DNA of 64,000 nucleotides from Telopea speciosissima (Eukaryota > Streptophyta > Magnoliopsida > Proteales > Proteaceae). A model generated the notes under the pieces. The model had not been told where the DNA came from. It did no database searches and saw only the letters and a list, made by a program, of their open reading frames with translations. The position numbers and the translations under genes were made by a program. Of the stretch, positions 1 through 64,000 are shown piece by piece; within the stretch, counting starts at the first letter, position 1; every line of letters begins with the position of its first letter. The stretch is taken from the NCBI RefSeq assembly GCF_018873765.1, contig NC_057924.1, positions 8,742,001 through 8,806,000 on the forward strand, given 5' to 3'.

Positions 1-162
1 TTGTATTCATTTGTAGATTCATGATGTATTAAGGATTTTATGATTTTTAGGTATTTTTTTAATAATTATTTTTCATATTCTAGCTTTTTGATAATTTTTT
101 CGAATTTTTGCACTACTTTTTAAAATTGTTTTCTAAGTCAAGGTCAGGCCAATTTGTATTGA

Positions 163-2155
163 GGGATCCACATCTTCTACTTACTGTAGTGGTACTTCCA
201 TCCTACTTCCCTGGCTTGTTAGTGCTCCACCTGATTTTATAAAGATCCAACGGCTATGAAAAAATGAATTCAAAAAATCTTAAATTTCACCTGAACCATG
301 TCTGAACCAACATAAACCCCAACTCAGTCAAACCAACCCAACCGATTCTTAACCATCAAACCGAACCACCAGGTGGTTTTCAAAACCCTAACTTGAATCC
401 ATTTTGTTCAAAGCCTTCTTCCCAAACGAAGAAGGAACCGCTGTTCGTGCTCTCTTCTCCCATGAACATCAAACCGCCTAAGATCGGCTGAGATCGCAAA
501 GTTTAGGGAGACGTTTCAAAGCCCTACCACTATGGCACCGTCTCAGTATATTCAAATCCATTCTTCTCCTCTTCAAGCTCTGTAGAGCATCTTCCGTGAA
601 CCAAGCTGCTCTATCTGGGAAGAAGGTGAGTGCGCAGAGTTCTGCCAACTTTTCCTCTTCTTCTTCCGAAAAATCAGAGTTCGAGGAGACGTTTCAAAGC
701 CCTTCTTCTCTTACCACTACGGCACCTTCTCAGTCTGTTCAAAGCCATTCTTCTCCTCTTCAAGCTCTGTAGAGCATCTTCCATGAACCAAGCAATAGAA
801 ATAGAAAGTTTAGAAACAAAGTTATCTATACACATTTCAGATGAGAGACATCAGCCCGCCAATTTCGAAGATCAGAATTCCATAATGCAAACTACATACT
901 GCTCATTTAACAAAAACTTAAAAAGTGGAATTGGTGTAAGGTTTACTGCTGGAAATCCAAATTGAGCAATGCTCAAGGGTGGGGAAGCTCACTGATTGTA
1001 CGATATCCGACTAGGCAATATAACAATAATAGATCTCTTCAAATCTAAAAAGAGGGAGAAAAAAAACCACTTTCCCTCCACAAGACCTTTCAATTGCAGA
1101 ACTCAAAGAACTGAACACCTTGGGATAACGCTCTTCTCCAAGCTAAACCCGAGAATTTTTGGGTTCCTCATTATATCTGTCGATTCCCAAACCAATATTT
1201 TTTTTTTCCCTCCAAAGAAATCCATATGGCTCATAATCTTCTTTTCAGACTGTCATAAACCGATAATACCTCCTAAATGCCATGAGAATCTTATTTTCAG
1301 AAAAGTCCCACCTTCAATATGCCTTCAATTTCTGCTTCCATGTCGATTTGTTCATTGATGCAAACCCAAAGAGAGCAATAATAAACAAGTATTTTGAAGG
1401 GTCGAAACCCATTTGCTGAATATCCTTGAAGTATCTGTTTGAACAGTTAGTCTAGGTACTCATTTTCTCAAGATTGCAATATTTTGAGCCACATTCTGTA
1501 TATTACGATTGATGTAATGAGCCCGATGCTTTAGGTCGATAACAACATTCTCCATAGTCCCAACTCCCAACTAAACTCTTGAAGAAATTAAAAGCAGGAA
1601 TGATTTTGTTTTCTAAGCTAATGAACAAAAAACCCTTCAATCTTTGGAGAATCCGTGGTTTCTGAAGAGGGTAATAACCAAGTCTCGTCCAGTTCCCTCT
1701 GCCCCACTACCCTCTCATGGTTCTGCAACTTCGTTTTAGGGCTTTGGCTTTTCCATCGAAATGAACTAGGGATCTGAAATGGAGATGGTTATAGCTTGAT
1801 AGGGCTTGCAACAATGTTAGACAGCTCCGCTCCTCTTCCTCGTCCAGTTCCCTCTGCCCCACATCCCTTCCCTCTCACGGTTCTACAATTAGATTTTAGG
1901 GCTTTGGCTTTTCGATCAATTTGAAATGGGGACATGAAATGAAGATGGGATTAGTTTGATAGGGTATGGTTCGATTAGGAATAGACCGGTCGGGTTGGGT
2001 TGTTTATGGTGGTTCAAACATGGCTCAGGTGAAATTCAAAATTTTTTGAATTCATTTTTTCAGAGCCGTTGGATCTTTATAAAACCAGGTGGCGCGTTGA
2101 CAAGCCAAGGAAGTAAGATGGAAGTACCACTAGAGGAAGTAGAGGATGTGACTCC
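163..2155. mobile_element. MULE 1, non-autonomous Mutator-like element (~2.0 kb)
   Basis: The first ~200 bases (from GGGATCCACATCTTC) and the last ~200 (ending GAAGTAGAGGATGTGACTCC) are inverted copies. A 9-bp target duplication flanks them: TTGTATTGA at 154-162 and TTGTATAGA at 2156-2164, one mismatch. Long TIRs plus a 9-bp duplication are the hallmark of Mutator-like elements. No transposase is encoded, so it is non-autonomous. The interior holds two direct duplications (about 500-615 with 680-800, and 1685-1810 with 1840-1970) and an uncharacterised middle. A short open stretch on the minus strand (about 1490-1560) looks exon-like but I cannot name it. The terminal sequence is close to that of MULE 4 at 62421, so the two probably belong to one family. 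Confidence 0.85.
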
Positions 2156-2856
2156 TTGTATAGAATCATGTATATTTAACGTAGGACTTAGATTCTAATC
2201 TTAGCGGCTTATCACCATAAAAAGAGAATTTGTCGAGAAGTCATTGTTATGATAGAAACCATGTCGAGTAGATTATAGAACAAGCAAGCTTTGAATCAAT
2301 ATCAAGCTCTACAACTCTCCAGTTCATTTAAATTGATTGTGACAAGAAAGGAAGAGTAAGAGATTAAAAAAACGTACATCACAAACCATTTTTTCAGTTT
2401 ATGTCGAAATTAGGGTTAGGACACAAAAGCAAGGTTCTTGCACATGAAAATGATAGTCTCCCCCAATTGTAGATGCAAACTTGGAATAATCCCTTTCTCT
2501 TTTAGGTTCACAAATATCTTCTTAGGTTTTTGAATTTTCCAAAATACCCTTCTCGAATCCAAATCGATGCCTACATTTAGAGTAGCAGGAACATAGCTAC
2601 AACCCGGGCAGCAGCCAATTTTTGCTCATGGTAGAGGGAGGTCTTCCCGCATATTATTTTGTAGAAGTTTCCTTGAACCTCACTTGAAAATAAGAGTACC
2701 ATGTTATTTACGTGCATTGGCCGAGAGATTTCTCAAGATTTTTATTTTTTTTTTTAATGAGAAAAGGAAAGTTTATAAACAAACAGAACCACAAACTGAA
2801 TAATAAAATACAAAAGAAAATTTGCCAAATTAGTAGCAAGGAATTTTTATCTTGTC

Positions 2857-3012
2857 TTGTTACCTGCCCGAATAGGACCATCTAGTCCCCTCATAAGGGG
2901 TGTGAAATGACGACTTCATCTCCCTCAGGCAGTGTGTTCAGGTAGGGGGTTAGGTCATCATTTCACACCTCCTATGAGGGGACTGAACGATCCTATTTGG
3001 GCAAGGAACAGG
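2857..3012. mobile_element. Foldback MITE
   Basis: Two arms of about 60 bases are inverted copies; the left one reads TGCCCGAATAGGACC ... CCCCTCATAAGGGGTGTGAAATG. A short loop contains GGCAGTGTGTTCAGG. There is no coding capacity. A loop of similar sequence occurs in the foldback at 3570-3719, so the two may be related. No clear target duplication was found, so the superfamily is left open. Confidence 0.65.
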
Positions 3013-3569
3013 AAACGATAACGATTCATTCTAGCTATAAATATTTTGAATGTGTCATCGAGACTTCTCAAGACTTTGAGTCACCTCAGATCCTTATACG
3101 TGAAAGCTTAATGTGCGGTCGTAACGATATATGTTCTTTTGTTTTGTTTGATTCTATAAATATTCCTTCATGATGTCATTATCAGTGTTTAGATGAGCAT
3201 TTTTTTTAAAAGACAAAAAAATTTGCCATCACAAAATCGTACATAAAGAATCGTTACTCTCCCTATACAGGGGACCGGAAATAAAGAGTAGTAAAAAATA
3301 GAAAGGAATCTAGTAGTTATTCTCCACATAGGCTGGCTTTCTTTGTTAACAATTTATAGAAGGCGAAAGTTTTCATTCACTAGGAGGGATTGGTGATGTA
3401 AGTATGAAACTAACCCTCCCAACATCCGATGGTATCGATTCACAATGGGTGAAGGGAAACTCGGTCCTTAGTTAAAAAGTTAAAAAAAAGGGAACCGTAA
3501 ATATTGTAACTGTTTTTCTCACAACTATGTCCACATTTCAATCTCAAACTCTTCTTAGTGGTTGGAAAA

Positions 3570-3719
3570 TTATCTCCTCTAATTCCCCCAGTGCCTGTAA
3601 TAAGAGGGGTTGGACCCCACCCGGGCAGCGTATTCAGGCAGGGGTAGGATGGTCATTGCGTCTCCTCTTATTACAAGCATTGGGGAGAACTGGGCTGGGT
3701 AGGGAACTGGAGGAGACAA
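3570..3719. mobile_element. Foldback MITE
   Basis: The arm starting TTATCTCCTCTAATTCCC is matched, inverted, by the end GGGAACTGGAGGAGACAA. Inside, GTGCCTGTAATAAGAGG pairs with CCTCTTATTACAAGCAT. The loop carries GGGCAGCGTATTCAGGCAGGG, close to the loop of the element at 2857. The right arm is somewhat longer than the left. It is non-coding. Confidence 0.55.
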
Positions 3720-3781
3720 AGATCCCTTAGTGATCTCTTTCTTAAGCAGGCTTCAACACTCACCCAACCAGAGACAAGGCA

Positions 3782-4047
3782 CTGTAGGGCTGTAAACGAA
3801 TCGGATTCGGCTCGGATAGTGCTATATCCGCATCCGATTAGCTATTGGACGGATTCGGATAGTGCTAAACGGATACGGACACAGAAACAGATTAGATGTT
3901 TTATCCGTTTACACGTAAATATAGCTTTTCAGATAGCTATAGCCTCTCCGTATCCGCATCCATTTAGCTTTCGAACGGATTCCGATAGTGCTAAACGAAT
4001 ACGGACACAGATACGAAAACGGATTTCGGCTATTCATTTACACCCCT
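3782..4047. mobile_element. hAT-type MITE with perfect 8-bp target duplication
   Basis: The left end CTGTAGGGCTGTAAACG and right end CATTTACACCCCT are imperfect inverted repeats. ACAAGGCA flanks the element on both sides (3774-3781 and 4048-4055), a perfect 8-bp duplication as made by hAT transposases. The interior is built of degenerate copies of a 'GGATTCGGATAGTGCTAAACGGAT' type unit, typical of this common plant MITE group. It has no coding capacity. Confidence 0.85.
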
Positions 4048-4474
4048 ACAAGGCAATAATCCTTTAAGAACTTCCCACATCCTGAAACGTCTACTTTGAT
4101 CCTCTTTACAGACCCGGGCCCAGCCCAACTTCAGCTCACACACGCAATTTTTGGGCCCAATCCCGGCCATCGTATGAACACTGCCCCCACAACACACACA
4201 CAAAGTAATTTTGGGTGGGCTCCATTTATTCGAGCCCAAGTTGCACCTTTAAAATGCTTAGGACAGGGTTGGCAAGAGACCTTGACCTGCAGTCCCTAGT
4301 GTCAGCTAAGGATTTAGCTTCACCCTTACCTGACATGGTATATGGATAAGCAATTCTATTACTAAGCAGGTTACCGTGTAAGACTTGTTGTGTTTAATGA
4401 AAATTTTCAATTATTTTTCTAACCCACAGTGGGATATTTACCAGTATTTATAAAATTTCTCATTATTCACTAAT

Positions 4475-4700
4475 AGAACTAAATACAACAACAATAAAAT
4501 CAGTCTTATCCCAACTTAATGGAGTCGACTACATGGATCCCAAAAAAAAAAAACAAGAAGGCGGCAGGGGGGATAGTAAGAGGAAAGAGGTACAACCTAG
4601 CATATTGGAAGAAACTCAGCTAAATAGGGTCAGCGACATGGATCCTTACCCTCCAATTGGTTCTGTCCAAGGTCATACTTGGATCACTAGTAGAAGATAA
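4475..4700 (+). mobile_element. AngioSINE-like fragment
   Basis: The motif CTTATCCCAACTTAATGGAG followed by TCGACTACATGGATCC, preceded by a CAACAACAATAA stretch, matches the 'Angio-domain' that ends many angiosperm SINEs. A second, weaker match (CTCAGCTAAATAGGGTCAGCGACATGGATCC) follows about 100 bases later. No tRNA-like head is seen, so this looks truncated or tandem-rearranged. Confidence 0.6.
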
Positions 4701-5023
4701 GCCAAAACTAACCAAAATATAATACCAATTATATTATCTACAACCCAATAAACATCAAATAATACAGGATTATATAGGGGTTCAGCTTTTGCCTTTGCTT
4801 TGGCCCTTGGGTAAGAATTGGGCTTGGGAGGGTGTGCCGGTGTGGGCTAGACCTAATATTTATCATATGTATTTTTTATTCATATAATAGATAGATAAAT
4901 GAGTAAAACAAAACCACCTTACCCAAATTTTACCCTTTACCTAAGTGGAGGGAAGTCTTGTCTTTAGCCCACCCATTTATTTACCCTAAAGCTGCATTTG
5001 TGTTGCTTTAAAATAGTTAAAAA

Positions 5024-5116
5024 AGGGTGTATCCAGTGCACAAGGCTCCCGCCACTGCAAAGTCTGGGGAAGATTATAATGTACGCAGACTTACCCCTGC
5101 TTTCGCAGATAGACTA
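5024..5116 (-). mobile_element. Au-type SINE fragment
   Basis: The plus strand reads GGGTGTATCCAGTGCACAAGG, then CTCCCGCCACTGC and GCAGACTTACCCCTGC. This is the reverse complement of the 3' half of the Au SINE and matches the fuller copy at 27650. The promoter half is missing or too diverged to see. Confidence 0.65.
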
Positions 5117-5741
5117 TTTTCAAAAAATATTTTAAGGGATATTCGTTAAAAACCAATATAAATTTATATTGTGATTGAAAAATAGAAATTGTTTTTTTGA
5201 AAAGTAATACAAGAGAGATAACAAACAAAATTTATTTCGAAATTCAAAATGCTGTTTTTTCAAAATAGTGATGGCATCCATAGAGAATTACACCCACCTC
5301 ATCATATGGTTGGATTCTTTCCCTAATTTAATCATTGTTCAAATGTGCATATTGATTATGTACAATAAAAAATACGAAATCGATTTGGAATTAATAGAAT
5401 CAACTAATTTTGATCGAAATCCACTTGTCCTAATTCCAATTCTGATCGATTATTTATTAACCGATTCTGAGCCTGGCCGATTTTGCTATAATTTGAATCA
5501 ACATTAATGAAGATTGATCACGTACCTGATTCGGGTAGTTAGATTTTAAAGTCCTGTTCCTTCTACCAACATTTATGAATAAACAGGTACGGTGCCTTGA
5601 AGCTCAAAAAATGTGATCATATGTTATCTAAACGAACAAACAAGTATCGCGTGTGTGGGTTTAGTCCCACATCGGGTGTGTGAGTGTGGTGTATGTTGTG
5701 TATATCCACCATTCCATGATCCTAAAAGTCAATTAGTTTTT

Positions 5742-5787
5742 TAGGATTGGTGTATGATTTGTGTGATTACACTTTCATCAAAAAAAT
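5742..5787 (+). repeat. Poly-A-tailed short motif, copy 1
   Basis: TAGGATTGGTGTATGATTTG, then TGTGATTACACTTTCATC and an A run. The same string occurs at 47641-47693 and, shorter, at 21187-21236. Confidence 0.5.
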
Positions 5788-5839
5788 ATCCCGTGTGGTT
5801 AAGACACCCTTTTTCTTCCTCCGAATACATTTTATCCTT

Positions 5840-5847
5840 TATAAATT
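5840..5847 (+). promoter_or_regulatory. TATA box candidate of the GH1 gene
   Basis: TATAAATT lies 42 bases upstream of the proposed start codon at 5889. A transcript starting about 30 bases downstream would have a 5' leader of only about 20 bases. This is plausible but positional only. Confidence 0.4.
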
Positions 5848-5888
5848 TAACTCTTTAAAACTCTGGAAAGCTTTGAATTCACCAGGAA

Positions 5889-9180
<3,292 letters not shown>

Positions 9181-12100
9181 CCTCAGTCACTTGGATTTAT
9201 GAATGAATATCCTTTCACATCAACCATAGGCTGTACTAACATTATCCTCAAATAATATTTCCTTTTCATAGAAAAGGTTCCTGAATCTATATAAACAACA
9301 ATAACAATTTACCAATACAACAGCTGCAAAGGCAAGTGGTTTGAATTGTGAAGCTCTTTTGCCCACACAATTTCTAAGTTGAGCCAAGAAGATACAACTG
9401 AAAGCAAGTAAGTGCAGTTAAAACAGCAACTAGTTGTTAAGCTACACAATTTCTGACCCTACTGACAGCACTAACCCTTGGGGGAAAATTACACAGGTGC
9501 TTCTCTCTCTCTCTCTCTAGATGGGCAATCATAAGACCAATCTGATGACAGCAAAATATGCAAATGACATTTTTTTACAAAAAACAAGAATCTTCCTTGG
9601 CACCAACTGCTAACTGCAGTTGAAAGAGACAAAAGTAAAGGCAATTACCAGGACTGCACCTGAACTTCAAAAAATAAAATAAAGTTACCAAACACTTGAA
9701 TATAACTAAAACTGATAGCCAGAAATGAAACTGACTAGACTCAATTTTGAGACCACGCATAAATGTTAAATCCAAAATTCCATATAAACCCAAATTTAAG
9801 AAATCGAATAACTTCAAAAAAGCAAGTTGAATAGTCTCATCATTCCAAACACACCTATTTGACCTCTTTGCATTAATGTGATCCACTATGCCCAACAGTG
9901 GCTCTAGGTAAGCCCCACTTAAAACACTCTTTTCCCAACTCCAATAGAGTAGCTTCCTCGGCTATTCTAAAAAACTTTCAGCAGCTAATTTGTTGACAGC
10001 CAGGATATCGAGGACATAAACTCACACATGGTGATTGACAAGATTTAAATTTAGGTGCAATATTAGTCAGCACATGCCCAATGACGAATCAAACGGATTC
10101 TTGGCAAATTATCTCCTCTAGAGTACAGGCACATCCCCCACCCCCACCCCCCAAAAAATAAGGCTGTTATGAGTATGGAGGAGTTGTTAGAAGATGGTAT
10201 GGAACTTCAATAGGCCAATATTAAAGTTTGAATTGAAGAAAACTTGCAAGGAAGGGGATTTCAATTGTGACAATAGAATGGGCTTGTGAATGTAATTGAA
10301 GGGATGAATGCTCAATCCAATGAACAATGGATTCTCTCATCTTATTAGAAGTAATATTCCCTAGGTTTTTTTTTTTTGCTTCAATAAATGCCAAGATAAG
10401 CCAATGAACAACACCTTCGTCCACAAAGGATGAGAATTCCTTTGTAAGATGTTTCTATAAGTTTCTTATGTTTTTCGTAATTTCTAAGTTGGAACTGTCC
10501 ACCATTTTTCGCAGTTGGAGTTTGAATTCTACTCTATTCTTTCTCTTTCGTTAATAAATTTGTAATTTGGAAAGAAAAAAAAAAAAGTAAAGGGGAAAAA
10601 CCATAGCAACAGTTTAGGCAAGCCTTCTCTACTCTCTCAAAATTACATTACTTCCCTACAGTTTTCCGCAGAACACTCCAAATCTGCATCTATTACAACT
10701 AACACCCCAAGACACCCACCCTCTTTAAGCCCCTCCTTGCAATGTAGTTGCTGGACCAATGATGGCTCCATGTGTGCAGTTCTTACAAGGGCAAACAGCA
10801 TGGACCTTTTCCGGATATTTTAAAGAATTTTGAGCAACTAATCCCTAGACTGCTCTGCTCCACATCAAGTTACAAATAAAATCCAAGCAACAACTTAGCA
10901 AACCCTTGTTCTACTGGCTAGAAACTAAAGAAGTCCCCTAATTTCCAAATAGATTGACAAGTCATCTCTCAACTATATCCTTCTCTATCCATGTATTCTA
11001 CTCTTTCTTGACTGTTCAGAAGATAACATGATCAAAAGGGGAAAATGTTCTTTCAAGCCTGCCATTTTTCAGCCATGTGGACTGATGAATTGGAAGGTGC
11101 ATTGGATGGATTTGGGACCGCCAATAGGCCACCTGTTAAATCTGGTGGTCTACCATGTACAGGCTTTTCCCCTTACTTTTTTAATGGTTCTTGTTGAGTT
11201 CATGTGGAGTTCACTTCCTACAACTTTTATTCTTTTTTAAACCTCTATGATGAAACATGGAAATGTTAGATTGATCAGAAATTTTGATCATAGACATAGG
11301 ACGATGTGCACTACACGTCCACCAAATTTGAGCCCCAACCAAACTATCATATGGCAGTTAATAAAAGCATGATGGAATGGGTTCTAGGTATGGGCGTGCC
11401 TGATCAACTAGTCATGACCTTTATGCAAAGATGAGGTTGACTTAGTAGTTGTCCTCATTAAGAACTATTGGTGGGCAACAACTTCCTTCCATGCATAGCA
11501 CATGTGAAGTATGAACCTCAGAGACATTCTTGTGCCTACTGTGGGTAAATTCATAAATACCCATACACATTTAGCAATGGACTAGCTATTGAACATACAG
11601 AAAGAGCTATTATTGTAATTTCTGTCAAGAAAAAAGAAACATTGTTTAGGAGCCCCTTTGACATCATGAAATTGCCAGGTTTTTGTTCTGTACACATTCT
11701 TGTTTTTGGAAACTGATGAGTGGTTTGGTCATTAGCTTTCAGATGAAGTTTATCAAGTTACTCAACAGAATAACAACTTCTTATTTTCCATTAACTTTGC
11801 TCATCAATATACTTCTTGTTCCATAATTTTTGGTATCAACCTAATTGAGTTACCTCAGGGAATCATAACTTCTATTGCTTAAGTTTTTTATACACATACA
11901 AAACCTCAACAGCTCCTTCCCAGAAAATGTGCTACCATTACTAAATACTAAAGACATTATCTTTAAATTCCAATGTTAATAGCCTCCTTTCCTTGTCTAG
12001 AAATATAAAATTGAATCTATACTTTTACTATCAACTGAAGAAAGAAAAAAAAGTGGATAGAAGATTGAAAAGATAAAGCAAATAAAGCAATGAATAACAC

Positions 12101-12349
12101 AAACGCGTACCCTTCTTTTGCTTTTCAAAGTAACAAAAAGGAAAAGGGGAACACAATCTGTGATTGGATCAAGTCAATACCAAGCCCAAAAGGACAGAAA
12201 TTTCAAATGAAAGACACTTTGTAATGACAACTATAAGTAAATGCATGAAGCAATAAACCCGGTTATATCATCAGATTTGAGAGACATTAATTAAACCCAT
12301 GATGGCGAACCTAACTTACACATTGAACATGGGGTGAATTGCGGATTCA
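9181..12349. other. Intergenic stretch, no gene seen
   Basis: This stretch holds a (CT)n microsatellite near 9503-9520 and poly-A/T runs. Open frames here (for example at 9575 and 11028) have no recognisable domain and no splice context. The downstream part should include the 3' end of the minus-strand PPR gene. No transposon ends were identified. Confidence 0.5.
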
Positions 12350-13507
12350 TTACCCATCAGAAGGCAATTTCAAGCTAGATTTTCCGTAACATCTTTCCTT
12401 CCCAAGCTCCACAAGCTCCTTTGCTCCATCAAACTTCGACTCCTTGACTAAGCCATCCACCACAGTTTGCAACAACCCGACATCCAGAAAGCATCGACGG
12501 TTCAAACTTTCCTTGCAGAGCTTAAGAGCGAGATCGAAATCCCCCTTCTCACAAAGGCAAGGGACAAGTGTCTGAAAGGTCGATAGATTTGGCATGAGAT
12601 CATTTTCATCTAATTCACTATAAATCATTTTGGCTGCCTCTAAATCCCCATCATTGCAATGTCCTTTAATCAAAGAGTTGAAACTATGTATATCAGGTTT
12701 TGGTCCCTTTGTCTCTAATTCTTTAACTAACTTAACCACCTCTGATGTCTCGCTCCCAAGAACAAGGCCGCGCAGCTTCGCATTGAAACTTCTAATATCA
12801 GGAACGCAATTGATGTTCTCCATTCTAACCCAAATCCTCTCGCCATCAGAGAATCTATTATTCTCATAAAACGCATTCAGAAGCGTATTAAAGGTGACCA
12901 AGTTAGGGGTCACGCCATTCTTCTCCATCTCATCTAGAAACGCAAGTGCGGAATCAAGTGAACCCATCTCACAGTAAGCTCGAATCATGATATTGTAGGA
13001 GTAAACATCCGGTTTAATGGACAAACTGGAAGGGAGCTCGCGGAAAAGGGGCTCGGCCTTATCAAAATTCTTGGTATCGACGCAAGCCGTGAGGAGAGCA
13101 TTAAAGGACTTCACTGTACGCTGGCACTTTAGTTCGGGCAATTGGTCGAACGTTTGAGATGCTTTATCAAACATGCCCGATTTGCCATAAAGAGAGATAA
13201 GACGTATTGCGAAGCCTTCCTTCCCGATGTCATCATACTTCTTCTGGTCTTCTAGGATTTCTTCAATGTCTGAGAATCGCTTAGCCGAGGCAAGGCGACG
13301 AATTGTAACCTCGTATACGCGGTGCTTGCAGCGAAACCGGTAGGACTCGGAGGACTTTTTGAACTTGTTGACAAGGGAATCGAAGTTACGTTCTTTGAAA
13401 AGGTCGTTAACAATGGTCTTGAGATGTGCTGAGGTCCTCGTGACCACGGTGGTTGCAGAGGGTGTAGCGCAGAAGTTGCGGTATAGAAGACGAAAGAGAG
13501 AAGTCAT
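12350..13507 (-). CDS. Mitochondrial PPR protein (rPPR3-like), intronless
   Basis: This single-exon frame of 385 aa starts MTSLFRLLYRNFCATPSATT, an Arg/Ser/Thr-rich, acid-poor leader typical of mitochondrial import. From about residue 75 onward it is made of tandem 35-residue P-type pentatricopeptide repeats, for example PDVYSYNIMIRAYCEMGSLD, PNLVTFNTLLNAFYENNRF and PDIHSFNSLIKGHCNDGDLE. There is no E, E+ or DYW editing tail. Length, leader and repeat sequence resemble the short plant PPR proteins of the At1g55890/At3g13160 group, which are associated with the mitochondrial ribosome; I assign that by memory of the family, not by alignment. P-type PPRs bind RNA sequence-specifically. A telobox lies about 90 bases upstream. 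Confidence 0.88.
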   Translation of the reverse strand: MTSLFRLLYRNFCATPSATTVVTRTSAHLKTIVNDLFKERNFDSLVNKFKKSSESYRFRCKHRVYEVTIRRLASAKRFSDIEEILEDQKKYDDIGKEGFAIRLISLYGKSGMFDKASQTFDQLPELKCQRTVKSFNALLTACVDTKNFDKAEPLFRELPSSLSIKPDVYSYNIMIRAYCEMGSLDSALAFLDEMEKNGVTPNLVTFNTLLNAFYENNRFSDGERIWVRMENINCVPDIRSFNAKLRGLVLGSETSEVVKLVKELETKGPKPDIHSFNSLIKGHCNDGDLEAAKMIYSELDENDLMPNLSTFQTLVPCLCEKGDFDLALKLCKESLNRRCFLDVGLLQTVVDGLVKESKFDGAKELVELGKERCYGKSSLKLPSDG

Positions 13508-13596
13508 CCTACCTCGCCCAGAGGTTTAGGGCAGTACATGAAAATGTAGATAGGGAAGGATTCTGTTATACGCTTGAAACTTTTAGTTTCGGGGTT

Positions 13597-13604
13597 TAGG
13601 GTTT
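13597..13604 (-). promoter_or_regulatory. Telobox upstream of the PPR gene
   Basis: AAACCCTA on the gene's strand, within GGTTTAGGGTTTAG on the plus strand, lies about 90 bases upstream of the PPR start codon. Teloboxes are enriched near transcription starts of plant translation-apparatus genes, which fits a ribosome-linked PPR protein. Confidence 0.45.
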
Positions 13605-13858
13605 AGACTTTTAGGTTTAAGTTGTCTATGGGTTTTCAACGCCTAGTAGAGCCGATAGAGTACTTGATGGCTTTAAAAACCAAAAAACAAGGAGAAAAGG
13701 TCTCTATGGGGAAATGTACCCTCTAAGCCCAGATACGGGGGCCAAAATGATCGCGCCCTGTTGATGCCGTCGCACATGCTTCCATTGGGATTGGGTTCTT
13801 CTGCTGTGCGGTACGGTGTCTAGCACACATCCAACAGCTGGGCTATCACGATGCGCAC

Positions 13859-14492
13859 TGGGGATGAAATAGGGTTGGGTTGGGTTTGAGTTTTTTAAAA
13901 CCCCAGTCCAACCCTATGTCCTCTTAGCTCCGCCCAAGCCCAATTAGGCCCTAAGTTGGGTTGAGATATCTCAGTCAGGTCCAACCCTTTCGGGCTCAGC
14001 CCAACCCAGTCCGGCCCTGATTGATCCTAATTGGGCTGGGCTAGGCCGAGTTGGCCTTGATTGATCCTATTTTTTCGACCTTAACTAACCCTATTTTTTT
14101 TCCATTTGCATCGTCCTATGCTTTTAAAAAATGAGAAACATGTAATTGGGTGTTGGTTTGTTTCATACTTGATTGACTATTAGATTTTTCTTTGGGTTAA
14201 AAAACTTAGTCCAATTTTAAAATTTTAAGTACTTTCAGTCAATAGATAATTAGGCTTTTCTGGTGAACCATTAGATGATTAGATACTAAACAAAAATTGT
14301 AATATGCAAACACTAAATTGTAAAACATAATCTACCATAGGACCGAACCGGTCCAGCCTCAGCCTGAGGCCTCAACCCTGGCCCAGCCCGACCCTAACCC
14401 GCCCTTAGGATTGAAAAATCTAGCCCAGACCTTGTTCGGGCTTAGGTGGGTCAGGGCAGACTCAGGCCGACAGGGCCAATCTTACACCCCTA
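13859..14492. mobile_element. hAT-type MITE, 634 bp, perfect 8-bp target duplication
   Basis: ATGCGCAC occurs at 13851-13858 and again at 14493-14500. The ends TGGGGATGAAATAGGG and CCAATCTTACACCCCT resemble those of other hAT MITEs here (…ACACCCCT). The interior is rich in degenerate GGGTTGGGCT / AGCCCAACCC repeats. It is non-coding. The insertion splits a stretch rich in GATGCGCAC / CACATCGTGG motifs, which may itself be an older repeat. Confidence 0.8.
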
Positions 14493-14720
14493 ATGCGCAC
14501 ACTAGCAGGCATCCCAACGCACATCGTGGCACCCAACCGTTGGGTGTGCATTGCCTTCAATTTGGAAGCAAGGTCGATATTGTTAAAGATCAACTGATAC
14601 ATCTGATCGGGTTCTGTTTTTTTTTTAAACCATGCTTTTCACTTAGGATTTAGACTTTATTGAGAGGGTTGCCTTATGACACAAATGTGAAACACGAGAG
14701 TCAATCCCATGACCTCTTGG

Positions 14721-15166
14721 CAAGGTTCAAAATCCAGGTATCAAAATCGGTATCGGTCATAGCCGAAACCTTTTCGGATCGGGATCAGATCGGTACAAAT
14801 CGATCAGGATTGGTCAAAAAACCCCCAAAATCATTTTTTTCTTTTTTACGGATCGGGTCATGTATCGGCCAGAGTTGGTGGGTGTTGTGATCCCGGGATC
14901 GGATCAGTTGATATTATCCAGCCCGGATTGGTCAATATCGGTCAAGATAATATAAAAATAATAAATTAAAAAAAAAAACTTAAAAACTTTGAAAAAAATA
15001 AAAAAATATTCAGTCGGATCGGATCGGTCGATCCAACCGAGTTAGCTGATCTAGGGAACGATCCAGTCAAACCTTATCGTATCAGTCTAATCTCGGGATC
15101 GACCTCGATCGATACCGATCCAATCCGACCATTATCGGCCGATCCGATCCAAGATTACGAACCATG
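14721..15166. mobile_element. hAT-type MITE, family A copy 1
   Basis: The ends CAAGGTTCAAAATCC and GATTACGAACCATG are imperfect inverted repeats. Flanks CCTCTTGG (14713-14720) and CCTCCTGG (15167-15174) form an 8-bp duplication with one mismatch. The interior is packed with ATCGGTATCGGTC-type repeats. A second copy with the same ends and layout lies at 52913-53377. Confidence 0.8.
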
Positions 15167-15174
15167 CCTCCTGG

Positions 15175-16385
15175 GGGCATGCACTCTACTGGTAAACCAC
15201 CGACCACCTAAGCTAACAGTTGTTCACAATAGAAATCATTTTTCAGATTTAGAGTAAGGGCAAAAATGTCAGATGACTATACATTAAACTTAGGAACGTG
15301 TTTGCAATTTCTTTCTTCTTTGAACGTTTTGGTTGGCTAAGAACTAGAATCATTCTCAAGGTGATTAATGAAATGTCAGATTATTCTAAAACCAGGAATG
15401 TATTTTTAAGCTCTTGTAGCATTAGGATTCCTTGTAGTTAATATATATAACGCAAAGGATGATTTTTTTTTTTTTTTTTGGGAGAAAGTATTCATTCAAC
15501 ACGCACTGAAGATTCACGATATCATCCTAGGATTCACAAACTCCATATGGTTTTAATATAATTCCCAAAATACCCTCTCAGCTTAACGAAAACTTGATCT
15601 TTTTTTTCTGTTTTATATTTAATCTTTTCCTCTCCCCTTTACCCCAGGTGGGGTGTCCTGTCACTCTTGTGTCCCTATTTGTCCTGTGTCAATTCTCATT
15701 TCTTAATTAAACCGCAAACGTAATAAAGCGAAGAAAAAAAATTTGCTTCTACATTTGTAGCATGAATGTAATAATTCACTTCCTCCAGTGGATTTATAAA
15801 TATCCTTCTAAATTTTAATATTTTCAAAAATATCTTCTAGATCCCATTTCCTTGGGTAAGAGGGACATTCACCGATTTTTATCCGTTGCTATAACTGCAG
15901 CGCTACTATACTCATTGTGCGACACTGCAGATGCCATGTGTGTCATGTGGGGCCTGCTATGCACACATGACAACTACAACGTCTCACGATGAGTATAGCA
16001 GCGTTGCAGTTACAACAACGGATTAAAGTCCATGCTACAAGAGTAAAGCAGTCAAAGCCTCAAGCGGGCGGGGCAAAACCATAAAGCTTGAGAGACAGAT
16101 TGAATGATATGGTTGGGATATATTTATTTCAAGTACGTATATTTATCCATGATTTTGATTAAATAAAAACAATCACGTTTTTGCATTAAAGTGCTTTAAT
16201 TGTTTTCTCCCAACTTTTCTTTTCAGTTTTTACTATTACTTGTTATGTCATCTGGCAGTAACGGAACAATCTTGTGTTTAATTCTGTGCTCCCCAACGCT
16301 GGGAAAACCCTTCTTAGGATTAACCAGTAGTTGGTTGATCTGAATATTCCCCCCCCCCCCCCTTAATCACTAATATATCCTCCAT
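15175..16385. other. Intergenic stretch
   Basis: AT-rich with a long T run near 15463. An inverted pair sits at 15890-16020: ACTGCAGCGCTACTATACTCATTG and its partner TGAGTATAGCAGCGTTGCAGT, possibly a small foldback repeat. No gene was seen. Confidence 0.4.
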
Positions 16386-16930
16386 CACCTCTTTGGATTT
16401 GGTGCCCTCTATTAATCCTTTTTCTATGTCGAATTTGGATTTACCTAGTTTAGATTTTCCTATTTTGTTATGTGCAGGATTTTACGTCAAGGATGTAGAT
16501 AAGGATGGATGGGTTTTTGGTTTTTTGGTTGATGGAAAACTTCTATTTCTTGCTATTGATCGTTGTAAAAACAGTCATTTTTTGGAGCCTGAGCTCACTG
16601 GTATCCTTTCAGCCCTTGAGTCTGCCGCTAATAGAGGTGTGAAGCTGAAAGAAGTTTGGTGTTCCAACTGGTTGTTACTAGGACTTCTTCCATCTCCATG
16701 CCTTTCACCGTGACCGCTCGAGGTGTTGGATTACTGTCTAAAGATATCTGATAAGTCTGAAAATCTTAAGTTTAGGATTAATCCTGATGTTAACTTTAGC
16801 AACTGGTTTTCTAATTTTCTTCTTACGGCTAACCACTTGCCGTGCTGTTTAGAATCAACTTGCTGTACGAACTCCTGTATCTAATTTCTCTCTTAATATA
16901 TTTTCTTTTTCATAAAAAAATAAATAAAAA
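16386..16930 (+). mobile_element. LINE 3' fragment (RNase H-like end)
   Basis: An open stretch reads DKDGWVFGFLVDGKLLFLAI followed by EPELTGILSALESAANRGVK, which has the shape of the plant LINE RNase H-like (RVT_3) domain: a strand, then a helix with an acidic residue. The sequence runs on to an A-rich tail near 16914-16934. It is 5'-truncated, as most LINE copies are. The domain match is by eye and moderate. Confidence 0.5.
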
Positions 16931-16934
16931 AAAA

Positions 16935-18300
16935 CTTTTCTTTTTCACATCCTTCAATTCCAAATCTAGTCTAGTCCCCCACTTACGTAGTCTGTCCGTA
17001 CATGAATCCATTAATTCCACTCTCGCATTATTTCCCCCTTAACACATCCATTAATGAAACATTAATTCTATTCATTAAAAAAAAATTTAATTCCCACTTT
17101 GGCATTACTCTCTCTCTTACCATAGCCATGAACAAACTCGTGAGATTTTTGGGCTGCCCAAGCGGGCATTTCTTTTTGTTTTTTTTGTCAGTGTTGTTGC
17201 TAAAATCCAAAGACCAAAGATCAAAGAACAAAGACCAAATGAGGTCGGAGGGAACTCTGAAGAGGATTTTCTAATGCTTTAGTCAGTACTCTGAGCTACA
17301 GTAATATGAGTTAGAAAATAAGTGAACAATTAAGGTTAATAATTGAGAGTAGTTGATAATTAATGAATAATTAAATGATCTATCTCGTACTGGGCCCTCC
17401 TGTATATGGGAAAGGCCATGACAATAGAGGAGGGTCCATCCCTCTATGGCGGTGAGAAAGTTGAGGTAATATCATGAAGACAGCTATGCTCCACCTATTT
17501 TGACTTGATCATGCGTCGACCACTCATAAGCAGGTCGAGTTTATGCATATAAGTAAGGATGCAAAAGCCATGGGTATTTTGGTAACTTCACTTCCACCTC
17601 ATAGGTCCATCACTACTCCACACTTTATTTGATTGAAGGAAAATAGTCTCACACCCTCTCATTGGTGTGTTTTATCCATTCGAAGATTATGGAAAACCTC
17701 TACCCATTCTTTTAAGGGAAAATGATTTTTGTGGAGAGCATGGTACCCGCATCGAGACATATGGGGAGCAAAATGACTACCTCACCCCCATAAAATATGA
17801 AATGATGCTCCTCTTGATGCTTCCACGCTCTCCCAGCCCACATGAAACACTTTGCCTTCTTTTAATATGTGAAGAGCTGATCTGGTCAACTCAAAAAGTT
17901 GAAACAATAGAAGACCCTTTGGATTGCCCATATATGATATGGCCAAATATTCTGTGTGTGTGCCGGGACATTGAATAAACAATTTTCCATGCACTAATAA
18001 GTTTTCATCATTTATCAAGAACAAAAAAAATCATTTGCAATTCCTTCATCTTGTGGTACCTTGCGGTTTGGGTCTGAGAGCTTGACACATGTAAAATGCT
18101 TCATCAAACGGTGTGAGCTCAATTGACCCTATTTTTGTTTCTTTCTTTCAATCGATCGGGTCTAATCAGCCTTCCCCACTTTAGAACACTGTACTGTGAT
18201 CAATCTGTTTAAATAATAGGGCCTCATATGCTAGGCATGGTTCCATTTATAAATGAGCGATCAGATATCAGTCCTTAATCAGATTTCCAATAATCGAGCT
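16935..18300. other. Intergenic stretch
   Basis: No gene was recognised. Open frames at 17002 and 17667 lack domain features. Sequence around 17640-17960 may be an old repeat but no ends could be fixed. Confidence 0.4.
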
Positions 18301-18582
18301 AAATGGGTCTTAAACTGATTAATGACACATTTATATATAAATGGGCATTAAACATGTCGAGCTGAGCAAAATGGACTATAAACGAGTTTTAAACATGTCG
18401 GGTTGGATTGGACTATTAGTCGATCGATCTCGGCCGTACAACCGTCAAGTTAGACCCTTGCACTGGAAACAACCGACTGTTATTCGGGCCGGCTCAAGTC
18501 CAATATGTTTAGTAAATGCACCTAGCCGGTATCGGGTATTCCCGGTCGAGTCGGTCGGACAGGCCTGATATTGACACCCCTA
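18300..18582. mobile_element. Possible hAT-like repeat, left end uncertain
   Basis: The run ends CCTGATATTGACACCCCTA, like the other hAT MITE ends in this window. The body is full of ATGGGCATTAAACATGTCG and GGTCGGACAGG-type degenerate units. I could not find the matching left end or a target duplication. Confidence 0.4.
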
Positions 18583-19241
18583 CCAAGACCTTAATGGGTG
18601 CAAAACCTCTCCATGGAATAATGTGTCACGTGTAATAACGTATGGAAGACGACACATAAGATTAATGATGAGAGAAGATAATAATAAGAATCCTATGCCA
18701 ATGCCAACTGGCTCCTGAATCCTGACATCAGCAAAGTTAAAAATCGTACTGTCCTTTCCTCTTCCACACACCACACTCTCACCCCTCAAGTGAGACTGTG
18801 AGAGGGCAAAAAGAGCTGCCCTTCCCATCACCTACCCTTCCAAAGTTTGCCCTGTCCTTCATTTTCACGCCTACTGTCCTTACTCTTCCTTATTATTGCC
18901 CATCTGCCAACTGGACTGTCCTTATTACAGCTGTATTATTCTACTTCCCCCGTTTCTATTGGTTTGGTATCTGAATTCTGACATTCATCTTTTCAAAACA
19001 ACGACAGGTCGTACAGATTACAGAGGTTTGGCCCCCACAATGCCAGCCGTGGCCAGCTAAGTGGACGTGGCAACGGCTAGTTCCAGATATTTTTGGTATT
19101 TCGTTTGAACGCTCCCCTCCTGCTCTGTAATCCTACGTGGCCTACGTGTTATCTTGATTTACACACAATTGTTGATGATGTGGCAAATTACGTGAGTGAG
19201 TGAGAGTGGATTCAAGATTGGCTTGTCAGGGAAGCCAGGGG

Positions 19242-19250
19242 CTATAAAAT
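19242..19250 (+). promoter_or_regulatory. TATA box of the XTH gene
   Basis: CTATAAAAT sits about 95 bases upstream of the XTH start codon, predicting a 5' leader of about 65-70 bases. The upstream 250 bases contain several ACGTGG-type elements (TACGTGGCC, GACGTGGCAA), which resemble ABRE/G-box cores. Confidence 0.55.
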
Positions 19251-19343
19251 GCGGCTCCGTCTTCCACACACTGTAGAGTCTAGCAGAAGAAGGTTCAGAA
19301 ATCAGGGCTTCCGATTGGAGAAGATAATCTCTTTAACTCTCCA

Positions 19344-20655
19344 ATGGCGGTTTCTCCTGCTTCTTCGTCGGTCAAGTTCTTGTTGTTTAGCGTGTCTATT
19401 GTTGTTTTGGTTGGGTTAGTGAGCACATCGACGTTCGATGAGCTCTTCCAGCCGAGCTGGGCACTGGACCATTTCATTTACGAAGGAGAGCAGCTTAAGC
19501 TTAAACTTGATAATTATTCTGGTTGGTTCCGTGTTCTTTTCATCGTCATTTAATTTTCTTCTTCTTCGATTTCTAGTCTTTGCTTTTGATCATGCAAATC
19601 TGCTTCCCGCATTGTTGCTATTTCCTATCTGAAGGCCTTGTTCTACTAATTTTCCGCTGTCTCTGTTATGTTTTGCTCAGATTCTCTGTTTCGGGTTTTT
19701 TTTTTCTTTTCCATATTGAGTCTTTCTACTCAGTTCCTCGTCTGGTTATTTGGTTTGGTCTGTGTTTGAACTGTTTTCATCTGAATTCTTCTTTGTATAA
19801 TTCTTCTGCATTGATTGACGAGGCTGTGATTGTGGAAATAGGTGCTGGATTTGCATCAAAGAGCAAATATATGTTTGGGAGGACAACAATTCAGATCAAA
19901 CTCGTTGATGGAGACTCTGCAGGAACAGTAACAGCATTTTATGTAAGTACTATAGAACTCTTAGTGAAATGCATATTATGCGTTTGATGTTTTGAGAAAT
20001 TTCTGTGTCTTAGAGCTTAAAGTCCTACTGTTTCCATTGCGTGCATTCACAGATGTCATCGGATGGTCCAAGTCACAACGAGTTCGACTTCGAATTTCTG
20101 GGCAACACGACCGGCGAGCCTTACCTGGTACAGACGAACATGTACGTGAACGGGGTGGGAAACAGGGAGCAGCGCTTGAACCTCTGGTTCGATCCCTCCA
20201 AAGACTTCCATTCCTACTCCATCCTCTGGAACCAGCGTCAAGTGGTTTTTCTAGTGGACGAAACGCCTATACGGGTGTTCACAAACAAGGAGAGCCAAGG
20301 GGTTGCATTCCCAAAGAATCAAACCATGGGTGTGTACAGCTCAATATGGAACGCCGATGACTGGGCAACACAGGGAGGAAGGGTGAAGACGAACTGGACA
20401 CATGCTCCCTTCGTTGCTACTTACAAGGGTTTCCAGATCAACGCCTGCGAGTGTCCCGTCTCTGTGGCTGCCGACCAGAATGTGAGAAATTGCAGCGCAA
20501 ACGATAAGGGTTACTGGTGGGACAACCCAGTGATGTCGGAGCTGAGTTTGCATCAGAGCCATCAACTGATGTGGGTTCGAGCCAATTATCTTATCTACGA
20601 TTATTGCACGGACTCGTCGAGGTTCCCTGCCCCACCTCCGGAGTGTGACCACTGA
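19344..20655 (+). CDS. XTH8-like: Xyloglucan endotransglucosylase/hydrolase, XTH8-like, 3 exons
   Basis: XTH enzymes cut xyloglucan in the cell wall and rejoin it to another chain (GH16). Exons 19344-19521, 19842-19942 and 20053-20655 have GT/AG introns and give 293 aa. A signal peptide covers roughly residues 1-30, followed by FDELFQPSWA. The catalytic motif is HNEFDFEFLGN, with nucleophile Glu103 and acid/base Glu107, followed at once by the sequon NTT that XTHs glycosylate. Further landmarks are NLWFDPSKDFHSYSILW and MGVYSSIWNADDWATQGG. The C-terminal XET_C region has Cys in ACECP, NCSAND and YDYCTD. The HNEF form of the motif and the wording around it are those of the XTH8 group rather than the more usual DEIDFEF. 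It looks intact and ordinary in length. Confidence 0.95.
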
Positions 20656-21186
20656 CCACGGGACCATAGAAGGAGCAGGTTTTGGGGTCTCAGTTAAGGG
20701 GAGGGGAAACTTCACATCACTCTGTAAAAAAGAAGTAGAAGAAGAAGAAAGATAAACATGAGCTCCATGTTCCTTTTTCATAATGAGTAGAAAAAGATTA
20801 GATTTTTATTTGCTCTTGTAGAGATGTTGGAAGTTATAGTCCTTAGTTGGTGCTTTTATAATCTTCAGAGAAATTGAACCCCACGGAAGAGTAATCTCCA
20901 TTGAATATCTGTGAGGTTTTGGATTTAACCCACCAACATTTCATTCATTCATGGCTGAAAATTCTGAAAAAGCTTCTTCTCTTTCAATAACTCCTGGATA
21001 CGACGGGCTTCTTCTAATTAAGTTCTGGGTTTCTGATAAGGTCTTGATAGATCAAATTCGTTTTTCCTTGCACAGCCTCTGGAACATCCACTTCGGCTGC
21101 AACCTCACACATCACCCACACCTGTTGGTTCCGTTCGGTTAGGAGTTTTGTTGAGTTCTAGTGCCATTAAAGTTAAGGGTCTCGTT

Positions 21187-21236
21187 ACCTTTTGCGATTG
21201 GTGTGTAGTTTGTGAGATATTACTATTAAAAAAAAA
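21187..21236 (+). repeat. Poly-A-tailed short motif, copy 2
   Basis: ACCTTTTGCGATTGGTGTG followed by AGTTTGTGAGAT and an A-run. It matches 47641-47693 and, less fully, 5742-5787. This may be the 3' end of a SINE or LINE family. Confidence 0.45.
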
Positions 21237-21240
21237 TTAA

Positions 21241-22650
21241 GGGTGTCATTGGTCCGGTTCTTTAATGGTTCTAGCTCTAAGAGGTCAGGATTAGAACCAT
21301 ACTAATAAGCTAATCAGTTCACAACATGAGATTCAGGATCATTAACTAATGGGTGAATTGGTTCTGATTCCTAATTCATTCCAAGCAGTCCAAAATTTTT
21401 ATAAAAAAAATCCCTAAGAGATGCTACATATATATTCAACCACAACAACTCAAGCCATTTCTCATGCTCCATATATTCAATAATATTATAATAAGATTAA
21501 TTTCAATCACATGAGATATGTAATTCACCATCAATTTTTTTCTCAAATCAAGAAAATAAGGTCTCACCATCAATTTTTTTCTCAAATCAAGAAAATAAGG
21601 TCAACCGGTCGGGTTCGGTCGGTCTCGATCGGGCCTAGATGGGCCTCACCAATTTTATAGCCTGCACCGTGTCTGACTGTTTAGGCGTTTGGGCTTGCAT
21701 TGGGCGGACATGGTATTGTTTAATTTCGATCGGTCGGTGTTCGGTCTTTAATCGGGGCAGCCTTATTTAAGGTAAACGGATCTTAAACAGGCCTCGGTTG
21801 GGCTAATAGCATATTTAACTTTAAACAAACACTAAACGGGTACTAAACGGTGTGGGCAGAATTTTTCAATTTCAAAGAAAGGATCGCAGTGATAATATCT
21901 AGTTTTACTTTGCTATAACCACGAGTCCGCGAGTGAAAAAGTACCCAGGAAGCAAGTTTTGTATTTCTTACGAGAGTTTATTAATCTGCAATACTGTATT
22001 GCTGTGGACTGGCTTACCAAAAACACCCCTCAAAAAGGGAAAAACCCTTTAAAGCATTAGATAACCCCAAGCCAATCTGATTTATACTCTCTTATACAGA
22101 TCACACAGATGTAAACAAATGCCAAAAAGTAAAAGATCTAGATGACAAAACTATCTTATAAAATAATAGATTCATTATTAGTTTGGTAACTTTCTCTTCT
22201 TTCTTCTTCTTCTTGTTCTTCTCTCCCTTTGCCGTGTGACTGTGTGAGACTCAGAGACTATCTTGACTTTGCGAGACTGAATAGAAAAAAAAAAAAAAAA
22301 GGTGGAATTTGGAAGGTAATTAGGGTTAATGGTTACTCAGTCATTTAGGAGGGTTAGGTCGTTAGGGAGTTGGAGCGTTTGGGCCTTTTGGCCATTTGGA
22401 GTCTTTGGACATAGCCGCACCTTGGGCTTGGGGGGTAGAATAGGTAATATATATCGGGCTTAGGGGGTCAGGCTTAAGCGGGGCAAAAGGGGTCGGGCTC
22501 GGTCGGGGTTTTAATTGGGCGGGTTGATCGGGCACCCGACGGTGCCACCTCTAGCACCGGAAACGACCGTTTATAAACAGTTCGGTTCGGTTCGGTCTTT
22601 AAACGGTCGGGTACGGTTGGGTCAGCCGGTGCGGGCCTGGCATTGACACC
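21241..22650. mobile_element. Possible hAT-like element or composite of two
   Basis: GGGTGTCATTGGTCCGG at the left and GGGCCTGGCATTGACACCCC at the right are imperfect inverted ends. The interior has GGTCGGGTTCGGTCGG-type degenerate repeats at both sides, and a 39-bp tandem duplication at 21525-21603. No target duplication was identified, so this may be two elements side by side. Confidence 0.4.
21525..21603 (+). repeat. Tandem duplication, 39 bp x 2
   Basis: Two adjacent near-identical copies of a unit starting TCACCATCAATTTTTTTCTC and ending AATAAGG. It is non-coding. Confidence 0.85.
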
Positions 22651-22860
22651 CCACCCTCCTAAACTAAGATTATTTTAAGACATGTTCTACTACGTTAGCA
22701 TTCCCAAATGGACCTTGAAATTAAAAGTTGAATTTTGATTATTTAGTAAAATAGTATACGGGACAAGAGGTACCAGTCAAAATTAAAAAACTAAAAAAAT
22801 AAAGGGTTTGACCTTAGTTATCATAACCTTAGGTCTTAAGAATTATATAATATAGGGTTA

Positions 22861-23038
22861 GGATGTGAATTTGTACCGGTTCCGGTTCTAACTGTTCCTA
22901 ATTGGTCTATCGGTTCTAGCTGTTGGGAGACCAATAACATAATCGACAGATCCAGAATCGGACCAATAACTTAATTAGTAGATTCAGAATCAAACCAAAA
23001 AGCTATTGGGTGGGACAGTTCCGGTCCAAGATTGACAC
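22861..23038. mobile_element. Small hAT-like MITE
   Basis: The left end AGGATGTGAATTTGTACCGG and right end CCGGTCCAAGATTGACACCT are imperfect inverted repeats of the same style as the other hAT MITEs here. The interior is made of CGGTTCTAGCTG / CCAGAATCGGACC-type units. No clean target duplication was seen. Confidence 0.5.
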
Positions 23039-23094
23039 CTTAATTAAAATTTTCTAATTTAAGATGGTCTGATTTAGTTCTTCATTTTTAAGGC

Positions 23095-23760
23095 ATTCAT
23101 TTACTATTTGGAGAGCTATGATCAATTCTCTTCTCACTCAAGAGTGTTTTCTTCAAAGAAACATGTCTATTTCTAATTGTTGTTTTTGTTGGAACGCCAT
23201 TGAACGTGTGAACTATTTATTCTCTTCATGTCTCTTTTCCAATTCTATTTGGGGAGATATCTTTTGAAAATTATTGTATTCTCCTAGGTTTATCCTTTCT
23301 TTTGTTAGAGAATGGAGGTGGATCTTGAAAAACTTTAATAGAAAACCTCTTTGTGACACTCTTGGTAAGTTGGTTTTCAATGCAATGTCCCATATATCGT
23401 GTTCTATTGAGCATATATGGGACAATATCGCTTTTGATATTAGAACTAAAATTCTTCACAAATGTGTTTTTTAAAATGATACTAACATAAATAGACATCT
23501 TGCTTACTCTTGGAAGCTTCCTCTTATTTATCCCCCTAATTTTATTGTATTATTAGTTCTTATTTGTTATTTGTTTTTTACCTCTCCCAAGTTTTGATAT
23601 ATCCCTTTCTCTGTTGGCTTTTTTGTCCTCCCTTTTTTATATTTGGATTGTTTGTTTTCTTTGTTTGGAATCTCTCCCTTGGTTTAGCCTTCATGGTTTT
23701 AGTGTTGTATTATTTTTTTCTTTTCTTTAATATATTTTTCATTCACCTAAAGAAAATTAA
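23095..23760 (+). mobile_element. LINE 3' fragment (zf-RVT region)
   Basis: Translation gives SLLTQECFLQRNMSISNCC, then FCWNAIERVNYLFSSCLFSN and SIWGDIF, the Cys/His zinc-knuckle region (CxxC...E...H/LF.C.F...W) downstream of reverse transcriptase in plant L1-like LINEs. A further open stretch reads FVREWRWILKNFNRKPLC. The 3' end is T-rich then A-rich near 23750. It is 5'-truncated with at least one in-frame stop. Confidence 0.6.
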
Positions 23761-23764
23761 ATCA

Positions 23765-24675
23765 AATAATGTAACTTTTGAAATAATTGCCAATCATGAT
23801 TCAGTCGCAACAACAACATAGTCATTACCAAACATAACAGTATAAATTATTTAAATTTTTTTACTATATTTCACATTTTGAATCCAAGGGATTTAGATGC
23901 AAAATAAAGTGAAATTTAAAAACCAAATACGGAATGATTTGATTAGATTAGCATATCTATAAATGACAATGTTTATAATTTTCTTCTAATTAGTTTAATT
24001 TACTTTCCTCATAAAAATTATTGAATAATTTTGAAATTAGCGGTCATCATGTGGGGTAATGCAAACAAAACTTTCTTTACTAGGTATGAAAATTTCACTT
24101 CTTTTCTCTCTCTTCAATTTCCCTTACAACCAGAAGGAGCAATTAGTCTTAAAATAGAAAGAGACTATAAGTAGAATTTTCTTTTCTTAATTTTTGATTT
24201 AACTGACATGGGAAACAATCAATTCTAGGACTTATTTTTCCATACACTTCTACCCAAAAAAAAAAAAAAAATTTCTTTCCACACTATTTTCTTGGTCAGG
24301 TCCAAATTTTTTGTTTCTGTACAGTCAATGGGCCTTGGGTTGGAAATCATGTAGCTTGTGGGCCATATGCACTCCAATGCAGTATATGCAACTTGCGAGA
24401 ATGGCTCCTACCGAATGCAATCAAAATGTTGGGGCTGAGGTGGTAAATATTGTCACATAACCTGAGGACCATCTAAATCTGCTTGTGGTCGCTTACACAA
24501 TATATAGCACGAAACCTAAAGGAGTCAACAGATCTTCGGCTAATTACAATCACTACCTTATTCTTGTTCTATATTTACTCAAACTTCTTAACTAAGACAT
24601 TACCCAAAAAAAAAAAAAAAAAAAAAACTTCTTAACTAAGAGAGAGAGTATGGGAGAAAGAGAGAGGAGATGACA
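23765..24675. other. AT-rich intergenic stretch
   Basis: No coding or repeat structure was recognised beyond long A runs near 24257 and 24605. Confidence 0.45.
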
Positions 24676-24679
24676 ATTG

Positions 24680-25270
24680 CTTACTCAGTTCTTGGCAGCA
24701 ACACGCCAACACGGTGAACTCTTTACAGCATTGTTCTCAGCCCTCCCATCCACCAAGCATTACTGGATGGATTGCTCCGGAACCAGGTACAATTAAGGTC
24801 AACTGCGATGCAAGTCTGATTCCAAATACATCAACTGGCGGTTTGGGATTTGATCTATCGCAATTTTAAAGGCACTTTTCTCCTTGCTGTCAATTCCTGA
24901 GAAGTTCTCTATTGTGGCAACAAGTGAGGCATGCTCTTTTACATGCACTATCTGAAGATTTTGAGGTGGTGTCTCTTGAGTTAGATTGCAAGGATGTAGT
25001 TTCTTACCTGTAGAACGGAGTTGCTATTTCCCCAGAGATCTATTTTGGAAGATATCAAGCATCTGTCAAACTATTTTGCTAGTTGTATTTTAACTTATGT
25101 TCTAAGGGAGATTAATAACTTGGTTGACTCCCTGACAAGGAGGGGCCTATGGCCCCTATCGGTGATGTGTACAATATTGTGATCTATTTCCAATCATGGT
25201 TCTGAGATCTTTGTTCATCTCAGCCATGAGTGTCTCATGTTATCCTTAATAAAATTTCTGACCAAAAAAA
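24680..25270 (+). mobile_element. LINE 3' fragment (RNase H-like end)
   Basis: The frame reads WIAPEPGTIKVNCDAS, the classic start of the plant LINE RVT_3 RNase H-like domain, then GGLGF. Further downstream is the usual helix region (…ATSEACSFTCTI…-like, in shifted frames). It ends AATAAAATTTCTGACC plus an A tail at 25261-25269. It is 5'-truncated and has several frame breaks. Confidence 0.65.
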
Positions 25271-25929
25271 ATCTTAAATATGTCCCAAGTTGTAGGGTTA
25301 CATGCCCTTTTATAAAATAAAATTCCTAATCCTATTGTGAAACTGAAATCCTAATTAAACTCTAACCATCTAATCCAAAACAAAAAAACAAAATAAAATT
25401 GGCCTCTTACCTTCCTACGATTCTAATAACATTTGTTTTCACTCGTAATAGAAGTGGAGAAGAAGGGAAAGGACACGGTGGGGCTGACCCTTATTTCAGA
25501 AAAAGAGTGGAGGTCTAGTTTTTCAGGTTTTTTTTCTTCCCTGAAGCAACATAAAATAAATACACTAGTTATTCTCGGCAATGTTGAGAATGCCCTCACG
25601 GTTGGAATTGAGAGCACAACTGAAGTACAACAAATTTTTTTTAATCAGAGGTATTAGGATCACAGTTGAGTGGTTATTTCTTCAAGCTGTAGAAAGAAAG
25701 TCAAAAGTTCTCAATCTAATTTCTCTCAAGTAACTTATAAATTTTGAATCATCAGAGAAAAAAAGAGATGAAAATTTGCTTTAATGGAGGAATCAGAATA
25801 GAATTTTGGAATAGGAGAGGTTGAGTAAATGTAGGCTAGACATAAGAGAGTAATAGTAATTAATCGAAAGATGTAATAAAACCAAGAAGAGTAAAAGACA
25901 ATGAAGACAATTTTATGTCATAATATGGT

Positions 25930-26042
25930 TATGGGATAGAATGAGTTTGTGTACTGTACAGAAAACCTAACAGCCACAATATCATCAAATATCCCAAATG
26001 AGTTTTACTGTACAGAAAACCTAGTAGCCATATCATCAAATA
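25930..26042 (+). repeat. Imperfect tandem duplication, about 55 bp x 2
   Basis: ACTGTACAGAAAACCTAACAG and a following ATATCATCAAATATCCCAA block are repeated in order. The copies flank the 3' end of the minus-strand tail-anchored gene and probably fall in its 3' UTR or just beyond it. Confidence 0.7.
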
Positions 26043-26128
26043 TCCCAACAGCCAGAGCATATATAGCAAGCAAGTCTGTAAAAATCATTACATTTGTAAT
26101 GTCGGCTAATTGATAAGTAAATCACTCT

Positions 26129-29100
26129 CTATCCACGCTTCACCAAAACCACCATAATTACTAATATAACCAATCCCATGAAGCCTGCTGCTGCAGTTTT
26201 GTCCTTGGGCATTCCACTGGCACTACCCTTTTCATCGACAGACTCGTTTCCTGCTACCAAACCTCCAAAAAGGCTCTGGATGAAATCGGACATATTCATC
26301 ACCATTTCCGTCACCTTAAGCTTGACATTCTTCACCTTAAGCTTAACATTCTTCATAAAACCCATGAAGCCACTTTCAGAGCTTCCAGAAGATTTACCAT
26401 CATCCTCGTTATCAGTGTTCTTTATTGATTCCTGACCATCAAATCCATTATCTCCACATGATTCCTTGTCATTCAAATCCATTTCATCGGGAAGGATACC
26501 AGCTAGAAAAACAAAGGAAGCAATGAGAAAGTTGCATTAGAATTTCAAAAGGTTTGGTGAGATAATTGTACAACTAGCAAAACGAATCTATTCTTACTTG
26601 TCCGCTGAGATTGGAAGAACTCCACAACTTTCTCATTTTGCATCACGGCATCCCAGACATTTTTGTCAGAGGCAAGCGAAGCAACAGCCCTCTAAGTTTG
26701 AAAAAAAAAAGGACAAGCAAAGATAAGAAACATGTGCTAACAAGTGGAGCAATGAGAAAGTTGCATTAGCTGTCATTGTCTTTCACATTTATTGAGTACA
26801 CGTGAATTACAACATTTAACCTCGTTGAGGGAAAAAAGTGTGTTACACACTAGAAGAGTTAAAAAGCAAGGATACAAATTAGTTGACACTTTAAGGGGTA
26901 TCAATAAGAAAGATTACCTAATACCCTAAATTTGGGTTGTTATGGGCCCATGATGAGTGATAAAACACAAATTTAAAGTAGTGGCACCTTCATAATTATC
27001 TGGAACGATTTAGGAACCCTTTTAGAGTAAGAAACAGAATCAGGGATGAAACAGGAAATAAAATTAGAAACGAACGACTAATCAGGAATTCCATAGAGTC
27101 TGGGTATAAAATGGAAGCAAATTAATATAGACGATCTATTTAATAATTAACCAAAGAATCTGGCCTTCGGTATGAATAACAGAACATGGTTGTCTCCAAC
27201 ATCTCTACTCCTAAACCAGTTCTCCAGAATACCTCCCTCCCCTTTGCGATAATACCAGCCCTTCACCTAAGGCTCCAAAACACTTGTAAACGTAGGATTA
27301 GGCTTGCAATCCCCAACCCTCTTGAACCCAACTCGTAGCAAACCTAAGTATCAAGTGTAAAAATCCCCGAAATTGACCCAGACGGTAGAATAGAACTCTG
27401 ATCCAGTACAGAAGAGAGATTTAGAAGTTGAAAACCTAGGTTTGGGTTGTGGCAGTCGCCTATGGAGAAGCAACCACTGCTCAGAATCTCAGGTTCAATA
27501 GGACTTGTATGAAGGATCCACTAGTGTATTGTTTCAGTCTCAACAGTAACGCCAAAACAGAGTAATCCCAACAGCAAGATAACTCACCCAAATAAAAGAG
27601 AAAAAAAGGATGGGAGATGAATAGAAACAATAAAAAGATAGGCAGTTAAAAAAAGGGTGTACACAGTGCATGAGGCTCCCGCCACTTCGGGATCTGGGGA
27701 GGGTCATAATGTATGCAGCCTTACCCCCGCTTCGCAGCGGGGCTATTTGCTGAGACTCAAAACAGTGACCACTTGGCCACGATGGAACAACCTTACCTTG
27801 CACCAAGGTCCACGAGAAAAGGATGAAAGGCAGCAGAAGATAATAAATAGAGTGATGAAAATCAGATCTGAGAAGGGAGTTCTGGGATCAAACAAACGAG
27901 AAAAGGAGAGCAACCCAATTGCATAGCCCACAGTATAAGGAAATCAAATAATTTCTTTAATTCATTCCAATCTGTAAATCCCGATGGGTTAAATCCATAT
28001 ATAAAGAAACTCAACGACAATGCCCTAATCATAGTCTGAAACTGAACTGAAAACAAAGTTCAAAACTAATTGGACCCAATAGTAACCCCTACCTAGCCCT
28101 ACTGGATCCCATAAGCCAGGTTTGGACTTGGTTCTTCTCAGCCTGAGTTTCCAAAATGGGTCAAGCTGGTCCAACCATGAAAGTGCAACTGCATCATTCT
28201 GGCTTTAGCCGGGAGCTAAAGAATTTCAGGGCATCCCTACAGAACCAATCAGGTCACTCCATACAATTTGGATGACTTGGCCACCAAAATTGTTTCAACC
28301 AAACAGTCCTGCCTCCCACCTACTTGAATCCCCTTCCTTTTGGAACCGCTTCCACCACGTCTCCAGTAATAAGACATTCATGGCCATGCTCTATTAACTT
28401 CATAATAGAGGAAGAAAGAGGAAATAAAGGAAGCCCTCTTTCAGAGAGAGAGAGAGAGAGATGCAGCCTCTAAATCCCTAATCCTATAATTGGAATTTGG
28501 ATCAAAGAAGTTGCTGATTAAAGGCCCAGAACAATGACCTTTAACAAAGAAATAGGGACTGAACTGAAAAAGTACTGGATAACTGATGGATAAATCAGAG
28601 AATAATAAGAAGTCAATTTCGTGTGAAAGGAGAGAGTCAATATCAACTATGCGGTTATCAGATAGGATAAATAGACTGTTTGCATAGTCTTTTAGAGCCA
28701 CCAAACCATGCAGTTGTATTAGGACTGATTTCTTAGCTACCTACAAAGGAACAACTGGTCAAGTTAGCAGAACTTACCAGTAGCAGTTAACAGAAGATTA
28801 GATACTAACAGAAAGAGTAGAAACAGATAGGATGAGACATCGAAAGGATTAAGGGAGGGAATAAATAGAACTTGAGAATTCATATGAACTGAAGTAAGAA
28901 ACAAATTTTTTTAGCTCAACAGTAGGTGGAAGTCTATTTCTTTTTTTACTATTATTAATTAAAGAGTCTTCCCCCCCCCCCCCCAAATCGAATGGAATAA
29001 AATCACAAATTATTTTGTTTAAAATTGGGGTTGGATTCTCTCCCGTCTCTTCCTCTCCAATGGTTCTACACTTTTCTCTCTCCCCACGATTCCTTTTACT

Positions 29101-32100
29101 GATACCATGTATCCTACTCTCTTGATTGATGATTTCGTAGGATCAAGTTGGATGTTGATCGCGCGTTGAAGATCCTCCCGTTATACAAAACTCGAGGGCG
29201 AGTTTTTTCCTAACAAGGGATGAATAACACAGGAGCATGATCACCACCATTGGATGTGGTTTGATAGTTTTGACAGTATTTGGTTGTGCTTTTGTTTTAA
29301 ATGTTTTTATTTGTAATGGGCTCAATAATAAAGCACAAATTTTAGAACCATAGGGAATTTAGCCTTTTTTAAATGTCTTATAGGAGGTCCACAATATGTG
29401 GAAGTCGATTCAATTTTTATATAAAGAGAAGTAATCCCCCCACCCCTAATCAAATGGAATGAAGTCAGATTATTTTGTTTGAAATTGATTTTGGATTCTC
29501 TCTTCCTTTCCAATAGTGCTATACTCTCTCTCCCCACAATTCCTTTTATTCCCCTTCCCGCTCCTCCTGAGACATCTCATTCTGTTGGCTATTGCAGTGC
29601 TGGGGCAGACCTGATCTACCTCACATTCTGGTTAATAATTTGCCTGGGAACTAGTCTGCCTCTGTGATTACCTTTTGGGTTATCAGACTGCATCAGGAAT
29701 ACAAGTACATTTTTTTTTATTTGAATAGAAGACCAAAAACAATGAATGGTGATCCTATACTGCACCAAAGGAAAAGGAATATATATTAAAAACAGAAGTT
29801 CAAATATTGTACCACATTCAATGTCACCAAAGAGTGCATCCATATCAGCACTAAGTATCCATAATGTTAAATAAGCTCTTGATGGAATGTGCTGAGAAAA
29901 GATATATGTTAACCAAGCTTTTAATTAGAGGGGGGGGGGGGGGGAGTGATAGACATTATTCAGAAGAAATATGGCGGCACATGTGAAAATCCAGGCCCTA
30001 GAGGTTAATAGTCAAGGTTTTAAGTTCATTCACCTAAGTATAGTTACAATTTTGAGAAAGAAAAAGAGTAAAACCATGCAATAAATGATATTCCTTCTAT
30101 TGAGGACAATAAGGTTAAGTCAGAACCTGGGCTGCGGAACTCTCTTTCAGCAACACGAATGCCTGGAGGGCATGATTTGGCACTGAAGGTAAGGCCACTG
30201 CAGTTTCCTCAGTGACACAAGGTTTTGTTTCTGAACCAACACTGGAATTTGAAGAAAAATACACCCTGGAAATGCAGAAGAAAGAAAAGTCAGAAAGATA
30301 TGCCTTTTCCTATCACACAGAATCATGTTAATTTGTTACTTGATAATTCAATATAACATAAAATTAAGATTGCTTCTTGGAACATCTTAACAGATTTTAT
30401 AAATAAGGTAGAAGATCCAATCAGATATGGAAGCATAGAATTTCCAAATAACATAGACTTTACCCCAAAAAATACCTTCCTAAACATCCATAAATAACAC
30501 ATGTCAACTGTGCCTCAACTACATTTTTCACCATCCTATTCCATTATTTTCCAAAGCTGTTGCTCCATACGTAAAATGAGATCAAGTCTTTACTGAGATT
30601 CAGACACTTGGGTAGGAAAGCAAGACTCCTTCAACTCGAAGGAAATTTTCTTTATCATGAAGATTGTGATAGGGCAGGAAGCTGTTGTTCCATACCTGCT
30701 GATGAATTGAATTGGCTGGGCAGGATTCATAGGGACTCTTCTGTATTGCAGTTGCTTAGCCACCTCTGTGGATCTTTGAGGCTTCGGCTCTTTTTTTGTT
30801 GTTATTGTACACAATTATATCCTCTCTTTTGCTGTATTAACAATAAAATCTTTTTCTTACCTACCCCTTGTCCCCTCTCCCAACCCCAAAAAATGCAATT
30901 TACAGAATGCACATTTCAATAGTCTGGTCCAACCGAGTTCACTCGACCATTTTATTTCCCACCATGTGCAGCTCCAAGTGCAAATGTTGACATAGAAAAC
31001 TTATAAAAAAATACACATAAGACTATAATAAAGAAAAAGTATAGCTCCCACAAAAGATGTCTCCTGTTGTTTCATTTTCGTTTTCTTTTTCTTTTTCTAT
31101 TTTAATAATAAGGGTCTGCTACGGTTAATGTTTGAGTTAAAATAATACCGCAAGCGTATGGGTCAATCGTAGCTACGGGTCGAACACGAGGAGATATACG
31201 CCACTCTATTTAACTAACTTAAAAGTAATGCAAAGTGAACCAAATTAAAGTGTTAAATTAAACTAATTAAATTAATAAAAATTAATGCATCCTAACTCAT
31301 AAGCATCTAACAAAATTAAGGGATTAAATTGGTGTCCTAACACATGAGCATCTAACCTATCAGACTAACGCAAATTGAAAGGAATAAAAAAAAACAGCCA
31401 CACATAATAACCATATAAAAAGGAATAAGGGAATAAAAGTGCATCCACAAACCACAACCATATAAAAAAATAAAAGAAATAGAGGGAGAAGAAGAAGAAG
31501 ATAGAGAGAGATAGAGGAAAGGGAGAATGAGATTAAGGGTTTAGAGAATGAGATACCTTGATGTGTTTGAATACTTGAATAAACTCACCATGGCTTCCTC
31601 TTCTAAATCTCCATGTCTTGTCATCAACATAGGAACTTAGACTTAGGAAGCTTTAAACTATAACTATTACAACCATTAAACTAGACTTATGAAATCAAAA
31701 CTAAGAACTTGAAATCAAAACTAAGAACTTAAGCCAAAAATAGGAAAGAAGAGAAAATTTCACTAAGTGAATGAAGTAAAAATTACACTAAAAACTGAAT
31801 TAAAATTGAACTAGAAACTAACTAAAAACTGAACTAAAAACTAACTTCTTACAACCCAAAGGGCAAGGGGTATTTATAGGGGGAGAGAAGAGAAGGGAGA
31901 AGAGGGAAGTGTAGGAGAAATATTCCTAAGAAAAGAGAATATTCTCTTCTCCTTCCTCTTTTACAATGCCTTGAATCCTAAGAAAAAGAAAAAATAGAAA
32001 GAAGAAGAAGAGAAGATTGTTTACATAGACCTTCTATTTACAGAAAAGTAAACTTCCACCTAACAAGTCTTCGCTTTTCTTTGTAGATATCTTCTCTAAG

Positions 32101-35100
32101 AATAAAATCAAAGCATCTTTGATTTTTCAACTTTCCATAGGTAAGAGAATATTTTTCAAAATAAGTCTATCCCAAGTAGAATTCAGAGTGCCCTTGAGAA
32201 GTTGGAGGAGGAGAGAGAGTAAGGGTGATGACTAGGATTTCTTCAAGAATAAATAAAATACCCATTCTATCATTCAGGAAACGTGGAGCATGGGATGCTT
32301 ATATAGGCCTCACCATTGTGTTTCTTGCAAAAATCACCCAAAATAGACCCAAATTTCGTCCAATTTGGAGTTCGGGAGCCCAAGATATCTCAAGTTGAAG
32401 TTGGACTGTCCAGAGCCCTCCAAATGGAATCTTTCGGTACAAGAAATGTAACTTCTAATAATTCTGTTAAGGTCCCTACAATCTGAAATTTCGCTTCACT
32501 TTGTCCCCAGCCGACTGTCAATAATTACAAATAAACCCCTATAGACCATTTTCGTGTTTCGTTCGAAACGGCCATAACTCTTCGTTTCAACTCGGAATCA
32601 TGTGCCGTTTAAACCGTTACGAAGCTGACTCGATGGGCTACGCATCCAAGCCATTAACACCTTTAAACACCTTAAAAACATTTCCTTAGCATCATCTCCT
32701 CCATTTTCACAAGAATTCACCTAAAACACAAACGCACAAGAAAGCAAGTAACTTTGTCCAATATGGTAAAATGTATGTTTTATGCCCTAAGATTTCACAC
32801 ATAAATATGCTCATCAGATTCCCCACACTTGAACGTTACTTGTCCTCAAGTAAAGCAAAAGAAAACTAATCTAGAATGCGGAAAATCCAAACTCACTTTC
32901 GTAGGAATCACGGTTGCACTTAGCATGTACAACAAGCCTTTGAACCCCTAGGTTACCCCTAGTGGACGAGTTGTGTCTCGTGGGTGTTTGCGTGAATATA
33001 CACCCAAAATTCAATTGTAAATGAATCTGCAAATTTTAATCATAGCATAAGTAGGGACGGTGTACATAATCCCAAAAAGTGTTCAACTAAAGATCAAGGA
33101 GCCAAAGGTTCCCCACACTTGAATTTTATCACCCCACATCAATTCAAGTAACAAGTATGCATCAAGTTCAAGGGATCTCCTTATATTTTTCGAACACTAC
33201 TCACCTTCAAGTAAACCCCCATAGCATCGATGGAACCAAAGACTTAGGCATTGAGTATTGTTGACCATATTTTTTTTTTTTTTTAGGCATTAAGGCAAAA
33301 GTTTTTTCTTTCTCAACCACAAACTCTATTTCTACTCCACTCTGTTCTCTGAATGACATGGTGGAGCATACACTGACACCCAAATACTTGGTAGCTCGAT
33401 TTTTGCATATATCCATAAGACATTGAGACATTGATGCAAGAGTTTTTTTTGAGTTTCCTTCCAAGGAATTTCGATCAAGTCACCCCGCTTCATGAGGCAC
33501 GATGCCTGTCTAGTCCCAAGGAATTCCACTTTCTTTTTCGTTCCTTGTTTTTTTCTTTTTCTTTTTTTATTCACTTCCACTTTCATGCCTTGCCTTGCCA
33601 CAAACAAATTGGTCTCAACTACTAGCCAAAAGATCAAAGGGTCCATAAAACACAGAGAGGAATCTAGCCATCAAATGAAATAACGCTTATATTTTTAATT
33701 CAATCCCTCTCACGGATACAAACCAATTACCGTCCTTGAAAAGGGATTTTTATTATTTCGCATGCTAGGACACCTAATTCCCTCTTTCTCTCGTTTTGCA
33801 ATCAAAGAGACATATGCACAAAATCAAACTATTGTCACAATCAAAATTCACCAATTAAGCCCAACATCCCCCCCACACTTAATTCATGCAGTGTCCTCAA
33901 TGCATGCATAAAAGAAAAAATAAGCACAAGGGAGGAGATGAAGGGGCTTACCGGATATAATCAACAAAGAGGATCATGAAGAGTCATGAGCTCTACAAAA
34001 AGTGTTAGGAGCAGACGAAATCTCAATCCATGGCCGATAAATGGAGAAATAGCTTGAGACCCGAAAACACTCGACCATGAATTTTAGTAAAGCGAGAAAT
34101 AATATGGAAGTTAAGCACAACGAGAAATATTCAATAGAAAAATCTATCCTCATGGGACAGTGGAAAATGAAGGCATTAAAACTCAGACCATAAATTCTTC
34201 CCTTCTCTCCCATTTGCAATGTAGAACACCTATCATTCTTTGAAAAATCAATAAAAAACGGATCACAATAAGCATAAAAAGGATTATGAATAACCTCATC
34301 TAAATAATCATCAAAAATTGGAGGCTTACTCAAATCAATCCTAGCAATACAACTATCCGCTCTTTGCATAACTTGGTTTGCCAAATAAGAATCATGGAAA
34401 TATGCTTGAAAGACATTATGACTAACATTGTCCTCCTCAATAAAATCGTCAAACCTAGGAGGTTTGGACAAATCAACATGTGAGACAATGGAATCCTCAA
34501 AATGACAATTATCTAAGTTTTCCAAAGAGAGAGGGGGAGATCGAATTTCCTTGGTTTCTATGTTATCATGAAAATCTGATTCTAAATCAATAAATTCACT
34601 AGGCTCACTAAAATCAGAAATTTCAGGCAAAAAGTGGACTTCCCCAGGTAGCTCATCAAACCTCACTTCACTAATATCTTTAGGAGAATCAATCTCAACA
34701 AATAAATTTTCGTCAAAAGCATCTTGTTGGGAGTGACTCTCATTAACCTCAAATTGGGGTGGTGGACTTTCAATATCATTAAAGCTGGGGATGGGGCGGT
34801 TGGTGACTAGGTAATGTACCGTTTCCTCCTCTTGCACCATGGTTGCTCGGTTGAGAGAGTTGTTTCTCCATGGTATTTTGGCTTGTTGTGAGAAGGTCTA
34901 TGTATTTCTCAAGCTCATTCTCCGGCCTCCTCACCCATGTTTTGAAACTCAAGGGGTTGGTGATATGGTTTAAGGAGAGGTGGCCCATTGAGATTTAATG
35001 GAGGATTGGGCATTGGAGGACTAAACTGACCATGATATTGGAAATTGGGTGGTCCAGCTTGGTTATTCCATTGATCCCACTAAAATCGGGATGATCACTC

Positions 35101-38100
35101 CACCCCTGATTGTAAGTGCCAAAAGAATTGTATTGAAATTGAGGACTCACATTCTCATCACCATAGCTACCCCCATAAAGATTAGGGCATCCTTCCATAA
35201 TATAGATTGTGCGGGAAGTGACCAATCAAAATTTCCCAAAGCCCATAGTTGGGTTGGGGAGCAAAATTGTATTGGGGTGGTGCAAAATTGTTCTTTATCT
35301 CACCACTTTTGGCTTCCCTAACTGTTTAAACATTTCCTCCAAAATCATGGTTGCCTTAGCATAGGTCCATCTTTCCCCCAAAGTCTTATATGAAAGTGTA
35401 TCTCCCATTATTCTAAATTAACCACCTATCCCAAATTGAGGTCTCCCATAAAAAAAAAGTTTAAAGAAAAATAAAAGACTAGAAAAAAAAAAATACTAAA
35501 AACAAGAGGGAGCCCAAGGTAGATAATGCATCTATCCCTCAGAAATCGAAACAATGGTTCCAAAGCTGCAAGGTTGCCATATAGGTTGTGATAGAAGGGA
35601 ACCCGTATAGTCTTCACGAGCCACCTACGGCGACTCCAAATGGATTCGATGTAGGGTGGAGGACTACTATACGTTTATGTTTCCAAAACTCTCACTATGT
35701 TGCTTTCCTGTTATCAAGAGTGATCACCTCCAAAGATAAGTCACATGCCAATCCAAACCACCCAACGAATCAAGGGGCACCAAGATTGGCTGGGTTTGGG
35801 CATATGAAGGACTTTAGATTGAGCGCACACTATTTGAAACAGAAGAGTAACAAGAAAAGGTTTTCAAAAACTTTTTTTTTTTTTTTTTTTAAAAGAAAGA
35901 GGAGAAAGAGGAGAAAGAGAAGAAACTAAAGCACTTGAATTACTTAAAATCAAAAAATAAAGTGGTCAATAATCTCCCGCAACGGCGCCAAAAACTTGTT
36001 TGAGTTAAAATAATACCCAAGCGTACGGGTCAATCGTAGCTACGGGTCGAACACGAGGAGATATACGCCACTCTATTTAACTAACTTAAAAGTAATGCAA
36101 AGTGAACCAAATTAAAGTGTTAAATTAAACTAATTAAATTAATAAAAATTAATGCATCCTAACTCATAAGCATCTAACAAAATTAAGGGATTAAATTGGT
36201 GTCCTAACACATGAGCATCTAACCTATCGACTAACGCAAATTGAAAGGAATAAAAAAACAGCCACACATAATAACCATATAAAAGGAATAAGGGAATAAA
36301 AGTGCATCCACAAACCACAACCATATAAAAAAATAAAAGAAATAGAGGGAGAAGAAGAAGAAGATAGAGAGAGATAGAGGAAAGGGAGAATGAGATTAAG
36401 GGTTTAGAGAATGAGATACCTTGATGTGTTTGAATACTTGAATAAACTCACCATGGCTTCCTCTTCTAAATCTCCATGTCTTGTCATCAACATAGGAACT
36501 TAGACTAGGAAGCTTTAAACTATAACTATTACAACCATTAAACTAGACTTATGAAATCAAAACTAAGAACTTGAAATCAAAACTAAGAACTTAAGCCAAA
36601 AATAGGAAAAGAAGAGAAAATTTCACTAAGTGAATGAAGTAAAAATTACACTAAAAACTGAATTAAAATTGAACTAGAAACTAACTAAAAACTGAACTAA
36701 AAAACTAACTTCTTACAACCCAAAGGGCAAGGGGTATTTATAGGGGGAGAGAAGAGAAGGGAGAAGAGGGAAGTGTAGGAGAAATATTCCCTAAGAAAAG
36801 AGAATATTCTCTTCTCCTTCCTCTTTTACAATGCCTTGAATCCTAAGAAAAAGAAAAAAATAGAAAGAAGAAGAAGAGAAGATTGTTTACATAGGCCTTC
36901 TATTTCTAGAAAAGTAAACTTCCAATTCAACAAGTGTCTTCCTTTTCTTTGTAGATATCTTTCTAAGATAAAATCAAAGCATCTTTGATTTTTCAACTTT
37001 CCATAGGTAAGAGAATATTTTTCAAAATAAGTCTATCCCAAGTAGAATTCCAGAAGTGCCCTTGAGAAGTTGGAGGAGAGAGAGAGTAAGGGTGATGACT
37101 AGGATTTCTTCAAGAATAAATAAAATACCCATTCTATCATTCAGGAAACGTGGAGCATGGGATGCTTATATAGGCCTCACCATTGTGTTTCTTGCAAAAA
37201 ATCACCCAAAATAGACCCAAATTTCGTCCAATTTGGAGTTCGGGAGCCCAAGATATCTCAAGTTGAAGTTGGACTGTCCAGAGCCCTCCAAATGGAATCT
37301 TTCGGGTACAAGAAATGTAACTTCTAATAATTCTGTTAAGGTCCCTACAATCTGAAATTTCGCTTCACTTTGTCCCCAGCCGACTGTCAATAATTACAAA
37401 TAAACCCCTATAGACCATTTTCGTGTTTCGTTACCGAAACGGCCATAACTTCTTCGTTTCAACTCGGAATCATGTGCCGTTTAAACCGTTACGAAGCTGA
37501 CTCGATGGGCTACGCATCCAAGCCATTAACACCTTTAAACACCTTAAAAACATTTCCTTAGCATCATCTCCTCCATTTTCACAAGAATTCACCTAAAACC
37601 TGAAACGCACAAGAAAGCACCGAGTAACTTTGTCCAATATGGTAAAATGTATGTTTTATGCCCTAAGATTTCACACATAAATATGCTCATCAGTTAATGA
37701 TCTGAGTACTCCTCTCCCTGTCTCATGCTTCGGTTTGGCTTGTCATATTAGCATCAAAATCCTATTCAAAACTCTTCCTTTCAATTTTTTACAATCTAAA
37801 TGTTGGAAACGAATGCACAATCACAAGGTAGAAACCGAGCAAACAATCACACACAACACGAAGAATTTATCGTGGTTCAGCACGAATGCCTACATCCACC
37901 CGAGATAACCAGAGAAATTTTCACTAACCAGAAAAAAGCTCTACACCACTTCCCACCTCACAATGTGATCTCCCTTGCTTGTGTCTAGGGTTTGCCCCAC
38001 AGAAACAACATATAAGAAACCCTAATTGCCACACAATTACATTACTAACCATATAAATGTAATAAATCCAAAATTCAATCCGATATATAGAAGCTCAATA

Positions 38101-38825
38101 ATAATAATTGGGGACTACTACAGAATAGAACACATAAAACCCAACACTAAATGGAGGAAAACTATTCCGTATGTAAAATAACAATTCAGCACATCCACGG
38201 TAACGAAACAAGCAGTTTCATCTTCGTTCACAAAAGATTATCCTACAAGTAAATTACTAAAAACCAAATATGAGAACTACTGAACACAGAGAAAGCAATG
38301 AATTGAATGTCCTACTAAAATTAGTAAAGATCAAATAGGAGAACAACTGAACACAAAGGAATGAGTTCCATAGTGCATAATAAAAAGCCAGGAAATTTCG
38401 AAAGGGAAATAAACGAAGTAGAAATACGAAAAAGGAATTTACTGCTCTAGGGCTTCTTTCAATTCGGAAGTAGCCTCTGTGGCTTCCTCCATTGTTGGAA
38501 CTCCTCCAAAGACAACTCTAGGCATTGGAGTCATTGAATCTACATGCAGGTCTTCTTCATACAAAGCAAATTCCCAGTCATCGTCCCATAACGGCCTCTG
38601 AACAGATGCATCGACTTTCCCATTCTGACTAGAAAGCAAGAAGGAAGACCTCCCTTCTTCTGTGGACACTGAAGAGACAAGAGAAGTCGCAGGCCTTGAA
38701 ACCTTTTGAGAGGCAGTCGCCATCGACTGCTCTGCAGTTGGCACCAACGGAGAACCTCGCAGACCGCCATTAACCCCGAAACTGGCAACCTTGGTTGCAG
38801 CTCTAATGGCTACTCCTCCACCCAT
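26129..38825 (-). CDS. Tail-anchored protein of unknown function, 4 exons over 12.7 kb
   Basis: Exons on the minus strand are 38825-38443, 30265-30127, 26691-26598 and 26502-26129. They sum to 990 bases (329 aa plus stop), phases match, and all introns have GT/AG ends. The N-terminus (MGGGVAIRAATKVASFGVNG) is basic and could be an organelle leader. The middle has an acidic tract with DDDWEFALYEEDLHV and MPRVVFGGVPTMEEATEATS. Exon 3 encodes ASLASDKNVWDAVMQNEKVV. The C-terminus is a single hydrophobic segment (AGFMGLVILVIMVVLVKRG) ending in basic residues, a tail-anchor layout. I recognise the overall design as a conserved plant protein without assigned function. KNVKLKV is duplicated in tandem in exon 4. 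Intron 1 is 8.2 kb and holds two LTR insertions; intron 2 is 3.4 kb and holds an Au SINE. Confidence 0.8.
27650..27832 (-). mobile_element. Au-type SINE, near full length
   Basis: On the minus strand the copy begins CCTTGGTGCAAGGTAAGGTTG, a degraded A box. It continues GGTCACTGTTTTGAGTCTC, a degraded B box, then GGGGGTAAGGCTGCATACATT and GGCGGGAGCCTCATGCACTG, and ends CACCCTTTTTT. This is the layout of the tRNA-derived Au SINE. It lies in intron 2 of the tail-anchored gene, in the same orientation as that gene. Possible target duplications are too degraded to state. Confidence 0.8.
28926..29553. repeat. Pair of direct repeats, ~165 bp, 470 bp apart
   Basis: Both copies run GTGGAAGTC, a T-rich block, a C-rich run, CAAATGGAAT / CGAATGGAAT, ATTATTTTGTTT, GGATTCTCTC and TCTCTCTCCCCAC. 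Identity is about 80 percent by eye. They could be the terminal repeats of a small element or a simple duplication; no end signals or target duplication were found. Confidence 0.5.
31129..37692 (-). mobile_element. Non-autonomous LTR retrotransposon (Ty3/gypsy-type, Athila/Tat-like primer site), 6.6 kb, fossil
   Basis: Two direct repeats, 31129-32816 and 35997-37692 (about 1.69 kb each), are nearly identical by eye. Read on the minus strand each begins TGATGAGCATATT and ends CTCAAACA. A perfect 5-bp target duplication, GTTAA, flanks the element (31124-31128 and 37693-37697). Next to the 5' LTR is a primer-binding site of the TGGCGCCGTTGC type, used with tRNA-Asp by plant Athila/Tat elements. 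A purine-rich tract (GTGTGGGGAAT) abuts the 3' LTR. The 3.2-kb interior has a gag-like or spacer open region (about 34840-33974 on the minus strand, with EEETVHYLVTNRP) and a YNQGWSDHPDF segment resembling plant gag linkers. No protease, reverse transcriptase or integrase was seen, so it is not self-sufficient. Insertion is recent. Confidence 0.9.
37801..38146. mobile_element. Solo LTR, copia-like, 346 bp, fossil
   Basis: It starts TGTTGGAAAC and ends AACCCAACA, the TG...CA form with short inverted ends. A perfect 5-bp duplication, CTAAA, flanks it (37796-37800 and 38147-38151). The segment ATCGTGGTTCAGCACGAATG is typical of plant Ty1/copia LTRs. No internal region is present, so it is a solo LTR or a very small LTR element. 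It lies in intron 1 of the tail-anchored gene. Confidence 0.85.
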
Positions 38826-39023
38826 GATGGAATCGTCGTTCCTCCTGAAATCCTAGAGAAGTAATTGGAAGATTTAAGGAGAGAATGAGAAACGCCTCGG
38901 AAGTACGCAACGCGTAAAGCCGTAAAGTGAGAAGACTAACGGCAACGATACAATCATAGAATAGAATAAGGCGGTTTCGCAATAGAGTTAAAAAAAAGGA
39001 GAAGATTGGATATTTCATATTTT

Positions 39024-40694
39024 GGGTAATTTACACATACCACCCCTGAGGTTTACGAAAGGATGATTTTACCCCAGTTTTGGAAAATTCTGCGTACCCT
39101 CCTGAGATTTACAAACGGTGACAAATAAACCCATTCCGTCAGTTTATGACTAACACTGTTAAAATCAAAAGGTAAAGTGACAAAAATGCCCCTTCAAGAA
39201 AAGAAAAAAAAACTGCAACTCATCTTCCCCAAATCGATTTGGGGAAGATAAGTTGCAGGTATCCTTGTAAGGAACACCATGGAACTGATCCTGATTCACT
39301 CTCCTTCCTTTCCCTCTTCCATTTGCTTTAGGTTTTAACCCATTTGTATCTGTGTTTCTAGCTTTTGCTTTTAACTCTACGATCAGCTTTATTTCTGTTC
39401 AGAATCTAGGGTTTGTTAATTGTTACCGTCTTCAAAACTGCAATTTAAGTTCAAAGAGTAATAACTAATGGGATTTTATGCTGCTTTGATTAGGTTAAAA
39501 AATTCCGGATTCATGAGATAGAGTTGTCATTCATGCAAGGCGCTGAAACTACGAACGATGGGGTGGATTTGATCCTGTATCGAGCGCAAATGTGAAACCT
39601 CCCGGAGTTGAGTTGTGGGCTGTCTTCGATGTCCCCAAGATCAGGTCGATTCAACCTGAAAAAATCTAACCCACACCTTCTCGGGTCCCTTCTGTGCTTC
39701 GATTAACTTCTATGTTCGCACAATTTCCTCCCCATCTCCTTCTTCTCCGCTCGGGTTTCCTCTTCTTCTTCCTAATCTTCTTTTGTTTTTTCTGCTCCAT
39801 ATTTTTTTGCACCACAGCCGACAATGGATTTCAGAGAGCTTGAAAAAAAATGATGGCAGCCAATGGATTCTGATTCTGTGTTGGGTTTGGAAAAATGAGA
39901 ATAAAAGAAAAGAAATAGGGATCCGATGGTTATTGGGAGGGAAAATGGAAAAGGAAATCAAAGACATGATGGGATCAGAAATGATAAATTAGTTGAGGAT
40001 GGGTGTGGTCATGGCTGGAATTCAATTTGGGGTTTTGCTTAGACAAGGATGCGGGTTAGATTAGAAGTGAAAAGAAATGGAGAGGAGAATCGGTGATGGT
40101 GGGATGAGGGTTTTTAGAATGAAAATGATAAAAAAAAATGAAGAGAAAAGAATAGGGATGAAAGGAGAAATAGGGGTTAGTGGAGATGATGGCGGTTTTA
40201 GCAGAGATGGGTTTTGAGAGAGGGTCGGTGATGGGGTTTCGGAAATGGAAGATGTATTTGCTTTTGGACTTGGAATCATCTACTGCTTATGCTGCTCTAC
40301 ATTGGAGCTTTCGACCATTCTCAGGTACCCTTAGATATGGTGATCTGCCACGGGAGGTTGTTTTTACTGAGAACCTAACTCCCTGGTTGAAGTTGCTCCC
40401 TTGTCGAGATAAAACTGGGCCTGCTGTTCTAATGGACAGACCTTCTATCTATAGCCTGCAACTCATCTTTCCCCAATCGATTTGGGGAAGATGAGTTGCA
40501 GGTTTTTTTTTGTTTTTTTGAAGGGGTATTTTTGTCACTTTATCTTTTGATTTTAACAGTGTTGGTCATAAACTGACGGAATGGGTTTATTTGTTACTAT
40601 TTGTAAACCTCTGGGGGGTATGCAGAATTCTCCAAAACTGGAGGGTAAAATCATCCTTTCGTCAAACCTCAAGGGTGATATGTGTAAATTACCC
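39024..40694. mobile_element. MULE 2, Pack-MULE carrying PIG-T gene pieces
   Basis: Inverted arms of about 235 bases start GGGTAATTTACACATA and end TATGTGTAAATTACCC. The 9-bp target duplications TCATATTTT (39015-39023) and TCAGATTTT (40695-40703) differ at one base. Each arm ends inward in its own 46-nt palindrome (39213-39258 and 40456-40501) centred on ATCGAT. The interior carries two stretches of a PIG-T gene (see that entry) separated by about 570 bases of other origin. No transposase is present. The element lies 198 bases upstream of the tail-anchored gene's start codon. Confidence 0.9.
39494..40455 (+). pseudogene. Captured PIG-T (GPI transamidase subunit) fragments
   Basis: PIG-T/Gpi16 is an ER-membrane subunit of the complex that attaches GPI anchors. 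The first piece (39494-39705) begins after an acceptor-like TTGATTAG and reads VKKFRIHEIELSFMQG, then, one frame over, NYERWGGFDPVSSANV, KPPGVELWAVFDVPK and later HTFSGPFCASINF. The second piece (40277-40455) reads [20 protein letters not shown], then [20 protein letters not shown] and [16 protein letters not shown]. These are consecutive parts of the plant PIG-T N-terminal half, here split by about 570 bases of unrelated sequence. One base is missing in the GRW codon run near 39541 and another frame change follows FDVPK. Flanking intron sequence shows capture from genomic DNA rather than from mRNA. It cannot encode a working subunit. Confidence 0.88.
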
Positions 40695-40913
40695 TCAGAT
40701 TTTTTTGTATTTAGCAAGAGTGTTAATCGGGTCCGGTTAATCGGTTCGGTTCAAAATCGATTGAAAATATAATGTATAAAATAAAACCGATCCATTTATT
40801 AAATGGTTTTAATATCTCAATCGAAACTAATTGATAAAGAATTATGATTAAGTGGTATTATTAGTTTTCAGTTTTGGTATTCGGTATCGTTGTCTATTCG
40901 AGTTGATAATTTT

Positions 40914-41444
40914 GGGTTCAATTGGGAATGAACCTATTTTTGTTGAACTTGAACCCCTTCATCTAGTCTCAAACTGTTATTTAAGAAATAATAATAGATT
41001 AAATTAATTTACATGGCATAAATTTACTACTACAAAACATTATAAAGGATATACGAAATGTCAAGGCTAATAGGTTTTTTAATCAATTTAGGGTTCAATT
41101 GGGAATGAACCTATTTTTGTTGAACTTGAGCCCCTTCATCTAGTCTCAAACTGTTATTTAAGAAATAATAATAGATTAAATTAATTTACATGGCATAAAT
41201 TTACTACTACAAAACATTATAAAGGATATACAAAATGTCAAGGCTAATAGGTGTTTTAATCAATTTAGGGTTCAATTGGGAATGAACCTATTTTTGTTGA
41301 ACTTGAACCCCTTCATCTAGTCTCAAACTGTTATTTAAGAAACAATAATAGATTAAATTAATTTACATGGCATAAATTTACTACTACAAAACATTATAAA
41401 GGATATACGAAATGTCAAGGCTAATAGGTTTTTTAATCAATTTA
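40914..41444 (+). repeat. Tandem array, 177 bp x 3
   Basis: Copies start at 40914, 41091 and 41268 (period 177). They are almost identical; differences are single bases such as ATACGAAATG / ATACAAAATG. There is no open frame. The near-identity means the amplification is recent. Confidence 0.95.
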
Positions 41445-41891
41445 GTATGAATAATTGGTTAAAAATCATATTGGTTCTAAATTCTAATTGGTTTTAATCG
41501 ATTCAAAACCAATGGTTTATTGGTTAAAAAATGAATCAAATTGTTTAACAAATTATTTTATTTTTAAACCAAAACCAAACAAATTAGTAAACGATTTATT
41601 GGTTCCGTTATAAACATTCGATTTTGATTTTCAGTTTGCAATTGACACGATTATGTATTAGAAAACATAACCTTCTTTTGATGGTCCATTATCTTATTCC
41701 TAAAAGATATTTTAATCAACATTTTACTCCCAAAAAAAATCTTTTAATCAATGCTAGAAAAGGAATTTTAAAATAACTTGAAATTGTTTCTTGTGAAGTC
41801 ATTTTCAAGAATCGTTGTCTTACATGTCTCTCCCAAAACATATGTAAAAGAATAGGGTTTTACCCTTATTAAAAATAATGTTTTGGAAAAA

Positions 41892-42010
41892 AGACCTCTG
41901 TCCAGGAGTGTGGCCTACGCCAGCACTCCCATGAATCTATCTCTCTCCTCCCCATGTGAAAAGACACATCTTCCATCTTGTTTTAAGGAGGAGAGGTTTG
42001 CACTCCCATA
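41892..42010. repeat. Dispersed repeat, copy 1
   Basis: It shares GCCAGCACTCCCATGA, a CTCTCTCCTC block and TGAAAAGACAC with 60477-60620. Both look like one arm of a foldback MITE; CACTCCCAT recurs inverted or nearby. Superfamily unknown. Confidence 0.5.
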
Positions 42011-42660
42011 CAGAAAACTGCTTCCGTAATGTTTTATACTAAAAGAGCAAAAAAGTAAAATTACATAGGAAAAATATGTACCCCCTCCCCTCTAAGTGTG
42101 CCTAATATCAAGTTAGTAATTAAGTTTTTAAAAATATCTACCCCTCCCCTACTCTATAAAGATTATATCAATCGTACCCTAACCGTTAAGGTGTGGAACC
42201 CATGCCCCATGAAGGGGTCAAATCTATCCCCACTCATCCCCATGTGGGTAGCCGACTCTCCTAGGTTTTGCTTATCTTGGAAGCAAATGGTTTTGCTTAT
42301 CTTAGAAGCAAATGACAAATACATTTGTCATGCATTCGAAATTAATGGTTAAAAAATCAACTCTTGCTGGCCAAATGATTTGAGTGGATCGCCATGTCAA
42401 ATGTCAATGAAATAATTCTTAATAGTAGAATACAGAGCTAATCTAGTGATTCTCAGGTGGTCAAATCTAATATCGGCCACATTCCAATCAATTAAAGCTC
42501 GAGTTTTATATACAAGAAGGTCCCCATGATATATTGCTTACCTATCAAATTTGGACTGAATCAGAAATGGGTTTATAATAGCATAAAATTGTGAAAATTC
42601 ATTGCATTTTGAGAAATAAATGAATAAAAAATATTAGAAATAGTAGGGAAAGGTGCAATT

Positions 42661-43522
42661 TGATAAGGCATAAAACACCCCACCAATCAGAAGTTGTCAC
42701 CTGGCCGAACTGAGCTCGGTGGAAAATCGGGCCGACCCGATCTTCGACGAACCTTACTGCTTGGCCGGGCTCGTCGAACACATCCAAGTCAACCAAACGC
42801 TGAGCCGAACTCGTACGGGTCGGACGAAGCTGACCTAGTGGGCCGAGCTCTTCGGCCGATCTCTGGCCGCATGGCACGGCAGACAGGTACCAACCCAAAG
42901 ATCCCCCATCGCGGCTGAGCAGCATGCCCGCCGACCCCACGGTCCGAGCCTATTCAGGTCGGTCTTGATTGGAGCACCATAGCTCGGCCAAGCTCACATA
43001 ACTAGTGATGACCCTCAAGTCATACGGGCCGGGGCCGAGCTCCTAAGCCGAGCTCTGAGGCCGACCTCCCAGGCCGAGCCCTCCTCCACAGAAGCTACCA
43101 TAACGTCCCACTAGGGATCGCGGGGCCACGTCAGCACCACCCGAGAATCACAGGATAAGAATTGAGTCACGATCTCATCATGATACCGAATCATACTCCC
43201 ATGAGGACTCTTACCTTAACAAGAGTCCGACCCCGAAAGAAACTCGCCACTCCACTCCGCTCTGCGGGAAGAACCTTACTAAACAAGGACTCTTACCATA
43301 TTAGGACTCCTCCAACCGCCTCATCTTCCTCTATAAATACTAAGGTATGGAGTTCTATTGCTCATCTGACTTTTACTAGCTGTTACACTGTTGCACTGGT
43401 GATCTAACTTGAGCATCGGAGAGTCCTAGGCCGGAGCCACACCGGCTCTCTTGTGCTCATCACTTGGTCTTTGCAGGCTCATCCGTGGGCGAACCAAGCA
43501 TCGGAGGTTTCCACACGCAACA
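42661..43522. mobile_element. Solo LTR, GC-rich, Ty3/gypsy-like, 862 bp, fossil
   Basis: It starts TGATAAGGCATAAAACACC and ends CACACGCAACA. A perfect 5-bp duplication, CAATT, flanks it (42656-42660 and 43523-43527). A TATA box (CTATAAATAC) lies at 43331, followed by GTGATCTAACTTGAGCATCGG, the usual R/U5 wording of plant Ty3/gypsy LTRs. The base composition is far richer in GC than its surroundings. No second LTR or internal region is present, so it is the product of LTR-LTR recombination. Confidence 0.88.
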
Positions 43523-43527
43523 CAATT

Positions 43528-44337
43528 ATATGAGGGTAAATGATAAAATTTTGAGCAAGAGACCGATGTCTTGTCGTGTAACGTTTGTACCAATGCAGGG
43601 GTCAATGAAAACATGCACAAAAGCATAAACATATATGGTGTTTTTTATTTTATAAGGGCATAGCTGTAATTTTACATGCTCCTGTATCAAGACACAGGGG
43701 CCTCGGGACCAATTACCCCTTTTTTTCTCTTAAGTTTTGTAATTAAAATTGACATGTGGTTAATCTAAATAATATCATTTCCATTCAATATTTGGATTTT
43801 TCAATTCATCCTTCCATGTGGCACATTAGGCTGTCAAATTTAAGAGTTCACTCCAATCATCCTCCAATGGATTAATTCGTAGGTGAATTCCATGAAACAA
43901 TACCTATTCAAACTTGGGATCGGGACTCAATGCCTATTCAAATTTTAAACAACTAAGTCTTCTTAATTTGATCTCGAATCGAGTTTATTGTTTTTCTTCG
44001 ATCATTTTTGGATGATGGATATGATACATATCTTTGGTTTGAAAATTGACATCTTAATGGTGTGTTCATTGCGGCGGAACATCTGTAACTCTAAGGCTGT
44101 TTTGAGCTTGGGGAGAAATATTTCCATCATTTTGTTGACTTTAAGAATAATTAGAAAATCAGGTTTACTGATACGACTCGTCTTCTCAAAAAATTGAAGA
44201 CTCGGCCTGATCACTCCGAATCAAAACGAGCCATATTTTTATATTAACATCCACAAAAGTGGGTAACCGCTTTTATCCGATGGTTCATAATGCTACGATA
44301 AGAGTCTAGACTCTAGACAAGAGAGGATTTCAAGGCT
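43528..44337. other. Intergenic stretch
   Basis: AT-rich sequence between the solo LTR and MULE 3. No gene or repeat was recognised. Confidence 0.5.
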
Positions 44338-44346
44338 GATCATGTG

Positions 44347-45756
44347 CGATTTGGCTCCTGTCCTGCAGTGGCAGGAGCTGGAGCATCAGCAGTTCAGCAC
44401 CCCCCTGAGATCTCTCCACCTGGCCAGCAATGAATCCAACGGCCATAATTAATAAACTTTATTTTTTACCCATTTGTTTCTCTCACCCGACCAGACTGAG
44501 TATACCCGACCCGATGTGTTTCTCTTCTCCTTTCTGGTTTTCTCCATTTTCCGTGGTTGACGTCGTGCAATGGCGACCGACGAAGGACGACGGCGACGGG
44601 AACGGCAATGCTAACCAGGTATTTCTCTCTCTCATTTGTGTTCTGAAACCCTAAAACTGGTACATTCCAGTTGAAAAACTCATACCATTTTTTTGTTGCA
44701 GAAAACAGAAAATAAAAATCAAACCCAAAAGTTTGAAAAAACAGAAATTGATCGAAGAGAAATCCGATTGTTTCCGCTTCATCGCTAGAACTGAAGATGT
44801 AGGTGATGAAGTGATAGCCCACACCATTGAATTCATCCCGGTGTTACAAAAATTGTGATCAAAGGGAATAATCTTCTCGAATTGTATCTAGACGAGCTCG
44901 AGATCGATCTGTGGAGATTCAGGCTTCCACCATCGACAAAGCCAGAAATTGCTAATGCTGTTTATGTTGATGGAGAACTAATCGTGACTGTCCCCAAGGG
45001 TGTCAGCAGCGACGACTCCGATGATGATGCGAATGAATAAGAAGAAGAAGGTTGGGGTGAGGGAAATGGGGATCTCAGAGGTGGAGTGGGTATTCTTGTC
45101 CTTGTACAGTAATTCTTCTTTCCATTCCCATGTCTTCAAAACAACAATAATTCTGTTTAAGATCTTGGGCTGAAATTAAAAAATTGCCTTTGATTGCTTT
45201 TGATGGTTGATGCTGTTAAATTTTCTGTTATTTTCTCTTCTTCTTCTTCTTGATCTTTTTTGTCTGTTTCTTACATCCTGCATCTCTGTGCGTCAATTTT
45301 AAAGTAATTATGTTGGGGGAAGATCTGATTGAATTCTTCAGAACTGAGCTACGACGGCACGGAAACCCTTCCTAATCCGTCAGGCTGATCTTTCATGGAC
45401 TGTACCCAGTTTTAGGGTTTCAAAACGCAAATGAGAGAGAGATAGAAAAGGAGAGAGAAGAAAACCTAGTTCGTCGTCGCCATCGCCAGGTGCAGTAGGT
45501 CGAGTTCAACAGGGAAGATGCAATGGCTAGAGTTCAACCAGGGAAGATGGAGGTTCACAGCAAAAGGGGCAGAGAGAGGAACTAGGGTTTTGAGATTTAG
45601 TCGGGTCGGGTTTATCAAACGAGAGGGTGAGAGAGGAAGATGGGTTAATATTGGACTCTCTCTTATGACCGTTGGATGCACCCCTGGCCAGATGGAGAAA
45701 TCTCAGGGGGTGTTGGACGCTCCAGCTCCCGCCACTGCAGGACAGGAGCCAAATCC
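44347..45756. mobile_element. MULE 3, Pack-MULE carrying an HSP20-like gene piece
   Basis: Inverted arms of about 120 bases begin CGATTTGGCTCCTGTCCTGC and end GCAGGACAGGAGCCAAATCC. The 9-bp target duplications GATCATGTG (44338-44346) and GATCACGTG (45757-45765) differ at one base. The TIR sequence differs from those of MULEs 1, 2 and 4, so this is a separate family. The interior carries an intron-containing fragment of an HSP20-like gene (see that entry). No transposase is present. Confidence 0.88.
44571..45040 (+). pseudogene. Captured HSP20-like gene fragment
   Basis: A first exon piece ending at 44618 reads WRPTKDDGDGNGNANQ. An intron with GT/AG ends (44619-44701) follows. The second exon (44702-45040) reads KQKLIEEKSDCFRFIARTED, then after a frame change HPGVTKIVIKGNNLLELYLD, then ELEIDLWRFRLPPSTKPEIA and AVYVDGELIVTVPKG, with an acidic SSDDSDDDANE tail. 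The end of the alpha-crystallin fold (FRLP...GELIVTVPK) is recognisable. I believe the parent belongs to a plant group of HSP20-like chaperone-superfamily proteins with little-known roles. The retained intron shows capture from genomic DNA. One frame change near 44845 means it is probably not functional as the parent protein. Confidence 0.7.
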
Positions 45757-45765
45757 GATCACGTG

Positions 45766-47026
45766 CCAACTAATATTTGGCAAAACCGATGTTTGATGAT
45801 TTTTTATTTAAAAAATCAATTTGCCATTGTTTCCTAAGAATAACCAGTAGAATGGGGAAATCTACATGATTAGCCACATTTGACTTTTCTCTTCTCTCCA
45901 CCCCTGTATTTTATTTTACCTTTATACCCCTAAATTCTTCCAACTTCTTCTTCTTCCCCGTGCCGCCACTCCCATCCCGTTACCATCCCACCTCCCCTCC
46001 TCCTCTCCTCCTCTTGCAACTTCTTCTTCTTCTTCTTCAACCGCCTTCATCCCACCCCTAATTTCCTTTTTTTTCTTTTTTCTTCCTTTTTCCTCTGATC
46101 ACCTGCGCAATGGAAACAGAAATAGGTATCTGTGGGAGTCAATTCTGATCCTTCGGTTTCGTATACGCCAGATTCTTAATCTTTGAAAACGAAGGGATGA
46201 ACAAATGAGACGGAAAAGTTATTCTTTCAACCATCTTTCCTCATCCGAGGTGAGCGTCGGGTTTTGTGGAACCCTCTTAAGTTTTTTGCCGTCCAACGAG
46301 GAAGATGGTATTGAAGAACCGGCATAAGGTTGATCAGCCCAGATGGATAAAGTACTCGAAATTATAAAGAGAGAAAAAGACGAAGATACTAAAAAATGGA
46401 GATCGATGATCGATCCTTGTATGGATATACATTTTTTTTTTTTTTTTCTTCTGTTTTTCTTCTATTTTTTAAAATTGTCGAACTCTTTTTCTTTGGACTA
46501 AGGAGACGAATTGGTCGTGGTGACGGCTGTTAATGTGATTGTTACCCATTTGAGAAGAAAGACATGAAATCTAACAGAATATCTTCAGTCCCATGGATTC
46601 CAATTTTTCCCCTCTCCTTACAATCTTGGCTGAATCATTTCCCTTTCGTAAGAGTGGGATTTCTGGTTTCGTTTATGTTCTTGTTTTGGCTTTAGATCGA
46701 AGCGATGCAGTTGACTGTCGCTGCTAGTTGGAATCTGTAGTGTTTGGCTCTGATGTTGACGATGGGTGTTACAGGAGAAGGTGTGGAGCGGAAGGGATTG
46801 TAGGGGGTTGCAGAGGGATGGGGATTGTAGGGAGTTGTTTGTGTTAGAAGAAGAAGAGGAGTGGGTGGGGGCAAAAATGTCAAAAAATATAATATAAATG
46901 AACACTGAATACTGTTTTGGATAGTTTTGTAAACTCAAACTCAAAACAGTGTATTTTTGTTCATTGAAACAATGAGTGGTCAGTTTTGTAAATACAAACC
47001 TAATACTAGCTAATCAGGTAATTTTC
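45766..47026. other. Intergenic stretch, possible unrecognised transposon
   Basis: It contains pyrimidine-rich blocks (CTTCTTCTTC) near 45950 and a purine-rich block near 46850, perhaps two ends of a diverged inverted-repeat element. I could not pair the ends or find a target duplication. No gene was seen. Confidence 0.35.
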
Positions 47027-47199
47027 CAAGGAATGTTTCCATCAAAGAATGGGGTTTATTCGATCAAGTCTTCTTATCATCATTTAACAAACATACAAAC
47101 GGATAAGAGGAATCTGGTACCATCAACCTCTACAAACCATTCATGGTCATCAATTTCAGATGAGATTTTGAAGATTATATGGAAGTGTAGTAGCCTACC

Positions 47200-48480
47200 T
47201 GTAGGAACCGCGGCCTCGGGATGTGGGTTCCTCCGCCTTGTGGGCAGGATCCATTAGGTTTCTATGGTCCCTTGACGACGAGGGTTTGTGGATGGCATCG
47301 CATTTCGATGTATCAACATAAGAGGATGAGATCATGCTTCATAAATTAAAATAAAAATGGATTCAATACCTAAGATTTGGGTCTAGGATCCGATAGGTGT
47401 AACCCCATCTGAGACAAACGGAAAGGACTACATAATTCCATCTGCTTTTGTCAGAGATTCCAAGTAAGTGGTCAGATTACGAGTGTGGAAAGATATTAGC
47501 ATTACATCTCGTCCGATCAAACCGATCTTTCTACTAGTTGCTAGATGTAGAAGATTCTTCTGTAATAACACGTCTTATATCAACATGCAAGATTAAATTA
47601 TGATGCATCAAACATAAAGAAAAGAAAAAAAAAAAGGTTCACCTTTTGGGATTGGTGTGTGGTTTGTGTGATTACACTTTCATTAAAAAAAAATAATAAT
47701 AATAATTTACTATGTACACTAAAGTGAACTACTTTAGTGGTCTACATGGTGTCAAAAATAATAAGAAAAAAAGAGACAAATATTTGCCAAGAAACAAAAG
47801 AAATAAAGGAAAATGTACAAAATATGAAATATACGATGTCTCACGGCTCAGGTGGAGATGGACGATCAGCTTGTCTCTCTCCTATCGAATAAAGTAATGA
47901 CTATGTAAAAAGAGATTTTGTTACTCAAACTTCGAGCAGAGTAACAATTGTATATGGGAATTCTCTACTTGTACCTGGACAAAGCAACGGTTGTATATTA
48001 GCCAAATGTGGATCAAGGATTAAGGGAAAGCAAGACTTCGAACCAGAACAACCTTTAGGTAGGGTAATTGAAGGATCTACCAATGGGGAAGGATGATCGA
48101 AGCTAGCAATAGGGGGACTAAAAAAGATATGGGAAATGCTCAAAAAGAGCAAAAATGGGAGAAAAATGGGAGTGGTGAGCCGTCCAAGGGTCTTTCTAGC
48201 TTGAAAAATGAGGGTGGGGTCACCCCTATTTATAGGGGTAATCTAGTCATTCGCGACGCCGCATAGAGGTCATCTGGCTAACGTAGGCCTATGGTCCCCC
48301 CCTCTATGCGGCATGGTGGTTTTTCCGCATCGCAAGGGATTAAAACCCGCATCGCTGCACTTCTTTCCGCGTTGGGGAACTTAGGTGCAAGGGCAATAGT
48401 CCGTTTTAAGAGAAATACCGATGTCAATCCGTGTTCTGTTGTTATAATCGCCAAAGGGGCAACAAAATTCAGTGTCCACA
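47200..48480. mobile_element. Solo LTR (~1.28 kb) inserted in a LINE, fossil
   Basis: It starts TGTAGGAACCGCGGCC and ends AGTGTCCACA. Flanks CTACC (47195-47199) and TTACC (48481-48485) fit a 5-bp duplication with one mismatch, and the host LINE reading frame resumes directly after it. It contains a palindromic segment near 48255-48315 (CCGCATAGAGG / CCTCTATGCGG). No internal region or partner LTR is present. The superfamily is uncertain. Confidence 0.75.
47641..47693 (+). repeat. Poly-A-tailed short motif, copy 3
   Basis: ACCTTTTGGGATTGGTGTGT, then GGTTTGTGTGATTACACTTT and CATT plus an A run. It lies inside the solo LTR at 47200-48480, so it inserted after that LTR. Confidence 0.5.
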
Positions 48481-49552
48481 TTACCCAAGATCAAGCAACT
48501 TTTATGGAGGTCATGTGCATCCAGTCTAGCAACTGCAATTGCTTTGTGTCAAAGAGGGGTTGATGTTGATCCTAACTGCTACTGCTGTCCAGAGGTGGAA
48601 ACAAATCTCTCATATTTTCTTTGAATGCTCTTTTGTTAGAGCTATCTGGTTTGGGCTTTAAGGTTCCACCATATGGTTCTATGACAGTGGCTGATTGGAT
48701 TAAAGGATGGTCTTACTTCTCACAGTTTGGCAAAACTACTGCAAAAGAAATGATTACCTTAAGTTACATTTATTTGTTGGTACTTATGGATAGCACGTAA
48801 TAATGCAGTTTTTGGAAGAGGTTCTTGGACACCTGAAGATGTAATACAGGTATCGAATTCTGCTTTCATTGAGTATACACTTGCATTGGCATCTAGAACA
48901 GCAAATCAAGGAAAACTTAATAATGAAGAGGTTGCTACCTTTACTGTAGTTCAAGAGACACCATGCACTGATATTGATGGAATAACTACTCCAGTTTTAT
49001 GGATTCTGCCTCCATCAGACCATATCAAATTTAACAGTGATGCTAGTATATATAGTACTGGTATCAAACAATGGAGTTGTTGGCTATATTGGTTGTAATT
49101 CCCAAGGGCGATCTACGATAGTTGTTTCTAACCCTTCACAATTTCTGGATCTAGTCGTAGGTGAAGCGGTCTGTATCCGAGCAGCTATGTTAGAGGCCAT
49201 CTCAGAAGACTATGGATATGTTATTTGTGAAAATGATAACAAGGGTGTTATCTCTCTTTTGCAAGGTGGTATTGTAGCAGTGACTTTGTCTTTGAACCCT
49301 ATCCTTGAGGACATCATACATTTGTATTCTTATTTTGTATCTTCTGCTTTTAGCTTTGTTCCAAGGGAGAATGACAACATTGCTGATCCCTGGCTAGGAG
49401 GGCATTGTCTGTAGTGTGTAAGATAGTTTGACCCAACTCCAATCCGTGGATTTGGGACATAGTGTCTTTCTCCCCGTGTGCACTCCACGCATTGTATGAA
49501 TAAATTTCCCTATCTCCTCAATGTAAGGGGGAAACACCCCAGAAAAAAAAAA

Positions 49553-52069
49553 AGGATAGTGTAACTGAAGCCTTTTTGTCTCCTCCTTCCCCTCGTCCTT
49601 CTTCAACCTTTCTATATTTTCTGTATAATAAAATCTACTCCTTTGTTCAGCAGAATAGGTAGAGAGGATGCAGAGGTCGCACTTGCGGTGACCAATTAAA
49701 AGAAAGAGAGCTTGAGGGGGCTTTTTCCTTGAACCAACTACCGTCCATATCAGATCATCTACTCGCCATCTCCCCCGTTGCTTTACCCCCTTATTTTTCT
49801 TCCATCGATTATTGACCAACCTCCGCTTGCTCTGCAACTAGTTTTTCTCCCATCTAATGAAATTCCAACCCTCTCCTTTTGCAATGGTTCTTGGTGGCAG
49901 AGTTTGGACGCTGAAGTACATCTAATCAAACATGATGATTTCTTTCCTTCTCTTTGTCAATCCTTAACCGAATCTATTGTTTTGTCAATCTTTAACCATA
50001 TCTAAGCATGAACAGAAAGACCTAACTCGGCTGGTTTTCACTTACTCAAACAAAAATATCGAATCGATGGAAAAACAATGTTACTCAGATCGAGTTTGGG
50101 CATTTTTCAAGCTTGACTAGTCTTCATGACTCTTGATCAGATTTTATGATTATTTTATTAGATTTGATCGACCCTGTTGAGTCGAAACCCAGTTTCGCAA
50201 CTATGACTTAAGTAAGAAATTATCAGATTATGATATAATTCTGTATTTCATTCATATAATTTAGATTAGATTACAAGTGATATATATACAATACTAGATT
50301 GTTCAAAAGATGTTATCGTGAGTGACTCAAAGTCCTCGCATGTGAAACCGAATAATACAAAGTGGAATATAAAAAGGAATCCTAATGCTAATGAAAGAGT
50401 TTTAATGTTAATGAAATTATAATTCCGTTAATACATCCCTCAAGGTGAAGGATGAGTGCATCGAAGCTTCAACTTGTCATCCATGAATTAATTGCGGGTG
50501 GTAGGCAAAGCTTTGATAAGACTGTCGTCGTGATATTCCGTCGCGCACTCAGTCCCAACAAAGGGAGCTGAAATGACCTCTCTACCCTGCCCAAACCCCG
50601 CCCGGGGGGGGTCCACCATCCCCCTATTAGATGAACTGGGGCACTGGGCCGATCAGCAAACTGGAGGTGATAATTTTCCGAGGTCTGGACTGTGGGCGTA
50701 CAGTCTACAGAGAAAGAGAGAAAAAGACTAGGAAAATGACAAAAGAGCATGTGAACTCTAAAATAAAGAAACGGCAGAGTACTTTTGACGCTTTGACCTG
50801 TTGAATTTTTTTTTTTTACTTTGACCTGTTGACCGGCGTTGATTGCCCTCTTATTCTTTACAGTAGACAGTTAGCAGTCAGGACTCAGGACTCGGGACTC
50901 GGGACTCAGTACAGAATGAATGTGAACAGACCGAATGATTTCTCTTTCTCTGTGTGGCTATGTTTGGATGTGAAGAAAGAAAAAACTGAGAGGTCTTTTT
51001 CTCCCACACCCCCCCCCCCCCCCCTCCCCAAAAAAAACTCTTCAATTTTAGTATCCATTTTAAAAAATCCAAATCCAAAACAAACAATAAGAGAATTAGT
51101 TAAATTTTATATTGGGTATAAGAATTAGTTTAATTCGATATTGATCCAGGTCCTCTCCAAGGAAGCTCAGCGCTTAGGGGAGCATTCAAGGGTTGAACTG
51201 TATCACACATATCTCGGCACATGCCTAGAAATATGTGTGTCACAATCCAACGATTGAATGTTCCCTGAACATGTTGGACTCCCTAGAGAGGAGCTCAATC
51301 CTTTTTTTCGATTGGTTGTAATCGATTCAACCAGTTTGGATTGAATTATAACATCTATGTAGATATCAGAGAATTTGCTCTATATGTTGAAGGGAATTGG
51401 AAATTGGAATCACTCCTTCCTTATGCTTTCTTGTGGGGAAGCAAAGTAAAGTCACAGCAGTCATTGATACACGGCTGTTGCTTTGGGAGAAAACAATACG
51501 TAGTTTCCTACCCAAAGGCACGCATACCCGGCCCCACATACACACTCACTTGATACACGTGACAGTCCGCTTTTCCTCATAAAGCCATAGGATTTTGCCT
51601 CCCTCTTTCTTTCGTTCTTTCTTTTGGAGCCCAAAAATCTCATATCATCTCAACCATCCAATATTAAGAGAAGTGGGCCCACAGTTGCAGGAGACGGTGA
51701 AGCTGACGAGGGCATAAGGAGTAGGGAAAATTGTCACCTCCAGTTCCCTTTTCTTCGGATCGAGATCTTCTCCAGCGCACTTGTGTGTCAGATGGTGCCC
51801 AACGTACATCGTGTGATTGGATGACTCCAATCCACACCATTGCACACATCCCAATGCAATAACATGTGGTTCGGGGTCTCCTCAATCCCCTTCATAGAAC
51901 CAACATACAGGAGTACAGTAATTGTAAATCTTTATCAATTTTCTATGGTCAAAAGAATTCTCTCTTTCCCATTTCTCACAAAATGGCTTTTTTCCCATGA
52001 AAACGCAAGCGCAAGGTAAGACCTAGGAAGGCACTCCGGTCTCTTTCTCTGAGATCCAAGTCAAGAAGC
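49553..52069. other. Intergenic stretch with a foldback MITE
   Basis: No gene was recognised. The segment 50560-50640 (GCCCAAACCCCGCCCGGGGGG) resembles the loop regions of other foldbacks. A poly-C run lies at 51009-51024. The region 51640-51900 has a TTGTCACCTCCAGTTCCC motif like that in the foldback at 3570, possibly a decayed relative. Confidence 0.4.
51143..51300. mobile_element. Foldback MITE
   Basis: Arms of about 70 bases pair: GATCCAGGTCCTCTCC with GGAGGAGCTCAATC-type sequence inverted, and CACACATATCTCG / GAAATATGTGTGTCAC at the centre. It is non-coding. No clear target duplication was found. Confidence 0.6.
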
Positions 52070-52081
52070 TTTTATATATAT
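52070..52081 (+). promoter_or_regulatory. TATA box of the small membrane-protein gene
   Basis: TTTTATATATAT lies about 125 bases upstream of the start codon at 52202, which predicts a leader of about 95 bases. Confidence 0.5.
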
Positions 52082-52201
52082 GGGATACCGGCAACACCAT
52101 ACTTGTATCCTCAGTTCCAGCATATCTGGTGAAACAAGCACAATCAGAAAGTAATTGGCAACCAGAAAGCTCTGTTTTGCATGTCATATAACTAACTGTC
52201 T

Positions 52202-52591
52202 ATGATGGCTCGATTTCTTATCCTCTGCTCAATTCTGTTCATGGTGGAGGTTTTGGTAATGCAGGCAATGGCACGAGAGTACCGATTAGTTACAGAATTG
52301 AAGCAATTCAAGGCTGGGAGCGAGGTCGACGACCGAGGTACCAGTGCTACCTCAGACCCACCTGCTTCTGTTTCAGTAGAAGAAGAAGACAAGAAGCGGG
52401 TGTCGTCGGAAAACGCTGAACCACCCAATTTTCGTTTCAAGAAGCATCACCATTCCTCAGATAAATCCATTTGCGGTGGAGGTGTTATCCTTGGAGGCCT
52501 TGCCACCGTCGCCTTCGCTGCTGTTTTCAGCTACATCCGCGTAACAAGAAAAAGGAACCCAAGAACGATGACAAGTGGCACTTTCAGCTAG
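52202..52591 (+). CDS. Small single-pass membrane protein, unknown function
   Basis: This single-exon frame of 129 aa has two adjacent Met codons at the start; the second (52205) could equally be used. Residues 1-24 (MMARFLILCSILFMVEVLVM…AMA) form a signal peptide ending at an AMA-R cleavage-type site. A hydrophilic, acidic/serine-rich segment with VSVEEEDKKRV follows, then a basic FRFKKHHHSSDK stretch. A glycine-rich membrane helix (GGGVILGGLATVAFAAVFSY) is followed by a basic RVTRKRNPR tail. The layout predicts a type I protein with a short extracellular domain. I recognise no domain. A TATA box in the right place and clean signal/TM architecture support a real gene. Whether another exon follows is not clear. 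Confidence 0.7.
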   Translation: MMARFLILCSILFMVEVLVMQAMAREYRLVTELKQFKAGSEVDDRGTSATSDPPASVSVEEEDKKRVSSENAEPPNFRFKKHHHSSDKSICGGGVILGGLATVAFAAVFSYIRVTRKRNPRTMTSGTFS

Positions 52592-52912
52592 CTCTGGCCC
52601 CGTTCAATGTTATTTTTTTTTTTTCCTTTTTTTTGTTTTTGTTTTTGTTTTCACCTCACTCATCAACCACGCAATTAAATTTTGTGTACAATCGCACCGG
52701 CTGGTGGTGAGATCTCAGGAATTCGGATTATAGGTGCTATACCCCCACCAAACATCGTATTTGTAGAATGCTAATACAAGTTGCAGAGTATAGATATGAA
52801 GAAACATTTTCAGGAAGATTCCAAGTTTTTTTTTTTTCTGTAAAAATTGAATGGTAAAGTGGAGAGAAACTTCACTTTCCCATTCCTGTTTGATCATGTT
52901 GTCTATCCCATC

Positions 52913-53377
52913 TAAGGTTCAAAATCCAGGTATCGGACTCGGTATCGGTCATTGTCAAAATCTTTTTGGATCAGAATTGGATTGGTACAAATCGGTCAGA
53001 ATCTGTCAAAAAACCCTCAAAATTGTTTTTTTATGGATTGGGTCATGTATCAGTCAAAGTTAGTGGATGTTTGATTTTGGGATCGGATCAGCCGATATTA
53101 TCCAGATTGGATCGATCAATATTGGTTGATATCGGTCAGTATCAGTCAATATCGGTCTAGATAATATAAAAAATAAAAATAAAAAACTTAAAACTTTGAA
53201 AAAATAAAAAAATATTCAGTCGAATCGGATCAGATCTGCCGATCCAACCGAATTGGTCAATCCAAGGAACGATCCAGTCAAACCTTTCCGTATTGGTCAA
53301 ATCTCAAGATCAGCCTCGACCGATACCGATCCAATCCAACCGATATTAACTGATCCGATCCGAGATTACGAACCATG
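52913..53377. mobile_element. hAT-type MITE, family A copy 2
   Basis: The ends TAAGGTTCAAAATCC and GATTACGAACCATG match copy 1 at 14721-15166, as does the interior of ATCGGTATCGGTC-type units. Flanks ATCCCATC (52905-52912) and ATACCATC (53378-53385) form an 8-bp duplication with one mismatch. Confidence 0.8.
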
Positions 53378-53385
53378 ATACCATC

Positions 53386-54215
53386 ACCATGTCGGTCCTA
53401 ACTACACAAGAATCCCATCCCGTAGTTCTCGCTAAACAAACGGACCTTATTGGTAGAAATTTTGAGCTCTACCTTGGCTTGTATTTTAAGTTTTTGTTAC
53501 AAAGGGTGATAAGGAGTATTTATGGAAACAAAAGGGACAAGGATTGGTACCTTACACGTACATGCAGAGGAACTCAACTTGTTATTGATTAGTTCATCTC
53601 TTGTTTCAAGAAGGTTAAGCAAGTTGAGTCCCTAGAAACTTAGGAACTCCTAAAATTTGTCATTCATGTGGATTTCAATTTGTCACTCATGTGTATTGCA
53701 GCAGATCTGTTGGGAGAACAATCAAACTTATTCATAATTTCTTTTAGTAAAACGTTAAGTGTTGCCATGCTCAGGTTGAATGGGATCCTATTCATTGCAG
53801 GGCGAAAGAGGATTGGAATGGGTATCGAGAGGATATTTTGGAATACACCTAAACATAGGAAGGGTTTGTGATCCCTAGGATGGTGGATGAATCATTTTCT
53901 ATGGGTGGAAGGAAACTTAATCCAGTATAAAAATATTCCTATCAATTTGAGAATTGTATATGGAGAAAAAGCAAACCAAAATATGGTTAAAAAGTCAAAT
54001 ATAATATCCAAAAAGGACCATTCAAATACACATGATTAATATGCCAAGCTGGTCCAATAGTGTAGAGCTTAATGGTATACTAAGCTGAACCAGTTAGGTG
54101 TACTAAGCTGGAAAATTATCTCCCAAAGAATTAGTAGTCTAGTTAAAGAAGTGAGGGGTACTCTTGTCAATTCATCATATCTCCAACGGTCTTCATCCAT
54201 TCCGTCGTCTATATG
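53386..54215. other. Intergenic stretch upstream of the FLA gene
   Basis: No gene or repeat was recognised. The sequence is AT-rich and carries the FLA promoter at its right end. Confidence 0.45.
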
Positions 54216-54218
54216 GAT

Positions 54219-54228
54219 TCATATAAAG
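54219..54228 (+). promoter_or_regulatory. TATA box candidate of the FLA gene
   Basis: TCATATAAAG lies about 100 bases upstream of the start codon at 54321, which predicts a leader of about 65-70 bases. Confidence 0.45.
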
Positions 54229-54320
54229 AAATGCTGTGTGTTTTCTCCTCATAAACAAAAGCTTTCTGTTCATCTTTCCCTTCTTCGTGTTCTGAAACAA
54301 AATTCTCTATTGTTTCGGAC

Positions 54321-55415
54321 ATGGCGTTTTCTTGCCCGCGTTGGTGGCATGCTTTAGTATACTTGGCAATCTCTGTAACTCTCGCCGTTATTGTAATCTC
54401 TACAACATTCCACTCGAAACCCAAGACCACCCAAGTCTTATTATCTCCGAAATCAGATTCTCGCAACCTGCACGGATTATCTCTGGGTTTGTATGCTTCT
54501 CGAGCTCTACGGAAGTCTGGATTCAAGGTTATGGCTACCTTTCTTGATATCTCTCCCTTATTATTCCACCCATCTACTTCAGAATTGACCATATTCGCCA
54601 TCCAAGATCCACCCATCTCTAACATTTCTCTCCCTCCATTGCTGACGAGAGAACTCCTCCGTTACCACACTTCTCCTTCCAAGCTTTTCATGGAAGATCT
54701 TCTCAAGAAACCTCAAGGTAGCTGTGTTTCGACTCTTCTTCCTGGAAAACAACTTGCGATCACCAAAGTGAATGCTGCAAAAGGAAAGATCGAAATTAAT
54801 CGGGTCTTGATTACTCATCCGGATATCTTCGTCCAAGGCCCCTTGTCGATTCACGGAGTTCTTGGGCCTTTCGTTCACTTTTCTCCAGAGGATATTGAGC
54901 AGGACAAGAGTCCAATCGCTTCAAATCACTGCAATTTAAATTCGAGTCTGGTTGCAAATGTAACTAAATCGACAAAAAGTGTGCCTTGGAGACGAATTAT
55001 TAGATCACTCGGCTCAAACGGGTTTGTTTCTTTTGCGATCGGATTGCGATCAGTTCTTGATGTGATTCGTCAAGAATACGGTGGTTTGAGTTCTGTGACA
55101 CTCTTCGCTCCGCCGGAATTGATTGATGTTGCATCACCATTGCCGATGCTGGAAAGGATTGTGAAGTTCCATATCTCAACTCAGCTATTTACGTACAGGG
55201 AACTGGCTTCGCTACCTGAGAAAGCCTCCCTGATGACTCTGGTTCCTGGTCAAGATCATAAAATTACAAATGGTGTTGTTGATTTCAGAGGAATTCTAGC
55301 CATTAACAATGTGGAAATCACAGTGCCAGATGTTGTCTTGTCAAAAAGGTTTGTTATCCACGGGATATCTCGAGCTTTCGAGATGGTAAAGCTGCCGGCG
55401 GCCACTTCCACTTAG
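54321..55415 (+). CDS. Fasciclin-like arabinogalactan protein (FLA19/20/21 type), intronless
   Basis: This single-exon frame encodes 364 aa. FLAs are secreted or surface cell-wall glycoproteins that act in adhesion and wall structure. An N-terminal hydrophobic segment (ALVYLAISVTLAVIVIS, about residues 11-27) serves as signal peptide or anchor. The first fasciclin domain covers roughly residues 45-185, with ELTIFAIQDPPIS, the YHTSPSKLF H1-type box, and VLITHPDIFVQGPLSIHGVL as the H2-like end. The second covers roughly 220-358, with SSVTLFAPPELIDV, LERIVKFHIS and VVLSKRFVIHGISRAFE. There are few Pro/Ala/Ser/Thr-rich AGP tracts and no obvious GPI signal, which matches the FLA19-21 subgroup rather than the GPI-anchored ones. 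It appears intact. Confidence 0.9.
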   Translation: MAFSCPRWWHALVYLAISVTLAVIVISTTFHSKPKTTQVLLSPKSDSRNLHGLSLGLYASRALRKSGFKVMATFLDISPLLFHPSTSELTIFAIQDPPISNISLPPLLTRELLRYHTSPSKLFMEDLLKKPQGSCVSTLLPGKQLAITKVNAAKGKIEINRVLITHPDIFVQGPLSIHGVLGPFVHFSPEDIEQDKSPIASNHCNLNSSLVANVTKSTKSVPWRRIIRSLGSNGFVSFAIGLRSVLDVIRQEYGGLSSVTLFAPPELIDVASPLPMLERIVKFHISTQLFTYRELASLPEKASLMTLVPGQDHKITNGVVDFRGILAINNVEITVPDVVLSKRFVIHGISRAFEMVKLPAATST

Positions 55416-55856
55416 ATCAGTTTCAGAGCTTTCAGCTAATCAACTTAGCTTATTAGCCTTCTGCCCTTTACAAGAGAGGAAGAAATTTGTATAGTTGTTG
55501 CTTCAATGATACATTTTATTTTGGAGAATGAAATCTGTTCCAGAGTGAAGTTGTAAAGCCTTGGAAGACGCATTCTTCTTCTCTTCCCTGTTTTACGGCT
55601 TTCTTTCTTTTCCTGCTCTCTGCTTCTTCCCTTGGATTCCAATGATAAATGGAAAGGAAAACAGGTGAATACGCCCTCCACGGCTACGGGCTACGGGCTA
55701 CACTGACCCTCGAATGCTGCCAAAGGCTAGAGAGCTATGGACTTTCCGTATGCGTTGTTTGTTATAGAAGCTTTGAACTCCATAATAATTCTAAACCAGG
55801 ACAGGACAGGACTAATCCAATTAAACAGCCCAGCCCAGTACCACCCTAAGTGGGCT

Positions 55857-56032
55857 AGATTTGGTTCCTGATCCTCTACGGCGTAACTGGCAGAGCGACC
55901 TGAGCGACGCACATGCAGGTCGCCCTACAATGTCTGCCTTGCCCCTGCCCGAGCAGGGGTAAAGCGGTCATTGCAAGGCGCCCTGTTTGTGCGCCGCTCA
56001 GGCCGCTCTGGGCAGGGCGCCGTACCAAATCT
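55857..56032. mobile_element. Foldback MITE, GC-rich
   Basis: The arm starting TAGATTTGGTTCC is matched inverted by the end GGTACCAAATCT-type sequence (CGTACCAAATCT). Internally GCAGAGCGACCTGAGCGACGC pairs with the inverted GCGCCGCTCAGGCCGCTCTG, and CCCCTGCCCGAGCAGGGG forms the loop palindrome. It is much richer in GC than its flanks. The loop recalls GGGCAGGG-bearing loops of other foldbacks here. Confidence 0.65.
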
Positions 56033-58008
56033 GAATACGCTAGATTTCTTCTTCTACAGCAGCTCATATGTAGTTGGCAAGTACAAATTCTCCATCTCGT
56101 GACCTACTCACCTACCAAGATTAGGAACTGGAATAACACTTTTAAAGCTTAGAGAATAAATTTGGGAATCATTAATGTGAGTTTCCTTCTTTTCTTTTTT
56201 TTTTTCTTTAGAAAAAACATCTTTCTTATAGAATTCATCCAATTCAGTCTCAAATTGATTTCTCCTTTTTAAACAAGTATGTATGAAAATCTATCAAACA
56301 TTCTACTTGATTTTAAGGGAAGTGTTCTCTGTCGGGAAGCGTGGCTCCTATGCCTACGAGAGACCCAATCAACACCCCCTTTTGGTTCAATCTAAGGGGC
56401 TAGGGAAGTCATTTTATCGAGAGGCACGGGAGTCATTCTCCCTAACAAGAAACTTTCTTCCTTGATTTTAAGGAGGGTTCCCTAAAAGGCAGTGTGGCAG
56501 AAGCATTAATGGGGAGGGATCTCCGCTTTACATGGGGGGTGCAGTGCTCATTTCGCACCCCTTTACGTCTATGGAACATCCGCTATGCTGCAATGGGATT
56601 TTCGCCTTTCATGGGGGGTGTTGCGGTCACCCATCTATGTCTGGGCACCTTTGCCACACTACCTTTCAAGGTTCTTTTTCCATTGATTTTAGCCTTTTAG
56701 GGGAAAAGAATGTTGCTTGGTCGCGAGCTACTATGCCGAGACACAGGGTTGGTGAAATGACGATGTCTAGGCATACACTCTCGTTTGGCCTTGACACTAG
56801 TGTAGTGGCCACACGACCAAACAACATTCTCTCCCTTGATTTTACTATGCAACCAAGTAAAAAGGTTTAACTTTCCTATCCTAACTATTTTCTTTTCTAA
56901 CTTTTGTTTCTTCTCTATAATCCATTTTCATTCATATCAGAATAATCAACAAGAGGCCAAGATAAAATGATTTACTTTTCTTTTTCTCTAATTTTGGTTT
57001 TAGCTCATATATTTTCACATATGTTCACAGGAACAAGAATTTATGACTCGCATGGTTCCCTCGCAAAACTATCGTTCGAGTCCTCTTGAAATCGAAAATC
57101 TCATCTATGTTGATGCCCCTACGCACACTCTCATTAACCCTTGCACCAATGCAGGAGCTATACAACCAGACAACTAGGCAGCGATCTCTTGCTCCGAACT
57201 TTACTAGAAACTTTGGACAATTGCAACAAATGCACCTACTGTGGAAAGTGTCGACAAGGAAGATATTGATTGTGTTAAATTTGAGGATACCAAATTATTT
57301 TTGATATTTCCTTCTTATTTCTCTCTTGCCATGACTCAAGTCATGATCCTAAGAAGGGTTTACAATTTTATATTTTATAATTTCAAATTAATCAGAATGA
57401 TTGAGATCTCATGGGTTACCTGACCTAGCTCTCCAGAGTCCAGACACTAAAGTGCAGCTTTTTCCTACTTTTCATATTTATATAAGAATCGGGTACAGGG
57501 TTCAACCCATTACTAAAATGTTTATACTTTCCAATGGAGACTGCCATGGAAGATAAAACAAAGCCAAGCCAACCAATCTACCAACCAACCATGAAGGAAC
57601 AGTACAGGGTAGGAGAAAGATTCCCCCTATCACTAGCTAATTGCCTACTACCTACTACAATCAATCACAATGCATGCAAAAGATCTATGTTTCTCTTCTC
57701 TTCTCTTCTCTTTAAAAGACACTCTTTAGTCTCTCTCTCAGGAGCACTAGGTTAGTCTTGTTCATAGTTAAATCAAAGAATTCTAATCTAATCCAAAGTG
57801 AGAAAACCCAACAAAATTACTCGCTTTGATCCCTTCCCTTTACTGTATATATATATTTGCAAGACGAAAAAACATAACAAACACAAGTCCAAAACCCTAA
57901 TTCCCAAATTTCCGATTTTTACAGCCCTAATACACATCTCTAATGGCAAGAAAGAAAAAGAGAAGGGGAGGAAGTGGGAAAAGCACAGGGAAGCGGTTTC
58001 AATTAGTT
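56033..58008. other. Intergenic stretch with foldback repeats
   Basis: It contains the foldback listed at 56701-56835 and related CACCC-rich repeat sequence at 56500-56690 (GGGAGGGATCTCCGC, TTTCATGGGGGGTG) that resembles 62100-62230. A CT-rich tract lies near 57690. The DUF538 gene's 3' end probably falls at the right margin. No other gene was recognised. Confidence 0.45.
56701..56835. mobile_element. Foldback MITE
   Basis: GGGAAAAGAATGTTGCTTGG at the left pairs with the inverted right end CCAAACAACATTCTCTCCC, and GTCGCGAGCTACTATGCC partly pairs with GTAGTGGCCACACGAC. It is non-coding. Confidence 0.55.
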
Positions 58009-59009
58009 TCATCTTTGGGCGTCAAATCCCTTCTGCTTCCTGCCATCCGAAACGCCTGCAAAGCAACGATTAATTTCGACTTACTTTTCGAAATCACTCA
58101 AATAAACAAATAAAACGTTCAAAAAGAAAAATCAGTTTCAGGCTTTCAGCAACAGGTCACAAGAAGAAGAACAAAAAGGCTATATGGACTATGGGTTGGA
58201 GAAGAAACCGTGTTCCTAAATCCGCAAATGTACTTCAAAAAATAAGGGTTTAGGGAATTACTTCAGTATCAGAGAACCTCAAACCGGGTTCACACCCACG
58301 AAATGAAAAAGGCAAATCAACTAATGCCGACACGAAATCCATGACGGAATGAAAATTCCTAATTGTTCAATAAAATAAAATAAAAACATTTCTTTAAAGA
58401 AAAAAAAAAAATAGAATAAGAAACAATTTCATGAATCATGAAGGTTGCTTGGATCGAGGGGAATTAAGAAGAACCTGATCTGAAACTCAGTGACCCATGC
58501 CCTTTGGGTTCGCAATCAGGCGGATCGTCGAAGAGAGAAAGGGAAAGTTGCTTATGAGCGACTCCGATGTCGAAAAGTATAACGCCCGATGATGGATCGT
58601 CAACTACGATCCCTTTAATGGGTAACCATAGAAATAGCTCTTTCTGTGAGAGACCTTCAAGCCCAGCAAGTGCTCCATAGCTGAGATTACCTTTTACAAC
58701 ACTATCAAAGTAGACTCTGTCCTCGAATTTCGCTAAACAAGGCCGATCGAGGAACACTTCCAGAAGGCCGTTTTCGTGTAGATTATACGATTTTACAGCC
58801 TTCGGGAGGAGACCGGCAGGCAACCCATTGTTTCTGAGGAGATCGTGGATCGGATCGCAGTGGGCAAGAGGAAGAACAACGATCAGAACGCCTAAAAGCA
58901 TCAGAAACGCCGTGAGACGATGACTCTGCTGTAACGCCATGTCCTTCAAATGGAAAAGGAGGGAGGAGAAGAAGGGGTTTTGCGGAGGTTCTAAGAATTT
59001 TGGTGCCAT
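58009..59009 (-). CDS. DUF538 family secreted protein
   Basis: DUF538 proteins are small, mostly secreted plant proteins; Arabidopsis SVB is one. The frame opens at 59009, but a TATA box lies only about 16 bases beyond that ATG. A transcript starting about 30 bases downstream of the box would begin near 59000, so the true start is more likely the Met at 58940 (MALQQSHRLTAFLMLLGVLI), which begins a clean signal peptide ending at LAHC-D. Conserved landmarks are IHDLLRNNGLPAGLLPKAVK, GLLEVFLDRPC, VYFDSVVKGNLSYGAL and LEGLSQKELFLWLPIKGI. Unspliced, it stops at 58464 (158 aa from 58940). A donor at 58474 and acceptor at 58056 would instead add a 47-base exon (58055-58009) ending SDGRKQKGFDAQR, giving 170 aa. 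I slightly prefer the spliced form. Confidence 0.85.
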
Positions 59010-59024
59010 CGAAGATTGCGGTAC

Positions 59025-59038
59025 ATATTTATATAAAG
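59025..59038 (-). promoter_or_regulatory. TATA box of the DUF538 gene
   Basis: CTTTATATAAATAT on the minus strand. Its position argues that translation starts at 58940 rather than at the first ATG, 59009. Confidence 0.65.
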
Positions 59039-59040
59039 AC

Positions 59041-61480
59041 TCTTTAAAAGGACGACTCCCCCCACATATTCAATTACTAAATAGCCCTTATTCCCATAGA
59101 AAAGGTCCAGGCGTTACCACTGTCAAATGACCAATTTAACCTTATAAAATGTGTCACTCTCGCCGCTTCCAAAATACAAACCCTAGTCCTTTAATTAAAT
59201 AGTGTTAACATAGTATGGATGGACAACTCACCTTTCCCATCCTTGTCTTCTCACTAAATATAGGTTTTTTGGGGGTGGGGGGGGGTATTACATGACCCGC
59301 AAAATAAAGAAATGAAGGGGTAGTTTGGTAATTTGAGTAGTTGAGTGAAAGAGTATACGATTGACGACAATGGAGAGTTTGTTACGGCTTGAAGGATGAT
59401 AAAGTAAATCGACAACTTCCTTAAAACTGGTAAGATTTTATGCTGAGTAATGCTCTACAGGATAAACTCTTGCTTTGCATGGTAAGTGTGACTCAGATAG
59501 AGAGAGAGAGAGAGAGAGAGGGGAATCGTGACAGTGATAACAGCTTGGCAGAGGGTGGGGAGAGCTAAGCTGTAAGCAGTAGCAGATCTCTGGCGCATTG
59601 CTCAGTTTGACAAGGTGGTGGAAATTACGAAGTTTTCATCTTAAAAAACTAAAGTCCAAACTCATATCCCCAGGCAAACAACGAAAAGGACATCGCCGGT
59701 TTTCTTTACCTTCTTGGTGTCCAAGGGCAAAAATGGTAGTATAAAATTTATCTTAGATACAATGATGTCATTACCATTTTTTTATTTATGGTCCAGGTAG
59801 CAAATTAACAATTTATTGTAATAAAAAATGTTTATATGAGGATATTCCTTTTCTTATTTAATATTTAACCTTTCTTTTATATTTATTTAATTTTCTTTCC
59901 TTAAGCATATGAGAATGAATTTATTTTTAATTAATTCACCAAAAAAAAGAGTTTATTTTTAATTAAAAAAAGAATTCTTTGAGCAAACAGGAGTATAGAG
60001 GTCATTTCATGTGAAGAGGAAGAGAGAGACAAAGAGCACTAGTTTTTACCCTTTACATTTGACTTAGAGAACATTTTCCTTTAATTTATGGGAAAAATTT
60101 CGCTACACAACCTTTAGAAATATATATGTCCTCTCATATAATCTCTCTATTATGAATCATTTTATAAATGTTTTGATACCAGTAGAAAGCAATGGTTCCT
60201 CCATTGACATATATAATATTAATATAATGGAGTAACATATGGATCTTCTCCCTTAATTAATATTTTTTTCTATAAATGATTATTTACAGATACCTAATAA
60301 TAATTTTCTGGGAATGATTTCCCCAAACTACCAATATGGGAGGGATTTTTCATGTCAAATCAATGGTGGTGAATATAATAATATATCATATAGGAAAAAA
60401 TAAATAATAAAATAATTTATATGAAAAACAATGGTACACTGACAACATGGGAAACTTGTTCCCTAATTTTCTTTCGAGAAAAAGTTCTTTATTCGGGAGT
60501 TTGATCTATGCCAGCACTCCCATGAGTCTCTCTCTCTCCTCTCCATTTGAAAAGACACCTCTACCCTCTTATTTTGAGGAAGAGAGAGATAGACACATGA
60601 GTCCGGAGAGAGAAGTACTTCCCTTTTCTTTCTTTGAAATTTTCCTATAAATGAAAGATCCTTTAGTACATACATAGCCAATATTCAAATGCGTAAGAAT
60701 AGTTTCACTCTTGTGATAGTGTGTGATACTCTTTTTGGTAATTAGGAGAAAACAAAAGGGTGTTATTGAAATTTCATAGGTTAAAACAGTGTTTATGAAT
60801 AGTAAACAAACAATAACCAAAAGAGAGTTCCAAGAATTATGATTAGTATAAACATTATGATTACAAAGCTTGTTTAAAATGGCGTGTTTTACTTATCTTT
60901 TTCAAATTGATTGAACGTAAAAAGAGGAAGGCATAGAGGGGAGAGTTTAGAATATAATCTTTTAATTCTTTAAGGTGGCAATCACTTTATCTTTCTTTGT
61001 GAACACTTTCCATGGTTTCTCTAATGACATTTCGTACATGGGATTGATTGAAAACCCATGCGTTTGTCTGTGACATGGCCTACCTATCTCCTCAATCCTC
61101 ACCAAAATTTCAAAAAAATGGAATTGGATCGGCGAAATCGGTTATGGTTAATCTTGATTTCTCTCATTTTGGAACACTTGACTCATCTTCCATTTCAATT
61201 GATTTGGAATGAAATCGGATCAGAATCAACTGGACCGAACCTGGTCCTGATTCAGATTCAAAGTTTAATAATCTTGGTACTCACCAGTCACCATCAAGCA
61301 TGGAACGGCATGGTCTTGAAACTCGAGATCTATGATGGGGGTGTGACTCAACTAATTCCGCTTAATTTAAGGAAAGTCAAGGTTCTGAGTGGAAAGGATT
61401 TCTTACCCCCGGATAATAAAATGGAAAGGATTTGATTGATTTGATCCCCAATTTCGAACTTTTTGGAGTTGTTCTTGTAC
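59041..61480. other. AT-rich intergenic stretch
   Basis: It holds a (GA)n microsatellite near 59500, a poly-G run near 59275, and copy 2 of the dispersed repeat at 60477-60620. No gene was recognised; the open frame at 61058 has no domain. Confidence 0.45.
60477..60620. repeat. Dispersed repeat, copy 2
   Basis: It shares GCCAGCACTCCCATGAGTC, CTCTCTCCTC and TGAAAAGACACC with 41892-42010. Both appear to be the same unclassified MITE. Confidence 0.5.
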
Positions 61481-61494
61481 AAAAAAGTACGAGA

Positions 61495-61720
61495 AAATCT
61501 ACCAACATCTGCCTTAGCAGAGTTGGTGAGCCGTGGTGTGTTTCATGTCCATGTTTTCTCGGAGGTTTCGAGTTTGAATCTCCTTATTGGTACCTTTCCC
61601 CCCTCCCCGTCTCCCCTATTTGAATCTCCTTATTGGTACCTTCCCCCCTCCCTGTCTCCCCTATTCATCAATCCCTTTTATAAAAAAAATATGTATATAA
61701 AGCTCTCAATTCTTAAAAAA
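61495..61720 (+). mobile_element. tRNA-derived SINE with 14-bp target duplication
   Basis: The head reads CCTTAGCAGAGTTGGTGAGCC, close to a tRNA D-arm/A box (TAGCTCAGTTGG), and about 50 bases on GTTTCGAGTTTGAATCTCC resembles a B box. A body follows in which a 46-bp unit starting GAATCTCCTTATTGGTACC is duplicated in tandem (61576 and 61622), then an A-rich tail. AAAAAAGTACGAGA occurs on both sides (61481-61494 and 61721-61734), a perfect 14-bp duplication as made by LINE-driven insertion. I do not recognise the family. Confidence 0.7.
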
Positions 61721-61734
61721 AAAAAAGTACGAGA

Positions 61735-62411
61735 CCATCCAAGTGGGGGATGCATTCATTGGATGTTTCCTGCATCCCATTGGATGTTTCGTGTCACAGT
61801 AGGTTACACTCCTGAACAAGAAACACACTCTGGTACCTTTTTTTTTTTTATAATTACGAGGGATATCCACACACATGAAAACATGGAACAGGAAGGATGG
61901 ATGGCTTCATGAAAATATGTGGTCGGGTGAGGTTGAAGTGGTTGGGGGCCTTGGACTTGCAAAGTGGTGTGGGTCTGATGGATGACCCTTTTCATAATTT
62001 GTTAGAATGACATATTTTTAAGGGTCGGTGTTCTATGTGGGGGAGTACGGTCCTTGTGCACGCACTAGGGCCAATGAAAGTACATGCATTGACAAATTGG
62101 GGGGGGGGGGAGATTTTCGCCTAACATGGTGCAGAGTGATCATTTCTCCTCCCCCCCCCCCCCCATCCCCTCTGTGTCTGGGTGTGGGCAATACACTCCC
62201 CCAGAGAGAACTATCTTCCTATTTTAAAATGAGAGAAGATTCTCCATGCAAATGGTACAGAGGATTTCATCAAAGAAGTGCAATAAAATGGTTTCATAAA
62301 TGTTTACTCCCTATTGCGATCAACCAATTAGGTTGAAGGACCAAAGGCCCAAGGGCGGTCTCGAAAGCATCAGGCCATGAAATAACTGGTTCAAAAGGGC
62401 ATGACAAAGAG
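61735..62411. other. Intergenic stretch
   Basis: It holds poly-G and poly-C runs (62100, 62150) that form part of a repeat similar to 56500-56690 (inverted CACCC/GGGTG blocks). No gene was seen. Confidence 0.45.
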
Positions 62412-62420
62412 GTTAGGTAA

Positions 62421-63796
<1,376 letters not shown>

Positions 63797-63805
63797 GTTA
63801 GGTAA

Positions 63806-64000
63806 GTGGGCCAAGCAGTTGATTAACTGCCAAGATTACCAAATTCTTCAATGTGTTATAAAAGGATAACCTGGCGAAGAATAGAGGACTTTTCAACATT
63901 CACCACAAAATCTGTCTCTATCCGCCTTTTCATTACTGTTTTGCATTTTAGTTTTTGTTTTGTTCAAAATCATGGTGTAAAGCCGTGTTCTTAGTTCTCA
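63806..64000. other. Right edge of window
   Basis: No feature was recognised. A possible TATA-like run is not convincing. Confidence 0.4.

Follow-up and report, generated by a model that had tools for sequence, protein, structure and literature searches.

A very probable Pack-MULE with a broken PIG-T gene fragment in Telopea speciosissima

An element of about 1.7 kb at positions 39024-40694 of the window (the whole stretch of 64,000 nucleotides analysed) consists of two inverted arms around PIG-T (PF04113, Gpi16) sequence that is cut by other DNA (Table 1). Judged by this anatomy it is very probably a Pack-MULE, namely a non-autonomous Mutator-like element (MULE) with a broken piece of a PIG-T gene. 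It combines long terminal inverted repeats, a fragment of a host protein gene and a target site duplication within the range of 7-12 bp that excerpts of PMC9168764 give for MULEs. The Pack-MULE definition, as it stands in an excerpt of PMC4858842, excludes a transposase fragment; none was found when the element, translated in all six frames with X for stops, was searched against Pfam, which returned only Gpi16 at E values up to 0.1. Arms, duplication, PIG-T content and the lack of a Pfam transposase all support the initial annotation, which had read the element as a Pack-MULE with a chopped PIG-T gene. The arms are assigned to a MULE family on the basis of their anatomy. As a Pack-MULE the element is an ordinary instance of a well-known kind; its less usual feature, absent from the initial annotation, is that each arm terminates on its inner side in a hairpin-like palindrome.

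Aligned end to end in inverted orientation, the arms are identical at 218 of 236 aligned bases with four gap columns, and 15 of the 18 mismatches are transitions. Compared with the window by blastn, the element gave this inverted match (E 2.9e-90) and otherwise matched only itself, with no further copy. A 19-base pattern of the arm end, allowing up to 3 mismatches, has no occurrence in the window outside the two arms (chance expectation 0.00). The flanking 9-mers, TCATATTTT and TCAGATTTT, agree at 8 of 9 bases, and 8 of 62311 window positions at equal spacing score as high or higher, the real site itself being counted in. A match at 8/9 rather than 9/9 counts against the Pack-MULE reading. The arms described in the initial annotation are hence inverted copies of each other on alignment, and its 9-bp duplications are present at that length but as an imperfect pair.

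Table 1. Features of the element and its flanks (window coordinates).
Feature	Position	Strand	Remarks
Left target site duplication copy	39015-39023	.	9 bp, TCATATTTT; null from window positions
Left terminal inverted repeat	39024-39259	+	236 bp; starts GGGTAATTTACACATACC; alignment
Left palindrome	39213-39258	.	46 bp; inner end of left arm; 44/46 positions self-complementary
TATCCTT, perhaps end of upstream PIG-T exon	39260-39266	+	7 nt, too short for proof; inferred from sequence
Probable complete PIG-T intron	39267-39493	+	227 bp; GTAAGG ... AACTAAT (39463) ... TTGATTAG; 41% T
PIG-T coding, 5' piece	39494-39710	+	VKKF ... CASINF; two frameshifts and a stop; Pfam, PDB, translation
Segment splitting the PIG-T coding sequence	39711-40269	.	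559 bp; CT-rich start, AG-rich after; no recognised origin
PIG-T coding, 3' piece	40270-40454	+	ends LMDRPSIY; frame open; Pfam, PDB, translation
Right terminal inverted repeat	40455-40694	-	240 bp; alignment
Right palindrome	40456-40501	.	46 bp; inner end of right arm; 42/46 positions self-complementary
Right target site duplication copy	40695-40703	.	9 bp, TCAGATTTT

The PIG-T coding sequence lies in two pieces. When the six frames of the element were searched as they stand (X at stops), one frame matched Gpi16 in two stretches (E 1.2e-19) and another gave Gpi16 at E 0.0069, short of the cut-off. The 3' piece alone matches PF04113 positions 145-201 (E 3.4e-16) and, in the PDB, the PIG-T chain of 7w72 (E 3.7e-10), which we take to be the human protein. 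The 217 bp of the 5' piece carry frameshifts at 39541-39546 and 39637-39639 and a stop at 39657-39659. Two of its frames match PF04113 positions 80-111 (E 2.1e-4) and 108-135 (E 2.7e-4), each singly below the curated cut-off; its first frame, 33 residues to the first frameshift, gave no Pfam match when searched alone. One part of the 5' piece searched alone against the PDB did not find PIG-T but one lectin (E 0.0019), a match that was spread over repeats and was set aside as chance. With both pieces joined and changes of frame allowed (residues taken from the sequence, the three frames chosen by us), 134 residues match PF04113 positions 62-201 in one stretch at E 7.8e-42, and the same reading matches chain T of 7w72 at E 2.7e-23, with FCASINF|LESS aligned over FCASLNF|IDST without a gap at the break. 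Since the profile match runs in one stretch across the break and the 7w72 alignment is gap-free there, no codons seem to have been lost between the pieces. The collinear profile and structure matches bear out the assignment to PIG-T and the order of the exon parts given in the initial annotation, whose borders (39494-39705 and 40277-40455) are corrected here to those of Table 1.

The two pieces are indeed split by DNA that has no Pfam match, as had been proposed; its length is 559 bp rather than about 570. This segment shows no match at or near the cut-off, whether it was searched in four pieces or within the six frames of the whole element. It is 73% C+T at 39705-39840 and 69-71% A+G at 39841-40270. 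A Helitron or CACTA origin was considered, but their motifs were not seen by eye. The simplest reading is that the segment was captured as a second piece of DNA.

Two other origins of the segment were weighed. It could be a parental PIG-T intron, in which case the element would be a plain genomic copy rather than a chimera, and a break without apparent coding loss is what an intron would give. The splice sites available do not suit it, however. Within 39700-39730 the sole GT stands at 39714 (TAT|GTTCGC); within 40235-40290 the sole AG stands at 40250-40251, and the first conserved codon follows 18 nt later. Because splicing between them would insert 7 residues at a position where the 7w72 alignment is gap-free, the segment fails as an intron. 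Furthermore, 39841-40270 is about 70% A+G with 25% T, against 41% T in the upstream stretch, and we regard the intron reading as quite improbable. Another transposon inserted into the finished Pack-MULE would likewise explain why the segment sits inside one coding stretch with no evident loss. Against such a nested insertion, no inverted pair of at least 14 nt was reported at the borders of the segment, the word shared by the borders is at most about 4 bp (ACTT, by eye), Pfam gave no match and blastn found no second copy in the window; this origin we consider unlikely.

Upstream of the first PIG-T codon the element carries one probable complete intron, recognised by its splice and branch motifs. 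GTAAGG begins at 39267, after 7 nt that lie inward of the left palindrome, and TTGATTAG ends at 39493, with the first PIG-T codon immediately following; GTAAG[GT] inside a 16-nt stretch is found at 0.3% of window positions. This is the sole supported intron; on the right the insert ends within coding sequence. The initial annotation had spoken of carried introns that show a genomic source. The plural is unsupported, and one probable intron with splice-like ends and T-rich sequence stands. From this intron we infer that the PIG-T source was genomic DNA.

We propose that a stretch of PIG-T, comprising a single intron and roughly 134 codons from the exon(s) that follow, was taken from genomic DNA into an element with arms of this family. 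A further 559 bp from elsewhere would have entered the PIG-T coding sequence; the simplest route is that the template was switched a second time, either during the same gap-repair event or during a later one. The composite would then have inserted at its present site as one unit, giving rise to the 9-bp duplication. Gap repair would be the presumed route of capture, and the position of the duplication outside the arms suggests that the composite moved after capture. Excerpts of PMC8277862 describe gap filling after breaks in an element with terminal inverted repeats (TIR) and suggest that secondary structures could provoke such breaks, and an excerpt of PMC8903248 describes fusion of neighbouring insertions; as far as these excerpts go, both are compatible with the anatomy of the element.

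The PIG-T part covers positions 62-201 of the 571-position PF04113 profile and lacks the intact reading frame of a functional gene, having two frameshifts, one stop and the 559-bp interruption. Given these disabling lesions and the lack of a transposase recognised by Pfam, the element is predicted from its sequence to make no PIG-T protein and to be unable to move by itself. It might nonetheless be transcribed and give rise to small RNAs with an effect on the parental PIG-T gene. The 3' piece retains 185 bp of open PIG-T frame, and transcribed Pack-MULEs that possibly make small RNAs are described in part of PMC8277862; we think such an effect very unlikely.

The element was also compared with sequences beyond the window. 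The arm and palindrome patterns gave 0 matches in viral contigs, the arm pattern gave 0 matches in prokaryote genomes and the element had no match among plasmids in distant mode; these are non-plant collections, which say little on a plant family. The PIG-T peptide gave 329 pattern-matching stretches and 0 relatives in prokaryote genomes. In viral contigs it gave 21 such stretches, of which one (L001) passed tblastn. This candidate relative was dropped, its 78-bp match (5001-5078) lying antisense inside a 987-residue ORF that resembles a phage DNA polymerase, a label read from the translation and not from a search. Because no plant collections were among them, nothing is drawn from the viral, prokaryote and plasmid searches. 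Rfam and tRNA scans of the window gave 0 and 0 matches.

The surroundings contain further repeats and reading frames. About 200 bp left of the element a 128-residue reading frame starts on the minus strand near 38826; it has no significant Pfam match, and that it is a gene is a guess. About 210 bp to the right of the element, 40908-41445 holds three 177-bp tandem copies (97% matching), and a dispersed 108-bp repeat occurs at 41888-41995 and 60479-60586 (81% identical). A second pair of inverted arms delimits 44348-45757 (75% identical over 167 columns, with an inner further pair 89% identical over 54 columns). Its flanks, ATCATGTGC (44339-44347) and ATCACGTGC (45758-45766), agree at 8/9, there are two extra bases at the right end, and it is likely a second MULE. 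An interior frame of it resembled an HSP20-type fragment on reading, with a Pfam E of 0.064 that is short of the cut-off. Direct repeats of about 1.7 kb at 31129-32817 and 35997-37693 (97.9% identical) probably mark an LTR retrotransposon whose LTRs enclose only about 3.2 kb. It is perhaps non-autonomous, since the sole listed ORF of at least 140 residues between the LTRs (33974-34840, minus strand) has no Pfam match. Four other ORFs of the window, among six proteins searched together against Pfam, match xyloglucan endotransglycosylase, PPR, fasciclin and DUF538, which suggests plant DNA.

In common with the plant Pack-MULEs described in excerpts of PMC3310237 and PMC4858842, the element has long inverted arms, a duplication, a fragment of a known gene and no transposase; in contrast to what those excerpts describe, the captured gene here is PIG-T and a palindrome closes each arm. 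No literature pairing Pack-MULEs with GPI transamidase was found, which is weak evidence, as single captures are, in our judgement, seldom named in main texts. With the chimeric MULE-derived genes of two or more parents in an excerpt of PMC4858842 it shares DNA apparently from two sources between the arms, but no gene can be recognised in the second source here. Excerpts of PMC8277862 treat Pack-TIRs, among them fly Ssk-FB4, that arise through gap filling or fork stalling and likewise show capture inside a TIR element; those are animal elements, however, and the excerpts do not mention capture borders that match palindromes. Nor do PMC3310237 and PMC9168764 mention palindromes in their main texts. 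No MULE arm with a palindrome at its inner end was seen in a literature search that covered a part of the relevant papers, in part as excerpts, and the arm and palindrome strings gave no match in the literature.

The two palindromes were the sole matches when the window was scanned for 46-bp stretches in which 20 or more of the 23 pairs match; the scan excluded stretches that did not contain all four bases or in which a single base filled 25 or more of the 46 positions. Folded as single-stranded DNA, the left palindrome reaches -20.2 kcal/mol (z -8.97) and the right -23.6 kcal/mol (z -10.62), and none of 200 shuffles reached so low an energy for either. Their outer halves are identical (23/23) and the inner halves, on the insert side, deviate from them at 1 and 2 positions. 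The captured DNA starts directly or up to 7 nt after the left palindrome and stops directly before the right one. The single copy seen is consistent with two readings. The palindrome may be a plain part of the arm in this element family. A more speculative view, which we hold to be unlikely, is that the palindromes mark the capture site, a former single central hairpin having been doubled by the capture of PIG-T. The ancestor would then have been a fold-back element whose two arms met at one palindrome of about 48 bp, and a break at the hairpin, repaired by copying PIG-T DNA, would have left the insert flanked by a full palindrome at either end, as is the case here. Such a duplication may predict that the palindromes are more alike than the arms; at 45/48 against 218/236 the values do not separate the two models.

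Uptake of host DNA by MULEs is described as not understood or perplexing in excerpts of PMC3310237 and PMC8277862. Within a large class already known, the useful point of this element is that palindromes sit at both borders of the captured insert, to within about 7 nt. Uptake of host DNA by MULEs would become testable in a family whose capture border carries a hairpin, through comparison of empty and filled copies in the host genome. If capture did occur at the palindrome, families with such a centre would take up host DNA repeatedly at a single point that is fixed and predictable.
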